Source of the DNA: Deltaproteobacteria bacterium
GTDB lineage: Bacteria > Desulfobacterota > Dissulfuribacteria > Dissulfuribacterales > QOAL01
Direction: 5' to 3'
Assembly: GCA_027028245.1 (NCBI GenBank)
Contig: JALVJO010000078.1
Location: forward strand, 1-59,353
DNA: 59,353 nucleotides
Below the pieces are notes generated by a model. It saw only the letters and a list, made by a program, of their open reading frames with translations. It had not been told where the DNA came from and searched no databases. Shown here in pieces: positions 1-59,353 of this stretch. Positions within the stretch are counted from its first letter, which is position 1; the number at the start of each line of letters is the position of its first letter. The position numbers and the translations under genes were made by a program.

Positions 1-2
1 GG

Positions 3-404
3 TACAATGGCCATGAAAAGAGGCTCTTCGGCTTTTCCTCCCTTACCACCAACAACCGCATGGAACTTCTGGCTGCCATAAGGGCCCTTGAGGCATTGAA
101 TCGTCCGTGCAGGGTGAGAATCACTACGGATTCCCAGTATGTCAAAAATGGAATCACGCAGTGGGTCCCTGGATGGAAGGCCAGAGGCTGGCGGCGGGCA
201 CGAAACAAGCCTGTAAAAAATGTTGACCTGTGGAAGAGACTCGACGAACTCTGCCGCAGGCACAAGGTCAGCTGGAACTGGGTACGCGGACACGCAGGAC
301 ACGCGGAAAATGAAATTGCTGACAAGCTGGCAACTACTGCCATAAAGAAAGGCCTGTCAGGCCAGATTGATGAAGATCTGGATGGGGTCCTGAGGGAATC
401 CTGA
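3..404 (+). CDS. rnhA: Ribonuclease HI, 5' end cut off by the window
   Basis: Degrades the RNA strand of RNA-DNA hybrids such as R-loops and primer remnants. The frame is open from base 3 and reads [22 protein letters not shown] before the first Met at 60, which matches internal RNase HI sequence, so that Met is not the start and the true start lies left of the window. Visible active-site elements are the Glu of NRMEL, the Asp of TDSQYV, the flexible-loop His of [10 protein letters not shown] and the Asp of ADKLA. The first catalytic Asp must lie upstream. The basic [20 protein letters not shown] stretch is the substrate-binding handle typical of proteobacterial enzymes. A short acidic tail (DEDLDG) follows. 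Identification is firm; only the N-terminus is missing. Confidence 0.95.
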
Positions 405-422
405 GCAGATATTCTATCCCAG

Positions 423-456
423 GAAGCCTCGAATCGTCGAAGACCACCGAGGCTTC
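423..456 (+). terminator. Possible terminator hairpin after rnhA
   Basis: GAAGCCTCG (423-431) and CGAGGCTTC (448-456) form a perfect 9-bp stem with a 16-nt loop, 19 bases after the rnhA stop and between two convergent genes. No clean T-run follows on either strand, so intrinsic termination is only suggested by position and stem quality. Confidence 0.4.
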
Positions 457-487
457 TCCGGTTCAGTACTTCTTCCTGTCCGAGAAC

Positions 488-784
488 TTAAGATCTCAGG
501 GAAGAAAGTCTGTCTTCGATGGCCCTGAGCTTTTCTTCAAGCCAGGACTTTTCCTGTAAAAGGGCGTCCTTTTCCTGCCCTGGCTGCAGACCGCCCTGTC
601 TGCCCCAGCCAAGGCCTCTTTGGAAACCAGCAAGGCGCCTGCAAAATCCTGCACCCTGCCTGCGCCAGAAACCGCCGCCTCCGGCTCTTCCGGCTCCGCG
701 GGTCCCGAAACCGAAACAACGGCCCTGTCTCCATCCAGTGCCGGGTCCAGCGCCCATTGGTCCTGTTCTGTCAAATCCAGGCAT
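488..784 (-). CDS. DUF5320 family small Gly/Arg-rich protein
   Basis: A 98-residue protein of the DUF5320 type, recognised from its opening MPGFDRTGPMGAGPGTGWRQGR, a Gly/Arg/Phe-rich middle and a charged coiled-coil-like C-terminus (about residues 70-98: QEKDALLQEKSWLEEKLRAI). The family is common in anaerobic Desulfobacterota, Clostridia and archaea, often near dinitrogenase-iron-molybdenum-cofactor-type or redox genes. Its biochemical role is not established. The start is well supported: AAAGGAGGTG (minus strand) lies 8 nt before the ATG at 784. A second ATG just upstream in another frame is passed over for lack of homology. A good sigma-70-like promoter lies at 822-850. It is probably a single-gene unit. 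Confidence 0.85.
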   Translation of the reverse strand: MPGFDRTGPMGAGPGTGWRQGRCFGFGTRGAGRAGGGGFWRRQGAGFCRRLAGFQRGLGWGRQGGLQPGQEKDALLQEKSWLEEKLRAIEDRLSSLRS

Positions 785-821
785 TTCATTTCACCTCCTT
801 TCATATTGGCTTATGCTCATA

Positions 822-850
822 AATATAGTGAGCCTAAGACCAAAAATCAA
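822..850 (-). promoter_or_regulatory. Sigma-70-like promoter for the DUF5320 gene
   Basis: On the minus strand TTGATT (845-850), a 17-base spacer and TATATT (822-827) match -35/-10 spacing, 5 of 6 bases in the -10. The predicted start site falls near 815, giving a short leader of about 30 nt that includes the strong ribosome site. Confidence 0.5.
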
Positions 851-899
851 GAAATAATCTTAAGTGAAGCTGTTCTTGGACAGCAGTTGGGCAGGCTCA

Positions 900-1160
900 T
901 CACTCCATGCAGGAGCGCGGCCTTCCATCTCCATGCCTGTCAACCAGGGGTTTTACGTGAAATACCTTGTTCAGGAATATGGCCATGGGGCAGAATCCCG
1001 TAAGGGAAAATATTATCATGTTTATGCCAGCCAGGAGAGGCAGCGCCAGCCAGTAGCGATGCACAAATATGCCGAGGCCTGTGCCCGTCAGGACGACGGT
1101 GCCGGCAATGAGCCATATTATCCGTTCCAGGTACCATTTGTGAGTGGGTGCTCGATACAT
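900..1160 (-). CDS. DUF2892 (YgaP-like) two-helix membrane protein
   Basis: An 86-residue inner-membrane protein. It has two hydrophobic helices, about residues 12-32 (IIWLIAGTVVLTGTGLGIFV) and 37-60, and the family motif around GFCPMAIFLNKV. This matches DUF2892, the membrane part of YgaP-type rhodanese proteins, here standing alone without a rhodanese domain. The single Cys of GFCP is the family's conserved position. In YgaP the membrane domain supports persulfide/thiocyanate-related chemistry, but free-standing members have no defined role. The C-terminal tail (VDRHGDGRPRSCME) is hydrophilic. It lies 115 bases upstream of the DUF5320 gene on the same strand, but that gene has its own promoter, so they need not be co-transcribed. 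Confidence 0.8.
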   Translation of the reverse strand: MYRAPTHKWYLERIIWLIAGTVVLTGTGLGIFVHRYWLALPLLAGINMIIFSLTGFCPMAIFLNKVFHVKPLVDRHGDGRPRSCME

Positions 1161-1285
1161 ATTTCAGCCTCCGTTAATGAAACAGCGAACTTGCATGGAA
1201 AGGTTCTTTCATTCATTTATGAGGTCATAAAGACATTTTTCAAAGATGCACTTGCCATAAAGATTTGAAGGCAGACACTGCCTGG

Positions 1286-1942
1286 TCAGACCTTTAAGGG
1301 AGGCGCCTTGCCTTCCATGCGAAGTGCCAGGTTGTTCCAGTCTATTTCGTGGAGATTTTGAACCTGGCTGTCAAGAAAGCCCGATCTGGCAGCCAGTTTT
1401 CTCTTGGCCCTGTCCTTTATGCCGTGAAACGGCAGCATGGCGGCAACGGCCCTGGTCTTGAATTTGTCATCCGGGGTCAAAACGTCGCCTCTTCTTGTAT
1501 AGTAGGGGTCTTCACCAGGCTCACAGGGGCGGTTGAAGACGTTGAAATGTCGGCATGCAAGAGGCCTCATGGGATGAATGCTGCAGGCCTTGTTTATGAG
1601 AAACGGGCAGGGACTTCCCTTTTTGAAACCGGCAAGCTGTCTTTTGAGTTCGATCCTTTCGGGTCCCATGAACTTTTCTATGACGTACCAGTATATGCCT
1701 ACAACTTCCAGAGGATAAACCGGAATGGTTACATGGGTGGCACAGCAGCTGGAACACCCCTTGGCACAAGCCAGGGTCTCACCCCTTGAAATCCTTTTCT
1801 GTATAGCAAAGGCAATGCCCTTATCTGCAATGTGGTAGGCATCCAACAGCATGGGCAGCCACTTTACTGAGGTCTCTTCCGGGAATGAAAGCCTTTCAGG
1901 ATAGGATTTGGACCTTGCCCTTAATCTTTTCTTTCTCCTCAT
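1286..1942 (-). CDS. YkgJ-family cysteine-cluster protein
   Basis: A 218-residue soluble protein with the CxxxCxxCC-type pattern of the YkgJ/zinc-or-iron-chelating family (PF03692). It reads CAKGCSSCC near residues 59-67, then CPFLINKACSIHPMRPLACR around residues 111-130 and a further Cys at NRPCEP. These eight or so cysteines are positioned to bind an Fe-S or Zn cluster. The catalytic role of the family is unknown. The basic N-terminus (MRRKKRLRARSK) may bind nucleic acid or be disordered. It lies 66 bases downstream of cbiB on the same strand, so it may be read through from cobQ-cbiB, though nothing ties it to cobalamin. Confidence 0.8.
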   Translation of the reverse strand: MRRKKRLRARSKSYPERLSFPEETSVKWLPMLLDAYHIADKGIAFAIQKRISRGETLACAKGCSSCCATHVTIPVYPLEVVGIYWYVIEKFMGPERIELKRQLAGFKKGSPCPFLINKACSIHPMRPLACRHFNVFNRPCEPGEDPYYTRRGDVLTPDDKFKTRAVAAMLPFHGIKDRAKRKLAARSGFLDSQVQNLHEIDWNNLALRMEGKAPPLKV

Positions 1943-2008
1943 GGCCTTGAATATAACAGAATAAGAGGAAGGTTTCCTTAACTATTCGCCGGTCTGAAAA
2001 AATTGAGC

Positions 2009-2986
2009 TCAGGACAACACAAAAACCAGCCCCGGGACCAGTAAGATTGAGAAAAACAGCAGGCCTGATGCATACAGCAGTCTGACAGACTGCCCAATAT
2101 GGCTGGCAGAAGGCCTCATGCCGCCTCTGTTTATGTCTGGATACTTTCTGACCTTTCCATGGTAAGACACCTCGCCGCCAAGTTTTACATTGAGGGCAGC
2201 TGCAAAGGCTGCTTCCGGGAGTCCGGAATTCGGACTTTGGTGGAGATGTCCGCAGGCTGAAACACAGGAAAACACCTTCTCAGGGTTTGAGCCTGTGATG
2301 AAGGAGCAAAGTGCTGTTATCGGCACACTCAGCCTGGCAGGTATGAAATTGGCAATATCATCCAATCTGGCAGCCAGCCAGCCGAATCTTTTGTACCTTT
2401 CGTTCTTGTACCCTATCATGGAATCAAGGGTACTGATCATCTTGAAACAGATACAAAGAGCAGGCCCGCCAAGGGCTCCGTAAAAAAACGGGGACATGAT
2501 GCCGTCAACCAGGTTTTCAGCAACGGTTTCAATGGCGGCCTTTGAAATATCTTCTTCGTCCATCTGTCCGGTATCCCTGCTTACCAGCATGGATACCTGT
2601 TTTCTTGCACCTTTGATATCACCCTGTTCCAGAAGTCTCTGCACCTTGATGGCTTCATCTGCCAAGCATCTAAGGCTGATGCTGAAATAGACTGCAGCAG
2701 ACGACAGGATAAGATAGGCTGCATAGTGAAAGGCTTCGACCAGGTGAAAGAACAATAGAGATGAAATATAGGTTCCAAACACCAGTCCCAGAGTCAACAG
2801 GGAGCCTGAAAGGGTTTCAGAACCAAGGTATGCCCTTGCAATCTTCTCAGAGGCATTTATAAGTGCCCCCATAAATCTTACAGGGTGCGGAAGCTCTTCC
2901 CTGTCACCAAGAAGAAGGTCAAGGCATATTGACGTAAAAAGAACTGCCGTTCCGGTTCCTGTCAGGAAAAATGGAAGCTCAATCAT
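2009..2986 (-). CDS. cbiB: Adenosylcobinamide-phosphate synthase (CbiB/CobD)
   Basis: Attaches aminopropanol (or its phosphate) to the f-propionate of adenosylcobyric acid, giving cobinamide(-phosphate). It is an integral inner-membrane protein of the late cobalamin pathway. The 325 residues match the family's usual ~320. Hallmarks are DLLLGDREELPHPVRFMG near the N-terminus, the SRDTGQMDEEDISKAAIETVAENLVDG block and the GYKNERYKRFGWLAARLDDIANFIPAR segment. Several hydrophobic helices occur at both ends. The start overlaps the end of cobQ by 8 bases, so the two are translationally coupled in one operon and act in consecutive steps. Confidence 0.95.
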   Translation of the reverse strand: MIELPFFLTGTGTAVLFTSICLDLLLGDREELPHPVRFMGALINASEKIARAYLGSETLSGSLLTLGLVFGTYISSLLFFHLVEAFHYAAYLILSSAAVYFSISLRCLADEAIKVQRLLEQGDIKGARKQVSMLVSRDTGQMDEEDISKAAIETVAENLVDGIMSPFFYGALGGPALCICFKMISTLDSMIGYKNERYKRFGWLAARLDDIANFIPARLSVPITALCSFITGSNPEKVFSCVSACGHLHQSPNSGLPEAAFAAALNVKLGGEVSYHGKVRKYPDINRGGMRPSASHIGQSVRLLYASGLLFFSILLVPGLVFVLS

Positions 2987-4484
2987 CTATCAGTTCAATC
3001 AGCCTTTCTACACGGGCAGAATTTTCCAGCCAGTCTGCCAGCTGGTCAAACTGTCTCTTTCTGAAATCCCTGTAGTTGAAAACCTCTTTCTGCTCCGGCA
3101 GGCCCCAGGATCTTCGGATGAAGTTCAACAGCCTTGTTCTGAATTCGTCGTTTTCGAAAATGCCGTGGAGATAAGTGCCAAGCACCCGCTTGTCAGGATC
3201 AAACACCCCTGTTTCCGGGCCTAGACCTATTCCAAAGGCCATGTCTGCTGCATGTTCCAGGCACCTGGTTGTTCCCATGTGTATTTCATAACCTTCTACC
3301 GGCATGGGCTCATGAGAAAGGGCGGGGTTTGAGATAGCCAATTTTACCTGCCTCAGGGTCTTTTGCCTTTTCATCCTTGTATGCACAGGCAGAAGCCCCA
3401 GTCCGGCGGAGCTGTCGGGAGAGCCGTCACTGCCGTGTTCGTCATCGATATAGCGGCCGAGCATTTGGTATCCGCCGCAGATACCCATTATGAAGGTGCC
3501 TTGCTGCTGGAATCTTTCAAGCGCAATGTCCCAGCCCTTGTCTTTTAAAAACCTCAGGTCTGGTATGGTGGTCTTGGTACCCGGGATTATCACCAGGTGA
3601 CTGCCTTCTGCCTCCTCAGGCATTGTTGCAAGCTTCAGCCTTACACCGGGCTCGTGGGAAAGGGGAGAAAAGTCCGTGAAATTACTGATCCTCGGAAGTT
3701 TTATGATTGACACGTGCAGGTCCTGAACAGAGGTCCTGCAGGACGTGATGTTTTCCACAAAGACTCCGTCTTCTTCATCCACGTGAATATGAGTAAACCA
3801 TGGCAGGACTCCAAGAATCGGGACGGGATTTATTTTGGCAAACATGTCTATTCCCGGCTCCAGCAGGCGGACATCTCCCCTGAATTTGTTGATGAGAAAG
3901 CCCTTTACGAGGCTGCGGTGTTCGTCTTGGATGAGATCGAATGTCCCTTTGAGCGAAGCAAAGACCCCGCCCTTATCTATGTCTGCCACTATAATTACCG
4001 AGGCACAGGCATATTCCGCCATCTTCATGTTTACAATGTCGGTCTTCTGGAGATTAATTTCAGCAGGGCTTCCTGCACCTTCTATTACCAGGACATCAAA
4101 ATCCCTTGAAAGACCTTTATATGCCTTCTTTACCACCTCCCAATGGACCCGGGATCGTTCATAGTAATCAGCTGCGGAAAGATGTTCATGGGGCCTGCCC
4201 ATGAGGATGACCTGGCTTTTGGAATCCCCTGTGGGCTTAAGCAGCACCGGATTCATCCTGGCATCAGGTTCGAGGCCGCAGGCCTCGGCCTGAAATACCT
4301 GGGCCCTGCCCATTTCCCTGCCGTCAGCGGTAACAAATGAATTAAGTGCCATGTTCTGGGCCTTGAAAGGGGCTACGCTGTACCCCATTCTTTTGAGCAG
4401 GCGGCAGAAGGCAGCGGCAACTATGCTCTTGCCGACTCCCGACCCGGTACCCTGGAACATTATGCTTTTTGCATGTCTTTTCAT
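2979..4484 (-). CDS. cobQ: Cobyric acid synthase
   Basis: Uses glutamine and ATP to amidate side chains b, d, e and g of adenosylcobyrinic acid a,c-diamide, giving adenosylcobyric acid. The 501 residues show a CobQ-type P-loop (FQGTGSGVGKSIVAAAFCR), the GREMGRAQVFQAEACG and MNPVLLKP motifs, and a C-terminal glutaminase domain with nucleophile Cys in GICGGYQMLG and the catalytic His in YLHGIFEN. The start MKRHAKSIMFQGTGSG fits family length. It is the promoter-proximal gene of cobQ-cbiB. The 340-base upstream region was scanned for a cobalamin riboswitch B12 box on the correct strand and none was seen, so B12 feedback is not evident from sequence. Confidence 0.96.
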   Translation of the reverse strand: MKRHAKSIMFQGTGSGVGKSIVAAAFCRLLKRMGYSVAPFKAQNMALNSFVTADGREMGRAQVFQAEACGLEPDARMNPVLLKPTGDSKSQVILMGRPHEHLSAADYYERSRVHWEVVKKAYKGLSRDFDVLVIEGAGSPAEINLQKTDIVNMKMAEYACASVIIVADIDKGGVFASLKGTFDLIQDEHRSLVKGFLINKFRGDVRLLEPGIDMFAKINPVPILGVLPWFTHIHVDEEDGVFVENITSCRTSVQDLHVSIIKLPRISNFTDFSPLSHEPGVRLKLATMPEEAEGSHLVIIPGTKTTIPDLRFLKDKGWDIALERFQQQGTFIMGICGGYQMLGRYIDDEHGSDGSPDSSAGLGLLPVHTRMKRQKTLRQVKLAISNPALSHEPMPVEGYEIHMGTTRCLEHAADMAFGIGLGPETGVFDPDKRVLGTYLHGIFENDEFRTRLLNFIRRSWGLPEQKEVFNYRDFRKRQFDQLADWLENSARVERLIELIDD

Positions 4485-4592
4485 AGAAACTGGTGCCCGT
4501 GCCCCTGCATATTGGTGAAAAAAGATCAGCTCCTTTCGAGGTTAGAATAAAGAAATGTGCTTTGCAATTAAATTGTTTGGCGGCTGAAAAGC

Positions 4593-4621
4593 TTGAATTA
4601 AGGCAGCTGTTGAATTAAATA
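4593..4621 (+). promoter_or_regulatory. Possible promoter for the hisS leader
   Basis: TTGAAT (4593-4598), 17 bases, then TAAATA (4616-4621). The spacing is right but both hexamers are imperfect. The implied start near 4628 would place the foldable region 4656-4788 in the transcript ahead of hisS. Confidence 0.3.
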
Positions 4622-4655
4622 TGTAGAAATTCTTTAACCAATAGTTGCTTGTTCC

Positions 4656-4788
4656 CTGCAGCCCTGCCCAGGCAACCGGACGATTCGGTTACTTTCCCAT
4701 AAAAATCCAGGATAGCAGCATTGAGCAGATGCCTTTTCAAATGCTGCTGAAGCTGGGGATTGACCACCGCTTTTGCAGGGCAGCGCAG
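4656..4788 (+). ncRNA. Candidate structured RNA (long irregular hairpin) upstream of hisS
   Basis: This noncoding stretch folds into a long bulged hairpin. The outer stem pairs CTGC (4656-4659) with GCAG (4785-4788) and GCCCTGC (4661-4667) with GCAGGGC (4775-4781). A small side hairpin is AACCG/CGGTT around 4675-4690. An inner arm pairs AATCCAG with CTGGGGATT (GG bulge). The apical stem is a perfect 9 bp, AGCAGCATT (4714-4722) with AATGCTGCT (4740-4748). The overall shape, closing stem then large internal bubble then terminal stem, resembles 6S RNA. A structured hisS leader is equally possible. No T-box core motif was seen. Function and strand are unproven. Confidence 0.35.
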
Positions 4789-4823
4789 TGCTTCTTTAAT
4801 TCAGAAAGTTTGAGGATAGGTCT

Positions 4824-6095
4824 GTGGCTATTAAGGCAATAAGAGGATTCAAGGATATACTCCCCGAGGAGGCATGTTCCAGGGTCAGACTGGAAGAAAC
4901 GGCAAGGCAGGTCTTTGCCCTTTGCGGGATTGATGAGATCAGGACCCCTGTGCTTGAAAAGACAGAGGTCTTTAAGAGGGGAATAGGCGAACACACCGAC
5001 ATAGTTGAAAAGGAGATGTACACCTTTCAGGATCGCAACGGTGAATCCCTCACCCTGCGGCCCGAGGCAACTGCCGGTATAATAAGGGCGGTTGTGGAAC
5101 ACAAGCTCCACGGCACCGCACCTCTTTTGAAGCTTTTCACCATGGGGCCCATGTTCAGGCATGAAAGGCCGCAGAAGGGCAGGCTTCGGCAGTTTCACCA
5201 GGTGAACGTGGAATACCTGGGTTCAAGTGAGCCTCCTGCAGATGCGGAAATCATCTGGCTTGCATGGGAGATCGTAACAAGGCTTGCCGGCAGTGAAGAC
5301 CTTCTGGTGGAGATCAATTCTCTCGGGTGTGAAAAGTGCAGGCCTGTTCACAGGAAAGAGCTGATGCTCTACCTGGAAAACAACCAGCAGGATCTGTGCG
5401 AAGACTGCAGGCGCAGGATGAAGGTCAACCCCCTGAGGATCTTTGACTGCAAGAATGAGGAATGCAGGCGGAATCTCATACTGGCACCTGTCATGAAGCA
5501 TTACCTGTGCCCTGACTGCGCCAGTCATCTGGGCATGGTGCTGGACATACTTGAAGCATATGGAGTTCCCTTTGTCCAGAATCCCTACCTGGTCAGGGGG
5601 CTGGATTATTATGTCAGGACAACCTTTGAAATCACATCCCGGAAGCTCGGTGCCCAGAGTACCGTAGCTGCAGGCGGCCGCTATGACGGGCTTGTAAAGC
5701 TCATGGGAGGCCCTGATATACCAGGGGTGGGAATGGCAGTAGGGGTGGAAAGACTGCTTCTTCTCATGGGTGAAGCTGAATCCAGAAAGGGTATAGATCT
5801 TTTTATTGCTGCACTGGGCAGGGAGCCAAGAGACGAGGCATATTACTGGATCGGCTATCTCAGGCGGCATGGTATCAGCGTGGAGTTTTCATTTGCAGAC
5901 AAGAGCCTCAAGGCCCAGATGAAACAGGCGGACAAGTCGGGAGCCCGGTACTGCCTGATTTTCGGCGAAAATGAATTGGACAGCGAAAGGGCAATCCTGA
6001 GGGATATGAAAACAAAGGAACAGGAAGAAATAGATCTTGATGATCTTCCTGAAGCCCTGGTAGACAGGATTTCGAACCAAAGCGCAGGAGAATAA
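4824..6095 (+). CDS. hisS: Histidyl-tRNA synthetase
   Basis: Charges tRNA-His with histidine in the cytoplasm. The 423 residues are normal for bacterial class II HisRS. Recognisable elements are the N-terminal AIRGFKDILPEE, motif 1 around IRTPVLEKTEVFKRGIGE, the TLRPEATAGIIRA block, motif 2 FRHERPQKGRLRQFHQ, the histidine-specific GLDYYVRTTFEI and motif 3 GVGMAVGVERLLLL, followed by the anticodon-binding domain. Translation starts at GTG 4824. The preceding GAGGA (4812-4816) is well spaced and family N-termini begin at this point. A Cys-rich insert (CEKCRPVHRK, CEDCRRR, CKNEECRR, CPDC) between the catalytic halves could bind zinc. aspS follows 4 bases later. Confidence 0.97.
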   Translation: MAIKAIRGFKDILPEEACSRVRLEETARQVFALCGIDEIRTPVLEKTEVFKRGIGEHTDIVEKEMYTFQDRNGESLTLRPEATAGIIRAVVEHKLHGTAPLLKLFTMGPMFRHERPQKGRLRQFHQVNVEYLGSSEPPADAEIIWLAWEIVTRLAGSEDLLVEINSLGCEKCRPVHRKELMLYLENNQQDLCEDCRRRMKVNPLRIFDCKNEECRRNLILAPVMKHYLCPDCASHLGMVLDILEAYGVPFVQNPYLVRGLDYYVRTTFEITSRKLGAQSTVAAGGRYDGLVKLMGGPDIPGVGMAVGVERLLLLMGEAESRKGIDLFIAALGREPRDEAYYWIGYLRRHGISVEFSFADKSLKAQMKQADKSGARYCLIFGENELDSERAILRDMKTKEQEEIDLDDLPEALVDRISNQSAGE

Positions 6096-6099
6096 GAAA

Positions 6100-7899
6100 A
6101 TGGAACCAATGGGAGAGCTTAAACGCACCCATGATTGTTACAGCATCACTGAGGAAAGCCTTGAGACAGAAGTGGTGCTCATGGGGTGGGTGCACAGGCG
6201 GCGTGACCACGGTGGCCTGATATTCGTGGATTTGAGAGACAGAAAAGGGATTACCCAGGTGGTATTTGCCCCTGAAGTAGATGAAAAATCGCATCAGAAG
6301 GCACATTCCCTCAGGAGCGAGTATGTTATCGCCGTCAGGGGCAGGGTGAGAAGGCGGCCCGAAGGAATGGAGAACCCTAAAATAAAGACGGGCATGGTAG
6401 AAGTGGCCTGCCTGGAGCTTAGGATACTCAATACCTCCAAGACACCTCCCTTTCCACTGGAAGAAGAAAAGGAGGTCTCGGAAAGCGTCCGCCTCAAATA
6501 CCGTTATATTGATCTCAGAAAGCCGCACATGGTTGAAAATCTTACCCTGAGGCACTCGGTATGCCAGGCCATGAGGGAATTTTTGAACCAGCATGATTTT
6601 CTCGAGATAGAAACCCCTATGCTCACAAGAAGCACCCCGGAGGGTGCCAGGGACTACCTTGTGCCAAGCCGCGTGAATCCAGGCAGGTTTTATGCCCTGC
6701 CGCAGTCCCCGCAGCTTTTCAAGCAGATACTCATGATCTCCGGCATGGAAAGATATTACCAGATAGTCCGCTGTTTCCGGGACGAGGACTTGCGGGCTGA
6801 CAGGCAGCCGGAGTTCACCCAGCTGGATATGGAGCTTTCATTTGTCAACGAGGAAGGGATCATGGACCTCATAGAGGGTCTTATCACCCATGTATTTTCA
6901 AGAACCCTCGGGATAGAGCTGAACACCCCTTTCCCAAGACTCACCTATCAGGAGGCCATGGACAGGTTCGGTACCGACAGACCCGATACAAGGTTTGGTC
7001 TTGAACTTGTGGATATCACGGATATAGCTGCCGGCTGCGGGCTTAAGGTCTTTAACACCATAGTTGAAAAAGGCGGAGTGGTGCGCGCCGTAAATGCCAA
7101 GGGCATGGCAGATCTTTCCAGGAAGGACCTGGATGTACTTACAGAATTCGCCCAGTCCTTTGGTGCAAAGGGCCTTGCATGGGTCAAGATAAAGGAAGAC
7201 CGGAGCTGGCAGTCCCCCATAGCGAAATTTTTCAAACCAGAAGAGCAGGAAGCTGTAATGACAAGGCTGTCGGCAGCCCCTGGAGACATACTCTTTTTCG
7301 GGGCAGACAGCAGAAGTACCGTGGACCGCGTGCTGGGCGAACTGAGGCTTGAACTTGCCAGGCGGAGGAACCTGATACCTGAAAAGGATTTTAATTTTGT
7401 CTGGGTAACCCATTTTCCCCTGCTGGAATTTGACGAGGATGAGGGACGTTTCAAGGCCCTTCACCATCCCTTTACAGCCCCGAGCAGGGAAGACTTGGAC
7501 CTCCTGGAGGAAGATCCCGCACGGGTTCGTTCCAGGGCCTACGATCTTGTATTAAACGGCATAGAAATAGGCGGTGGCAGCATTCGTATCCACCAGGAGG
7601 CAGTTCAAAAAAGGGTTTTCAATGCACTCAACATAGGCGATGAAGAGGCAGAGGAAAAATTCGGTTTCCTTCTCGAGGCCTTGACCCTTGGTGCGCCTCC
7701 TCACGGCGGTATAGCCTTCGGCCTGGACAGGCTTGTAATGCTCATGGCCGGGCGGGAGACAATAAGGGATGTCATCGCATTTCCAAAGACCCAGAAGGCC
7801 CAGTGCCTCATGACCAGGGCACCTGCCCATGTCAGCATGGCCCAGCTTGCAGAGCTCTATCTGCGGCCTGACTGGAAACAGGAGGAAGGGCAGACCTGA
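6100..7899 (+). CDS. aspS: Aspartyl-tRNA synthetase (bacterial type)
   Basis: Charges tRNA-Asp, and probably also tRNA-Asn if the enzyme is non-discriminating, which sequence alone does not settle. The 599 residues carry an N-terminal OB anticodon-binding fold (VVLMGWVHRRRDHGGLIFVDLRDR), class II motif 1 around FLEIETPMLTRSTPEGARDYL, motif 2 (YYQIVRCFRDEDLRADRQPEFTQLD), the bacterial GAD insertion domain (about residues 290-410) and motif 3 (GIAFGLDRLVMLM). The start is the ATG 4 bases after the hisS stop, consistent with coupling. Synteny hisS-aspS is common in Desulfobacterota. Confidence 0.97.
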   Translation: MEPMGELKRTHDCYSITEESLETEVVLMGWVHRRRDHGGLIFVDLRDRKGITQVVFAPEVDEKSHQKAHSLRSEYVIAVRGRVRRRPEGMENPKIKTGMVEVACLELRILNTSKTPPFPLEEEKEVSESVRLKYRYIDLRKPHMVENLTLRHSVCQAMREFLNQHDFLEIETPMLTRSTPEGARDYLVPSRVNPGRFYALPQSPQLFKQILMISGMERYYQIVRCFRDEDLRADRQPEFTQLDMELSFVNEEGIMDLIEGLITHVFSRTLGIELNTPFPRLTYQEAMDRFGTDRPDTRFGLELVDITDIAAGCGLKVFNTIVEKGGVVRAVNAKGMADLSRKDLDVLTEFAQSFGAKGLAWVKIKEDRSWQSPIAKFFKPEEQEAVMTRLSAAPGDILFFGADSRSTVDRVLGELRLELARRRNLIPEKDFNFVWVTHFPLLEFDEDEGRFKALHHPFTAPSREDLDLLEEDPARVRSRAYDLVLNGIEIGGGSIRIHQEAVQKRVFNALNIGDEEAEEKFGFLLEALTLGAPPHGGIAFGLDRLVMLMAGRETIRDVIAFPKTQKAQCLMTRAPAHVSMAQLAELYLRPDWKQEEGQT

Positions 7900-7931
7900 T
7901 TATTAACGATCGGATTTAACAGGAGAAAAAT

Positions 7932-9752
7932 ATGATAAAATGGAATCCCGAAAAAGGATTACTGAGCTACACCAAGGAATTTCCCCTTGAAGACGTAAAG
8001 GAGCCTGATCTCATGCGGGATCTTTTCCCCTACCATGAGGTCTGCAGAATAGCCTTTGACAACAAGTACCTGGTTCCGCAGCCCTGCAGGGAAATGCTCA
8101 TTACAGATACCACCTTCAGGGACGGGCAGCAGGCCAGGCCCCCTTATACAGTGGAACAGATAAGCAGGATTTTTGATTTTCTGCACAGAATGAGCGGGCC
8201 AAAGGGAATAATACGCCAGTCGGAATTCTTTCTCTATACCGACAAGGATAAGCAGGCAGTGGAGGCCTGCAAGGAAAAGGGATACCGTTTTCCAGAGGTG
8301 ACAGGATGGATCCGGGCCAAGAAGGACGATCTCAAGCTGGTAAAGGACATGGAGCTGGAGGAGACAGGCATCCTGACCTCTGCTTCTGACTATCATATTT
8401 TCCTGAAGCTTAAGAAGACCAGGAAGGAGGCCATGGAAGGCTATCTTTCCATAGTGCGTGCTGCACTGGATCTGGGTATCAGGCCCAGATGTCACTTCGA
8501 AGACATCACCAGGGCGGACATACATGGTTTCTGTGTGCCCTTTGCCATAGAACTCATGAAGCTTCGGGAGGAAACAGGCATCGATATCAAGATCAGGATG
8601 TGCGATACCATGGGATATGGCATCACCTATCCTGGTGCAGCACTGCCAAGGAGTGTGCCCAAGGTGGTAAGGGCCATGATAGACGATGCAGGAGTGCCGG
8701 GAGAACTCCTTGAATGGCACGGCCATAATGATTTTCACAAGGTTGTCATCAATGCCACCACTGCCTGGCTATATGGCTGCGGTGTCATAAACGGCACCCT
8801 CCTGGGCTTTGGAGAAAGGACCGGGAACACTCCGCTCGAGGCCCTTTTGATCGAGCGCATCGCCCTTAGAGGTGAGACAGACGGTATCGATACCAGGGTC
8901 ATCACGGAAATGGCAGAATATTTTGTTAGGGAACTCAAGGTCAGCATCCCCTCAAATTATCCACTTGTGGGAGAGGATTTCAATGCCACAAGCGCAGGAG
9001 TCCATGCCGACGGACTTTTGAAGAACGAGGAGATCTACAATATCTTTGATACCGATGCCATACTTGGAAGACCCGTGTCTGTTATCATTTCTGACACATC
9101 TGGCACGGCAGGCGTTGCCCACTGGATCAATACCCATCTCGGCCTCAAGGGTGCTCAGCAGGTCGATAAGAGACACCCTGGAATAGTAAAGATCTACAAG
9201 CAGATCATGAAGCAGTACGAGGAGGGCAGGGTTACATCCATGTCCAATACGGAGATGGAAAGCCTTGCCAGAAAGTATCTTCCCGAACTTTTTACATCTG
9301 ATTTTGACAGGCTCAAAAAGCGTGCCCATGGTCTGGCATTCCATCTGGTGGAAGATCTGGTAGAGACTCCGGAGATTCGTTCCATGGAACCGGAGCAAAT
9401 GGAGCCACTTCTCAAGAAGGTACTTGAGGAAAATCCCTTTATCCAGTTTCTGTACGTGGTGAATTCCGAGGGGGAGAAAATCACCCACAATATCACCCAC
9501 ATTGAAGACAGAAGCAAGTATGCTTCCTTTCAGCTTGACAGCGATTTTTCTGGAAGGCCCTGGTTTATCGCCCCTATAAAAGACGGCAAGATCCACGTAA
9601 CTGACTTCTATACTTCCAGGATAACCAACGCCCTGTGCATTACCGTTTCAGGCCCCATCAGGAACGAAAACGAGGAAATTGTAGGTGTCCTTGGAATTGA
9701 TATACGTTTTGAAGACCTTGCAAAGATGGATGGTGAAAACAACAACGAATAA
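7932..9752 (+). CDS. Re-citrate/homocitrate-synthase-like enzyme with C-terminal PAS/Cache-like domain
   Basis: A 606-residue member of the DRE-TIM acyltransferase family (isopropylmalate, homocitrate and Re-citrate synthases), which condense acetyl-CoA with a 2-oxoacid. Family signatures are DTTFRDGQQ (about 59-67), the metal-binding HGHND, GFGERTGNTPLE and SAGVHADGLLKNEEIYN. The long N-terminal extension before DTTFRDG and the SDTSGTAGVAHWIN segment distinguish it from LeuA. Residues from about 495 to the end (NPFIQFLYVVNSEGEK ... RPWFIAPIKDGKIHVTDFYT ... EEIVGVLGIDIRFEDLAK) resemble a PAS/Cache-type sensor fold, without membrane segments. I infer an intracellular ligand- or redox-responsive citrate or homocitrate synthase. 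Re-citrate synthase is plausible in an anaerobe but the substrate is not provable here. It lies 32 bases after aspS, with ribosome site AGGAG ahead of the ATG, and a hairpin terminator follows. Confidence 0.75.
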   Translation: MIKWNPEKGLLSYTKEFPLEDVKEPDLMRDLFPYHEVCRIAFDNKYLVPQPCREMLITDTTFRDGQQARPPYTVEQISRIFDFLHRMSGPKGIIRQSEFFLYTDKDKQAVEACKEKGYRFPEVTGWIRAKKDDLKLVKDMELEETGILTSASDYHIFLKLKKTRKEAMEGYLSIVRAALDLGIRPRCHFEDITRADIHGFCVPFAIELMKLREETGIDIKIRMCDTMGYGITYPGAALPRSVPKVVRAMIDDAGVPGELLEWHGHNDFHKVVINATTAWLYGCGVINGTLLGFGERTGNTPLEALLIERIALRGETDGIDTRVITEMAEYFVRELKVSIPSNYPLVGEDFNATSAGVHADGLLKNEEIYNIFDTDAILGRPVSVIISDTSGTAGVAHWINTHLGLKGAQQVDKRHPGIVKIYKQIMKQYEEGRVTSMSNTEMESLARKYLPELFTSDFDRLKKRAHGLAFHLVEDLVETPEIRSMEPEQMEPLLKKVLEENPFIQFLYVVNSEGEKITHNITHIEDRSKYASFQLDSDFSGRPWFIAPIKDGKIHVTDFYTSRITNALCITVSGPIRNENEEIVGVLGIDIRFEDLAKMDGENNNE

Positions 9753-9767
9753 TTCCGGGTATTGTCC

Positions 9768-9791
9768 GGCCGGAAATTTCGATTTCCGGCC
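9768..9791 (+). terminator. Hairpin with TTCG tetraloop after the synthase gene
   Basis: GGCCGGAAAT, loop TTCG and ATTTCCGGCC form a perfect 10-bp stem with a stabilising UUCG-type loop 15 bases after the stop. The following bases (ATTTCCCGTTTAAAA) are only moderately T-rich, so it may terminate weakly or protect the 3' end. Confidence 0.6.
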
Positions 9792-9895
9792 ATTTCCCGT
9801 TTAAAACACACTCGAAAAATCAGGCAAAGCTCCTATAATCATTCAAACCGATTACCTGCCAGGTGTTAGGGTTGCAAAATCCGGGATAATTTCTA

Positions 9896-11578
9896 TTGAA
9901 AAGACCCCTATCAAGGAATTCCTTCAAAGAAACAGGTGTCATAAGAAAGCGCTGGAAAAACCGGATAACCGTCGGCCTGGTTTTCCCGGATACTTATGGC
10001 ACAGGTATGTCGAATCTTGGCTTCCAGAGGGTTTACGAGCTCCTAAATGCCCATGACCTGATTGTTGCAGAACGTTTTTTTCTTCCGGCTTTTGGCCAGT
10101 CAGATGTCTCTATACGTTCTGTTGAATCAAGCAGGGGCCTTGGAGAATTTGACCTGATCCTTTTTTCCATCAGTTTTGAATACAGCTATCTGAACATTCC
10201 CCTCATCCTGGCAGGAGGCAGAATCCCCGTCTTCACCGAAGATCGTAAGACTTCCTGTCCGCTGGTACTGGCAGGGGGAATCGCCTGCCAGATAAATCCT
10301 GAACCTGCAGCCCCTTTCATAGATGCCTTTCTTCTGGGTGATTTTGAGGCAATATGCCCTGATTTTGTAGAATTCTTAGAAGATCATGAGTTATCAGGAA
10401 AAAAGGGCAGGCTTCTTGAAAGCTTGTCCTTGCAGGTACCTGGAGTTTATGTGCCGTCATTTTACATGCCGCTTTCTGGCAGGATATCCCAGGAAGGCCC
10501 ATACGGACAGGTTCTGCCTGCAATCCAGGAAAAGCCCCCTCAAATACTTCCACACACGGTAGTTCTTTCGGAAAAAGCCTCATTTCCAGATACCTTTCTC
10601 ATGGAGGTAGGCAGGGGGTGCGGAAGGGGCTGCCGATTCTGTGCAGCAGGTTATGTTTACCGCCCGCCCAGGCCCTGGCCAGCGGAAAACATAAAAAATA
10701 CCCTGGCCCTGGCCGAAGAAACAAAAAAGATCGGCCTCGTAGGCCTGGAATTCATGGAGACAGCAGGACTGCAGGGACTGATATCGAGTCTCCTGCAAAG
10801 CCGGTTCAAGCTCGGTTTTTCATCTCTTCGGGCAGATGCTGTTACCAGGGATTTTGCAAGTCTTCTGGCAGCCTCGGGTTCAAAGACTGCAACCATAGCC
10901 CCGGAGGCAGGTTCAGAGACCCTGAGAAGAAGGATAAACAAGAATCTGACCCGGGAGCAGATCCTTGAATGCTGCCGTCACCTCGTAACTGCCGGGATCA
11001 GAAACCTCAAGCTCTATTTCATGATAGGTCTGCCCTTTGAGGACGATGAAGACGTGGAAGACATCGTGTGTCTCAGCAAGGAAATTCTCCAAATGTTTAC
11101 AGGCGCAGGACGGAAAAGGGGCAACCTGGGGCACCTTACTGTTTCGGTTTCTACCTTTGTTCCAAAGGCATGGACACCTTTTCAGTGGGCTGCCTTTGCG
11201 GGTAAGAATCACCTGGGCAGAAGGCGGGATATCCTCGAAAAGGGGCTGCGGGGTGTTCCAAACGTAAGGCTCAGGCTTGACTCGCCGGAAAAGGCCTTTA
11301 TCCAGGCAATTTTGAGCCGTGGAGACAGGGATCTGGCCCAGGATCTCATTATTCAAAGATTAAAAGGCATGGGTACCCGTAAATTGGTCAAGAAAATATC
11401 GTCAAAGGCCGAAAAATATCTCAGGGAGCGATCTTTTGATGAGCCTTTTCCCTGGGAAATTTTGAATCATAGGGTTAAGAAAGCCTTTTTGTATTCCCAA
11501 TGGCAAAAGGCGCAGCAGGGCAGACAATCCCCTTTCTGCGAGCTGCTTAAATGCAGGAGATGCGGTGCCTGCAAGTAA
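9896..11578 (+). CDS. B12-binding-domain radical SAM protein (TIGR03960-like)
   Basis: A 560-residue protein with an N-terminal Rossmann-like cobalamin-binding-type region (about 20-160: VGLVFPDTYGTGMSNLGFQR ... LILFSISFEYSYLN ... LVLAGGIACQINPEP). A radical SAM core follows, with the 4Fe-4S motif C242-x3-C246-x2-C249 (CGRGCRFC). The C-terminus ends in a small Cys cluster (C548, C553, C556, C559), which may hold a second metal site. The overall plan matches the TIGR03960 family of unknown reaction, whose members are often fused or adjacent to a DUF2344 protein; none is present here. Translation appears to start at TTG 9896 with no strong ribosome site. The fapA-like gene starts 12 bases downstream. 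Confidence 0.8.
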   Translation: MKRPLSRNSFKETGVIRKRWKNRITVGLVFPDTYGTGMSNLGFQRVYELLNAHDLIVAERFFLPAFGQSDVSIRSVESSRGLGEFDLILFSISFEYSYLNIPLILAGGRIPVFTEDRKTSCPLVLAGGIACQINPEPAAPFIDAFLLGDFEAICPDFVEFLEDHELSGKKGRLLESLSLQVPGVYVPSFYMPLSGRISQEGPYGQVLPAIQEKPPQILPHTVVLSEKASFPDTFLMEVGRGCGRGCRFCAAGYVYRPPRPWPAENIKNTLALAEETKKIGLVGLEFMETAGLQGLISSLLQSRFKLGFSSLRADAVTRDFASLLAASGSKTATIAPEAGSETLRRRINKNLTREQILECCRHLVTAGIRNLKLYFMIGLPFEDDEDVEDIVCLSKEILQMFTGAGRKRGNLGHLTVSVSTFVPKAWTPFQWAAFAGKNHLGRRRDILEKGLRGVPNVRLRLDSPEKAFIQAILSRGDRDLAQDLIIQRLKGMGTRKLVKKISSKAEKYLRERSFDEPFPWEILNHRVKKAFLYSQWQKAQQGRQSPFCELLKCRRCGACK

Positions 11579-11590
11579 CGGAGCCTTCAC

Positions 11591-13411
11591 ATGCCTCAGG
11601 AAAATTTTGATGATTCACCGGTGCTGGATGATCTGGATTCCTACACTGGTATTGACGACATCCATGATGAAGAATTTGAAGATGATGAAGAACTAGAAGA
11701 GGCATTTTCAGAATCAACTCCGCCTGAAAAGATTGCAAGATGGATCCTGGAGTCAGGGGAATCACTTAAATACGGTTCGGACATCCTGGCCGTCACCATG
11801 GATCTTCCGCCCATAAACAGGGTCAATCCTGAAAATTTTCTGGCTGCCCTCCAGGCAGTCTTCAAGGAATTTTCCATAAATCAGCTGCCGGAAGACGTCC
11901 GGGAAAATATACTTAAAAGGGAATTCGATAATTTTGAGTTTATTGCATCAGCCAGGGAAAAGCATCTTCAGCCCAGGCAGGTGGAGGTCAATACATTTCC
12001 GGAGATATCCACGCTGACAATCAGGGGAGTTGAGCCATCAGACGGCAATGACGGCTCCATAGAAGTCTTTTTTGATTTCCACGTTCATCCCGGCAAGTAC
12101 CTGCCGGACGGCAGCATTGATTTTACCGAGATCAACCGGTTTCCGCAGGTGGGAGAGGACTACTGTGTATTCAGGATCTACCAGCCTACCCCAGGCTCAG
12201 AAGGCACAGATGCATATGGTCTGCGTATTTCTCCAAAGGCAGGTGTGCCTTTTCCAATCAAGCCGGGAGAAGGTTTCAGGGTGGAAAACGGATACGATGA
12301 AGAAAGAAAGGAACACTACCAGGATTTTTTCTGTAAAAAGGCAGGCATAGTAGTATGTGAATTCGAGGGTCCTCCTGACCCAATGAACATACGTGCCATC
12401 TCAATCAGAAATGAGATCGTGGTGAAAGACATAGATTTCACCACCGGCAGTCTTAAGGGACAGGCTGGAGAGCTTAGGTGTAAGGCCAACGTCATGGTGG
12501 AGGGGGACATCAGGGGGCATTTTTCAGTGGTGATAGACGGGGCACTTAATGTCAAGGGGGCAGTTGAGGGTGCCACCGTTGATGCTACAGGCCCGGTCGT
12601 TGCCTCTTTTGTCAGGAATTTTCTCCGCTCAGGAAGCAATATGGAGATCGGCTCTGCCAGAAATGCCACGCTCATTGCCAATGAAACTGCCACCATCAAG
12701 AGAGAGCTTGCAGAATGCCAGATCAAGGCCCCGCGTGTGATTTTTGACCCCCATGGCAGCCCAGAGATCATGGTGGGCCGTACCAGTGTTGAGTCAGATG
12801 CAGTTACCGGCGGACCCTTGAACGTCAGGAACATCTTTGAGATGGAGATTGGAAAAAGGCTCTTTGAAACCCGTACTCTGCTGGAAAGACAGTATGCAGA
12901 GCTTGAAGAAGAAACTACCCGTACTGCGGCAAACCTCAGGGACAGGGGTGCCGTTATGGGACAGAAGCTGAAGCTTGCATCCTCCATCCTTTCTGACGAG
13001 CAGAAAAAATTCATCCCCGTCCTGAAACAGTTTGCCACCATGATTCTCCTGGGAAAGATTCCTTTAGGCAAGATCAAGGAGAGGGTAAAAAACTTTGAAA
13101 AAAACTACGGAGCAGATTTCAGGGGCATAGTAAAGCACCTGAAACTCATGGTGGATATACAGGAAAAACTGACCCAGACATTGGAAAAAAAGGAGCAGCT
13201 GATTAATCAAAAGGAACAGGTGGAGGCAGCAATAAACGGGCTGGTTGTGGATATAAGCGGAAGGCTTGCGTCGGCAGGGCAGGTGATAATCAGGTGTGAA
13301 GGCAGGGAAAATAGATTAAGCCTCAAAACTGCTAAGACAGAAACATTTCACCTTATCATGAAATATGACCCGAGAAACGGCCCCTATTTTGTCAACAAGG
13401 AGCAGGAATGA
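11591..13411 (+). CDS. FapA (DUF342) family protein
   Basis: A 606-residue cytoplasmic protein of the flagellar-assembly-protein-A/DUF342 family. The N-terminal 50 residues are unusually acidic (DDLDSYTGIDDIHDEEFEDDEELEEAF). The centre (about 270-400) has the right-handed beta-helix repeats typical of the family (ELRCKANVMVEGDIRGHFSVVIDG ... GAVEGATVDATGPVVAS ... NATLIANETATIKRELAECQIKAP). The C-terminal third is predicted coiled coil (LLERQYAELEEETTRTAANL and KEQLINQKEQVEAA). DUF342 proteins have been linked to surface motility and polysaccharide regulation in some bacteria, but there is no general function. It lies 12 bases after the radical SAM gene, so probably the same transcript. Confidence 0.85.
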   Translation: MPQENFDDSPVLDDLDSYTGIDDIHDEEFEDDEELEEAFSESTPPEKIARWILESGESLKYGSDILAVTMDLPPINRVNPENFLAALQAVFKEFSINQLPEDVRENILKREFDNFEFIASAREKHLQPRQVEVNTFPEISTLTIRGVEPSDGNDGSIEVFFDFHVHPGKYLPDGSIDFTEINRFPQVGEDYCVFRIYQPTPGSEGTDAYGLRISPKAGVPFPIKPGEGFRVENGYDEERKEHYQDFFCKKAGIVVCEFEGPPDPMNIRAISIRNEIVVKDIDFTTGSLKGQAGELRCKANVMVEGDIRGHFSVVIDGALNVKGAVEGATVDATGPVVASFVRNFLRSGSNMEIGSARNATLIANETATIKRELAECQIKAPRVIFDPHGSPEIMVGRTSVESDAVTGGPLNVRNIFEMEIGKRLFETRTLLERQYAELEEETTRTAANLRDRGAVMGQKLKLASSILSDEQKKFIPVLKQFATMILLGKIPLGKIKERVKNFEKNYGADFRGIVKHLKLMVDIQEKLTQTLEKKEQLINQKEQVEAAINGLVVDISGRLASAGQVIIRCEGRENRLSLKTAKTETFHLIMKYDPRNGPYFVNKEQE

Positions 13412-13439
13412 TCCCATTCTGGGCCGTGCAGCAGCTTTT

Positions 13440-14120
13440 CTATATGAAGAAATGATGCTTGTCTGTAATCTCGGCGAGTTTTTCCAGGTCGGCCTTTTTA
13501 CTCAAAACATAGAGGGAATCGCCCTTTCTTATCTTACGGTCTGCCTGGGGCATAAGGTCTATGGTGCTGCTGTCTTCAGACCTGATTCCAATTACAAAGA
13601 TATGGTATTTTTTCCTGAGATCGAGTTCGGCCAGGCTCTTGCCAAGAAAATCCTCCGGCGGCGAGATCTCTGCCAGGCAGAATTCCGGGAGCATTGGAAG
13701 AAAGTCCACCACGTTTGGAATAGACAGTTTCTGTGCGATCTTAATCGCCATGTCCTTTTCAGGAATAATAACCTGATGTGCCCCCACAAGGGACAGAAGT
13801 GTTGCGTGATCCTCGTCATTGGCCTTGGCCAGAATGAACCTGCAGCCCAGTTCCTTTAGATACAAGGTTATAAGAACGCTTTGGGTCAGGGTGCCCACTG
13901 CCACCACCACCGTGTCCATCTCTCCCAGGTTGAGGTCCTTTAGTACTTCCCGTTTTCTGGCATCTGCCACCACGGCCTCGGTGACATGCTCGCTTATTTC
14001 TTCAACCAGTTTTTCGTTCTTATCTATGCAAATGATACTGTGTTCAGAATCTGCCAGCTCTTTTGCCAGATAGAATCCAAACTTGCCAAGACCAATTACT
14101 GCAAAGTGTTTTTTCTTCAT
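13440..14120 (-). CDS. ktrA: Potassium uptake regulatory subunit TrkA/KtrA
   Basis: Cytosolic gating ring of a Trk/Ktr K+ channel, 226 residues. An N-terminal RCK_N Rossmann domain has the nucleotide motif GLGKFGFYLAKEL and the acidic ribose-binding residue in IICIDKNE. A C-terminal RCK_C domain spans about 140-222 (LAEISPPEDFLGKSLAELDLRKKY ... IRKGDSLYVLSKKADLEKL). A single RCK pair is the KtrA layout rather than the doubled E. coli TrkA. It starts 2 bases after the trkH/ktrB stop and is clearly co-translated with it. Nucleotide (ATP/ADP or NAD) binding is known to control gating in the family. Confidence 0.94.
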   Translation of the reverse strand: MKKKHFAVIGLGKFGFYLAKELADSEHSIICIDKNEKLVEEISEHVTEAVVADARKREVLKDLNLGEMDTVVVAVGTLTQSVLITLYLKELGCRFILAKANDEDHATLLSLVGAHQVIIPEKDMAIKIAQKLSIPNVVDFLPMLPEFCLAEISPPEDFLGKSLAELDLRKKYHIFVIGIRSEDSSTIDLMPQADRKIRKGDSLYVLSKKADLEKLAEITDKHHFFI

Positions 14121-14122
14121 GG

Positions 14123-15490
14123 TCAGCCTATCATAACGTCTTCTTTGGAATAGTGATATTCCCTGCTGGGTCCTCCGGCAGCGGAAAGGATAGAAATTAT
14201 AGACAAAAGCCCGACTCTTCCTGCAAACATTATGGCTATCATCACCAGTTTTCCCGTATAGCCAAGCTTTGGAGTAATGCCCACACTGAGGCCTACTGTG
14301 CCCAGGCCAGAGACAGCTTCAAAGAGGTAGGCCAAAAATTCTCCCTGGGCCCTTTCGAATGCCAGCCTGGTGCCCGCCCCCATCAGAAGCATGTGAGCGC
14401 TTAGTACCGTTATGACGGCCAGCATGAAAAGGGTAACTGCGCGGTTGACCTGGTTTTCGGGAATGGTTTTCCTGAATGCCACGGTCTGGCTGAATCCCTT
14501 TAGCCTGCTTTTTGCCGTGAAAAACAGTACGGCCAGGGTTGTGGTCTTTATTCCGCCCCCTGTTGAACTGGGACACGCCCCTATGAACATGAGAAGAATC
14601 ATAAGGTAAAGGGTATTTTCTGTCAGCGCCGAGATGGGGACAGTGTTGAATCCGGCGGTTCTTGTACTAATGCTGTGAAAGGCAGACACCAGGATCTTGT
14701 TGGAAAGGGGCAGGCCCTGCAGCACATCATTGTATTCCCAGAACAGGAACCCGGCAGTGCCCACAAGCACCAGGAAGATGTGGGTGCTCAGGGTGATCTT
14801 GAGATGGAGTGAAAAGGATTTTCCAGAACCTGAAGAAAGCCTGCGCCAGATCTCGTATATTACGGCAAAACCTGTACTGCCAAGGAAGATGCCCGTCATG
14901 ATGGAGATGTTTACCCATACATGATCCCTGTATGCTTCGAGGCCGTGGGGAAATACCGAGAACCCGGCATTGCAGAATGCGGAAACAGAGTGGAAGATGC
15001 CGTAGAAGAGGGCATCTGCCGGGCTTGGGGCATCAGGCAGAAAGGCCGCAGTCATTGCCAGTGCCAGCGTACCTTCACAGGCCAGGGTAAGAAGTACTAT
15101 GGTGAGGATGAGGTCCTGGAGGCTTGCAGCCCTGAGATTGAGAAAGCTTTCCTGGATAAGAAACTGGCTGGAAAGCCCGGGGCGCCCCCTTATGCCCATG
15201 GTAAAGAGCACGGAAAATGTCATGACGCCCAGGCCCCCGATCTGGATAAGAAGAAGGATCACCCATTGACCAAGGACAGTGAAGCTGTATGCTGTATTCA
15301 CAACCGTAAGCCCTGTTACGCAGATGGCCGAGGTGGAAGTAAACAGGGCATCCAGAAAGCTCAGGGGGCCTCTGTGGCATAGAGGCAGGTACAAAACGGC
15401 TGCTCCTGCCAGGTCGGCAAGGGCAAAACTCATAATTACCAGGCTTGCCGGGTGGCGGAGACGATTTCTGCTCTTAAGCTGGGAATCCAT
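14123..15490 (-). CDS. ktrB: Potassium transporter subunit TrkH/KtrB
   Basis: Membrane pore of the K+ uptake system, 455 residues, four M1-P-M2 repeats. Selectivity-filter-like segments include TSTSAICVTGLTVVNT (first repeat), SVSAFCNAGFSVFP (second), SISTRTAGFNTVPIS (third) and EAVSGLGTVGLSVGITP (fourth). The length and the KtrA partner favour KtrB. The upstream space to glgA (15491-15707) is a divergent promoter region. K+ import supports osmotic balance and pH homeostasis. Confidence 0.94.
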   Translation of the reverse strand: MDSQLKSRNRLRHPASLVIMSFALADLAGAAVLYLPLCHRGPLSFLDALFTSTSAICVTGLTVVNTAYSFTVLGQWVILLLIQIGGLGVMTFSVLFTMGIRGRPGLSSQFLIQESFLNLRAASLQDLILTIVLLTLACEGTLALAMTAAFLPDAPSPADALFYGIFHSVSAFCNAGFSVFPHGLEAYRDHVWVNISIMTGIFLGSTGFAVIYEIWRRLSSGSGKSFSLHLKITLSTHIFLVLVGTAGFLFWEYNDVLQGLPLSNKILVSAFHSISTRTAGFNTVPISALTENTLYLMILLMFIGACPSSTGGGIKTTTLAVLFFTAKSRLKGFSQTVAFRKTIPENQVNRAVTLFMLAVITVLSAHMLLMGAGTRLAFERAQGEFLAYLFEAVSGLGTVGLSVGITPKLGYTGKLVMIAIMFAGRVGLLSIISILSAAGGPSREYHYSKEDVMIG

Positions 15491-15620
15491 TGTGGCGGGA
15501 GGATAATAAATGCGGACATGGCTGGCAATGACAGGTATCCAGAAAGGGATAACCGGCTGCTCCAGCCTTTAAAACACCACTTGGCTGCACTGGATTTAGG
15601 GTCGAAATCAGATTAAGCTG

Positions 15621-15638
15621 CAATATCATCAGATATTG
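15621..15638. promoter_or_regulatory. Short palindrome between divergent ktrB and glgA
   Basis: CAATATC-ATCA-GATATTG is a perfect 7-bp inverted repeat in the divergent intergenic region, followed on the plus strand by TAAAAAAC. It could be an operator for either gene. The stem is too AT-rich and poorly placed to be a good terminator. Confidence 0.3.
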
Positions 15639-15707
15639 TAAAAAACACTTTAAACTGTAAACGCGGCTCGTTTGAGGTGCATATTCTGGGTTTAAGGCCT
15701 TTTAAAT

Positions 15708-17306
15708 ATGGTTGATATAAGAAAAATTCTAGTGCTTTCCAGGGAATATGCAGGGATAGCCGGTGCCGGCGGGGTTCAGGACGTGGTCAGGGGGCTTTGC
15801 GAGGCCCTTTCCAGGAAAGGTCTTGAAACCTCTGTAGTGCTCCCCTGCTACGGGTTTCTTAAACCCGAAAGTCTCGGGTTCAAAAGACTTGAAGTCAATT
15901 TTTCCGTTGAAATGGATTATGCTGCCGAAGAAAGGACAGAGGATATTTCTTTCTGGCATCATGTCCTGGAAGGCGTGGATGTCTACCTGGCAGATTCTCC
16001 ACGGTTTGCTGAAAAAAGAGGCATCTATACATATACGGAACAGGACGAGGCCGAGGACCCTTCCAGGCACCGGGGGACAGGTCATATTGATTATTTTGCA
16101 ATGAATATTCTCCACCAGAAGGCAGCCCTGGGCCTGAGTCTTCATCAGGCCTGGCGTCCGGATATCATTCACTGTCATGACGGCCATACCGCTGTGGTAC
16201 CCGCACTTTTAAGGGAACATGACGGGTTCAGGCAGTTTTTCGCCAGATCTGCAGCAGTGGTTACCATTCACAACGCAGGTGTGGGATACCATCAGGAGGT
16301 GGCAGACCTTCCCTTCGCAAAGGCCGTCACAGGGCTCCCCTGGAGGGTGGTTTACAATTGCCTCTTAAACGGGACATTTGATCCTCTCATTGCCGGCCCC
16401 AGCTACGCCCCGGTGAACACAGTAAGTGAAAACTACGCCAGGGAGCTGCAGGAGACTGAACTGGATGCCCTCACAGGCTGGCTGGGCCATGCCCTCAAGG
16501 ACAGAGGGATCAAGCTTGAAGGAATAACAAATGGCATAGATGTCTCCGGTTTTGATCCAAGACATGGCGAGGCCTTAGGTATTCCCTGTTCTTTTGATCC
16601 TTTTTCTGGAGATTTCAGCCGGAAGGTGGAATGCAAGAAGGCACTCCTGAATCTTTTATCTGCAGGAGAGGCGTCTGCGGAATTCATGGGGGGCAGCTAC
16701 AAGTCAATAGGAGTGACTGGAACGGTGGAATACCGGCCTGATCTTCCGCTTTTTACAGTGGTCAGCAGGCTGACAGAACAGAAGGGGATGGACATCCTTG
16801 CCCAGGCCCTGGAGGGCGGGATAGGTGTCGAAAAGGGTTTTAACCTTGCAATACTTGGAAGCGGAAAGGCAGAGATAGAAGAACACCTCAAGTGGGTTGT
16901 TTCTTTGCCGCAGAACAGGGGGCGGATGTGTCTGCTCCTTGGGTATAACGACGACCTTGCAAATCTCATGTTTGCAGGCGGTGATTTTTTTCTCATACCA
17001 TCTAGGTATGAGCCATGCGGGCTTACGGATTTCATGGCCCAGCTTATGGGAAACATTCCTATTGTCAGGCATACAGGGGGGCTGGTCAAGGTGCGAGACG
17101 GGGTAAATGGTCTTGTGTTCAGGACAGAAGACCCTGTTGAACTGGCAGCCTGTATGCACAGGGCCGTGTCCATCTTCAACGAGGCGCCCCAGACCCTTCA
17201 TGCCATGCAGAAGAGGGCGGTTGCAATAATTATGGAAAAATATACATGGGACAAGGTGGTGCAAAGATATATGGATTTTTATCAAAGGTCCGCAGGACAG
17301 GGCTGA
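15708..17306 (+). CDS. glgA: Glycogen/starch synthase (GT5) with altered KxGGL motif
   Basis: Transfers glucose from a nucleotide sugar to the non-reducing end of alpha-1,4-glucan. The 532 residues span both Rossmann domains of GT5. C-terminal catalytic features are intact: VVSRLTEQKGMDILAQ (phosphate-binding Arg/Lys), and SRYEPCGLTDFMAQLMGNIPIVRHTGGL, with the conserved Glu. The N-terminal KTGGL motif, whose Lys contacts ADP-glucose in characterised enzymes, reads GAGGVQDVV here, so the Lys is replaced by Gly. HCHDGHTAVVPALLR and THNAGVGYHQEV are typical. Either donor use differs or another residue compensates. The radical SAM gene follows 38 bases later and may share the transcript. Confidence 0.85.
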   Translation: MVDIRKILVLSREYAGIAGAGGVQDVVRGLCEALSRKGLETSVVLPCYGFLKPESLGFKRLEVNFSVEMDYAAEERTEDISFWHHVLEGVDVYLADSPRFAEKRGIYTYTEQDEAEDPSRHRGTGHIDYFAMNILHQKAALGLSLHQAWRPDIIHCHDGHTAVVPALLREHDGFRQFFARSAAVVTIHNAGVGYHQEVADLPFAKAVTGLPWRVVYNCLLNGTFDPLIAGPSYAPVNTVSENYARELQETELDALTGWLGHALKDRGIKLEGITNGIDVSGFDPRHGEALGIPCSFDPFSGDFSRKVECKKALLNLLSAGEASAEFMGGSYKSIGVTGTVEYRPDLPLFTVVSRLTEQKGMDILAQALEGGIGVEKGFNLAILGSGKAEIEEHLKWVVSLPQNRGRMCLLLGYNDDLANLMFAGGDFFLIPSRYEPCGLTDFMAQLMGNIPIVRHTGGLVKVRDGVNGLVFRTEDPVELAACMHRAVSIFNEAPQTLHAMQKRAVAIIMEKYTWDKVVQRYMDFYQRSAGQG

Positions 17307-17343
17307 ACCAGGCCCCTTGTTTCAAGGAAAGTAGAGACAATAT

Positions 17344-18423
17344 ATGGATTTTGAACTCAAATGGCTTGCCTGGGAGATTACAAGACGCTGCAACCTGCAT
17401 TGTGTCCATTGCCGTTCATCTTCCGAACTGGAGGTCAAGGAGCACCCTGATTTTTCCACCGAGGAAGGAAAGCGCATAATCGACGATATTTCCTCCTTTG
17501 CAAAGCCGGTTGTAGTGCTTTCCGGAGGTGAGCCCCTGCTTCGTGATGACTGGCATGAGCTGGCCTCCTACGGTACTGGCAAGGGGCTTAGGATGTGTCT
17601 TGCCACAAACGGTACCCTTGTAACCAGGGAGCTTTGCGGCAGGATAAAGGATGCCGGCATCAGGATGGTTTCTCTCAGCCTTGATGGTTCCACAGCTGAG
17701 ATCCACGACAATTTCAGGAATCAGCCTGGTGCATTCCAGGGCACCATCAATGCCGCAAGACTTTTCAGGGAAAGCGGCATCAGCTTTTTGATAAACTCGT
17801 CCTTTACCAAAAGAAACCAGGCGGACGTGGCAAATGTTTACAGGCTGGCAAAGGACCTGGGGGCAACAGCCTGGTACATGTTCATGATAGTGCCAACGGG
17901 AAGAGGCGAGGATATCATGGAGGAACTCATCTCTCCCGAAGATTACGAGGAGCTTCTGAAGTGGCACTACGAGATGGAAAAAAAGGAGAAGGACCTGCTG
18001 GTAAGGCCGACCTGTGCCCCCCATTATTACAGGGTGCGGATGCAGCTTGCCAAGAAAGAGGGCGAAAGGATAGAGCACCGAAGCCTCAAGTTTTCCACAG
18101 GCGGTTCCAAGGGGTGTCTTGCAGGGCAGCTCATATGCCTGATAGACGTTGACGGGAACGTGCTTCCCTGTAGTTATTTTCCCCTGGCAGCTGGCAACAT
18201 ACGGGAAAAATCCCTTAAAGAGATCTGGGATAATTCAAGCCTTTTCAGGGAGCTCAGGGATTTTTCCTCCTACAAGGGAAGGTGCGGGGTATGTGAATAC
18301 ATCAGGGTCTGCGGAGGCTGCAGGGCCAGGGCCTATGCAGTCAGCGGCGATTATCTCGGGGAAGAGCCCTTTTGCAGCTATCAGCCCCGCAGGTTTAAAA
18401 AAGAGGAGGGAAAGGATGAATGA
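17344..18423 (+). CDS. Radical SAM/SPASM heme-pathway protein, AhbC/AhbD-like
   Basis: A 359-residue radical SAM enzyme with C16-x3-C20-x2-C23 (CNLHCVHC), the [12 protein letters not shown] loop and a SPASM-like Cys-rich C-terminus ([40 protein letters not shown]) for an additional 4Fe-4S cluster. This arrangement and the [21 protein letters not shown] signature resemble AhbC/AhbD/NirJ. AhbD oxidatively decarboxylates Fe-coproporphyrin III to heme; AhbC removes acetate side chains in the siroheme route. Its stop overlaps the start of hemE by 8 bases and hemH and a HemY-type oxidase follow, which favours a heme role, with AhbD activity my preferred inference. A maturase-type SPASM role is less likely in this context. 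Confidence 0.75.
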
Positions 18424-19444
18424 CAATTTTCTCAGGGCATGCAGGGGAGAAAGAACAAGCCCTGTGCCTGTCTGGTTCATGAGGCAGGCCGGCAGATACC
18501 TGCCTGAATACCAGGAAATTAGGGGAAAGTCGGATTTTCTCACCATGTGCAAGACCCCTGAGCTTGCTGCAGAGGTTACACTCCAGCCAGTTGATCTCCT
18601 GGGCGTTGATGCTGCCATACTCTTTTCCGATATACTGATTCCCCTGGAGGCAATGGGTGCCAATCTGGCCTTCGAGGAGGGCAGGGGGCCGGTGCTGCAG
18701 CCGCCGGTAAGAAGCAGTGAAGACCTGAAAAGGCTCCACGCCATTGAGCCCGAAAGGGACGTGCCCTTTGTCCTTGAGACAATAAAGATACTGAGACGGG
18801 AGCTTAAAGGAAGGGTTCCGCTGATTGGCTTTGCCGGTGCACCCTTTACCCTTGCCTCGTACCTGATCGAAGGAGGCGGTACCAAGAGCTTTGTAAACAT
18901 AAAGAAGATGTTTTTTTCAAATCCCGAGCTTTTCAGGCAGGTGATGGATCTAATCACAGAGGTGACCATCTCCTATCTGCAGGCCCAGATCCATGCCGGA
19001 GCCCAGGCAATACAGCTTTTTGACACCTGGGCAGGTGTTCTTACCAGGCACGATTTCAGGGATGCTGCCCTATTGTATGCAAAAAGGATTTTTAGTGCAC
19101 TGAGGCAATCAGGTGTTCCCATGGTGTACTTTGTCTTTAACGGTGGCCATCTGCTGGACCTGGTAAGGCTTTCCGGCGCAGATGTCATAGGCCTGGACTG
19201 GAGGACAGACATCGAGACAGCGCTTTTTCTCATGGATGACACAAACGTTGTGGTACAGGGAAACCTTGATCCGTGCATGCTCTTTCTGCCTGAAGAGCGG
19301 TTGAGGGACAGGATAGCCGAGATCCTCTACCAGGGTACCATGGCAAGGAGTCACATATTCAACCTGGGCCACGGCATACTGCCGGAGATTCCGCCGGAAA
19401 AGGTGAAGCTTGCCGTGGATTTGATACACGAGCTTTCAGGGTGA
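18416..19444 (+). CDS. hemE: Uroporphyrinogen decarboxylase
   Basis: Removes four acetate carboxyls from uroporphyrinogen III to give coproporphyrinogen III. The 342 residues equal family length. Signatures are [20 protein letters not shown] (catalytic Arg pair) and [19 protein letters not shown], plus [11 protein letters not shown] and [11 protein letters not shown]. The frame is open farther upstream, but the ATG at 18416 is chosen because it has AGGAGGG (18404-18410) just ahead and matches the family N-terminus. It overlaps the radical SAM gene by 8 bases, indicating translational coupling. hemH follows after 35 bases. Confidence 0.96.
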
Positions 19445-19479
19445 GTCATCAAGGTGCCCTTTTAAGGTAATCAACAACA

Positions 19480-20433
19480 ATGAAGAACCGGGAAAAGACC
19501 GGCGTGCTCCTTCTGAACATGGGGGGGCCGGACAATTTGGAGGCAGTCAGGCCTTTTCTGTTCAATCTCTTTTCAGACAGGAATATCATAAGGCTCGGGC
19601 CCGCCTTTCTGCAGATGCCTGTTGCCTGGATGATTGCAAGAAAGAGGGCACCAAAAAGCGCTGCAAATTATGCCAAAATAGGGGGTAAAAGCCCGCTTCT
19701 TGACATCACAAGAAGGCAGGCAAAGGCACTTGAGGATCTCCTGAACCAGGACGGAAGGGATCTATTTACCTGCGAGCCTGCCATGCGCTACTGGCACCCC
19801 AGGACTCCTGACCAGCTTCAAGGCCTCAGGGAAAAGGGTATAAGGAGAGTAATAGGCCTTTCCATGTATCCCCATTACAGTCTTGCAACAGGGGGCAGTT
19901 CCCTGGACGAGTTCAGGAAGAGTGCCGATAAAATGGGAATGGATTATTCAACTGTTGAAAGTTTTCCTGACCATCCCCTGTATATCCAGGCACTGCGTGA
20001 GGCTGTGGAAAGGGGGCTTGAAGAAATCAGAGACAAGGAGCGCTTTGTTCTTGTCTATTCCGCCCACTCCCTTCCAAAGAGCATGATAGAAGAGGGTGAT
20101 CCTTACTTGGATCATATCAGGCAAACCATATCGGCCCTGGAAGGGCAAACGGGCATAAGGGGCAGGCTCTGTTTTCAGAGCAGGAGCGGGCCGGTTGAAT
20201 GGCTTGAGCCAGCAACGGATGATATGTTGATGAGACTTGCCCAGCAAGGGGCAAGGGAAATACTCTGTCTCCCCATAAGTTTTGTCTCAGACCATATAGA
20301 GACGCTTTATGAAATAGATATGCTCTACGGAAATATGATGGCAGAGCAGGGCGTAAGACTTGTGAGGACTCCGTCTCTTAATGAATCTCCTGTCTTCATC
20401 AAGGCCCTGCGTGATCTGGTGACTGCAGCCTGA
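19480..20433 (+). CDS. hemH: Ferrochelatase
   Basis: Inserts Fe(II) into a porphyrin. The 317 residues are a minimal class without the C-terminal 2Fe-2S Cys ligands. Recognised by the N-terminal GVLLLNMGGPDNLEAVRPF, the catalytic His in VYSAHSLPKSMIEEGDPY and the acidic/His segment SFVSDHIETLYEID. Sequence alone does not say whether the substrate is protoporphyrin IX or coproporphyrin III; the neighbouring AhbD-like gene makes the coproporphyrin option worth testing. A hairpin repeat element begins 7 bases after the stop. Confidence 0.95.
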   Translation: MKNREKTGVLLLNMGGPDNLEAVRPFLFNLFSDRNIIRLGPAFLQMPVAWMIARKRAPKSAANYAKIGGKSPLLDITRRQAKALEDLLNQDGRDLFTCEPAMRYWHPRTPDQLQGLREKGIRRVIGLSMYPHYSLATGGSSLDEFRKSADKMGMDYSTVESFPDHPLYIQALREAVERGLEEIRDKERFVLVYSAHSLPKSMIEEGDPYLDHIRQTISALEGQTGIRGRLCFQSRSGPVEWLEPATDDMLMRLAQQGAREILCLPISFVSDHIETLYEIDMLYGNMMAEQGVRLVRTPSLNESPVFIKALRDLVTAA

Positions 20434-20439
20434 ATTTTT

Positions 20440-20548
20440 GTATCTGCTCACAGGCAGGTGCATCTACGGCGTTGTCAGACGCTTGAAGTACGCATTGTAC
20501 GTCTGCGCGTCCTCCGCCTTGTATCTGCACCAGCCTGTAAGCAGATAC
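20440..20548. repeat. Palindromic intergenic repeat with ~23-bp terminal inverted arms
   Basis: The ends are inverted copies: GTATCTGCTCACAGGCAGG... at the left and ...CCAGCCTGTAAGCAGATAC at the right (about 21 of 23 bases match). The interior has further dyads (CAGACG/CGTCTG around a GTACGC...GTACG core). The whole 109 bp can fold into one long hairpin. It begins just after the hemH stop and leaves the downstream gene intact. The sequence looks like a dispersed REP/MITE-type element, but only one copy lies in this window. Confidence 0.7.
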
Positions 20549-20614
20549 AGGAAAATTTACTTCGTTTGTTTGTGTATTAAAATGACTTCTCTTTGCCCCT
20601 AAGGAAGGAACAAA

Positions 20615-21997
20615 ATGGCACATGTTGTAATCATCGGAGCAGGCATGAGCGGCATGTCCCTTGCCTGGTACTTGTCAGGTTTCAGGAAGGATTGGCAGAT
20701 CACGGTCCTTGAGGCAGAAAACAGGGCAGGGGGCAAGGCCTGGACGGAAAAGAGGGACGGTTTCCTGGTGGAGCGGGGTGTAAACGGCGTTCTGGATAAC
20801 AAGCCTGCTACCCTTCAGCTTGCATCAGAACTCGGTCTTTCTCCCCTCAGAAGCCGAGATGTATCCAGGAAGAGGTTTATAGTAAGGGATGGAAGGCTTG
20901 CAGAGCTTCCCGATTCTGCCGGTGCATTTCTGTCATCGGGAGTCCTTTCACTTGACGGAAAGCTCGGGGTCATGAGGGAGCCCTTTGTCCCAAGGGGCAA
21001 CATGGAGGTGGATGAATCACTGGCCTCCTTTGCCGTGAGGCGTCTTGGCAAGGAGGCCTACAGGTATCTCATAGATCCCATGGCATCAGGCATTTACGCG
21101 GGAAACCCTGAAAGGCTTTCCCTGAAGAGCTGTTTTCCCAGGATTCACGAGCTTGAAAGAGATTATGGAAGCCTCATAAGGGCAATGATAAGGCTCCAGG
21201 CTGCTGCCAGAAAAAGGAAGCAGAAAGGGCCGAAGGCAGGTCCAGGAGGCGTTCTTACATCCTTTAGAAACGGCATGAGCGAGCTGGTGGATAAAATCAG
21301 AAATGCTCTGGGAGAGCGGGTTCAGACAGGCTGCCGGGTAGAAACCTCAGAACCTTCTGGGGTCGGCTGGAAGGTCAATCTTGAAAACGGGAAGAGTATT
21401 GAGGCGACCCATCTTGTTGTTTCATGCCCCTCTTATGCTGCCCGGGATATCTTCAAGCACTCTCTTCCCGATTTTTCAGAGATTTGCCGTCACATTGAAT
21501 ATCCTCCAATAGCCATAGTGGCCTTTGGGATATCCAAGGGGGCCCTTTCGGATGACCTGAACGGGTTTGGTTTCCTCTGTCCCTTTGTGGAAAAAAGGGA
21601 AATCCTTGGCGCCCTTTGGGATTCGTCCGTATTTGATAACCGTGCTCCCGTTGCCTATCATCTTGTACGCTGCCTGATGGGAGGCATGAGAAACAGGCAT
21701 TGCCTCATGAAAACAGACAGGCAGCTTCAGGATGCGGCATTTAATGAGCTGCGCCAGCTTTGCGGCATCAGGAAGCCCCCTGAATTTTCAGAGGTTTTTC
21801 GATGGACTCGGGCCATCCCCCAGTATCATATAGGCCATAGCCGGCTTCTCGAGAGTCTAAAGAAGGTCCTTTGGGCCAATCCCGGACTCTTTGTAAGATG
21901 TAACTGGATAGGTGGGGTGAGCCTGAACGACTGTATCTTGAATTCCAGAAACCTCGCTGCAGAAATGGCTTCAGAAAATCTAAAAAGCGGCTTTTGA
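20615..21997 (+). CDS. hemG: HemY-type protoporphyrinogen/coproporphyrinogen oxidase
   Basis: An FAD flavoprotein, 460 residues, of the HemY/PPOX/CgoX family. It oxidises protoporphyrinogen IX or coproporphyrinogen III to the porphyrin. The N-terminal dinucleotide-binding motif is VVIIGAGMSGMSLAWYL with the adenosine-binding Glu in ITVLEAENRAGGKAWT. VERGVNGVLDNKP and DPMASGIYAGNPERLS are typical. The C-terminal FAD-contact segment reads GLFVRCNWIGGVSLNDCI. O2 is unlikely to be the physiological acceptor in an anaerobe. Symbol use (hemG/hemY/cgoX) varies. It lies 66 bases beyond the repeat element; RBS AAGGAAGG precedes the ATG. Confidence 0.9.
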   Translation: MAHVVIIGAGMSGMSLAWYLSGFRKDWQITVLEAENRAGGKAWTEKRDGFLVERGVNGVLDNKPATLQLASELGLSPLRSRDVSRKRFIVRDGRLAELPDSAGAFLSSGVLSLDGKLGVMREPFVPRGNMEVDESLASFAVRRLGKEAYRYLIDPMASGIYAGNPERLSLKSCFPRIHELERDYGSLIRAMIRLQAAARKRKQKGPKAGPGGVLTSFRNGMSELVDKIRNALGERVQTGCRVETSEPSGVGWKVNLENGKSIEATHLVVSCPSYAARDIFKHSLPDFSEICRHIEYPPIAIVAFGISKGALSDDLNGFGFLCPFVEKREILGALWDSSVFDNRAPVAYHLVRCLMGGMRNRHCLMKTDRQLQDAAFNELRQLCGIRKPPEFSEVFRWTRAIPQYHIGHSRLLESLKKVLWANPGLFVRCNWIGGVSLNDCILNSRNLAAEMASENLKSGF

Positions 21998-22025
21998 GCC
22001 GATCTGACCCGGGAGAGATCTTTTT

Positions 22026-23390
22026 ATGATTAACAGGCAGCTTTTCAGGGAATATGACATTCGGGGCATTGTAGACAGGGATCTTACAGAGGATGCAGTA
22101 ACCCTCATGGGAAGGGCCTTTGGGACACTGGTCAGGGAAAAGGGCGGCAGGGTCATAACCTGTGGAAGGGACGGAAGACTTCATTCTAAAAGGCTTCAGG
22201 CCGCCCTCATGAAGGGGCTTACTGCCGCGGGCGTGGATGTTGTAGATATCGGTCAGTGTCCCACGCCGGTGCTTTATTTTTCCCTTTTCCGCCTGGAAAG
22301 CCATGGGGGCATCCAGATAACCGGAAGCCATAATCCTCCCGATTATAACGGCCTCAAGATGTGCCTTGGCAGGGATACTATTTACGGCAGCAAGATTCAG
22401 GAGCTTTACGATATAATAGAAAAAGAGGATTTTCAAACAGGAAATGGAAGTATTAAAAAATACGATATACTGCCTGATTACCTTTCATATCTCAAGGCAA
22501 ACATAAGCCTTGGCAGGCCTGTCAGGGTTGTGCTTGACTGCGGAAACGGGGTGGCTTCTCTTACCGCGCCCCAGGCCTTCACGGAAGCAGGGTGTAAAGT
22601 CACAGGGCTTTACTGTACTGTGGACGGTACCTTTCCAAACCACCATCCAGACCCGACGGTCCTGGAAAATCTCACGGACCTGACAGATGCCGTAATCGGG
22701 GAAAAGGCAGAGCTGGGAATCGCCTTTGACGGAGACGGCGACCGCATAGGAGTGGTGGACGAAAGGGGACAGGTGATCTACGGGGACAAGATTCTCATGA
22801 TCCTTGCAAGGGTCCTTCTTGCCAATCATCCAGGTGCTGCTGTCATAGGGGAAGTCAAATGTTCCCATCTTCTCTATAATGACATAGAAGCCCATGGCGG
22901 CATGCCCATCATGTGGAAGACGGGACACAGCCTGATTAAGCAGAAGATGAAGGAAACCGGAGCCCTATTGGCCGGCGAGATGAGCGGCCACATCTTTTTT
23001 GCTGACAGGTACTTCGGATTTGACGATGCCACCTATGCTGCCCTGCGCCTTACTGAAATAATTTCCAAGACGCAGAAGCCCCTGTCCAGTTTCCTGGACG
23101 GGGTACCAAAAACCGTATCCACCCCGGAGATCAGGGTAGACTGCCCGGAAGAGTTCAAGTTTGAAATAGTTCAAGAGGCCAGAAAGTGGTTCAGTGCACA
23201 TTATGACACCATCCATGTGGACGGGGTGAGAATTGTCTTCCCAGACGGCTGGGCTCTGATTCGTGCCTCAAATACCCAGCCTGTTCTTGTCTTGAGATTC
23301 GAGGCAGAAACTCCTGAGAGGCTGGAGGAGATCAGGAAGCTCGTGGAGGGAAAACTCGCCGAGATCAGGGCCGCAGTGGAAAATGCGTAG
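22026..23390 (+). CDS. Phosphomannomutase/phosphoglucomutase (AlgC type)
   Basis: Interconverts hexose 1- and 6-phosphates for nucleotide-sugar and envelope polysaccharide synthesis. The 454 residues match the alpha-D-phosphohexomutase family. They have the phospho-serine loop TGSHNPPDYNG (Ser about 101), the metal loop FDGDGDRIGVVD, the sugar-binding GEMSGHIFF and the phosphate-binding loop RASNTQPVLVLRFE. The opening RQLFREYDIRGIVDRDLT is typical of the AlgC/ManB branch. The stop overlaps the next gene start by 8 bases. With glgA nearby it may link glucose-1-P to glycogen, but envelope sugar supply is just as likely. Confidence 0.93.
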   Translation: MINRQLFREYDIRGIVDRDLTEDAVTLMGRAFGTLVREKGGRVITCGRDGRLHSKRLQAALMKGLTAAGVDVVDIGQCPTPVLYFSLFRLESHGGIQITGSHNPPDYNGLKMCLGRDTIYGSKIQELYDIIEKEDFQTGNGSIKKYDILPDYLSYLKANISLGRPVRVVLDCGNGVASLTAPQAFTEAGCKVTGLYCTVDGTFPNHHPDPTVLENLTDLTDAVIGEKAELGIAFDGDGDRIGVVDERGQVIYGDKILMILARVLLANHPGAAVIGEVKCSHLLYNDIEAHGGMPIMWKTGHSLIKQKMKETGALLAGEMSGHIFFADRYFGFDDATYAALRLTEIISKTQKPLSSFLDGVPKTVSTPEIRVDCPEEFKFEIVQEARKWFSAHYDTIHVDGVRIVFPDGWALIRASNTQPVLVLRFEAETPERLEEIRKLVEGKLAEIRAAVENA

Positions 23391-23862
23391 TAGAAACAGT
23401 CAGGTTCACACTTCATCGTCTATTTTTTCAGGGATTGTTCCAGGTAAGAAGTGGAAGATCTTTCTGCCCAGGAGGATAATATGGCAGAAATGGCAGGATG
23501 TGGTGGGCGACGCAGTCAGCCGGCAGGCTTGTCCCTGGTATTTCAGTGGACTTGATTGCCTGGTAGTTGCCGTATCCGATAATATCTGGATGCAGCAGCT
23601 TACCTTTCAGGCCAGCATTATCCTGGATGGGCTGAACAGGCATCTTCCTTCCGGGTCAAAACTCAAAGAGGTCAGGTTCCGCCTTGCCGACGTGGAAAGG
23701 GTCAGGAAAAATTCCAAACCCGGGATCGCTACCTCAGGGCTTTCCAGGTCTTATCTGCGAAAAAAGACACCGCCTCCTCCAGAGGCCCTGGAGCTGGTTG
23801 ATAACCTTCAGGACACCGAGCTTAAAAAGATCCTTCATTCCCTACTGGAAAAGGCCGGCTGA
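23383..23862 (+). CDS. DUF721/DciA-like protein
   Basis: A 159-residue protein with the DUF721 core (IIWQKWQDVVGDAVSRQACPWYFSGLDCLVVAVSDNIWMQQLTFQ ... SKLKEVRFRL). DUF721 includes DciA, which delivers the replicative helicase DnaB in bacteria lacking DnaC, and other members of unknown role. The W-x-x-V-VG and the hydrophobic beta-strand pattern fit. The C-terminal half (about 100-159) is a proline-containing linker plus a short helix. It overlaps the phosphohexomutase gene by 8 bases. It ends 7 bases from the convergent stop of the next gene, with no terminator visible between them. Confidence 0.8.
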   Translation: MRSRNSQVHTSSSIFSGIVPGKKWKIFLPRRIIWQKWQDVVGDAVSRQACPWYFSGLDCLVVAVSDNIWMQQLTFQASIILDGLNRHLPSGSKLKEVRFRLADVERVRKNSKPGIATSGLSRSYLRKKTPPPPEALELVDNLQDTELKKILHSLLEKAG

Positions 23863-23869
23863 ACTGTCA

Positions 23870-24358
23870 TTAATCATCCTTGGAGTTCGGCGGTGTTATA
23901 TTGGTCCACTTCCCGTCAATCTTCTTTATGTTTTTGGAAGGTCCTTTATTCGAACCCTGGTCTGAATCACTGCCTGTTAATCGTCCAGGCTGTGAAGCAA
24001 TTTCGATCGCACAAATAAGCCCCTTTGGATTAACGGCGAATCTGAGGTCCATGCCCGGCCTTATTGCACTTAAGGACGTATGGGTGTTCGTATCAGAATA
24101 AACCTTGGCATTGTTGCTGACATGGAAGCTGGCATCATCGATTACCAGTTGATTGCCACGAATAGTCATTACTGCGCCGTGGGAAATTTTTCCACAAGAA
24201 ACTGCCGCATTTTCAAAGGTGTCGGGAAGTGCCTCTTTTGTATCTCCGCAGAAAGGTGAAGTTTCCAGAATTAATAAAAATAATATGCAGGCACACAACG
24301 AGAGGATGGTTTTGGCTTTCCAGGAAAATATCCGATTGTTTTTCATGATTGACACCAT
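23870..24358 (-). CDS. Small exported protein at the PilY2 position
   Basis: A 162-residue protein with a signal peptide (KTILSLCACILFLLILETSPFCG). The mature part has a small beta-rich fold (AVMTIRGNQLVIDDASFHVSNNAKVY ... SAIRPGMDLRFAVNPKGLICAIEI) and a polar tail. The frame is open to 24568, but the ATG at 24358 is chosen because AAAGGAG lies 7 nt before it and the signal peptide then sits at the N-terminus. It is the last gene of the pil unit, 52 bases after pilY1, the place pilY2 occupies in Pseudomonas clusters. I do not see convincing PilY2 homology, so the role in pilus biogenesis is contextual. Confidence 0.65.
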   Translation of the reverse strand: MVSIMKNNRIFSWKAKTILSLCACILFLLILETSPFCGDTKEALPDTFENAAVSCGKISHGAVMTIRGNQLVIDDASFHVSNNAKVYSDTNTHTSLSAIRPGMDLRFAVNPKGLICAIEIASQPGRLTGSDSDQGSNKGPSKNIKKIDGKWTNITPPNSKDD

Positions 24359-24410
24359 ATATGAACTCCTTTTGATATTGAAATGGTATTGGGCATAGAA
24401 AGACTGGGCT

Positions 24411-27400
24411 CTACCATTCCTTCCAATATGAAAAACCTCGCCATGCTGCCCTTTCATTGATACGCAAAATTGTCCCTTGTGAAGTGCTGAGAAGTTTCTC
24501 CTCCTGGGGAGGATTGCTGGTATTGGGTAATCGCAGAATTTTGGGAGGATAAATGAGAACATCTTCATATATTACATTAGGAAAATTTTCGTCCGGGGGA
24601 TTCTGAGGGTCCTCCCCGGGGTTAAAGACAGAGTGTCTAGTCTTTCCGCCGGAACATGCATCGATTTCATAAAGTGCAGATTTACCGCCGCCAGAACAGG
24701 GAGAACTGTCAGGAGCTGTTGTGATAAAAATGCCATTGCCATTTCTGATGATTACATCCCGGATCAGCCTTTCTCCATCTGCAAGTGATCCCAGGTTTAG
24801 ATACCAACCAACAGATGCCTTGTCATTTTCAGTTCCTTGAGGGTTGGGATGTTCAGTGTCATTGTCATCGTCAGGAACGGTGTTCCAGTTGGGCTGGGTA
24901 CTACTCAGTAATCCGATTTCTCCGTTTCTGGTTACGGTTTGCTCAATCAGCTCCACATTTTCAAGAGGAGAGGTCAGCGAACCACTGGACGCATCAAAGC
25001 TGCCGACGTATTCTGTTGGATCATCTTTGTCGCCATAATCCCATATTCCATAGAGAGTTTGCATTGATAAATCATTTTTATCACTTTCACCCATGAATTT
25101 ACCAGTACCAAATAGCACCATATACCCAAAACTGGTGCAATGTTTCATGACATCTGGTTTGGCTGTAATGGGTTGCCCAACAGCTTTAAAAAGAGGCACC
25201 GGAACGCCGTTGTTCGAATAGGAAGAATGCCACTGGCTGGCGTCTTCTGAGGTGATATCGAATTTCCAAAGGTTCCCCTGCAGATCGCCTGCATAGACAA
25301 AATCACCTATAAAATCGCCATCAATGTCAGTAACAGCAGGAGTTGACAAACCGTTACATCCCGTTGCCTGTGTATCTATTTTTTTGATAACTGCGCCTGT
25401 AAATGCGTCAACAATAAAGAGCACAGCCGACCCATTTTGACTGTTGTAGCCGTTGCCAAAGATTACAACCCACGGGTGCTCCGAAGAGTAACTCCGTACA
25501 ATAGCAGCCCGGCTGAAGCTGTATCCAAGATCCTCGTCATTGGCAAGTTCCCACATTAACAAACTGGATGCCGATTGTTCAGAGACAGATTCAGGTTGGC
25601 TCACGTCAAGGGCAAAATAACCCTTTCCTCCAGCACCAAAACCTCCAACAAGTATTGTTCCGTTGCCCGTGTCCAGTACCGTCGGAGTAAGATCTACAAA
25701 AAACTTATGCGAATAATTATTCTGAGCCAGGTCTTTAAGGTTTGGGAAAACTTGGCTGGGTATGAATGCAAACTTTTCTGTGCCGTCATCTTTATTAAAG
25801 ACGTGCAGCATCCCATCGTTTCCACCAACATAGATAAAATTGCCGAGGATTGTGGGAGCGGAATGTACGATGTCCCCAAGTTTCTGAGAACGATTCCTTA
25901 AACCGGCTACATTTTTGCCTCTGATATAGTCTACCAGGTCAGGATTATCCTCAAGAAGTGTTTTTTGATCAGCAGTCAGATTAGAATATCTAAATGGTAT
26001 TCCTGTACCGCTTCCATTGGAAGTGATTATGATACGTCCGGTATCCCAGTCCTGAAGCTCAAGTTTTTCCGCTGCCTTCCAAAGTATGTCGTCTTCTTCC
26101 CTTTTTACTGCACCGGTTTCGGCATCCATTGGATATGCAATGAGATCTCCTGTCCATCCATCCGGTATATAAACAGTTTGATAAACCACTGAGTTTTCGC
26201 TAAGTTTTTCGCCGTTTACAGCAACGGAAGCGCCGGATGACAATCTTGACAGCAGGTTGCTGGTTATAGAATTCAGAGCATTAACCAGTTGAGCAGGATC
26301 GGCAGCATTGAAAAAAAGCCCGCGTCCGTTCACGGCAGCATGCCACAGATCATCTATCTTTTCCGAGTCTCCATAGGAGGGATTCGGCCAGGATGGGCTT
26401 GGAGTCGATGGATTGAGGAAGCATGGATCATCGTCTTCACCATCATTATCAGAGTCTGACCATGGATATTGAAGAGTTCCGGATACCCCGAAAGAAACGG
26501 TATAGGTTACCATATGTTGCCAATCAGCAGTGTCGCAATCATTTATTGGAACAACGTCGTCAAGATCCGGACAAAGATCCTGCATATAATATTTCATTGC
26601 GACATCAGCCAGCGTATTATACCAGTTGTCCTGGTAGGGTGATCCTTTACCCCCGTCCTGATTTCCAACATTGGGACTGTCCCCATTCCAGTAACCATCG
26701 GTCATTGCAATGCAAAAGGACTGCTGGCACATTCCTCCTTCATCAGCAGAGGCATAAGGCGAGTCACACATATTTCCATTGGTGCCGTCACCCTCTGCCA
26801 GATATCGTCCCACATTAAGAAGACCTACACGTAAGGGGGTGTAACCGCTGGAATCGATTTGATAGAGTTTATCCAAGAGGGTGTTTGTTTCATCAAGAAG
26901 GGTGCCGTTGTCGTCTACGTTTATGGGCAATACACATTGACGATAGGCAGAATGGTTAATGGTATAAAAACCAATCTGGGCCCAATCGATCTGGTCAATA
27001 GAAAATGCTACTGCAGCTTTAGCAGTTAATTCACGCCGCCTGTAAAAGGAGAACCAGTTTGCGAAATTTTGAAGTTCTTCGTCAAAAGACATGAAGCCCG
27101 TGGGATTGCCGTCTTCATCCCTGTTTTGAGCCTTGATATTGTCTGGGACATCGGCATCGGAAACGGGAATGAGCTCACCAGAGTTTAATACGTCATCAGA
27201 GGCAGTGAATTTGTAATACTTCCTGGTGTCAAGAACACCATCGCTATCTGAATCCTCGAAATTGACCAAATAGATCTCGCCGTCGTCAATTTCACCATTG
27301 GTGTTATTATCATCCCACGTGAAATAGTGGGCATTGAAGATGGTGACTGGTCCAGCCGTGGGGGGAGGAGGCGGAGGCGTGGCGCAGTCCCCGGTAAAAT

Positions 27401-28337
27401 CAATTGATAACAGATAGGTGCCGGCATTGTTATTTCCATATTCCATCACGTCTATATAATATGTCCCTGCTGGAACGTTATCCAAACTTATATAAAAATT
27501 CCAATCAGGATTACGACAGGTATGATCACAAAAATTCGCGCTGCCGCAATCATCATCGTAGGTTTCATATCCTGTCCAAAACTGTGTTTCTTTATCCGGG
27601 TACTCGTCTGTTCTGTAAGGATTCCCCTGGCTGTCCAAAATACGCCCTAATGTATCAGTACAATCACCGGTATCATAGGTACGAACAGTTAAGGTACCAG
27701 TTGTTTCCAGAACAATTTTGACATAATCATGGTCGCCTGGTTCTTCGAATTCAGCTGTAAGCTGACCACATCCTACTTGCGTTGCTGTTTCCCAACTATT
27801 AGCAAAGTCGTCGTTATCGCCATCCAGTTCCAGGTAGATATTTGCAAGGTGAAAAACAGGCGAGGCATTTACTGGATTGGAACGAGGATTTGTAGTGTCG
27901 GCATCTGACATGTTGGGCCAGGGTTTGTATATATTATTGGGATTGTAGTAAATTTTGTTATAACCGGACCACTGGGATTTCCAATGGTTTTCGATCCCGG
28001 CATTGAATACGCTGTGGCCTGTTCCATAATTATGATCGTTGCTGGGGTCATAATCACTGTCTCTGAACACGTAATATCTGTCCTGGAACAGCCCGTTGCT
28101 TTCGCTTGTCATCATTTCCCAGTCCATGCTGCCAGAATCGTCCAGCAGGTAAATTATATTAGGGGGTGCGGCATTTATTGAAACTTCCACTGGAGAATCT
28201 GAAATATCTACACATGAACTGGAAGCTGGACACATTTCGGGTAAAAAAAACGGGGATATTGAGATGACCAATAAAGACATGAGTCTCAATAGGTGATTAT
28301 ACCAGTAGATGTAGATTTTCAATTGAGATGATCGCAT
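24411..28337 (-). CDS. pilY1: PilY1-like type IV pilus tip/biogenesis protein with VWA and PPC-like domains
   Basis: A 1308-residue exported protein. A signal peptide spans about 1-37. A von Willebrand factor A domain starts near 60, with the MIDAS DDSGSMDW (D66-x-S68-x-S70). An inserted beta-sandwich at about 170-317 (LDGDNDDFANSWETATQVGC ... DNVPAGTYYIDVMEYGNNNAGTYLLSI) resembles the pre-peptidase C-terminal (PPC) domain and precedes a proline run. Acidic DxDxDG-type Ca-binding-like loops occur (DDNNTNGEIDDGE, DSDSDGVLD, DSDNDGEDD). The C-terminal half is the PilY1 beta-propeller (LGDIVHSAPTILGNFIYVGGNDGMLHVF ... GYFALDVSQPE) with a Ca site DIDGDFIGD near residue 1000 and a C-terminal RGFSYWKEW. 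PilY1 promotes extension and adhesion and is calcium-responsive. Confidence 0.93.
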   Translation of the reverse strand: MRSSQLKIYIYWYNHLLRLMSLLVISISPFFLPEMCPASSSCVDISDSPVEVSINAAPPNIIYLLDDSGSMDWEMMTSESNGLFQDRYYVFRDSDYDPSNDHNYGTGHSVFNAGIENHWKSQWSGYNKIYYNPNNIYKPWPNMSDADTTNPRSNPVNASPVFHLANIYLELDGDNDDFANSWETATQVGCGQLTAEFEEPGDHDYVKIVLETTGTLTVRTYDTGDCTDTLGRILDSQGNPYRTDEYPDKETQFWTGYETYDDDCGSANFCDHTCRNPDWNFYISLDNVPAGTYYIDVMEYGNNNAGTYLLSIDFTGDCATPPPPPPTAGPVTIFNAHYFTWDDNNTNGEIDDGEIYLVNFEDSDSDGVLDTRKYYKFTASDDVLNSGELIPVSDADVPDNIKAQNRDEDGNPTGFMSFDEELQNFANWFSFYRRRELTAKAAVAFSIDQIDWAQIGFYTINHSAYRQCVLPINVDDNGTLLDETNTLLDKLYQIDSSGYTPLRVGLLNVGRYLAEGDGTNGNMCDSPYASADEGGMCQQSFCIAMTDGYWNGDSPNVGNQDGGKGSPYQDNWYNTLADVAMKYYMQDLCPDLDDVVPINDCDTADWQHMVTYTVSFGVSGTLQYPWSDSDNDGEDDDPCFLNPSTPSPSWPNPSYGDSEKIDDLWHAAVNGRGLFFNAADPAQLVNALNSITSNLLSRLSSGASVAVNGEKLSENSVVYQTVYIPDGWTGDLIAYPMDAETGAVKREEDDILWKAAEKLELQDWDTGRIIITSNGSGTGIPFRYSNLTADQKTLLEDNPDLVDYIRGKNVAGLRNRSQKLGDIVHSAPTILGNFIYVGGNDGMLHVFNKDDGTEKFAFIPSQVFPNLKDLAQNNYSHKFFVDLTPTVLDTGNGTILVGGFGAGGKGYFALDVSQPESVSEQSASSLLMWELANDEDLGYSFSRAAIVRSYSSEHPWVVIFGNGYNSQNGSAVLFIVDAFTGAVIKKIDTQATGCNGLSTPAVTDIDGDFIGDFVYAGDLQGNLWKFDITSEDASQWHSSYSNNGVPVPLFKAVGQPITAKPDVMKHCTSFGYMVLFGTGKFMGESDKNDLSMQTLYGIWDYGDKDDPTEYVGSFDASSGSLTSPLENVELIEQTVTRNGEIGLLSSTQPNWNTVPDDDNDTEHPNPQGTENDKASVGWYLNLGSLADGERLIRDVIIRNGNGIFITTAPDSSPCSGGGKSALYEIDACSGGKTRHSVFNPGEDPQNPPDENFPNVIYEDVLIYPPKILRLPNTSNPPQEEKLLSTSQGTILRINERAAWRGFSYWKEW

Positions 28338-28357
28338 GATATCCTCTTTCGTTTTGA

Positions 28358-28930
28358 TTATTGAGTCAGTGAGATTTCCCTTTTATATCCCACTTCAATA
28401 ATTTTTCGCCCCTTCCCGCCTGCATCTGATCCGCCGAAAATCTGATATTTGTAAGTAAGACGCTCTGATGTGCCGACATCAAGGGATTCGCCCTCTGCAG
28501 CACCTTTGGCTACGATCTGGAATCCAGCATGGGAAAGCAGGCTGTTATAATTGGGTAAAGGATTATCCGGGTCCACCAGATTTCCAGCAACAACAGATGG
28601 AGAACCAGAAGTATTCCTTGTAATTCCGACCTGAGTGGTATCTGGCAAGACAAGTTTCATGGCCCTCAGATTTCTGTCAATTTCGTTTTCCAATGCCCTG
28701 GCTGCCTCTATTGCTGCGCCTTCTGCGCTGTAAAAGTTTATTTTCATCGCCTTTACGTTGCCTGCAATAAGGCTCTCTGTCGTGGAATTTTTAGCCATCA
28801 TGATGCCCAGCAGTGAAAGGATGACAAGTGCAATGACAGCATATGGCATTATCAATCCGTCTTCTGATTTTGGAATAAGATCTTTAATATAGCTTTTCAT
28901 GATCCGTTTTTCTTGACAGTGTTGGTTCAT
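28358..28930 (-). CDS. pilX: PilX-like minor pilin
   Basis: A 190-residue minor pilin of the PilX_N family. The hydrophobic N-terminal helix EDGLIMPYAVIALVILSLLGIMMAKNSTTESLIAGN shows the typical TTES...AGN segment at its end. The residue at +5 after the Gly cleavage site is Tyr, not Glu, as happens in PilX/PilX-like proteins. The start at 28930 overlaps the pilV stop (ATGA); an internal Met at 28900 is an alternative. PilX works with PilY1 at the pilus tip. The gene ends 20 bases before pilY1. Confidence 0.85.
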   Translation of the reverse strand: MNQHCQEKRIMKSYIKDLIPKSEDGLIMPYAVIALVILSLLGIMMAKNSTTESLIAGNVKAMKINFYSAEGAAIEAARALENEIDRNLRAMKLVLPDTTQVGITRNTSGSPSVVAGNLVDPDNPLPNYNSLLSHAGFQIVAKGAAEGESLDVGTSERLTYKYQIFGGSDAGGKGRKIIEVGYKREISLTQ

Positions 28931-29319
28931 GGTAGACCTTCCAGGTCTGCCTTGACTGTTCTAAAGGTATAGCTTACACCACCAGGTTTGGTTACAGTTA
29001 CGCTGACAGCCTTGGTCTTTTCTACGCATGAGCTTGGTGTATTGCATTCATTTATTGATGAACTTACTGAATAGTTTTGAATTCCATTAAGTGTGGATTG
29101 TGTTACTATATTTGAATATGGAGCTGCCTGGATGGAGTCAATATATCCTGATACCATTTCAATGGTATCTGTCATGATAAAGGCATCTCGATTTGTTTTG
29201 ACAGTACTGATATAAAGATAGGTGATTGCTAAGATGCCGATTGCAAAGACACAAGCAGCAATTGTAGCATCAATTATTGCAAATCCTTCAGAATCTTTTA
29301 TTTTTAAAAAATAGGACAT
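28927..29319 (-). CDS. pilV: PilV-like minor pilin with Asp5
   Basis: A 130-residue type IV minor pilin. A prepilin leader ends at SEG, followed by FAIIDATIAACVFAIGILAI. The usual Glu5 that neutralises the neighbouring N-terminus in the fibre is Asp here. The ATYLYISTVKTNRDA-type end of the helix and the short C-terminal domain with Cys pair (NECNTPSSC) fit PilV. It is coupled to pilX by a 4-base overlap and follows pilW by 18 bases. Confidence 0.8.
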   Translation of the reverse strand: MSYFLKIKDSEGFAIIDATIAACVFAIGILAITYLYISTVKTNRDAFIMTDTIEMVSGYIDSIQAAPYSNIVTQSTLNGIQNYSVSSSINECNTPSSCVEKTKAVSVTVTKPGGVSYTFRTVKADLEGLP

Positions 29320-29337
29320 GCTGTGATTACCTGTTAT

Positions 29338-30018
29338 TTATTCCTGAGGGAAATTATTTCTGCAATAAACTTTTGTAAGAATTGCTTTTCTTATATATCT
29401 ATCAGCCGGGGCAGTGAATATCGTATTGCCCTGCATGTTTTTAAAGCCCATTGCTCCATGAGAGAAAAGAAGGCTTGTATCCTTTGATCTGCCGACGATA
29501 GCAATCTCAATAGAATTGATATTATCAAGATGATCAGCTGATACCGGTGCAGGCAGCACGTTTCCCTGTTTGTCAAGATATACGAAATTCAATGCCTCGA
29601 TGTAGTAGGCTACAGGCTGAATGGTGGCCGAATTTTTTTGTCTGCCGAGGGCCATGCCGCCGCCTGTTGAAGAACTATAGAGCTGATAAGTAATTGTTGT
29701 TACATTGCCGTCCGCATCATCCCATGTCTGGAAAGAGAGTGAGGATGAAGTTGCACTTGTAAAGGAGAGACAAGGCGGAGAAGCGCAGGTTCTCATGTAA
29801 CCAGCAGACCTGAGATCCCGTTCCAGCAGATAAATGGCAGCTCTTAATCTTGTATGTAGAGCTGTTTTGTCGGTCTCATGGAGATAAGTTTTTTCCTGTG
29901 ACATCCATACCATTAGGATGGCACCGGCTATAATCATGCCTATGACAGCTCCCACAATCATCTCTATCAGGGTGAAGCCTGTCTGGCTTGCGATGTCTAT
30001 GACAATACTTTTTTTCAT
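29338..30018 (-). CDS. pilW: PilW-like minor pilin
   Basis: A 226-residue minor pilin with a classical class III signal: MKKSIVIDIASQTG before FTLIEMIVGAVIGMIIAGAILMVW, with Glu5 conserved. RAAIYLLERDLRSAGYMRT matches PilW. The frame is open to 30072, but the ATG at 30018 gives a normal short leader and has AGAGAAA ahead. The longer start would overlap the fimT-like gene and add 18 unlikely residues. It forms part of the tip priming complex. Confidence 0.86.
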   Translation of the reverse strand: MKKSIVIDIASQTGFTLIEMIVGAVIGMIIAGAILMVWMSQEKTYLHETDKTALHTRLRAAIYLLERDLRSAGYMRTCASPPCLSFTSATSSSLSFQTWDDADGNVTTITYQLYSSSTGGGMALGRQKNSATIQPVAYYIEALNFVYLDKQGNVLPAPVSADHLDNINSIEIAIVGRSKDTSLLFSHGAMGFKNMQGNTIFTAPADRYIRKAILTKVYCRNNFPQE

Positions 30019-30049
30019 AGGCTTTATTTCTCTGAATATGAGAACAGCT

Positions 30050-30547
30050 TTATTCAATGCGGGCCGTTCCATAAGCGGAAATTATTACTCTAAGTTGTGA
30101 GCCTGTTTCATTCGTAATGATTATAGTTCCCCCTCCGAAACCTCCTCCTGAAGCTGCAGTAAAACCATCAGGTCTAAATGCAACGGCGTTGGCTGAAAAA
30201 TTGTTTGAAGAGGACAGGCCTCCCATGTACTGGGACCAATAAACAACTTTATATTCTGTCTCACCGGAATCCATGGAAAAATCCTGATTTTTATCTTGAA
30301 ATATGTGATATCCGTCATTGGTGAATTGCAGAACGCAATTTATTCCCTCCTTTACGGCATAACTTTTGGCAAGATTGAAGTCTGACAGCATATTTCTCGT
30401 TGCAGTATTGAGTCCCCATGAGGCCTTCAGATTATTAACATTTAAAAGTATAGTTACAGCCAATATGCTGAGAACGGCTATTACCACTATCAGTTCTGCC
30501 ATGGTAAAGCCCTGGTGGTCCTTTTTTACGGCAGGGCCGCAATGCAT
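30050..30547 (-). CDS. fimT: FimT/GspH-like minor pseudopilin
   Basis: A 165-residue FimT/GspH family protein, first gene of the pil unit. The prepilin motif is KKDHQG-FTMAELIVVIAVLSILAV, with Glu5 conserved, followed by LSDFNLAKSYAVKEGINCVLQF, typical of GspH/FimT. The ATG at 30547 is chosen because GGGAGGAG lies 9 nt upstream. An in-frame Met at 30595 would give a leader that is too long. A sigma-54 promoter lies 60 bases upstream. FimT-like proteins have been linked to DNA binding in competence in some species. Confidence 0.86.
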   Translation of the reverse strand: MHCGPAVKKDHQGFTMAELIVVIAVLSILAVTILLNVNNLKASWGLNTATRNMLSDFNLAKSYAVKEGINCVLQFTNDGYHIFQDKNQDFSMDSGETEYKVVYWSQYMGGLSSSNNFSANAVAFRPDGFTAASGGGFGGGTIIITNETGSQLRVIISAYGTARIE

Positions 30548-30606
30548 TAAACAGTGCTCCTCCCATTGATTTTTTGATTGAAGAAAAAACGTCAATCATA
30601 CCAAAC

Positions 30607-30622
30607 TGCAAATATTAAGCCA
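30607..30622 (-). promoter_or_regulatory. Sigma-54 (RpoN) promoter of the pil operon
   Basis: On the minus strand the sequence reads TGGCTTAATATTTGCA. It has invariant GG and GC elements exactly 10 bases apart and a TTGCA -12 region, close to the consensus TGGCAC-N5-TTGCW. The implied start near 30596 gives a leader of about 50 nt to fimT. Pilin genes are RpoN/PilR-controlled in several Proteobacteria. Confidence 0.65.
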
Positions 30623-31180
30623 TAAAGTGACAGGGGGGTTCCCTTTCTTAATGAAGTGTTTGGAGGCGATATCAAATGAATTGTGAAAAATGCTGAGTGG
30701 TTAGGACAAAAAATTTTGATATTATTACAGTGTGTTAGGCTTTAAAAACTATATCTCAGGAAAATCTTTTCTTCCTTCAGGGTGATAGAGTCCTTATTAA
30801 AATTTGTTGCAGGCCGCAACTTTTTTTAAAAATAGTGTCTTTAAATGTCATTCTCTGTGGCGTTTTTTGTCACTGCGTCAAGAGGAGTTGATTATTTTGG
30901 ACAGCGCTGTTCTTTATCACGTTAAAAATAAAAAGGGGCACATACCTGAGGCGAGTATTTCGATTGGCAAATAACCGATCAGAATACCCGATAAACAGCA
31001 ATAATTATTAGTCCACCTTACAAGGAAGAACGATAACCAGAATTTTTGAAGCCGAAGGGGAAAACGCCCGCCTCGTCGCCGGGAAAGTATTCTGCTGATC
31101 AAGTGCTGTATAAAAAGGGTTAACGGAAGACGTTATATGGTGAATCGTATTTTAATGCTCCCGTGCGATCTTTTAAGAAA
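30623..31180. other. AT-rich intergenic region without a recognisable gene
   Basis: About 560 bases separate the pil promoter from the lipoprotein terminator. No frame here has credible coding features. The region would hold the enhancer sites for the sigma-54 promoter. It contains a plus-strand terminator-like hairpin (30806-30827) and a perfect 10-base palindrome ACAGCGCTGT (30901-30910). Confidence 0.6.
30806..30827 (+). terminator. Orphan intrinsic-terminator-like hairpin
   Basis: GTTGC-AGGCC-GCAAC (30806-30820) is followed directly by seven T residues (30821-30827), the form of an intrinsic terminator on the plus strand. No plus-strand gene precedes it for several kb, so it may end a small RNA or a stray antisense transcript. 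Confidence 0.5.
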
Positions 31181-31230
31181 GATTTAAAAAGATTGCCGCC
31201 GCAAGGATTTCGTAAATCTTGTGACGGCAA
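31181..31230 (-). terminator. Intrinsic terminator of the lipoprotein gene
   Basis: On the minus strand TTGCCGTCACAAGATTT pairs with AAATCCTTGCGGCGGCAA (31193-31230) with a short loop and few mismatches, followed by TCTTTTTAAATC. It lies 18 bases after the stop of the 31249-32037 gene. Confidence 0.75.
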
Positions 31231-31248
31231 AGGCCTTGAGTTTTCTGT

Positions 31249-32037
31249 CTATTTGTTCAAAATAGTTACATTTGCATCTTCTATGATTACAGGATAGAAA
31301 TAACCTGCACCGATGTCCTTGTCTGTATGCAGCACCCCTTTTATGAGTATTAATTGTCCCACTGCAGGTGCTGATTTTGTAGTCACAGTCAAATCAAAAT
31401 CCCTGTTTTTTTCAGAACCGGTTCCGTCCTGGACATGCAGCCAGTTTTTGCCAAGGATGTTCTTGGATATCTTTACTACCTGTGCCTTTAAAAGAACGGT
31501 CTTGCCGTCCAGTTCCCTGGATTTTTGGTAAGCAGTCTGAACGGTGATTGCTCCCGCACCCTGGGCCTTTACAACGTGAATGTTTTTCTTGGCCAGTTTC
31601 GGTGTCCCGGAATGGGGTTTTCCTGCAGCCTGACTCTTTGGGTGGGCCTTGATACCTTGACCAGGGGCCGGACCTTGAGAAAATATTATGGTTTCAAAGG
31701 TTCTGTTTAAGCTGTTGCTGTGGAAATTTTTCATGGTATCTCCCGGAAGGAGCATAACCTCTTCCCCAACTGAAACCCGCATCTTGGGAACGGCCACCCA
31801 GAAACGGTTTCCTTCAAATTCAAGCAGCATATAAGTATAACCGCCGCTGTCCATGGTCTCCTTAACCTTTCCGAAGATATAGCTCTTTTCCGGGGCCTTT
31901 TCCCCAGCTGCCTTCACCCTGGTATTTTTTGATTCTTCTTTTTTGATGCCGGTATTGTTCTGGCATCCTTGCAGATGGAAAACGAAAAACGCTAAACATA
32001 TTGATAATACAAAAGAAATAAATATTTTTGTCTTCAT
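31249..32037 (-). CDS. Lipoprotein with NrfJ-like and OB-fold-like domains
   Basis: A 262-residue exported lipoprotein: signal MKTKIFISFVLSICLAFFVF and lipobox LQGC. An NrfJ-like region covers about 52-118 (YIFGKVKETMDSGGYTYMLLEFEGNRFWVAVPKMRVSVGEEV ... MKNFHSNSLNRTFETIIF). A His/Lys-rich linker follows, then an OB-fold-like region at about 165-260 (GKTVLLKAQVVKISKNILGKNWLHVQDGTG ... VGQLILIKGVLHTDKDIGAGYFYPVIIEDA). NrfJ-type proteins occur with cytochrome nitrite reductase systems in Desulfobacterota, but no nrf gene is visible here. Exact function unknown. It has its own terminator; the Smr gene lies upstream on the same strand (79-base gap). Confidence 0.75.
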   Translation of the reverse strand: MKTKIFISFVLSICLAFFVFHLQGCQNNTGIKKEESKNTRVKAAGEKAPEKSYIFGKVKETMDSGGYTYMLLEFEGNRFWVAVPKMRVSVGEEVMLLPGDTMKNFHSNSLNRTFETIIFSQGPAPGQGIKAHPKSQAAGKPHSGTPKLAKKNIHVVKAQGAGAITVQTAYQKSRELDGKTVLLKAQVVKISKNILGKNWLHVQDGTGSEKNRDFDLTVTTKSAPAVGQLILIKGVLHTDKDIGAGYFYPVIIEDANVTILNK

Positions 32038-32116
32038 GATTAAAATCTTCTCCTTTTCAGTTTCTGGCCTTGAAATACTACCTGGAAATTTTACCTGATG
32101 AAGTAACGCCAGTTCC

Positions 32117-32392
32117 TTATTTCAACCTTACCAGGGTGGCTCCCCAGTGCCCTGCATCTGTGCCTGCGATTTTGTAATAGTCAACAAAGGGGCAGCGTGC
32201 AAGTATAGAATGAACCGATCTTCTCAATATGCCTTTGCCCTTTCCGTGGATTATCCTGACATTTGTTATGCCCACCTTTCTGCATTCTTGCAGGTAGGCT
32301 GGAACAAGTGTCTTTACATCCTTGGGATGAAAGGTGTGCAAATCAAGGACACCGTCGATTTTTATCTCCACAGGTTTATCAAATGGATCCAT
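32117..32392 (-). CDS. Stand-alone Smr-domain protein
   Basis: A 91-residue protein that is almost entirely a Smr (small MutS-related) domain: IDGVLDLHTFHPKDVKTLVPAYLQECRKVGITNVRIIHGKGKGILRRSVHSIL. The DLHxF and HGKGxG motifs, which form the nuclease active-site region, are present. Smr domains nick branched DNA or cleave RNA. Stand-alone versions are widespread and poorly characterised. The C-terminal Gly-rich GTDAGHWGATLV is also typical. A lone gene, divergent from 32548. Confidence 0.85.
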   Translation of the reverse strand: MDPFDKPVEIKIDGVLDLHTFHPKDVKTLVPAYLQECRKVGITNVRIIHGKGKGILRRSVHSILARCPFVDYYKIAGTDAGHWGATLVRLK

Positions 32393-32547
32393 GTCATGTC
32401 TGTTTCAATGAAAATATTGTTCAGCGAGCAACTTGGATTAATATAATCGTCTTAACTTTCAGAGCAAATGTATTCCTTGAGCCGGATGCGAAATATCAAT
32501 TCATCCTGTCTGGCTTTTGGCAAGAATGAGGTGGAGGAAATGACTTC

Positions 32548-32880
32548 ATGAGACAGTACGTAGTAGATGAATTAAGAAAGAATGAGCTTGAAAGGGCATC
32601 GCAGTATCTTGAAAAACATTGTGAACCAGGCGGTGTAAACAGGCTTTACTGGCTCCGCATCCCTGATGGTCTACTTTCAGAACTTCAACAGGAGCACAGT
32701 TCCTGCGGGCCCTTTTGTGTCGGAATTGAAATAACCGATGATTCTGTCGTTTTTGAAATGCTTGTCAGGAGCAGACAGAAACTCAGGTGCAGTTGTATCG
32801 CCTATGCGTCTCAAGCGCAGAGGCAGTTTGTCCTGGATTTTGCAGACAGGATGATCAGAGAGACTGAAATAGGCGCATAG
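32548..32880 (+). CDS. Conserved hypothetical protein
   Basis: A 110-residue soluble protein that I do not recognise as a named family. It opens with a charged helix (DELRKNELERASQYLEKHCE), then has a beta-rich middle (RLYWLRIPDGLLSELQ ... FCVGIEITDDSVVFEMLVRSRQKLRC) with four cysteines (HCE, SCGPFC, RCSC region), and a C-terminal helix. GGAGG sits 10 nt before the ATG. It precedes the EhaR-like HAD gene by under 20 bases, so the two probably act together. Confidence 0.7.
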   Translation: MRQYVVDELRKNELERASQYLEKHCEPGGVNRLYWLRIPDGLLSELQQEHSSCGPFCVGIEITDDSVVFEMLVRSRQKLRCSCIAYASQAQRQFVLDFADRMIRETEIGA

Positions 32881-32897
32881 ACAGGGGGATGAAAAGC

Positions 32898-34001
32898 ATG
32901 TTGCAGCTCAATATCGATTGTGAAGGGCCCATAACTCAAAATGACAATGCCTTTGAACTTTGCAGGGAGTTTGTGCCTGACGGGGGCAAATTCTTTTCCT
33001 TGATCAGTAAATATGATGATTTCCTGGCAGACGTGGAAAAACGTCCCGGTTACAAGGCAGGCGATACGCTCAAGCTGGTTCTTCCATTTTTGAAGGCCTT
33101 TGGTGTGACAGATGCCCAGATGGAGGAGTTTTCCAGGCAGACGCTGCTTCTCCTGCCTGGAACGGAACTGATGCTTCCTGAGGTAGTCGGGATGCTGCCT
33201 GGTTTTATTATCAGCACAAGCTACAGGCCGTATCTTGAGGCGTTATGTCAGGCTACAGGTTTCCCTCCTGAAAATGTCTTCTGTACCGAGGTGAGTCTCG
33301 ATAGCTATGATATCAGTGATGATGAAAGAAGGTATTTGAAGGATGTTTCTGCAGAAATAGCAGGCATGGACATGATCGAGTGGCCTCCAGAAGCAGGCAG
33401 TATTGAAGATGTTGCTTTGCATCACAGGAAAAACATAGAAAGACTGGACCAGATCTTCTGGGACGAGATTTACCGGATGAATATCGGAAAGATCTTTGAC
33501 GAGGTAAATCCTGTGGGCGGCATCGAAAAGGCGAATGCAGTCCAGGAAAGCTTAAACCGTACCGGCCTTTCGATCCAGGATGTCATCTACGTGGGAGACA
33601 GCATCACCGATGTCCAGGCCCTGGAACTGGTGGATTCCCACGGCGGAACAGCCGTTTCATTTAACGGCAACCGCTACGCCCTGAGGGCGGCAAGGTGGGC
33701 GGTTCTTTCTACCAGCACAGTCATTGTGGCAGGACTTTGCGGGCTCTTACTAAGGGAGGGAAACGATTTCCTGGAAAGGATTGAAACAGACAGAAGGGGT
33801 CAGCTTGATACCATAAATCTTGTCAGGCACATTAAGGCTTCAGGGGTTTCAAGGAAGATTGTTGATGTCCTGGAAAGTCTTGCAGTGAAAGGCGAGCTGC
33901 AGATATTCAGGGTTTCGTCAGCAGAGATGGACGTTTTGACAGAATCCAGCGAAAGGATGAGAAAAAACGTGCGGGGTCACGGCATAGGAGAGCTTGGCTG
34001 A
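32898..34001 (+). CDS. EhaR-like HAD-superfamily protein
   Basis: A 367-residue HAD-type protein resembling the predicted phosphohydrolase annotated as energy-converting hydrogenase A subunit R (COG4030). Motif I reads NIDCEGPITQNDNAFE, with Glu where most HAD phosphatases have the second Asp. Motif IV is VIYVGDSITDVQAL. The remainder is mixed alpha/beta with an insert between motifs. The ATG at 32898 is favoured because GGGGG lies 9 nt ahead; the ATG at 32889 would have no spacing. No Eha/Ech hydrogenase genes are nearby, so the methanogen name is only a family label and the substrate is unknown. The hybrid kinase starts 6 bases later. Confidence 0.7.
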   Translation: MLQLNIDCEGPITQNDNAFELCREFVPDGGKFFSLISKYDDFLADVEKRPGYKAGDTLKLVLPFLKAFGVTDAQMEEFSRQTLLLLPGTELMLPEVVGMLPGFIISTSYRPYLEALCQATGFPPENVFCTEVSLDSYDISDDERRYLKDVSAEIAGMDMIEWPPEAGSIEDVALHHRKNIERLDQIFWDEIYRMNIGKIFDEVNPVGGIEKANAVQESLNRTGLSIQDVIYVGDSITDVQALELVDSHGGTAVSFNGNRYALRAARWAVLSTSTVIVAGLCGLLLREGNDFLERIETDRRGQLDTINLVRHIKASGVSRKIVDVLESLAVKGELQIFRVSSAEMDVLTESSERMRKNVRGHGIGELG

Positions 34002-34007
34002 TAAGAT

Positions 34008-36812
34008 ATGGAGCGCAAAAGAAGTTTTACCAGGCTAACACAGTTATGGGGAATTATTCTCATACTTGGCGTTGCTTTTACTATAACTGCAGTTGACGTG
34101 GCAGGCTCGTGGCACGACCTTGAGCAAAGATCCAGGCAGATGCGTGCCGACTATATCTCCAGCCAGAAAGACATTATCAAAGAAGAGGTCATGCGGGTAG
34201 TGCACATGATATCTTCGCAAAGGAGCCAGGCAGAAAAGCTTACCAGGGACAGGATCAGGCAGAGAGTACGTGAGGCATGCATTATTGCACAAAATATCTA
34301 TCTTCAGAACAAGGATGTAAAATCGCCGGCTGAAATCCAGAAGATGATCGTCGAGGCCCTTAGACCAATTCGTTTTGAGCAGGGCCTGGGATATTATTTC
34401 ATCACCAACCTGGATGGACAGGTGATAATGAATGCAGACAGGCCGCAGCTTGAAGGGCTGAATTATTCCGCGTGGCAGACCAGTGCTGAAAAAGCACTCT
34501 GTCTAGCCATACTCAGGATTGCAAGGTCAAAAGGCGAGGGTTTTTTTGAATACAACTGGTCCAAGCCGGGTTTCCACGGAAAAAAGTTTAAAAAGCTATC
34601 ATTTTTCAAGCTGTTCAAGCCCTATGACTGGGTGATAGGAACAGGACTTTATCTTGATGACATCGAAAATCAGCTTAAAAAACACCTTCTTACCACTATA
34701 AGCAGCATCCGTTTCGGAAAGGAAGGGTATATCTTCATCAACCGTTTCGACGGGGAAGCCCTGGTCTCAAACGGGAAGGTCTGTCAAGGGCATCGAAAAT
34801 TATGGGAGGTATTCAATGAACATCCTGACAGAATCAGGGAGATTTTCAGAAAAGAATACAATGCTGCACAGGAAAAGGACGGCAGATATATAAATTATAC
34901 CCATATTAAATTGACTGATCCTCAACAAAAAGCCCCAAAGGTTTCTTTCATATACGGAATGCCCGACTTGAAATGGCTTATAGGTGCCGGAGTCTACCTG
35001 GATGACGTAGAAAGAGATATAGCTGCCATGCAGCAGGAACTTACCGGGCAGATCAGGACTAAAGTAATGCTCTTTTCCCTTATCGCCCTGGGTGTTGCTG
35101 CAGTTTTCTTGTTTCTTTTCAATCGGTTAAATAGGAAGCTCAGCAATGACATAATCCTGTTCGTGAAGTTTTTCAACAGGGCTGCACGTTCAAGTGAACC
35201 AATTGACCGCAGCAGGGTCCAGTTCATAGAACTCGACCGCATTGCCCACTACGCCAACAAGATGATAGAAGACAGGAAGAATGCAGAAGAAGCCCTGAAA
35301 CAGAGCGAGGCCAAGTTTAGGGATCTTGTTGAATCCTCAAGTGACATGCTTTGGGAACTCAAGCTTGAAGGCCTGGTCATGACTTACGTAAGCCCCAGGA
35401 TTGAAGATATGCTGGGCTACAAGCCTGAGGAGGTGATAGGACGTCCTTTTACCGATTTCATGGATCCGAAAGAGGCGCAGCGGCTCCTGGGTATATTGAA
35501 ACAGCTTCTGCAAGAAAAGGGCCCGATAAAATTTCTCGAACACACCCTCCTCCACAGGGATGGCTATCCTGTTATCGTTGAGACGAGCGGGGTGCCCTTT
35601 TTTGATCCAGAAGGCAGGATCGAGGGCTATCGCGGCGTTGACAGGGATATAACCCAGAGAAAACAGGTTGAAGAAGAACTTCAAAAGATGCAGAAGCTCA
35701 AGAGCGTTGGAACTCTGGCAGGCGGCATAGCCCATGATTTCAATAACATACTTACCGGTGTGTTTGGCAATATAGAAGTGGCCAAATTCAAGCTTGCCCT
35801 TGATCACGATGCATATCCCTTTCTGGAAAAGGCAGGCGACGCCCTGGAAAGGGCCACCAGTCTCACCAAACAGCTCCTGACTTTTGCCAGGGGGGGAGAC
35901 CCTGTGCTGGAAACAGTGGATCTTGGGACATTAATAAAAAACTCTGTGGCTTTTAATCTGAGCGGAAGCAATGTCAAGGCTCATTTCAAGCTTCCGGAAG
36001 ATCTTTGGTATATCAAGGCTGACAAGGGGCAGATGGATCAGGTCATAGGAAATCTGGTTATCAATGCCAAGCACGCAATGCCTGATGGAGGCAACCTGTA
36101 CGTTTCTGCAGAAAATATCGAGAACATAAAAAGCGGGCCGGCCCCTCACCTATCAGGAGACTTTGTCAAGGTTACTATTCAAGATGAAGGAACCGGCATT
36201 TCATCCAAGCATATAGACAGGATATTCGATCCTTATTTCAGCACGAAACAGACTGGTTCAGGTCTGGGGCTTGCTACTGTGCACAGTATCATAACAAAAC
36301 ACGGAGGCAGCATTTTCGTGGAATCAGTAGCGGACAAGGGGACCTTATTCACCATCCTCCTGCCAGCAGACTGTTTCGGCAACCAGCCTGGTGCCGGACC
36401 GGCTGAAAAGGCCTCTGGAAAGCGTCCTGCTGTTTCAGGCCGTGTTCTTGTTATGGATGATGATGAAATGGTTCGTGATGTCCTTGCCGCAATGCTCAGA
36501 AGGTGCGGTTATGACTACGACTTTGTTGCAGATGGAAAAGATGCCGTGGAAAAATATGCGGCAGCCATGGAGGAAGACAGACCCTTTGATGCGGTAATAG
36601 TGGATCTTACTGTTCCAGGCGGAATGGGCGGCCAGGAGGCTGGAAGAAAGATCCTGGAAATCGATTCATCTGCAAGGATAATTGTTGCAAGCGGTTATTC
36701 CACCGATCGCATCATGGCTGCTTACAAGGAGTACGGATTCAAGGGCAGGATTATCAAGCCCTTCCAGTACAAGGATCTTGAGGCGGTGCTGGCCCGGGTT
36801 CTGAGGTTTTGA
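34008..36812 (+). CDS. Hybrid sensor histidine kinase with two Cache domains, PAS and receiver
   Basis: A 934-residue inner-membrane signalling protein. TM1 spans about 12-33. Two Cache-type extracytoplasmic domains follow (LGYYFITNLDGQVIMNADRP ... WVIGTGLYLDDIENQLKK, then GKEGYIFINRFDGEALVSN ... WLIGAGVYLDDVERDI). TM2 lies near 350-370. A PAS domain spans about 430-550 (KFRDLVESSSDMLWELKLEG ... GYRGVDRDITQRK). The HisKA box GGIAHDFNNILTG is near 575 (phospho-His). HATPase boxes are NLVINAKHAMPDG and GLGLATVHSI. A C-terminal receiver carries DDDEMVRDVLAAML and the phospho-Asp in IVDLTVPGGMGG near 865. It likely senses a small extracellular ligand. No output gene is adjacent. A MITE copy begins 18 bases after the stop. 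Confidence 0.92.
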   Translation: MERKRSFTRLTQLWGIILILGVAFTITAVDVAGSWHDLEQRSRQMRADYISSQKDIIKEEVMRVVHMISSQRSQAEKLTRDRIRQRVREACIIAQNIYLQNKDVKSPAEIQKMIVEALRPIRFEQGLGYYFITNLDGQVIMNADRPQLEGLNYSAWQTSAEKALCLAILRIARSKGEGFFEYNWSKPGFHGKKFKKLSFFKLFKPYDWVIGTGLYLDDIENQLKKHLLTTISSIRFGKEGYIFINRFDGEALVSNGKVCQGHRKLWEVFNEHPDRIREIFRKEYNAAQEKDGRYINYTHIKLTDPQQKAPKVSFIYGMPDLKWLIGAGVYLDDVERDIAAMQQELTGQIRTKVMLFSLIALGVAAVFLFLFNRLNRKLSNDIILFVKFFNRAARSSEPIDRSRVQFIELDRIAHYANKMIEDRKNAEEALKQSEAKFRDLVESSSDMLWELKLEGLVMTYVSPRIEDMLGYKPEEVIGRPFTDFMDPKEAQRLLGILKQLLQEKGPIKFLEHTLLHRDGYPVIVETSGVPFFDPEGRIEGYRGVDRDITQRKQVEEELQKMQKLKSVGTLAGGIAHDFNNILTGVFGNIEVAKFKLALDHDAYPFLEKAGDALERATSLTKQLLTFARGGDPVLETVDLGTLIKNSVAFNLSGSNVKAHFKLPEDLWYIKADKGQMDQVIGNLVINAKHAMPDGGNLYVSAENIENIKSGPAPHLSGDFVKVTIQDEGTGISSKHIDRIFDPYFSTKQTGSGLGLATVHSIITKHGGSIFVESVADKGTLFTILLPADCFGNQPGAGPAEKASGKRPAVSGRVLVMDDDEMVRDVLAAMLRRCGYDYDFVADGKDAVEKYAAAMEEDRPFDAVIVDLTVPGGMGGQEAGRKILEIDSSARIIVASGYSTDRIMAAYKEYGFKGRIIKPFQYKDLEAVLARVLRF

Positions 36813-36830
36813 CAGAGATGCTTTCAGATC

Positions 36831-37054
36831 GGAGCATTCCCGGTTTGTCCCTGTGCGAGGAAGGGCAAGGATCGGCGCATTTCTTTCAAGGTTCACCAAG
36901 CCGCTGTGCAGATTTCAAATCCTTCTCGAATAAAGACATGGCCAGTCTCAGCGGCTTCACTGCGGCTGAAGTTGGCTTCCTCGTGGTGAAAGCTTTCAAG
37001 AAATTCCCCTCCCTTGCCCGTGGCACAAATGGTGGGACAAAATGGGAATGCTCC
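36831..37054. repeat. MITE-like element, copy 1 (224 bp)
   Basis: Starts GGAGCATTCCCGGTTTGTCC and ends GGACAAAATGGGAATGCTCC, inverted arms of about 21 bp with two mismatches. Nested inside are TTTCTTTCAAGGTTCACCA (36880-36898) with TGGTGAAAGCTTTCAAGAAA (36984-37003), and AAGCCGCTG (36898-36906) with CAGCGGCTT (36949-36957). The unit can therefore fold into a long hairpin. Aligned by eye to copy 3 it differs at about 19 positions without gaps. No transposase is present. A plus-strand frame (FFQGSPSRCADF ... GTNGGTKWECS) stays open, as in the other copies. Confidence 0.85.
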
Positions 37055-37090
37055 CTTTCAGATAAAGGTGAAACCTCCATGGGCGAAGAT

Positions 37091-37117
37091 AAAAAAGGCG
37101 GGCTTTTTGCCCGCCTT
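37091..37117 (-). terminator. Terminator downstream of dxs
   Basis: AAGGCGGGC-TTTTT-GCCCGCCTT (37095-37117) is a perfect 9-bp GC-rich stem. On the minus strand it is followed by a TTTTTT run, so it ends dxs transcription about 90 bases past its stop. A weaker T-rich stretch on the plus strand could also stop the hybrid kinase transcript. Confidence 0.88.
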
Positions 37118-37205
37118 AAATCTTTTCGGCCGATTATAAAAGAAATATTTTGTTCGGCATTATAAGTGCATAATTTGGGACTATTAGCGGCAGAGTCGGC
37201 CTGCT

Positions 37206-39131
37206 TTAGACTCTAAGTGAATGTACCTTTGCGGGTTTTTTCCTGTTTGTGCCGGAGACCTGGAGAAGTTCACGGGCTGCTTGAAGCAATGATGCCACGT
37301 CTATGCCTGCTTCCTTGCGGAGATTTTCCTGGCTGCCATGCTCTATGAACCTGTCCGGCAGGCCCAGACGCTTGACCAGCACCTCAGACATGTTTTCATC
37401 TGCCAGAACTTCCAATACTGCTGATCCGAACCCTCCCATGAGGGCATTTTCTTCAATGGTTATAATCTTGCCCGTGGCAGCGGCCATTTTCTTGATTACT
37501 TCCCTGTCCAGGGGCTTGACAAATCTCATGTTCACCACTGCGGCCTTGATGCCATCCTTCAGTAGTTCATCTGCGGCCTGGAGGGCTGTATGAACATGGT
37601 GGCCCATTGCCAGAATTGAAATATCACTGCCTTCACGCTCAACAGAGGCCTTGCCTATGGGAAGGGCCTTAAGCTGCCAGTCGAGACTTACTCCTATGCC
37701 GTTTCCCCTGGGATAGCGCACGGCCACAGGACCGTTGTGATTTACTGCGGTAAAAAGCATGTGTTGCAGTTCATTTTCATCCCTTGGCGACATTACCACC
37801 ATGTTGGGTATCATCCTGAGAAAGGACAGGTCGAATACGCCGTGATGGGTCGGGCCGTCATCTCCAACCAGGCCGCCCCTGTCCAGTGCAAAGACCACAG
37901 GAAGATTGGAAAGACAGACGTCATGAATAATCTGGTCAAAGGCCCGTTGCAGGAAGGTGGAATAGATTGCAACAACTGGCTTCATACCCTCCAGGGCCAG
38001 TCCGGCTGCAAAGGTCACAGCGTGCTGTTCAGCAATACCCACATCGAAAAACCTCTCCGGAAGGGATTCCTGGAGTTGCTTGAGCCCTGTACCCGCCGGC
38101 ATTGCCGCAGTTATTCCCACTATTTTGGGGTCTTCCTTGGCAAGCCTGACAATGGTTTGGCCAAAGATTTGAGTATATGCCGGAGGCTTTGGAACGCGGG
38201 ATTTTTTTGGCTTGCCCGTGGCAATATCAAAAGGACCTACTCCATGGAAGAGGTCAGGATGCTTTTCTGCCGGGGGATAACCCTTACCCTTTTTGGTGAG
38301 CACATGAACCAGCACCGGCCCGGGAATGTTTTTTACATTCTGAAGTGTCTCAATCAGGGTCTCAATATGATGTCCCGGAATGGGGCCGACGTATTCAAAC
38401 TGGAGGGCCTCGAAAAGCATGCCCGGTGTCAGGAGGCTTTTCAGGGAATCCTCGCTTTTTTTCAAGACCTGCCAGATGTTGCCTCCGACCCCGGAGCGTT
38501 TGAGAAAGGCTTCCATTTCCTTTTTCAGCCTGGTGGCCACCCGGCCTGTGAGTTTTCTGCTCAGGAAGGAAGACAGTGCCCCCACGTTGGGAGAAATGGA
38601 CATTTCGTTGTCATTTAGTATGACGATAAGGTCTTTTCTCAGGTGTCCTGCGTTGTTTAGTGCCTCAAAGGCCATTCCAGCCGTCATGGAGCCGTCTCCA
38701 ATGACCGCTACAACCTTTGAGTCCTTTTCCCGAAGGCTGGCAGCAGTGGCCATGCCCAGGGCTGCGGAAATCGAGGTGCTGCTGTGTCCGGTATCAAGGG
38801 CATCGTGTTCGCTTTCACTCCTTTTGGGGAATCCGCTGATACCGTCCTGCTGCCTGAGTGTGGAAAACCTGTCTCGCCTGCCCGTAATAAGCTTGTGGGC
38901 GTAAGACTGATGGCCCACATCCCAGATTATCCTGTCCTTTGGAGAGTCAAAACAGTAATGCAGTGCCAGGGTGAGTTCCACAACACCAAGACTCGGCGCC
39001 AGGTGCCCTCCCTTTTCAGCCACTGTGCTGACGATGGTCTTTCTGATTTCAGAAGCAAGCTGTATGAGCTCCTTCTGGTTGAGCCCCTTGAGATCCTGTG
39101 GGGAATCAATGCTTTCAAGTAACACTCCCAT
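37206..39131 (-). CDS. dxs: 1-deoxy-D-xylulose-5-phosphate synthase
   Basis: First and committing enzyme of the MEP isoprenoid pathway. It condenses pyruvate and glyceraldehyde-3-P using thiamine diphosphate. The 641 residues match the family. Features are [21 protein letters not shown] with the catalytic His, [21 protein letters not shown], the ThDP motif [18 protein letters not shown] ... LNDNEMSIS, and the pyrimidine domain [22 protein letters not shown] (catalytic Glu). The C-terminal transketolase domain is complete. It lies 18 bases after ispA, so they form an operon supplying farnesyl diphosphate, a precursor for hopanoids and quinones. Confidence 0.97.
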
Positions 39132-39149
39132 GATATCTGCTGCTCCTTG

Positions 39150-40049
39150 TTATCTGTCTCTTTCTACCACGTAAGCGGCGATGGCCCTAAGGGGCTCTGC
39201 CTCTGGGCCGAAATCAGCCAGGGCCGCCAGGGCCTCGTCCTTTAGTTGAACTGCCTTTTTGCGTGCCTGCTCCAGGCCGAAAAGTGCCGGATAGGTGGCC
39301 TTTTGATTCTTTTCATCCGAACCCACGGGCTTTCCTATCTTTTGTTCATCACCAACCACGTCCAGGATGTCGTCTACTACCTGGAAGGCGAGGCCCAGGG
39401 CGGTTCCGTATTTTTTTAGATTTTTCACCTGTTCTTGTCTGCCGTTTCCCAGCATGGCCCCCATTTCTACAGAGGCCCTTATTAGGGCTCCTGTCTTTTT
39501 GGAATGTATGAACGAAAGGGTCTGTGCATCAGTGGTCTTTCCCTCGAAAATGATATCGGCAGTCTGTCCGCCCACCATGCCGTTGATGCCTGCTGCATCT
39601 GCAAAGACATAGACAACATCCAGCAGGGTCGAGGGATCCAGCGCATTTTTCATGTCCGGATGGGCCAAAAGTTCAAATGCAAAGGTCAAGAGTCCGTCCC
39701 CCGCAAGGATTGCAACGGCCTCACCGAAGACCTTGTGGCAGGTAGGCTTACCCCTTCTCAGATCATCATTGTCCATGGCCGGCAGATCATCATGGATGAG
39801 GGAATAGGTGTGAACGCATTCCAGGGCACAAGCTGCAGGCATGACAGATGAAGTACTGCCTCCTACTGCTTCGCAGGCCGCCATGAGGAGAATGGGCCTG
39901 ACCCTTTTGCCACCGGCCGCCAGGCTGTAACGCATTGCCTCCACCACCTTGTCGGAGGGACCTTCCGGAAGGGGCAGCACATGCTCCAGGGCCTGGTCAA
40001 TCATGGCCTTCCTGGCCTTTAAATAATCATGTAAGTCAAAGTTTTCCAT
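39150..40049 (-). CDS. ispA: Polyprenyl (farnesyl/geranylgeranyl) diphosphate synthase
   Basis: Chain-elongating trans-prenyltransferase of about 299 residues. The first Asp-rich motif is SLIHDDLPAMDNDDLRRGKPTCHK (DDxx(xx)D), the second is AFQVVDDILDVVGD, and GGKRVRPILLMAACEAVGG is the IPP-binding part. The frame is open to a GTG at 40097, but the ATG at 40049 fits the family N-terminus (MENFDLHDYLKARKAMID); neither has a clear ribosome site. The product length is probably C15 (or C20), from the bulky residues before the first Asp motif, but this needs assay. It lies upstream of dxs in the same operon; xseB, often here, is absent. Confidence 0.93.
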   Translation of the reverse strand: MENFDLHDYLKARKAMIDQALEHVLPLPEGPSDKVVEAMRYSLAAGGKRVRPILLMAACEAVGGSTSSVMPAACALECVHTYSLIHDDLPAMDNDDLRRGKPTCHKVFGEAVAILAGDGLLTFAFELLAHPDMKNALDPSTLLDVVYVFADAAGINGMVGGQTADIIFEGKTTDAQTLSFIHSKKTGALIRASVEMGAMLGNGRQEQVKNLKKYGTALGLAFQVVDDILDVVGDEQKIGKPVGSDEKNQKATYPALFGLEQARKKAVQLKDEALAALADFGPEAEPLRAIAAYVVERDR

Positions 40050-40246
40050 TTGGAATCTTATTGGTTCAGGATAATGACTGCGTGTCCTTTTGTCCACTTC
40101 TCCAAAAAAAGATTAGACCTATCAAATTACTTTTAGATGGCGGATTGTGTCAATGAATTTCTGATTTATATTCTGTATAAATTACAGTCTGTTGGTGTTA
40201 TCCATTTGTTCTGGCTGCTTGCAACAACGAATTAGGATTCGGCAAC

Positions 40247-40774
40247 GTGATAATCTGCTTGGATGCTGCATATGGAGACGGGTTTGCTGCCGGTTGTGCA
40301 ATTGCCTTTAGGGCCATTGATTCAGATGCTTACCAGGCAGTCTATACGGATTATACAAGAGGGACCTTTCCGTACATTCCCGGGCGTTTCTATCTCAGGG
40401 AACTCCCGGTCCTTATCAGGGTCTTGAAACAGGTGACGGAAAGGCCCGGTCTTCTCGTGGTTGATGGTTACGTGCGGCTTCCTGGTAAAAGACCGGGTTT
40501 GGGAATGCATCTGTTTCAGAGCCTTGGAGGCAATATTCCGGTTATTGGTATTGCCAAAAATCCCTACAGGGGACATTCTTTTTGTAATAAGGTCTTAAGG
40601 GGAAACAGCCGCCGTCCCCTTTATGTTACCTCAGCAGGTGTGAAAGAGGCCGAAGCAGCAGATATGGTAAGGCAAATGAGCGGCAGTTTTCGTCTCCCTG
40701 ATATGGTTCGTGCTGCTGACAGGTTTGCGCGCCGCTGTATTGCCGAGATGCAAAGGGAGGTACGGCATGGATGA
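40247..40774 (+). CDS. Endonuclease-V-like protein, short and divergent
   Basis: A 175-residue protein with the endonuclease V fold signatures. It starts IICLDAAYGDG (first catalytic Asp region), has the wedge motif PYIPGRFYLRE with the catalytic Glu, VDGYVRLPGKRPGLGMH (second Asp) and IGIAKNPY with the conserved Lys. Compared with the usual VDGHGxxHPR block the His pair is lost (VDGY ... LP), so canonical cleavage of deaminated DNA is uncertain. It lacks the N-terminal ~45 residues of full-length Nfi. GTG start at 40247. It overlaps the methyltransferase gene by 8 bases. Confidence 0.7.
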   Translation: MIICLDAAYGDGFAAGCAIAFRAIDSDAYQAVYTDYTRGTFPYIPGRFYLRELPVLIRVLKQVTERPGLLVVDGYVRLPGKRPGLGMHLFQSLGGNIPVIGIAKNPYRGHSFCNKVLRGNSRRPLYVTSAGVKEAEAADMVRQMSGSFRLPDMVRAADRFARRCIAEMQREVRHG

Positions 40775-41366
40775 AAGGAAGCAGCGTTTTGAAGAAAGAT
40801 ACCGCACGGGCAACATGCCATGGGACATAGGCAGGCCCGATTACAACCTGATACAAATCCTGGATGCCTATGAAATTCCAAGGGGCAAAGCCCTGGAAAT
40901 AGGCTGCGGAACCGGGGATAATGCGCTGTTCTTGGCAGAAAAGGGCTTCGAGGTGGTGGGGACTGAGATAGTTGAGCAGGCCCAGGAGGCTGCGTGCAAA
41001 AAGGCAAAGAAAAGGGGAAAAGAATGCAGATTCGTCCTCATGGATATACTGGAAAGAGAAATTCCGGGAGGGCCCTTTGTATTTGCATTTGACAGAGGCT
41101 GCTTTCACTCCTTTGATTCTGAAGAAAAGAGAAAAAGATTTGCCAGATCCGTGAAAGAACATCTCGGGGCAGGGGGATACTGGTTAAGCCTTATAGGAAA
41201 TGCCGATGAGGATCGGAAAGGACCAGGCCCTCCACAAAGGACCGCTCTTGAGATTGTTCAGGCAGTTGAACCTTTTTTCGAGATTATTCTTTTGAAGTCA
41301 GGCCATTTCGATTCGAATTTGAAACCTCCGCCCAGGAACTGGGTAATGCTTGCGCGCCGGAGATGA
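40767..41366 (+). CDS. Class I SAM-dependent methyltransferase
   Basis: A 199-residue cytosolic methyltransferase. The SAM motif is ALEIGCGTGDNALFLAEKGFEVVGTE, and WDIGRPDYNL at the start resembles TehB/thiopurine-methyltransferase-like proteins. The substrate is unknown; the DRGCFHSF and NWVMLARR segments are typical of this small-molecule group. The start is the ATG at 40767, with AAAGGGAGG (40752-40760) ahead; an upstream in-frame Met is rejected. It overlaps the endonuclease-V-like gene. Confidence 0.85.
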   Translation: MDERKQRFEERYRTGNMPWDIGRPDYNLIQILDAYEIPRGKALEIGCGTGDNALFLAEKGFEVVGTEIVEQAQEAACKKAKKRGKECRFVLMDILEREIPGGPFVFAFDRGCFHSFDSEEKRKRFARSVKEHLGAGGYWLSLIGNADEDRKGPGPPQRTALEIVQAVEPFFEIILLKSGHFDSNLKPPPRNWVMLARRR

Positions 41367-41405
41367 GGTTGTCTTTGGGTTCCGGCGCGCGAATAACAGG
41401 ATTTT

Positions 41406-41735
41406 TTAAAGGCTTATCGGCTGTGCGAGCTTGATGAAATGTTCCAGGCCCGTGCCGTCGGTGACCCTTATGATCTTTATTCCGCCGTCTTCTTCGACGC
41501 AGATTTCCTGGGGTTTATTGATGAGGTGATCAAGATCCTCGCAAAATACCGACAGTACCTTGTCCTTGGGGTCATAGCTTATTCCTGCCAGGGTGAGATT
41601 TTTTCCTTCTTCAGCTTCTGACACGCTGGGGGCCACCAGTTCTATGGTGGTCTTTTCTGACAGGCCTTTAAGCTTTTTGGAAAAATTATCAAAAAATTCC
41701 TCCCATTCTGCTGGAACTATACATTTTTCAGCCAT
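41406..41735 (-). CDS. DUF5335 family protein
   Basis: A 109-residue protein matching DUF5335 by its opening WEEFFDNFSKKLKG, the internal AGISYDPKDKVLSVFCEDLDHLINKPQEICV and the C-terminal IIRVTDGTGLEHFIKLAQP. The family is of unknown function and usually single-domain. It has no signal peptide. It lies alone, and a MITE copy sits in its upstream region (41841-42063). Confidence 0.75.
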   Translation of the reverse strand: MAEKCIVPAEWEEFFDNFSKKLKGLSEKTTIELVAPSVSEAEEGKNLTLAGISYDPKDKVLSVFCEDLDHLINKPQEICVEEDGGIKIIRVTDGTGLEHFIKLAQPISL

Positions 41736-41840
41736 TTTATTCCTCCTCTTGAGTTTTTAGTGGAATTAGAAATCTCATGCTGTTTATCAAACCCATAAGC
41801 ACTGGGCACTGGCAAGTCAACCGGTCCAGCTGCTGGGAAG

Positions 41841-42063
41841 GGAGCATGACCAGTTTGTACCTGTACGAGGAATGGCAAGGAAGGATTGTTTCTTTCAAGG
41901 TTCACCAAGCCGCTGTGCAGATTTCACATTCTTCTCGAATACAGACGTCGCCAATCTCAGCGGCTTGACTGCGGCTGAAGTTGGCTTCCTTGTGGTGAAA
42001 CCTTTCAAGAAACAACCCTTCCTTGCCAGTGTCACAAATGGGGGGACAAACTGGGAATGCTCC
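41841..42063. repeat. MITE-like element, copy 2 (223 bp), most diverged
   Basis: The left end GGAGCATGACCAGTTTGTAC and right end GGACAAACTGGGAATGCTCC are inverted, with more mismatches than in copies 1 and 3. A one-base deletion lies in the left third. Outside the shared element both flanks carry inverted CCAGCTGCTGG / CCAGCAGCTGG-type bases, extending the palindrome. The internal frame (FFQGSPSRCADF ... LSGLTAAEVGFLVV ... WECSSS) is still open. It sits between the DUF5335 and 42242 genes, upstream of both. Confidence 0.8.
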
Positions 42064-42241
42064 AGCAGCTGGCAAAGGCGGTTAGACAACATGCATCTTA
42101 AAAAACATTGAAAGAGACCGCGGGCTCATGTTAGTTAAAGGCCCTTGGCTTTTCTTTAGCGTTTTCAGTCAGGAATAGCCCATCCAAGAGGACATGACCT
42201 GCGGATCTTGTCAGAGGATAAAGTTTTCAGGAGAAAAGGAC

Positions 42242-42532
42242 ATGGCAGAAAATATTGATGATATCACCATCAGGTACGAGGACGAAAACGGCAACCTTAT
42301 CGTGAAGGAATTAAAGAAAGAGGTGCTTACCAGGGGCAGCTGGACCACCATAATGTTTTTATACCAGGAACTCGATCGCAAGACAGGGGAGTTCGGGCCT
42401 GAAAAGGCAACCATACGCCGGTACAGGAAGCAGGGTGGGCAGTTCCGTCCCCAGAGCAAGTTCAATATCTCCAACAAGAAACAGGCGGAAAAGATAGCGC
42501 AGGTACTGACAAGCTGGTTCTCCGGAGACTGA
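42242..42532 (+). CDS. Conserved hypothetical protein
   Basis: A 96-residue basic protein I do not recognise. It begins MAENIDDITIRYEDENGNLIVKE, has a hydrophobic-aromatic TRGSWTTIMFLYQELDR segment and a basic middle (ATIRRYRKQGGQFRPQSKFNISNKK), then AEKIAQVLTSWF. The basic/aromatic beta-rich pattern could suggest nucleic-acid binding, but this is speculation. The start at 42242 has AGGAGAAAAGG ahead, and an upstream Met at 42194 is rejected. It ends 8 bases from the convergent hpnH stop. Confidence 0.65.
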   Translation: MAENIDDITIRYEDENGNLIVKELKKEVLTRGSWTTIMFLYQELDRKTGEFGPEKATIRRYRKQGGQFRPQSKFNISNKKQAEKIAQVLTSWFSGD

Positions 42533-42540
42533 GTCCTTTT

Positions 42541-43554
42541 TTATTCGGTTTTAATCCCCTTCAATGTGACCAGCAGCGCTTTCAGGGGGTGCTTAACCGT
42601 GTCTATGACTGCCGAGGGTTCATAGCCGCAGTGCACCATGCAGTCGGTGCATCTGGGGTCATTGCCCCTTCCGTATTTGCTCCAGTCGGTTTTTTCCATC
42701 AACTCCCTGTATGTTGGTGCATATCCATCATCGAGAAGATAGCAGGGTCTCTGCCATCCGAATATGTTCCTGGTGGGATTACCCCAGGGTGTGCAGCGGT
42801 AATTCTGGTTTCCTGCAAGAAAGTCCAGGTAGAGTGTGCTGTGGTTGAACTGCCATTTCTTTTCCTTTGCCTTTTCAAAGATGCCCCTAAACAGCTGGAT
42901 GGTTGTCTGCCTGTTCAGGAAGTTTTCCCTGTCTGAGGCATTTTCATAGTTGAATCCTGCAGAGATAGTCATGGCTTCCACGTTGAGATCTGTCAGAAAA
43001 TCCAGGAATTTTTCTGCAGACTCGGCAGTCTCTCCAAGGAAAAAGGTCGTGTTGGTGGTTACCCTGAATCCCCGGGAAACCAAGAGTTTTATAGCATTTA
43101 CAGCCTTGTCGAAGGTGCCGGGCGCTCCCACCATCTCATCATGTTTTTCTTTCAGGCCGTCCAGGTGGATGTTGAAGGTCAGGTACGGAGAGGGAGAGAA
43201 TTCGTCTATCCTTTTTTCCACAAGCAGGGAATTGGTGCACAGGTAAACAAATCTTTTCCTCCTGATGAGTTCTTTCACAATGACAGGTATGTCAGGATGC
43301 ATCAAGGGCTCGCCTCCCGGGATAGAAACCACCGGTGCACCGCATTCTTCTGCAGCATGTATGCATTCTTCCACGGAGAGACGTTTTTTTAGGATCTCAG
43401 GCGGATGAGCAGTCTTGCCGCAGCCCTTGCATTTCAGATTGCACATAAAAAGGGGCTCCAGCATGAGAACCAGGGGAAATTTTTCCCTGCCGCTGAATAT
43501 ATTCCTGGTGATGTACTGGCCAAGTCTGATTTTTTGGATAGCTGGTATGGACAC
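42541..43554 (-). CDS. hpnH: Hopanoid radical SAM protein HpnH (adenosyl hopane synthase)
   Basis: Catalyses attachment of the adenosyl group to diploptene, the first step to bacteriohopanetetrol-type side chains. The 337 residues match. The radical SAM motif C38-x3-C42-x2-C45 appears in MCNLKCKGCGKTAHPPEIL, followed by VSIPGGEPLMHPDIP. The HpnH-typical segments GRGNDPRCTDCMVHCGYEPSAV and RCTPWGNPTRNIFGWQRPCYLL are present. It is the distal gene of the trxA...hpnH transcription unit. No squalene-hopene cyclase gene lies in this window, so the substrate would be made by genes elsewhere. Confidence 0.94.
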   Translation of the reverse strand: MSIPAIQKIRLGQYITRNIFSGREKFPLVLMLEPLFMCNLKCKGCGKTAHPPEILKKRLSVEECIHAAEECGAPVVSIPGGEPLMHPDIPVIVKELIRRKRFVYLCTNSLLVEKRIDEFSPSPYLTFNIHLDGLKEKHDEMVGAPGTFDKAVNAIKLLVSRGFRVTTNTTFFLGETAESAEKFLDFLTDLNVEAMTISAGFNYENASDRENFLNRQTTIQLFRGIFEKAKEKKWQFNHSTLYLDFLAGNQNYRCTPWGNPTRNIFGWQRPCYLLDDGYAPTYRELMEKTDWSKYGRGNDPRCTDCMVHCGYEPSAVIDTVKHPLKALLVTLKGIKTE

Positions 43555-43583
43555 TTTTAACTCCTGAAAGGTGGATTGAAATC

Positions 43584-44462
43584 TCAGTTTTGAGGATTGA
43601 TGAAGGCGGGTTCCGATTCAACAGGCTCTGGATAATGACGAGGATCGAGGAATCTTCGGATTGCTGCTTCAAGGTGATCAAGGGGGACAAGGGTATCAAG
43701 ACATGGGCCGTGCGGCCTGAGGTTAAGTATTCCGTAAACCGGCAGGGGATACGTATCCTGTATTCCGCTGGCAAGGTCTCTCTGGCAGGCTACAGCCAGG
43801 ATGATTTTGGGTCTTCTTTCAACCACTATTCTCCTTGCGATTGTGCCCCCGGTGGCTACTGCAAGATGAATATTATACTTGTCGCTGAGTTCCAGCAGGC
43901 CGGCGATGGAGCATTTGCCGCATCTTTTGCAGTTTCTGACGTTGTAAGTGAGCCTGAGTTTGCACCTGCTGTTCTGAAGACAATGGGGCATGAGCATCAG
44001 CATCTGCTCGGGCCTGAAAGTGCCTGCCTCTGACAGAACCAGGTCGTTATTTACCCTGATGAATGAGGAGCGGATCTTGTTTTTGGAGATACCAAAGATT
44101 CTTCCTATCAGGGTCATGACAGGCAGAAACAGCCTGATGGTTATTCCCCGCATCTTATTGAAAAAGGGCAGGTTTTTACCAGTTGTTGATTTTATCAAAA
44201 GGCCGAGACTCGCCCATAGGACGACCAGGAGGGCGCTGCCCACAAGTCCTGCAGCGATCCACTTGGCCCAGGGATGGATGGCATTGAAGCCGAAATAGGG
44301 GATTATCCACAACGATAACAGGAACAGGCACAGGAAGAGGCTTGTAACGGCCACAAGCGTCAGAAAAAGCCCCTTGCCTGCTGTTTCATCCAGGTTCTTG
44401 GGCTTGGTCATAGTGTCTCTTTGTTCCGGCATGGTTAAGGGTTTCGGATAGGACAGCTCCAT
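43584..44462 (-). CDS. DUF116 membrane protein inside the hopanoid unit
   Basis: A 292-residue protein with two N-terminal membrane helices (about 30-58 and 68-92) and a cytosolic DUF116 domain with a Cys cluster (PHCLQNSRCKLRLTYNVRNCKRCGKCSIAGL), which could bind an Fe-S cluster or zinc. The family has no defined activity. It lies between ispH and hpnH, with only 11 and 29 bases to its neighbours, so a link to isoprenoid or hopanoid Fe-S chemistry is plausible. Two nearby Met codons (MPEQ..., MTKPK...) are alternative starts. Confidence 0.8.
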   Translation of the reverse strand: MELSYPKPLTMPEQRDTMTKPKNLDETAGKGLFLTLVAVTSLFLCLFLLSLWIIPYFGFNAIHPWAKWIAAGLVGSALLVVLWASLGLLIKSTTGKNLPFFNKMRGITIRLFLPVMTLIGRIFGISKNKIRSSFIRVNNDLVLSEAGTFRPEQMLMLMPHCLQNSRCKLRLTYNVRNCKRCGKCSIAGLLELSDKYNIHLAVATGGTIARRIVVERRPKIILAVACQRDLASGIQDTYPLPVYGILNLRPHGPCLDTLVPLDHLEAAIRRFLDPRHYPEPVESEPAFINPQN

Positions 44463-44473
44463 CCCATTCAGTA

Positions 44474-45424
44474 TCAGTCTTTTCCTTTCTGTTCAAGTGC
44501 AGGAAATACAGGCTGTTTAAATCTCATGGATTCTTCTCTTCCCTGCATGGTCTCAACAGAAATATCAAAATGCCTGCCGAGTCTTTCTATAACCTCCTGA
44601 ACCAGGACTTCAGGAGCGGATGCACCGGCTGTAATGCCTATCCTCTTTTTCCCTTCAAGCCACTTCATGTCTATGGCACCGGCATTGTCTACCAGATAGG
44701 CAGGAAGGCCCTGGGCAGCCCCGGTTTCCCGGAGGCGATTGGAATTTGAGCTGTTGGGCGAACCCACCACCAGGAGCAGTTCTATTGATTCAGAAATTTT
44801 TCTCACGGCATCCTGCCGGCTCTGTGTGGCATAACAGATATCTTTCAGGTTTGGTCCGTGAATGCCTGGGAATTTCTCGTTCAACATGTTTATAAGGTCC
44901 CTGGTGTCATCTGTACTGAGGGTGGTCTGGGTAACATAGGCCAGCTTGTCGGTCCTGGAGACCTTCAGATTTTCTATGTCTTCAATGGTGGAGATCACGT
45001 GCACTTTCCCATTGACCCTTCCAAGGGTGCCTTCTACTTCAGGATGACCATGGTGGCCTATAATGATTATGGTGTGGCCCGTTTTGGCATAACGCTGTGC
45101 CTGATGATGAACCTTCTTGACTAGGGGGCAGGTGGCATCAATGGTTATCAGGCCCATTTCTTCAGCCTTCTTCTCCACTGCCATTGCCACACCATGGGCG
45201 CTGAAAATGGTTATGGAACCCGGGGGGATTTCCTCCAGTTCTTCTACAAACCTAGCACCGGCCTTGGAGAGATTCTGGATAACGTGGGTATTGTGGACTA
45301 TTTCGTGGATTACCCATACTGTATCATCATAACGCGAAAGGGCGGTCTCAACTATCTTGATGGCCCTTTTGACCCCGGCGCAGAACCCTCTGGGCTGGGC
45401 AAGAACAATTTCGAGTCTTTTCAT
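44474..45424 (-). CDS. ispH: 4-hydroxy-3-methylbut-2-enyl diphosphate reductase
   Basis: Last MEP-pathway step: converts HMBPP to IPP and DMAPP with a 4Fe-4S cluster. The 316 residues contain the three cluster cysteines: C15 in QPRGFCAGV, that in DATCPLVKKVHHQ and that in DICYATQSRQDAV. HEIVHNTHV and the His/Glu/Thr active-site set are visible. Its start overlaps the hpnB stop by 4 bases, so it is translationally coupled and firmly part of the unit. Placement next to hopanoid genes suggests matched isoprenoid supply. Confidence 0.96.
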   Translation of the reverse strand: MKRLEIVLAQPRGFCAGVKRAIKIVETALSRYDDTVWVIHEIVHNTHVIQNLSKAGARFVEELEEIPPGSITIFSAHGVAMAVEKKAEEMGLITIDATCPLVKKVHHQAQRYAKTGHTIIIIGHHGHPEVEGTLGRVNGKVHVISTIEDIENLKVSRTDKLAYVTQTTLSTDDTRDLINMLNEKFPGIHGPNLKDICYATQSRQDAVRKISESIELLLVVGSPNSSNSNRLRETGAAQGLPAYLVDNAGAIDMKWLEGKKRIGITAGASAPEVLVQEVIERLGRHFDISVETMQGREESMRFKQPVFPALEQKGKD

Positions 45425-46545
45425 GGTGTTTCCCGTCTATAGCATCTGCCTTTCCAGCAGGCGCCTTTTCCTGCCAGATGACTTAAAGCTGATGACCATG
45501 TCATTGCCATAAAAAGCATGGCTGCTGCCGGCAGTGACAAGGCAAGAAGTGATGGCTGGTGGTAAAATTTGATTACTGGAAGATAAGTGATGCATATAAA
45601 TAGTAATGCTGCTATGCAGAGGACAGCAATTTCATTATCTATGGAAAAAAGTCCAAGGACAGGCCAGAAAAAGAGTATGATCATAATGACTGTGGCCAGA
45701 ATGAGCAGCAGCCAGGAGTACCTGAGCTGGGCAAAGGCTGTTCTTTCCACCATGTGCCAGATATCTTTTATGGATTCATAGCTTCTGATGCTGACAACGG
45801 ACCTGGTAAGACCTATCCAGGTCCTGAAACCGGCTTTTTTGACCTTTGAGGCAAGGCTGCAGTCATCAATTATGGCATCCTTTATAGATTCGAAGGCACC
45901 AGCCTGCCTGAGGGCATGGGTCCTCGCCAGGATAAAGCCTCCTGCAGCGGCGGCAGTGGATGTGTCGGCCCTGTTTGAGAGCTGGAAGGGATATAACAGC
46001 TTGAAAAAGTAGATGAAAGCCGGCATGAAAAGCCTTTCATAGATGTTTTTCATTCTCAGTTGTGCCATGAGAGAGACAAGATCCAGGTGGTTTTTTTCAA
46101 GGTGTTCCACCGCAGCGGTAATTATTCCTGGTTTGAGTATTATGTCAGCATCCAGAAGCAGCACAAATGGGGTGTTGACCCTTTGAAATCCCTGTTCAAG
46201 TGCCCAGACCTTTCCGCTCCAGCCAGGAGGAAGAGGCCTTCCCCTGATGACAGAGCCTGAGGTGCTCATTGCCTTTTGTGCTACGGCTGCTGTCTGGTCG
46301 GTGGAACAGTCATCCACTACTATTATTCTTATGCAGCTGCCTTGCTTTTTTACTGCTCCGATGGTCTTATCTATGGTTTTTTCTTCATTTCTGGCCGGTA
46401 TCAGAACGGTCAGCTCCTTTCGGGGTGAAGGGGGTTTTCCGCCGCGGCTTTCAAGGGTTTCCTTTACCTTCCAGGGCTGCCAGGGCAGCAGGAGTATTAC
46501 CAGCCAGATAAAGGCAGCTGAAATGGAAAGGAAGAGATACAACAC
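45421..46545 (-). CDS. hpnB: HpnB-like hopene-associated glycosyltransferase
   Basis: A GT2-family membrane glycosyltransferase of 374 residues. TM at the N-terminus, then the catalytic domain with LIPARNEEKTIDKTIGAVKKQ, VVDDCSTDQTA (DxD-type region), LLLDADIILKPG and DDCSLASKVKKAG. Three or four C-terminal membrane helices follow (YSWLLLILATVIMIILFFWPVLG ...). This plan matches hopene-associated HpnB, whose reaction is not settled. It lies 20 bases after bamD and overlaps ispH. Confidence 0.85.
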   Translation of the reverse strand: MLYLFLSISAAFIWLVILLLPWQPWKVKETLESRGGKPPSPRKELTVLIPARNEEKTIDKTIGAVKKQGSCIRIIVVDDCSTDQTAAVAQKAMSTSGSVIRGRPLPPGWSGKVWALEQGFQRVNTPFVLLLDADIILKPGIITAAVEHLEKNHLDLVSLMAQLRMKNIYERLFMPAFIYFFKLLYPFQLSNRADTSTAAAAGGFILARTHALRQAGAFESIKDAIIDDCSLASKVKKAGFRTWIGLTRSVVSIRSYESIKDIWHMVERTAFAQLRYSWLLLILATVIMIILFFWPVLGLFSIDNEIAVLCIAALLFICITYLPVIKFYHQPSLLALSLPAAAMLFMAMTWSSALSHLAGKGACWKGRCYRRETP

Positions 46546-46565
46546 TTGTCTTTAGTTGAATAGGA

Positions 46566-47357
46566 TTAAAAGGGCCAGATCTTGTTCCACCAGTGTTCTT
46601 TTTTTAGTACCAGGGGCTCAGTGTTTTCAGATTCGTGGTATTCCAGCTTGGCCAGTTCGTCCTTGTGTTCAGCTAGGATTCTTGCCGCCTTGTAATAGAT
46701 CGGGGTGTCAGGATAGATCGTAACGATGTTTTCCAGGCGCTTAAGGGCCTGATGCAGGTGATCTGTTCTGAGGTACCAGTGGGCTACCACCCATTCATGC
46801 TCTGCCAGAAGCGCTCTGCCCTCTGTAATCCGTTTTTCCGCCTCCACTGTAAAGGCACTTTCCGGATATCTTTTTATGAGACGGTTATAGGTGTCTATCA
46901 TCTTGCGGGTGCTGGTTTGATCCCTGTCAGGCGTATCCATGAGGTTGTAATAGCATGAGCCTATCTGAAATATTACATAGGGGACAGCCTCGTTGGTGGG
47001 GTGGAGATTTTCGAATTCCTCATAAAGGGGAATGGCCTCTTCATAGAGTCCCTGGTAATATTTGCAGTCGGCAAGCCTGAGCTCCGCAACAGTGGCGTAG
47101 GGGCTGAAGGGATAGCGGTCTCTTATCTTCTTGAATTCTTCTTCTGCAAGCTGATAGCGGCCTATGTCGAAGTAATGCATGGCCTTGGCCGTAAGCTGGG
47201 CCTGGGGCGCAACAGGGCCTTCCTCCTCAGTGTCTTCAGAAGGAGAAAAGATGTGCTTGAGCCATGAATCCCCCTCCTTGGAAAAGCCTGCAGACGGCAT
47301 GGCAAGGAGTAGCACAATATGGAGACAAATTATCCTGCTCAGGATTTTCAAGTTCAT
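46566..47357 (-). CDS. bamD: BamD/YfiO-like outer-membrane assembly protein
   Basis: Five-TPR-type BamD component of the beta-barrel assembly machinery. The 263 residues carry repeats FDIGRYQLAEEEFKKIRDRYPFSPYATVAELRLADCKYYQGLYEEAI ... DTYNRLIKRYPESAFTVEAEKRI. A signal peptide is present (LHIVLLLAMPSAGFS), but there is no Cys at its end, so the usual lipid anchor of BamD seems to be missing. The start overlaps the trxB stop (ATGA). Confidence 0.85.
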   Translation of the reverse strand: MNLKILSRIICLHIVLLLAMPSAGFSKEGDSWLKHIFSPSEDTEEEGPVAPQAQLTAKAMHYFDIGRYQLAEEEFKKIRDRYPFSPYATVAELRLADCKYYQGLYEEAIPLYEEFENLHPTNEAVPYVIFQIGSCYYNLMDTPDRDQTSTRKMIDTYNRLIKRYPESAFTVEAEKRITEGRALLAEHEWVVAHWYLRTDHLHQALKRLENIVTIYPDTPIYYKAARILAEHKDELAKLEYHESENTEPLVLKKEHWWNKIWPF

Positions 47358-48271
47358 GACAGGTCATGTTCAACAGCAAAGGCAGCTGTAGCTCCATCTG
47401 AAACTGCCGTAACGATCTGGAGCAGGGGCTTGAGCCTGCAATCTCCTGCAGCATAGACACCCTTTTCAGAAGTCCGCATCCAATCGTCTGTCTTGATGAA
47501 ACCGCCCTGGTCCATGTCCACAAAGCCCCTTAGAAATTTCGTGTTGGGCTGTATGCCTACGAAAATAAATACCCCCTGTACTGCAAGGGTGGACTTGGCA
47601 CCGCTTTTTTTGTTGAGTATTCGGACAGCTTCAACACTGTCGGAACCCATGATCTCTTCCACAATGCTGTCCCAAATGAACTCTATCAAGGGATTTTCCA
47701 TGGCCTTTTTTTGGAGGATCTTTGTGGCCCTGAGCTCGTCCCTTCGGTGTATGACATATACCTTTTTGGCGAATTTTGTCAGGAATATCGCCTCCTGGAC
47801 GGCACTGTCGCCTCCTCCCACCACGGCTACCACCTGGTCCCGGAAAAATGGCCCGTCGCATGTAGCGCAGTAGGAAACGCCCCGGCCTGTGAGTTCTTCT
47901 TCTCCCTTGACGCCCAAGGCTCTGTGGGTAGCACCTGTGGCAATGATGATAGTCCGGGTGAGGATCTCTTCGTCTCCCGCCAGATTTATCTTCAAGGACG
48001 AGTCATCCTGCCTTGTTATGCTGACCACCTCTCCGTTTTTTTCTTCTATGCCGAATTTCCTGGCGTGGGCTGCCATCTTGTCCACCAGGTCGAAGCCTGA
48101 AATGCCTTCAGGAAAGCCTGGGTAGTTGTCTACGCGGTCAGTTATGAGAACCTGTCCGCCGGGACTCAGCTTTTCCAGCAGCATCCCGTCTAGATCGGAT
48201 CGTCCTGCATAAATGGCTGCAGCAAGTCCTGCTGGACCGCCGCCTATTATTACCAGCTGTTTCTTGTCCAT
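47354..48271 (-). CDS. trxB: Thioredoxin reductase
   Basis: FAD-dependent reductase that passes NADPH electrons to thioredoxin. The 305 residues show the FAD motif VIIGGGPAGLAAAIYAGRSDLDG, redox pair CATC in YCATCDGPFFRD, NADPH motif VVGGGDSAVQEAIFL with HRRDELRATK, and the C-terminal GVYAAGDCRLKPLLQIVTAVSDGATAA. It follows trxA by 3 bases, and its stop overlaps bamD, making the unit clearly polycistronic. Confidence 0.96.
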   Translation of the reverse strand: MDKKQLVIIGGGPAGLAAAIYAGRSDLDGMLLEKLSPGGQVLITDRVDNYPGFPEGISGFDLVDKMAAHARKFGIEEKNGEVVSITRQDDSSLKINLAGDEEILTRTIIIATGATHRALGVKGEEELTGRGVSYCATCDGPFFRDQVVAVVGGGDSAVQEAIFLTKFAKKVYVIHRRDELRATKILQKKAMENPLIEFIWDSIVEEIMGSDSVEAVRILNKKSGAKSTLAVQGVFIFVGIQPNTKFLRGFVDMDQGGFIKTDDWMRTSEKGVYAAGDCRLKPLLQIVTAVSDGATAAFAVEHDLS

Positions 48272-48274
48272 TTG

Positions 48275-48604
48275 TCAGACCACTTTGCCTATGGCTCCCT
48301 CTATGACAGCCTTACCAACTGCACCGGTGATCTGGTCCACGACCTGGCCGTCCTTGAAAAGGATAAGGGTAGGTATGGCGCGAATTCCGTATCTGCCTGG
48401 CGTGGCTGGGTTTTCATCCACATTCATCTTTGCTATCCGGACCTTTCCGTCGTACTTTTGGGCCATTTCGTCCACCACAGGTGCAATCGCCCTGCAGGGG
48501 CCGCACCAGGCCGCCCAGAAATCAACAAGCACGGGAAGATCTGACTTGAGCACCTGGGTTTCAAAATCCGCATCTGTGACCTGAAAAATTTTGTCGTTTG
48601 ACAT
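48275..48604 (-). CDS. trxA: Thioredoxin
   Basis: A 109-residue cytosolic thioredoxin with the classical active site [13 protein letters not shown] and cis-Pro in [14 protein letters not shown]. First gene of the seven-gene unit. AAAGGAG precedes the ATG closely, and a strong sigma-70-like promoter lies at 48725-48753, giving a leader of about 110 nt. It serves with trxB as disulfide reductant. Its position ahead of cluster-containing IspH and HpnH may matter for redox maintenance, which is inference. Confidence 0.97.
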
Positions 48605-48724
48605 GATATAGTTCTCCTTTTGAAGAAGTTATTTTAATTGAAAGAATTTTTCGTTGCTGTGAGTTGTTGTCTGAAATAATTTAAGTTTGATAACCAAAAA
48701 GGCTAGCCCGCCATGAATCTGGAA

Positions 48725-48753
48725 AGTTTAGGATAGCTTAAGTGGAGTGTCAA
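48725..48753 (-). promoter_or_regulatory. Sigma-70-like promoter of the trxA-hpnH unit
   Basis: On the minus strand TTGACA (48748-48753), a 17-base spacer and TAAACT (48725-48730): perfect -35, optimal spacing, 4 of 6 in the -10. The start site would be near 48717. Copy 3 of the MITE lies about 120 bases upstream of it. Confidence 0.7.
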
Positions 48754-48873
48754 GGAATTAAGGTCAATTAAACCGGATAAAAAAGGTCAAAGCACCTGGT
48801 ACAGCCGGCACCTGGGGGTGCTGAAACAGACTGATTGATGCTCATAAATGGGACTTTTCACTTTTTCTTCCGG

Positions 48874-49097
48874 GGAGCATTCCCGGTTTGTCCCTGTATG
48901 AGTTAGGGCAAGGATTGGCGCATTTCTTTCAAGGTTCACCAAGCCGCTGTGCAGATTTCAAATCTTTCTCGAATGCATACATCGCCAATCTCAGCGGCTT
49001 CACTGCGGCTGAAGTGGGCTTCCTTGTGGTGAAACCTTTCAAGAAACACCCCTTCCTTGCCAGTGGCACAAATGGGGGGACAAAATGGGAATGCTCC
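48874..49097. repeat. MITE-like element, copy 3 (224 bp)
   Basis: Same length and ends as copy 1 (GGAGCATTCCCGG... and ...ATGGGAATGCTCC), about 19 substitutions by eye and no gaps. Nested inverted repeats are retained (TTTCTTTCAAGGTTCACCA with TGGTGAAACCTTTCAAGAAA, which is a better pair than in copy 1). It ends 10 bases past the radA stop, between radA and the trxA promoter. The plus-strand frame FFQGSPSRCADFKSFSN ... GTNGGTKWECS stays open. Confidence 0.85.
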
Positions 49098-49107
49098 CTT
49101 CTTCCGA

Positions 49108-50487
49108 CTAGGGCTGCAGCACGCTGTTTATGTCCTGCAGCGATGAAGCCCGGACTAGTTCCATCCCTTCCGGTACCTTTAATTTTTCTGTCCCGGCCCT
49201 TGGAACAAGGCATTTATTAATGCCAAGCCTTGATGCCTCATTTATCCTCAGCTGCATCCTTCCCACCGGCCTTATTTCGCCTGTGAGACCGACCTCTCCG
49301 AAAACCGCGGTGCCGAGCCCAAGGGCCTTTTCTGTAAAACTTGAAAGAATCGCACATATAAGGGGCAGATCCGCTGCTGGTTCTGAAAGCCTGAACCCCC
49401 CTGCCACGTTTATGAAAATATCCCTGTCGTAAAGGGCTATTCCCAGATGTTTTTCAGCCACTGCAGTAAGAAGTGCCAGGCGGTTGGAGTCGACACCAGC
49501 GGTTGTCCTCCTGGGCATTGCCAGGTATGACCGGTTTACCAGGGCCTGAATCTCCACAAGAATCGGCCTGGTTCCCTCGAGACAGGGGACTATGACAGAG
49601 CCGGCGATGTCCTTTTCCCTCTGGTCCATGAACACATTGGACGGGTTTGTCACCTCTTTCAGCCCGGAATCGGTCATTTCAAAAACACCGATTTCGTGGG
49701 TGGGGCCGAACCTGTTCTTGACGGTCCTGAGTATGCGGAAGGAATGTGTACGGTCGCCTTCAAAATACAAGACCGTGTCAACCAGGTGTTCCAGGGCGCG
49801 AGGGCCGGCTATTGCACCTTCCTTGGTGACATGTCCGATGATGAAAACAGTCAGCCCCATGCCCTTTGCAACCTGCATCAATGCAGAGGCGACACTGCGT
49901 ACCTGATTGATGCTTCCGGGAAGTGAGCCTATGCCGGGATCATGCAGTGTCTGGATGGAATCAACGGCCAGTATGTCAGGCTGCGTCTGTCGAACCGCCT
50001 CCTCGACCCTTGGCATGGCAGACTCGCATAAGACCAGCATGCTGCCGCTCCCAGGGCCTATTCTTTCGGCCCTGAGCTTTATCTGGGCAGATGATTCTTC
50101 ACCGCTTACATAAAGTACCTTGAGTTCCCTGCCGGAAAGTACAGAAAGCGTCTGTAGCAGAAGAGTTGATTTGCCGATACCAGGTTCACCTCCCAGAAGG
50201 ATCAGGGATCCGGCTACTATGCCCCCTCCGAGTACCCTGTCTACTTCAGCTATGCCTGTTTCGAGACGAACTGCCTTGTCCTTTGAGGAAATTTCAGAAA
50301 GGGGAAGGGGGGCTTCAGTTTGGTGTGCATCTGCCCCGGATGTCCGCTGAATAACCGGTTTTTGGACCCTTCTTTCTTCCATGGAGTCCCAGGAACCGCA
50401 TTCCGGGCACCTGCCGAGCCATTTTACAGAACTGTAGCCGCAGCTTTCACATATGAAGATTTGTTTTTCAGTGCTCGCCAAAGCCAT
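49108..50487 (-). CDS. radA: DNA repair protein RadA (Sms)
   Basis: RecA-like branch-migration helicase. The 459 residues include a C4 zinc finger (CESCGYSSVKWLGRCPECGSW), Walker A GGEPGIGKSTLLLQ, the RadA-specific KNRFGPTHEIGVFEM and a C-terminal Lon-protease-like domain (residues about 290-459, with AVFGEVGLTGEIRPV). It starts 2 bases after the stop of the histidine kinase gene, an unusual pairing that suggests co-transcription. Confidence 0.96.
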   Translation of the reverse strand: MALASTEKQIFICESCGYSSVKWLGRCPECGSWDSMEERRVQKPVIQRTSGADAHQTEAPLPLSEISSKDKAVRLETGIAEVDRVLGGGIVAGSLILLGGEPGIGKSTLLLQTLSVLSGRELKVLYVSGEESSAQIKLRAERIGPGSGSMLVLCESAMPRVEEAVRQTQPDILAVDSIQTLHDPGIGSLPGSINQVRSVASALMQVAKGMGLTVFIIGHVTKEGAIAGPRALEHLVDTVLYFEGDRTHSFRILRTVKNRFGPTHEIGVFEMTDSGLKEVTNPSNVFMDQREKDIAGSVIVPCLEGTRPILVEIQALVNRSYLAMPRRTTAGVDSNRLALLTAVAEKHLGIALYDRDIFINVAGGFRLSEPAADLPLICAILSSFTEKALGLGTAVFGEVGLTGEIRPVGRMQLRINEASRLGINKCLVPRAGTEKLKVPEGMELVRASSLQDINSVLQP

Positions 50488-50489
50488 TT

Positions 50490-51884
50490 TTAATCCTGTT
50501 CCTCCCCTGGCCAGGGAAGGAAAATTTCAACAACGCCGCCACCGCCAGCCATGTTCCTGAACTCGATTTTACCATCCATGGCAAGTACCAGCCTCTTTAC
50601 GATGGCAAGCCCGAGTCCTGTGCCCTTTGTCTTGGTGGTAACAAAGGGCTCGAATATATCACTTCCCAGGTTTTCAGGGAAGCCGCGGCCGGTATCGGCC
50701 ACCCTTATATTGATCCCGTCATCGGATGCCTTTATGTCCACGGTCACCTTTTTTTCGTCTTTCTGTCCTGCCATGGCTTCCATGGAGTTCTGTACCAGGT
50801 TCAAGACGATCTGGATCAGCTTTTCCCTGTCTGCCCTGACGGTCTTCCTGCTGCAGTCAAGCTCCAGGGTTATCCCTTTTTTTTCAGCAGCCAGGAGTCT
50901 TTCCAGTTCCCTGCAGAAAATATCCAGGGAAAAGCTTTGGATATTCAGCTCTGTGGGTCTGGCATAGACCAGCAGGTTGGCCGTGAGTCTTTCCAGCCGG
51001 TCAGCCTGTTCCACTATCACAGCCATGTCTTCTCTTAGGTCAGGGTCTTTGGTATCCTCAACATAGATCTGGGCAAAACCCTTTATGCTGCTTAGGGGAT
51101 TTCTGATTTCATGTGCAAGCACGGCTGCCATCTGTCCCAGGGCGGCCATCCTTTCCTTTTCTGCAAGGCTCTTTTCGAGCCTGTAGTTTTTTTGCCAGGC
51201 CCGAATGAAAAACAGGGCAAGGATCCAGAGCAGGGATAGTGATGCCAGGATCATGATGAGCTGGAACTTTGCTCGCCGTTCAATGGATCTGGCAGGATAG
51301 GGATGCAGTGCTACCCTCAAGCAGAAGATACGAAGTGCCGGTACCGGCTCTAGGGTTTCGGGCCTCAGCTCCGGGACAACGTCGTGCATCCGGTAGCTCC
51401 TGTCCATCCTGTTGACTTCACTTATGTGAAGCTTCAGGGGAAAATCCAGTATGAATACCTCCTCACCCGTTGCCAGTTTTTCGAAATGCGGGAATATTCT
51501 CTCCTTCCTGAAGACCTTGTTTATGACCGGGTCGTGGATCTTTCTCCCAATGAGTTTTTCATTGGAATGCAGAATAATTGTCCTGTCCTTGTCTATGAGC
51601 GCCAGGAATGCAAGGTATTCCCATCTATCGGATTCCACCAGATCGCAGAAGAGGTCAGGGTTGAGTCCCAGCCTTTCCAGGGTGAACCCGAGGTTGACTG
51701 CAATGTCTGTGGCTCGTGTTTCCAAAAGGTGCCGTGAACCCTGGATGGAAATCCTGTATGTGCCCACGGCACTTATCATGGTAATTATGCTGAAAAGCCC
51801 AAGCAGCAGCACCACCGTCAACATGTACCTGTTCTGCAGCAATCCTGGATTTTTTCTGGAATCAGCCTTTTTTCTGATATTCAT
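50490..51884 (-). CDS. Membrane sensor histidine kinase (ZraS/NtrB-like)
   Basis: A 464-residue kinase. TM1 near 20-43, an extracytoplasmic sensor domain of about 165 residues (ISIQGSRHLLETRATDIAVN ... LHPYPARSIERRAK), then TM2 near 213-232 (LIMILASLSLLWILALFFI). HisKA is HEIRNPLSSIKGFAQ (phospho-His), followed by HATPase boxes NLVQNSMEAMAG, DTGRGFPENL and GTGLGLAIVKRL. There is no HAMP or receiver. No response regulator gene is adjacent in the window, so the partner is elsewhere. It ends 2 bases before radA. Confidence 0.9.
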   Translation of the reverse strand: MNIRKKADSRKNPGLLQNRYMLTVVLLLGLFSIITMISAVGTYRISIQGSRHLLETRATDIAVNLGFTLERLGLNPDLFCDLVESDRWEYLAFLALIDKDRTIILHSNEKLIGRKIHDPVINKVFRKERIFPHFEKLATGEEVFILDFPLKLHISEVNRMDRSYRMHDVVPELRPETLEPVPALRIFCLRVALHPYPARSIERRAKFQLIMILASLSLLWILALFFIRAWQKNYRLEKSLAEKERMAALGQMAAVLAHEIRNPLSSIKGFAQIYVEDTKDPDLREDMAVIVEQADRLERLTANLLVYARPTELNIQSFSLDIFCRELERLLAAEKKGITLELDCSRKTVRADREKLIQIVLNLVQNSMEAMAGQKDEKKVTVDIKASDDGINIRVADTGRGFPENLGSDIFEPFVTTKTKGTGLGLAIVKRLVLAMDGKIEFRNMAGGGGVVEIFLPWPGEEQD

Positions 51885-52072
51885 AATGGTCTGAGAGCAT
51901 CACCAGGGTCTGATATTGTTGCAAGGTCTTCAAAAAGGGAAAGGTCGTCATCCGGCCCGGGAAATCCAATTTTTTCACCTTTGTTGGCTGCATGGCTGTC
52001 TTGACCTGTGAGATTCTACTTATTAGTACTTGTACCTTCAGAATATAACATGATCAGGGGAGTTTATTTACT

Positions 52073-53842
52073 ATGGAAAAAAGAAATATTCTGGTTGTGG
52101 GTTCCGGAGGAAGGGAACATGCTTTGTGCTGGAAATTTTCCCAGAGCCCCAGGGCAGGCAAAATCTATTGTGCGCCAGGCAATGCCGGCATTTCCAAGCA
52201 TGCAGAGTGCATACCCATTAAGGCTTCAGACCTCGAGGGACTGGCAGCATTTGCCCAAAAGAATCAGGTGGATATTACCATAGTCGGCCCGGAGGCCCCG
52301 CTTGCAGACGGGATAGTTGACCTGTTCCAGAGCCAGGGCCTTACGGTATTCGGTCCGGCCAAAAAGGCCGCTGAAATAGAGGCAAGCAAGGTTTTTACAA
52401 AGGATCTGCTGACAAAATACGGGATTCCAACAGGCAGGTACAAGGTTTTCACCAGTGCCGATTCTGCCAGGGCCTATGTCCGGGAGGAAACAGGAGTACC
52501 TGTTGTTATAAAGGCCGATGGACTTGCTGCGGGCAAGGGCGTGTTACTGTGCTTCACACTGGAGGAAGCCTACGAGGCCATCGACCTTGTTCTTGTGAAA
52601 AAGGCATTCGGAGAGGCTGGAAACCGGCTTATTGTAGAAGAATTCCTCCAGGGCGAAGAGGCATCCTTTATGGCAGTAACGGATGGGAAAACAGTTCTCC
52701 CCCTGGCTACGTCACAGGATCACAAGGCGGTTTTCGATGACGACAAGGGCCCGAATACCGGTGGCATGGGGGCATATTCGCCTGCCCCGGTGGTCACTCC
52801 TGATATCTTTGACAAGGTTATGGATGAGATCATGACGCCCACAGTGCAGGCAATGTCAGCAGAGGGCCGTACTTACAGGGGTGTTTTATATGCTGGTCTC
52901 ATTATTAAAGACTCCAATCCCAAGGTCTTAGAGTTCAACTGCCGCTTTGGTGACCCTGAGGCCCAGCCTATCCTCATGAGGATGAAGACGGATCTGCTGG
53001 ATGTGGTGGAGGCAGCCATAGATGAACGTCTGGATAATATCCAACTTGAATGGGACAGCAGGGCAGCAGTTTGCGTGGTTCTGGCCTCGGACGGGTACCC
53101 TGGCAAATACGAAACCGGTAAGAAAATCAACGGTCTGGACCGGGTAGAAAAAATGAAGGATGTCATGGTATTTCATGCAGGTACCAGGCTGGAAAACGGA
53201 GAATATGTAACGGCCGGAGGCAGGGTGCTTGGGGTGACTGCCCTTGGAGATACCATAGAAGATGCCATAAAAAGGGCCTACAAGGCAGTTTCCGAGATCA
53301 AGTGGGACGGGATGCACTATCGAAGGGACATCGGCCAGAAGGCATTGAGGCACACGGCTGAAAGATGTGATGTGGCCATAGTCATGGGCAGCAAGAGTGA
53401 TGAAAAGGTGATGAAAAAGGCTGCATCTGTGCTTGCTGATTTCGGCATTTCCTACCAGGTAAAGGTCCTGTCTGCCCACAGGTGTCCTGATCATACTGCT
53501 GAATTTGCCAGGCAGGCAGCCGAGTCAGGAACCAAGGTCATAATTGCAGGTGCGGGAATGGCAGCCCACCTTGCAGGAGCCATGGCCGCCCATACATGCC
53601 TTCCTGTGATAGGAGTGCCCATCGACAGTTCCCCTCTTAACGGGATGGACGCACTTCTTTCCACCGTGCAGATGCCTCCTGGAGTGCCGGTTGCAACAAT
53701 GGGAATCGGAAAGGCCGGGGCCAAAAATGCCGCCTATTTTGCCCTGGAGATCCTGGCGCTTTCAAGCCCTTCTTTAAGGAATAAACTGGAGGGTTTCAGG
53801 AAGGATCAGGCAGAAAAGGTCCTGAGATCCAATGAGAAATAG
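52073..53842 (+). CDS. purD: PurD-PurE fusion: GAR synthetase and AIR mutase/carboxylase
   Basis: A 589-residue bifunctional purine enzyme. Residues about 1-425 are PurD (glycinamide ribonucleotide synthetase, ATP-grasp): VVGSGGREHALCWKF, GPEAPLADGIVD, VVIKADGLAAGKGVLLC, GPNTGGMGAYSP, LEFNCRFGDPEAQ. Residues about 432-589 are PurE: VAIVMGSKSDEKVMKKAASVL, KVLSAHRCPDHTAEFAR, IAGAGMAAHLAGAMAAHT and IDSSPLNGMDALLS. Catalytic segments of both domains are present. The two enzymes catalyse non-consecutive steps (2 and 6), so the fusion gives co-regulation rather than channelling. Standard start after CAGGGGAGT. Confidence 0.95.
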   Translation: MEKRNILVVGSGGREHALCWKFSQSPRAGKIYCAPGNAGISKHAECIPIKASDLEGLAAFAQKNQVDITIVGPEAPLADGIVDLFQSQGLTVFGPAKKAAEIEASKVFTKDLLTKYGIPTGRYKVFTSADSARAYVREETGVPVVIKADGLAAGKGVLLCFTLEEAYEAIDLVLVKKAFGEAGNRLIVEEFLQGEEASFMAVTDGKTVLPLATSQDHKAVFDDDKGPNTGGMGAYSPAPVVTPDIFDKVMDEIMTPTVQAMSAEGRTYRGVLYAGLIIKDSNPKVLEFNCRFGDPEAQPILMRMKTDLLDVVEAAIDERLDNIQLEWDSRAAVCVVLASDGYPGKYETGKKINGLDRVEKMKDVMVFHAGTRLENGEYVTAGGRVLGVTALGDTIEDAIKRAYKAVSEIKWDGMHYRRDIGQKALRHTAERCDVAIVMGSKSDEKVMKKAASVLADFGISYQVKVLSAHRCPDHTAEFARQAAESGTKVIIAGAGMAAHLAGAMAAHTCLPVIGVPIDSSPLNGMDALLSTVQMPPGVPVATMGIGKAGAKNAAYFALEILALSSPSLRNKLEGFRKDQAEKVLRSNEK

Positions 53843-53982
53843 CAGGTTTCAAAACAGTTTGTGGTTAAGGACATGGAAATGCATCCGTGTGGGATAACTT
53901 TTTTCCACCTTTTGATATTCAGGCTCCGGTCGTTTTGTCTGCTGCAGATTTCCATGCTCTATGATCCTGCCTGAAGGTCTTG

Positions 53983-54612
53983 GTGAATCTGCCCCCGGAA
54001 ATGGAAAAAGCCGTCAAGGAAGCGGCAATCATCCTGAAAGAAGGAGGGGTCTGCGTGATTCCCACGGAGACAAGTTATGGTCTTGCTGCTTCCATAGATC
54101 ATGAAAAGGCCCTAGAACGGATTTACAGAATAAAGAAGCGCCCGTCTGCAAAACCCCTTCTCATACTTGTAGATTCAATAATCCAGGCCCCCATAGACAG
54201 GTTCAGGCTGACTGCCTGTGCCAGAAAGGTGATGGACAGATTCTGGCCCGGGCCTCTCACCCTGTTGCTGCCAGCCCGGGAGGGACTGGCCTTTCAGCTC
54301 ACCGGTACTACAGGGAGGATAGGTGTAAGGATGTCAAGCCATCCTGTTGCACAGGCGCTTGTAAGGGCCGTTGGCAGACCCATTACGGCTACCAGTGCAA
54401 ATATTTCCGGGATGGAACTTCCAAAGACTATAGAGGAGGTGAGAGAACAACTGGTCTACCATCGGCCGGATTACTTTCTTGATGCCGGCAAGATTCCGCC
54501 TGGGCCTGCATCTACCATTCTTGATGCGACAGTAGAGCCTCCTGCCGTGGTGCGGGAGGGACCTGTCAGCCTGGAAGATATTCTGGACGCATGTGGAAGA
54601 GGGCCCTCTTGA
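53983..54612 (+). CDS. Sua5/YwlC/TsaC-type L-threonylcarbamoyladenylate synthase
   Basis: Forms threonylcarbamoyl-AMP for t6A37 modification of ANN-decoding tRNAs. About 209 residues form a stand-alone YrdC domain: GGVCVIPTETSYGLAASIDHEKALERIYRIKKRPSAKPLLILV, FWPGPLTLLLPAR, RIGVRMSSHPVAQALV and PITATSANISGMELPKT. There is no Sua5 C-terminal domain. The start is uncertain: TTG 53980, GTG 53983 or ATG 54001. The 3' end overlaps the convergent ttcA-like gene by 47 bases. Confidence 0.88.
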   Translation: MNLPPEMEKAVKEAAIILKEGGVCVIPTETSYGLAASIDHEKALERIYRIKKRPSAKPLLILVDSIIQAPIDRFRLTACARKVMDRFWPGPLTLLLPAREGLAFQLTGTTGRIGVRMSSHPVAQALVRAVGRPITATSANISGMELPKTIEEVREQLVYHRPDYFLDAGKIPPGPASTILDATVEPPAVVREGPVSLEDILDACGRGPS

Positions 54613-55294
54613 TATTTCCCTTTATTTTGCGGTTTCTTGTATAAAGGCTGGAAAGAAATTCTTTTATGTCCTGCCTCTTGGATCTGCCGGAAGAGGGACA
54701 CTGGTTTTTACAGACAGGCAGACCCAGCAATCTTGAAACCTTTCTTATTTTATCCTCATCTGCCAGGGCCAGTGGGCGGATGAGTGTAATAACACCTTTG
54801 AACATTTCCTGCCTGGGAAGCATGGTGCTCATTTCTCCACTGAAGCACATATTCATAAAAAGCGTCTCTATCAGGTCATCCAGGTTATGTCCCAGGGCAA
54901 TCTTGTTGCAAGAAAGTACACGTGTAAGCTCAAAGAGTCTTTTCCTCCTGTTGAGGGAACAGATAAAACAAGGACTCTTTCCCTTGTTGAAGGGCCCGTG
55001 GGCAAGGGGGCCGAAGTTTGTCTCTTCCATGTAATATGGAAGGCGAAGCTCTTGAAAATGCCTGTTTAATGCAGCCCAGGTCTTTTTATCCCCAAAGCCC
55101 ATATCCAGGAATACCGGAAAGAGCTCAAAATGAATAGGCGCCTTTTTTGACCATTCAACCAGGAAATGGAGCATTACAAGGCTGTCGCATCCGCCTGAAA
55201 CAGCTGCAAGTATCCGGTCTCCTTCTTCCAGGAGTGCGTATTTGTGAATGGCTTTCCCTGTGAGCCTGTTAATCTCCTTTATGACATAAGCCAT
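54566..55294 (-). CDS. ttcA: TtcA-like tRNA 2-thiolation/PP-loop ATPase
   Basis: A 242-residue TtcA family protein. ATP-binding PP-loop AAVSGGCDSLVMLHFL; cluster/catalytic cysteines CFICSLNRRKRLFE (CxxC) and CKNQCPSSGR; ALGHNLDDLIETLFMNMCFSGEMSTMLP. TtcA thiolates C32 of some tRNAs using a 4Fe-4S cluster. Related CTU1/TtuA-type enzymes modify other positions, so the exact target is not certain. ATG 55294 is chosen: GGAGC lies upstream, and the longer frame would need a TTG start. The 3' end overlaps the Sua5 gene. Confidence 0.85.
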   Translation of the reverse strand: MAYVIKEINRLTGKAIHKYALLEEGDRILAAVSGGCDSLVMLHFLVEWSKKAPIHFELFPVFLDMGFGDKKTWAALNRHFQELRLPYYMEETNFGPLAHGPFNKGKSPCFICSLNRRKRLFELTRVLSCNKIALGHNLDDLIETLFMNMCFSGEMSTMLPRQEMFKGVITLIRPLALADEDKIRKVSRLLGLPVCKNQCPSSGRSKRQDIKEFLSSLYTRNRKIKGNIKRALFHMRPEYLPG

Positions 55295-55570
55295 GTCGAA
55301 CCGTGCTCCAGGCCGGAATATTCCAGGTAACCCTGGCAAATCCTCGGCCGAACCCTTATATTCTTTTTATATGCCTGGCCGGTGCTCTTTGTTGCATGGA
55401 GGGTTAGTTTCTGTGATGCGGCCGGTCTGTTTTGCGTTTTCAGCCTTCTGCCCTACAAAACTTGAGGGCCTGAAAATTCATGGGGCCCTGGCAGGATTTT
55501 TCCAAACCAGGTACATCCAGAAAAAAAAGAGCAATACTATAATTACCCAGAATAACTTTTCCCTGTTCAT

Positions 55571-56590
55571 ATGAAATTTTTCTCCGAGTTCAAATGGATC
55601 ATACTGTTTTATTTGCTTTTCATGTTGGCCTGGGCAGGCTACAGCAAGTGGCAGGAGATGACGAGGCCCGTTGCCCAGAGTGCTCCTGCCGTGATTTTTG
55701 ATATACCAAAGGGCTCTTCCTTTTTAACCATTGCCCAAGAGCTGGAAACACGCGGTCTTATAAGGTCCAAAGAGGTCTTCTATGTCCTTGCATGGTATAA
55801 AAAGGAGCTTTCTGCCCTGAAGGCCGGGGAATACAAGCTCAGCCCGGCCATGTCTCCAGAGGAGATTCTGGAGATACTTGTCTCCGGTAAGGTTGTAAGA
55901 CATCTGATCACCATACCGGAAGGTTATAACATGTTTGAGATAGCCAGGCTATTGGACAGAGGGGCGCTTGTCCAGGCCAGCACTTTTTTGAAGGTCTGCA
56001 CAGATTGGGATTTTCTCAGGAAAAATCGAATCCAGGCCGACAGTGCCGAAGGATATCTCTTCCCGGAAAGCTATTATCTTTCAAAGAGCAGTTCAGCCCG
56101 TGAGATAGTCTCTACCTTTATTCTGCAATTCTGGAAGGTATGGAAGGATAACGGTTTTGACAAAAGGGTTTCTGAAATAGGAAGTACTGTCCATGAGGTT
56201 GTAACACTTGCGTCCATTGTCGAGCTGGAGGCAGCAGTGCAGGAAGAAAAACCCCTGATAGCAAGCGTTTTCTGGAACAGGCTGAAAAAGGGAATACCTC
56301 TCCAGGCAGATCCGACTGTAAAATACGGTGTTTTAATAGAAAGAAAGATAAAGAAGAAAAGACTGACCTGGAAGGATCTTCGCAAAAGCACCCCTTATAA
56401 TACGTACACCCTGAAAGGACTTCCCAAGGGGCCGGTATGTAACCCTGGTCTTGAGTCCCTGAGAGCCGTGCTGTATCCCAAAAAGACTGAATATCTCTTT
56501 TTTGTTTCCAAGGGTAACGGAAGACATTACTTTTCCAAGACACTCAAGGAGCACAACAGGGCAGTGAACAAATACATAAGGCACAGGTAA
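55571..56590 (+). CDS. mltG: Endolytic murein transglycosylase MltG
   Basis: Cuts nascent peptidoglycan to terminate glycan strands. The 339 residues comprise one N-terminal TM (FKWIILFYLLFMLAWAGY), a LysM-like part (IFDIPKGSSFLTIAQELETRGLIRSKEVFY) and the YceG catalytic domain with TLASIVELEAAVQEEKPLIASVFWNRLKKGIPLQADPTVKYG (catalytic Glu in SIVELEA) and YNTYTLKGLPKGPVCNPG. No Shine-Dalgarno is evident before the ATG. A TATAAT at 55538-55543 would start transcription about 20 bases upstream, so the leader may be very short. Confidence 0.94.
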   Translation: MKFFSEFKWIILFYLLFMLAWAGYSKWQEMTRPVAQSAPAVIFDIPKGSSFLTIAQELETRGLIRSKEVFYVLAWYKKELSALKAGEYKLSPAMSPEEILEILVSGKVVRHLITIPEGYNMFEIARLLDRGALVQASTFLKVCTDWDFLRKNRIQADSAEGYLFPESYYLSKSSSAREIVSTFILQFWKVWKDNGFDKRVSEIGSTVHEVVTLASIVELEAAVQEEKPLIASVFWNRLKKGIPLQADPTVKYGVLIERKIKKKRLTWKDLRKSTPYNTYTLKGLPKGPVCNPGLESLRAVLYPKKTEYLFFVSKGNGRHYFSKTLKEHNRAVNKYIRHR

Positions 56591-56599
56591 GTGCAGGGC

Positions 56600-59257
56600 T
56601 CAGGCCTTGCTGCAGTAGGCTGTCAAAAATGCTGGTATTATCAATATGGCTGTGAGCAGGGCCATGGATATACCTATTGTGAGAAGTTTTCCCATGCTGG
56701 CCATTCCTACATGGGGTGAGACAGCAAGGTTGCCGAAGCTGCATATAGTGGTAAGGGTGCTGAATACTATGGCCCTTGCAGTACTGGTCTCAAGGATGGT
56801 GACAGGCCTTGAAAGTGCCTTTCTGAACCTGTGAACGATGTGTATCCCGTTATCTACGCCTATGCCCAGTATTAGCGGCAGCGCAATTATGTTGGCAAAA
56901 TTGAGATCAATTCCTGAAAGCACCATGAGCCCTCCTGTGAGAATGCCTGCCAGGATAAGGGAAAAAAAGACTATCAAGGCATCCCGCTTGTAAGGCATCA
57001 AGAGGAGAAGCAGCAGGGATATGGCTGCAAGGCTTGCAGTAAATGCCTCCTTGAATGCATTTAATACCACCTTCCCACCTTCCATGATGAGCACGGCGTA
57101 GCCTGTAATATCCTGATCAACTGTCCTGGCTTCCTGGATCCATTTTCGGATTTCTTCATCATTTGAGGGGTTTTTTCTTGGTACCACGTTGATCCGTCTG
57201 ACACCTGACATCCCGACCCATTCGGATTTCAGGTCGGCCGGGATGTCCCTTTCAGATACTGACTGGGCAGACAGTGCCAGTTTCAGGTCGCGAACCCTTG
57301 ATGGAAAGGAGCCTAAAACAGCTTCTCTCAGCACCGAAATCCTTATGGCCTGCTGGTCAGGGGGCAGGGCCTCAGTTTCCTTCATAAAACGCAAAAGCTC
57401 TGAAAGAAGGTTTTGCGATAAGTCCGGCCCTTGCTGAACGGACTTTGCAGCAGCCCTTTCCTGAAGTCTTTTCACAAAGGACTTGAGGCTTTTTATCTCT
57501 TCTGAGGGATCAACGGTGCGTAAAGCGTCTATCCGGGCATTCACAACCGGATCCATTATCATGCTCAGATCATAGATAATATCGAGCTTATCCTGCTGGT
57601 CTTTGGGAATGAAGCTTTCAAGGGTAAGGGCATGTCTTACCATTTGGAGGGTCTTGAATCTTTCTGCCCTTTCTGCAGCCTGCTGTTTGTTTGGAGCAAG
57701 GGATTCCAGACTCCACGGGGAACTGTTAGGGTCTTCCAGCAGTTTTTTGAAAGCTATTATGGACTCGGCATGTGGGTCCCTGAGGTTTATTGGGTTGCTG
57801 TCAAACCGGATTTTCGGTACGTACCAGAAGGCTGCCATGGTAAGAAAGACAGCAGTTATCCTGAGAAGCCTGCCGTGCTTGTAAGGTATGGTCAGGAATT
57901 TGAAGAAGAAGGCGCTGCCTCCGAGCTTTATATAATAGGGCCTGTTGCCGGATGCAGAAAGCGGCAGAACTGCTATTACTGCAGGCAGGATGGTAAGATT
58001 TGAAAACAGCCCGATAAACATGCCTGTGCCGGCTATGAGGCCAAGTTCGGCAACACCTGAAAAGTCTGTGGGCATGAAGCTGTAAAATCCTATGCTTGTA
58101 GTCAGGGCGCACAAGATCAGGGAAGGCCCCACGTCTCTTGCCGAAGCAATTATCGCCTCCCTGGAAGGGATGCCCTCCACCAGCAATTCCCTGTATCTCA
58201 GGCAGAGATGAACGGCATAGTCCACTGAAAGACCTATGAACAATACGGCAAAGGCCACAGAGATCATGTTCAGATGACCCACGGCCAAGGCAGCAAACAA
58301 GGCAGTCCAGACCAGACCTGCGATCAGAGGTGCCAGGGTGGCAAGTACCAGCCTGAAGGAGCCCAGACCTGTTATCAAGACTATGCTTACCATGATAAAG
58401 GACAATATCCCTGCAGTTTTGGCACCCTGGGTGACGCTTTTCAGCTCATCGTACTGCATGGGAATGTCGCCTGTGAGCATGACCTTGATGCCTCGGTCTG
58501 GAACCAGGTTCAGATCCTTTACTATATCTCGTATTATTGAAATAGATGTCTTGCCTGGGAGAACCGTTTCATAATTCACAGCGGGCTGAACTATGACAAA
58601 TTGCCTTGTAGATGGAGAGCTGCCGCTGCCTGACATGAGACGCATCCACGACAGCTGATAGAATCGTTTATGATTGATGTGCCTCAGGGTATCGGTGAGT
58701 TCTGAAAAGACAGGTGAAAGGTCTATCCTCTCTCCCTTTTTTTCCGCGTCCATGGCCAGAGAAAGGATTGAAAAAAAACCCTGGAGATCAGGTCTTTCCA
58801 CCAGGGAGGCCATCAGCGGTTCCGCCTGTGCCAGGCGGTCGCCCAATGTTTCCAGTTCTGAAACTGAAAGAAACAGCAGCCCCTCCTTTTTGAAAAATGT
58901 GTCGTCACCCGGGAGATAAACCCAGTGAAAAAGGTCGCTGTGTTTACGCAGGGCTGAAGCGAGCCTGTCTCTGGCATCTGAAGCAAGATCCGGCGTAAGG
59001 CCGTCGATTACAATGACTATCCTGTCATAAGAATGGGGAAATTCCTTTTTGTAATGTCTGTAGATCTGAAGATAGCGGAGTTTTTCGGAAAGCATTTCCG
59101 AGGTGTCTGTGATAACCCCGAGATGGCCTGCCGCATAAAATCCAGCTGCTGCCACCAGGGTGAAAGAGATGAATAGTACCCACCCGGGGATTCTGGTGAC
59201 AAAACGGACCCATTCAACCAGGAATTCTGATATGGCCGCTTTAGCATTTGATATCAC
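56600..59257 (-). CDS. hpnN: HpnN-like hopanoid RND transporter
   Basis: An 885-residue MMPL/RND inner-membrane protein with two repeats. One TM near the N-terminus (GWVLFISFTLVAAAGFYAA), a large periplasmic domain, then a membrane block (about 265-440: GAKTAGILSFIMVSIVLITGLGSF ... FIGLSVDYAVHLCLRYRELL). A second half has the same plan (VLIMEGGKVVLNAFKEAFTASLAAISLLLLLL ... LILGIGVDNGIHIVHRFRKAL). HpnN carries hopanoids to the outer membrane in Rhodopseudomonas. Other RND lipid exporters look alike, but hpnH/hpnB nearby favour this call. It ends 10 bases from the convergent mltG stop. Confidence 0.85.
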   Translation of the reverse strand: MISNAKAAISEFLVEWVRFVTRIPGWVLFISFTLVAAAGFYAAGHLGVITDTSEMLSEKLRYLQIYRHYKKEFPHSYDRIVIVIDGLTPDLASDARDRLASALRKHSDLFHWVYLPGDDTFFKKEGLLFLSVSELETLGDRLAQAEPLMASLVERPDLQGFFSILSLAMDAEKKGERIDLSPVFSELTDTLRHINHKRFYQLSWMRLMSGSGSSPSTRQFVIVQPAVNYETVLPGKTSISIIRDIVKDLNLVPDRGIKVMLTGDIPMQYDELKSVTQGAKTAGILSFIMVSIVLITGLGSFRLVLATLAPLIAGLVWTALFAALAVGHLNMISVAFAVLFIGLSVDYAVHLCLRYRELLVEGIPSREAIIASARDVGPSLILCALTTSIGFYSFMPTDFSGVAELGLIAGTGMFIGLFSNLTILPAVIAVLPLSASGNRPYYIKLGGSAFFFKFLTIPYKHGRLLRITAVFLTMAAFWYVPKIRFDSNPINLRDPHAESIIAFKKLLEDPNSSPWSLESLAPNKQQAAERAERFKTLQMVRHALTLESFIPKDQQDKLDIIYDLSMIMDPVVNARIDALRTVDPSEEIKSLKSFVKRLQERAAAKSVQQGPDLSQNLLSELLRFMKETEALPPDQQAIRISVLREAVLGSFPSRVRDLKLALSAQSVSERDIPADLKSEWVGMSGVRRINVVPRKNPSNDEEIRKWIQEARTVDQDITGYAVLIMEGGKVVLNAFKEAFTASLAAISLLLLLLMPYKRDALIVFFSLILAGILTGGLMVLSGIDLNFANIIALPLILGIGVDNGIHIVHRFRKALSRPVTILETSTARAIVFSTLTTICSFGNLAVSPHVGMASMGKLLTIGISMALLTAILIIPAFLTAYCSKA

Positions 59258-59353
59258 GTTTTGTTAACCGTAGTCAGAAGAAATTGCCCGGGAAGGCCAA
59301 GGCTCAGTAAAACGAATATACCCGTCGGGCTGGTTTTTGTATAGGACGGGCTT

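Follow-up and report, generated by a model that had tools for sequence, protein, structure and literature searches.

The gene at positions 7932–9752 of the window (the whole stretch of DNA that was analysed, 59,353 nucleotides) encodes a 606-residue protein, which is best explained, and is probably to be understood, as a Re-citrate synthase carrying a cytosolic, effector-binding Cache domain as its C-terminal tail. The features of the gene and its product are collected in Table 1. The catalytic core bears the R-D and H-x-H active-site motifs, with R63, D64, H263 and H265 invariant, and in the full-length model (pLDDT 90.1, pTM 0.75) it is joined to the tail by the three helices of the linker. 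The original prediction had placed a citrate- or homocitrate-synthase-like enzyme here, with a sensory fold of about 110 residues at its C-terminus in place of the LeuA domain. Both parts were borne out: the first by the HMGL/DRE-TIM core recognized by Pfam and Foldseek, and the second by Pfam, AlphaFold and Foldseek.

Table 1. Positions in the window of the citrate synthase-like gene, its neighbours and the features of its product
Feature	Coordinates	Strand	Basis or remark
hisS	4824..6095	+	Context only; retained in 24 loci of the set
aspS, upstream neighbour	6100..7899	+	Context only; retained next to the gene in 36 loci of the set
AGGAG, Shine–Dalgarno-like, 6 bases 5′ of the ATG	7921..7925	+	Read in the sequence
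CDS, Re-citrate-synthase type with C-terminal Cache domain	7932..9752	+	606 aa, ATG start
HMGL-like (DRE-TIM) catalytic domain, residues 57–329	8100..8918	+	Pfam PF00682, E 1.5e-28; full-length model; Foldseek
RDGQQ motif, residues 63–67	8118..8132	+	Invariant in the family; catalytic by analogy with LeuA and homocitrate synthase
H263-x-H265, expected metal ligands	8718..8726	+	Invariant; role by analogy with LeuA and homocitrate synthase
HCS_D2-like subdomain, weak, residues 347–405	8970..9146	+	Pfam PF22617, E 0.001, below cut-off
Helical linker, residues 416–476 (helices 416–430, 439–449, 457–476)	9177..9359	+	Full-length model
Cache domain (MCP-like_PDC_1), residues 491–597	9402..9722	+	Pfam, profile against the PDB, AlphaFold, Foldseek
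R542-P-W544-F545, aligned with PctA R126-x-W128-Y129	9555..9566	+	Tail profile alignment
Y560, aligned with PctA Y144	9609..9611	+	Tail profile alignment
D590, aligned with PctA D173	9699..9701	+	Tail profile alignment; 78/78 family members

The tail is almost certainly a true Cache domain. It matches MCP-like_PDC_1 with an E-value of 3.2e-18 (66.6 bits, compared with a gathering cut-off of 27), dCache_1 just under the cut-off (43.7 bits for a cut-off of 45) and YkuI_C weakly (E 0.14). A profile of the tail compared with the PDB retrieved Tlp3 (5.6e-11), KinD (4e-10) and PctA (6e-7). The AlphaFold model of the tail, computed from a 76-row alignment (mean pLDDT 87.4, pTM 0.83), is a single Cache module of about 110 residues with the typical long first helix and β-sheet. 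In a Foldseek search of the PDB the best matches to this model were all Cache-type sensor domains (E-values as low as 1.7e-8, probability 1.00), with KinD, Tlp3 with isoleucine, Mlp24, PctA/B/C, CtaA, DctB and CitA among them. The boundary of 490–606 first proposed for the tail is thus correct, and structure prediction with a fold search returned a Cache fold, not a LeuA-type dimerization domain. LeuA_dimer (PF08502) is absent from the 606-residue protein in the same Pfam search that finds it in its two paralogues from this genome, LeuA and CimA, at 124 and 102 bits. A sub-threshold LeuA dimer domain in the tail can be ruled out, since the paralogues score above 100 bits and the tail is modelled as a Cache domain. 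The protein has no membrane segment (peak 19-residue hydropathy of 1.03), and on this basis the enzyme is predicted to be cytosolic.

The gene lies directly downstream of aspS, and its proximity to aspS and hisS may simply be inherited gene order. On its downstream side, a radical SAM gene (9896–11578) adjoins a gene for a FapA-type protein of 606 residues (flagellar assembly protein A/DUF342 β-solenoid; 11591–13411); seven other loci keep the radical SAM gene, and five keep the FapA-type gene.

Far from being peculiar to the source cell, the tail is old and widespread: the enzyme normally carries it in this phylum and in several others, and some ten groups outside the phylum have it. It is present in one piece on 142 of the 147 homologues of the phylum survey, the other five being three tail-less proteins (G013, G031 and G241), one fragment and one protein split over two contigs. 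Records named Nitrospirae, Spirochaetes, Lentisphaerae, Elusimicrobia, Omnitrophota, Fibrobacteres, Erginobacter, Termititenax and UBP15 have it as well. Among distant members the tail retains about 30% identity to the query. None of the near-full-length homologues in 199 genomes of Bacillota, the phylum of a tail-less record, carries it. The state of the tail changes at least four times on the tree, and a tail-less row branches first, which leaves the direction of gain or loss undecided. A search for the source of the tail among the other proteins of close relatives gave one weak further match alone in 31 genomes. Two artefacts were considered and discarded. Mis-assembly, or a membrane-receptor fragment, as the origin of the fusion is ruled out by the occurrence of the same fusion throughout the phylum and in other phyla. 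An internal stop or recoding is likewise ruled out for homologues with single-stop reports: in the three that were read, the frame ends normally after the tail and it is the terminal stop that had been read through.

The amino-acid motif of dCache_1 sensors comprises, in PctA numbering, Y121, R126, W128, Y129, Y144 and D173. In PctA, R126 is the carboxylate ligand, W128 and Y144 make contacts, Y129 is structural and D173 is a key contact (PMC10104139); the motif is also described in PMC9901441. Five of these positions have counterparts in the tail (Table 1), and their conservation in the family is high: R542 in 72/78 members, W544 in 78/78, F545 in 76/78, Y560 in 64/76 and D590 in 78/78, with all five kept in 62 of 76 members. 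The complete motif is not present in the 606-residue protein, in which S537 stands at the position of Y121; this tyrosine is lost in most members too. All six positions, counting F for Y129, are found in nine of 76 members, of the Desulfovibrio and Desulfonatronospira types. The two tandem extramembrane Cache modules of dCache_1 sensors are also missing from the protein, which has a single module and no membrane segment. Across the tails no variation is seen at W544, S562, L568 and D590, and very little at R542, F545 and T571. As a control, we took seven receptor Cache domains of the same Pfam family and phylum: they keep the W, Y and D, but never the R. R542 is therefore the telling residue for an amino or carboxylic acid ligand. 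The same control weakens D590 as proof of amine binding, since the aspartate also occurs in the seven receptor domains; D590 is compatible with an amine ligand without proving it.

For the ligand, the allostery and its sign, we infer the following scheme. The Re-face citrate synthase would join oxaloacetate and acetyl-CoA, and aconitase and isocitrate dehydrogenase would then lead to 2-oxoglutarate and on to glutamate. The Cache module, attached via the helical linker, occupies the usual C-terminal place of the LeuA feedback domain. A small metabolite would be held in its cytosolic pocket, by R542 at the carboxylate and, if it is an amino acid, by D590 at the amino group. The ligand would change the Cache module, and this change would pass through the linker helices to the oligomeric catalytic core; such signalling from tail to core is proposed by analogy with leucine acting on the LeuA domain. 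Since the pathway supplies glutamate, the simplest effector would be glutamate itself or a related amino acid, by end-product inhibition. We consider it likely that the tail is an effector-binding regulatory domain. That its ligand is an amino acid is quite possible, and we hold this view with some reserve. More tentative is the full proposal, namely that an entire lineage of Re-citrate synthases, found in Desulfobacterota and some ten further groups, is under feedback control by an amino acid, with glutamate as the simplest candidate, exerted through a cytosolic Cache domain of the kind that bacteria otherwise carry on the outer side of chemoreceptors. The tail-less relatives in Bacillota do without the Cache tail, which counts against the scheme.

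A plain carboxylate could also be the ligand, as the structure of KinD, which matches the fold best, contains pyruvate. The tail would then bind a carboxylic acid that lacks an amino group (for example pyruvate, 2-oxoglutarate, citrate or succinate) and report central-carbon status, not amino-acid supply; DctB and CitA match the fold too, and R542 would hold any carboxylate. We find this rather unlikely in view of the strict retention of D590, the spacing of R-x-W-F, Y and D, which follows that of PctA, and the whole amino-acid motif kept in Desulfovibrionaceae members. It is unlikely that the tail is an assembly element alone, which would hold the tetramer and sense nothing, the LeuA domain being one that also dimerizes. 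The tail does take the place of the LeuA dimer domain, tail-less homologues function in other phyla, and PAS and Cache domains often dimerize. However, the most conserved residues of the tail, the four invariant ones, are ligand-pocket positions, and a pure scaffold would have no need to retain R542.

As for the core, we regard its assignment as a Re-citrate synthase as highly likely, and the predicted product of the gene is very probably the cell's only citrate synthase, of the rare Re type of anaerobes. The original prediction had raised this as a possibility, and it is now supported by the genome of the source cell, by the distribution of the two enzyme types and by the gene neighbours in relatives. 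Si-citrate synthase (PF00285) was not found in the source genome (G000, 96% complete) by a search that finds PF00285 in 13 of 14 control genomes. Aconitase, NADP-isocitrate dehydrogenase, LeuA and CimA are present there, all above their equivalog cut-offs, and LeuA sits in a leu cluster (contig C195). Among 296 genomes of the phylum, 147 have the Re-type gene and 166 have PF00285, a family that also covers 2-methylcitrate synthase and parts of ATP-citrate lyase: both occur in 30 genomes, the Re type only in 117, the Si type only in 136 and neither in 13. This near-exclusion is strong (Fisher p 6e-38, with shared descent ignored). A genome of the same order without the Re-type gene (G113) has the Si-type enzyme. 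In relatives, an aconitase-family gene lies near the gene in 13 loci and an isocitrate-dehydrogenase-family gene in ten; the neighbouring dehydrogenase in locus L028 passes one NADP-isocitrate dehydrogenase equivalog cut-off and scores far higher as an isocitrate than as a homoisocitrate dehydrogenase. The absence of the Si enzyme, the complementarity and these neighbours make a strong case for a citrate synthase, and hence for the Re type, as the predicted function. The 30 genomes with both enzyme types weaken this reading for some genomes, in which the function could differ.

The tree compared the family with LeuA, CimA and NifV and contains no named, assayed Re-citrate synthase sequence. 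The branch that separates all 59 family members in it, with or without the tail, from the three outgroups is 3.66 changes per site long and has 100% support (a quick search, with long outgroup branches), so that the core does not fall with LeuA or CimA; the tail-less Bacillota members have 55–62% identity. That the core is instead a homocitrate synthase or another 2-oxoacid condensing enzyme is highly improbable: homocitrate synthase is its nearest relative both among solved structures (6ktq, by Foldseek) and by sequence, and it passes none of the NCBIfam family cut-offs of the LeuA/CimA/NifV type (best 134 bits, compared with 413–950 for full-length synthase models), but against this stand a genome with aconitase and isocitrate dehydrogenase and no other citrate synthase, the complementarity with the Si enzyme, the isocitrate dehydrogenase score of the neighbour in relatives and the position of NifV, LeuA and CimA outside the family.

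Several side observations concern the distribution of these enzymes. The 13 genomes of the phylum without either enzyme are well assembled (G008, G020, G039, G045 and G060 among them) and may use a third type of citrate synthase or import glutamate; a renewed search of G008 and G039 gave weak LeuA-like matches only, and G020 holds a 63-residue piece with 49% identity that is perhaps a gene fragment. In the Desulfovibrio-type loci L058, L059, L063 and L074 the Re-citrate synthase gene is followed by one of the aconitase family, and in L058 and L063 an isocitrate dehydrogenase gene is present too. The aconitase-family gene of L059, the one scanned, matches the poorly characterized PRK11413 'hydratase' model (1213 bits), not the standard aconitase models, and this type of hydratase may be the working aconitase of such loci. 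The Bacillota genomes G441, G465 and G489 contain two to three copies or pieces of the tail-less enzyme, which suggests paralogues with a different role.

The Re-citrate synthases of Syntrophus aciditrophicus and Clostridium kluyveri belong to the same superfamily as the 606-residue protein and catalyse the reaction predicted for it. Li et al. are said to have described the enzyme of C. kluyveri in 2007, and the tagged subunit of the S. aciditrophicus enzyme studied by Kim et al. in 2013 is reportedly of 72.9 kDa. Tail-bearing members of the Syntrophales type have 71.2–72.1 kDa without a tag, and on this comparison the assayed Syntrophus enzyme probably carries the tail. The clostridial type differs in having no tail, as do all of the Bacillota homologues found. 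LeuA and CimA share with our protein the order of a DRE-TIM domain followed by a C-terminal regulatory domain, but theirs is PF08502, of another fold, strong in both paralogues and absent here. With the amino-acid sensors of the dCache_1 class (PctA, PctB, Tlp3 and Mlp24, and animal α2δ-1) the tail has in common the Cache fold and the order R-x-W-[YF]...Y...D. It differs from them in that it is one Cache module and not two, is predicted to be cytosolic, has no membrane anchor and is attached to a metabolic enzyme, and in that the first tyrosine of the motif is missing from most Re-citrate synthase tails.

The function of related enzymes at a greater distance is documented (PMC12016533), in a paper that does not use the word 'domain'. 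Cache families are principally extracellular and have signalling outputs, with the exception of YkuI_C and Diacid_rec (2016 census; PMC4822843). These two families (the latter from CdaR) are principally intracellular according to the census; the tail is predicted to be so too, but their outputs are signalling or transcription, whereas that of the tail would be a central-carbon enzyme, and MCP-like_PDC_1 is a far better match to the tail. Searches of the literature for Cache together with citrate synthase or isopropylmalate gave nothing relevant, and those combining Cache with 'metabolic enzyme' gave signalling or unrelated papers, judged by title; no account of a central-carbon enzyme with a Cache domain came to light in the literature searched. 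Re-citrate synthase itself is thus known, and a Cache domain on it seems to be undescribed.

Citrate synthase is a main control point for the flow of carbon into glutamate, and we know of no settled account of how the Re-type enzyme is controlled in strict anaerobes. A conserved sensor pocket on this enzyme would offer a directly testable answer in cultured sulfate reducers such as Desulfovibrio and in syntrophs. The finding also matters for annotation, as many genomes list the gene as an isopropylmalate or homocitrate synthase. If the feedback proposal is true, it would be the first case in which a sensor of the Cache class serves a central-carbon enzyme as its allosteric domain, and it would extend Cache domains from signalling outputs to the allosteric control of metabolic enzymes.
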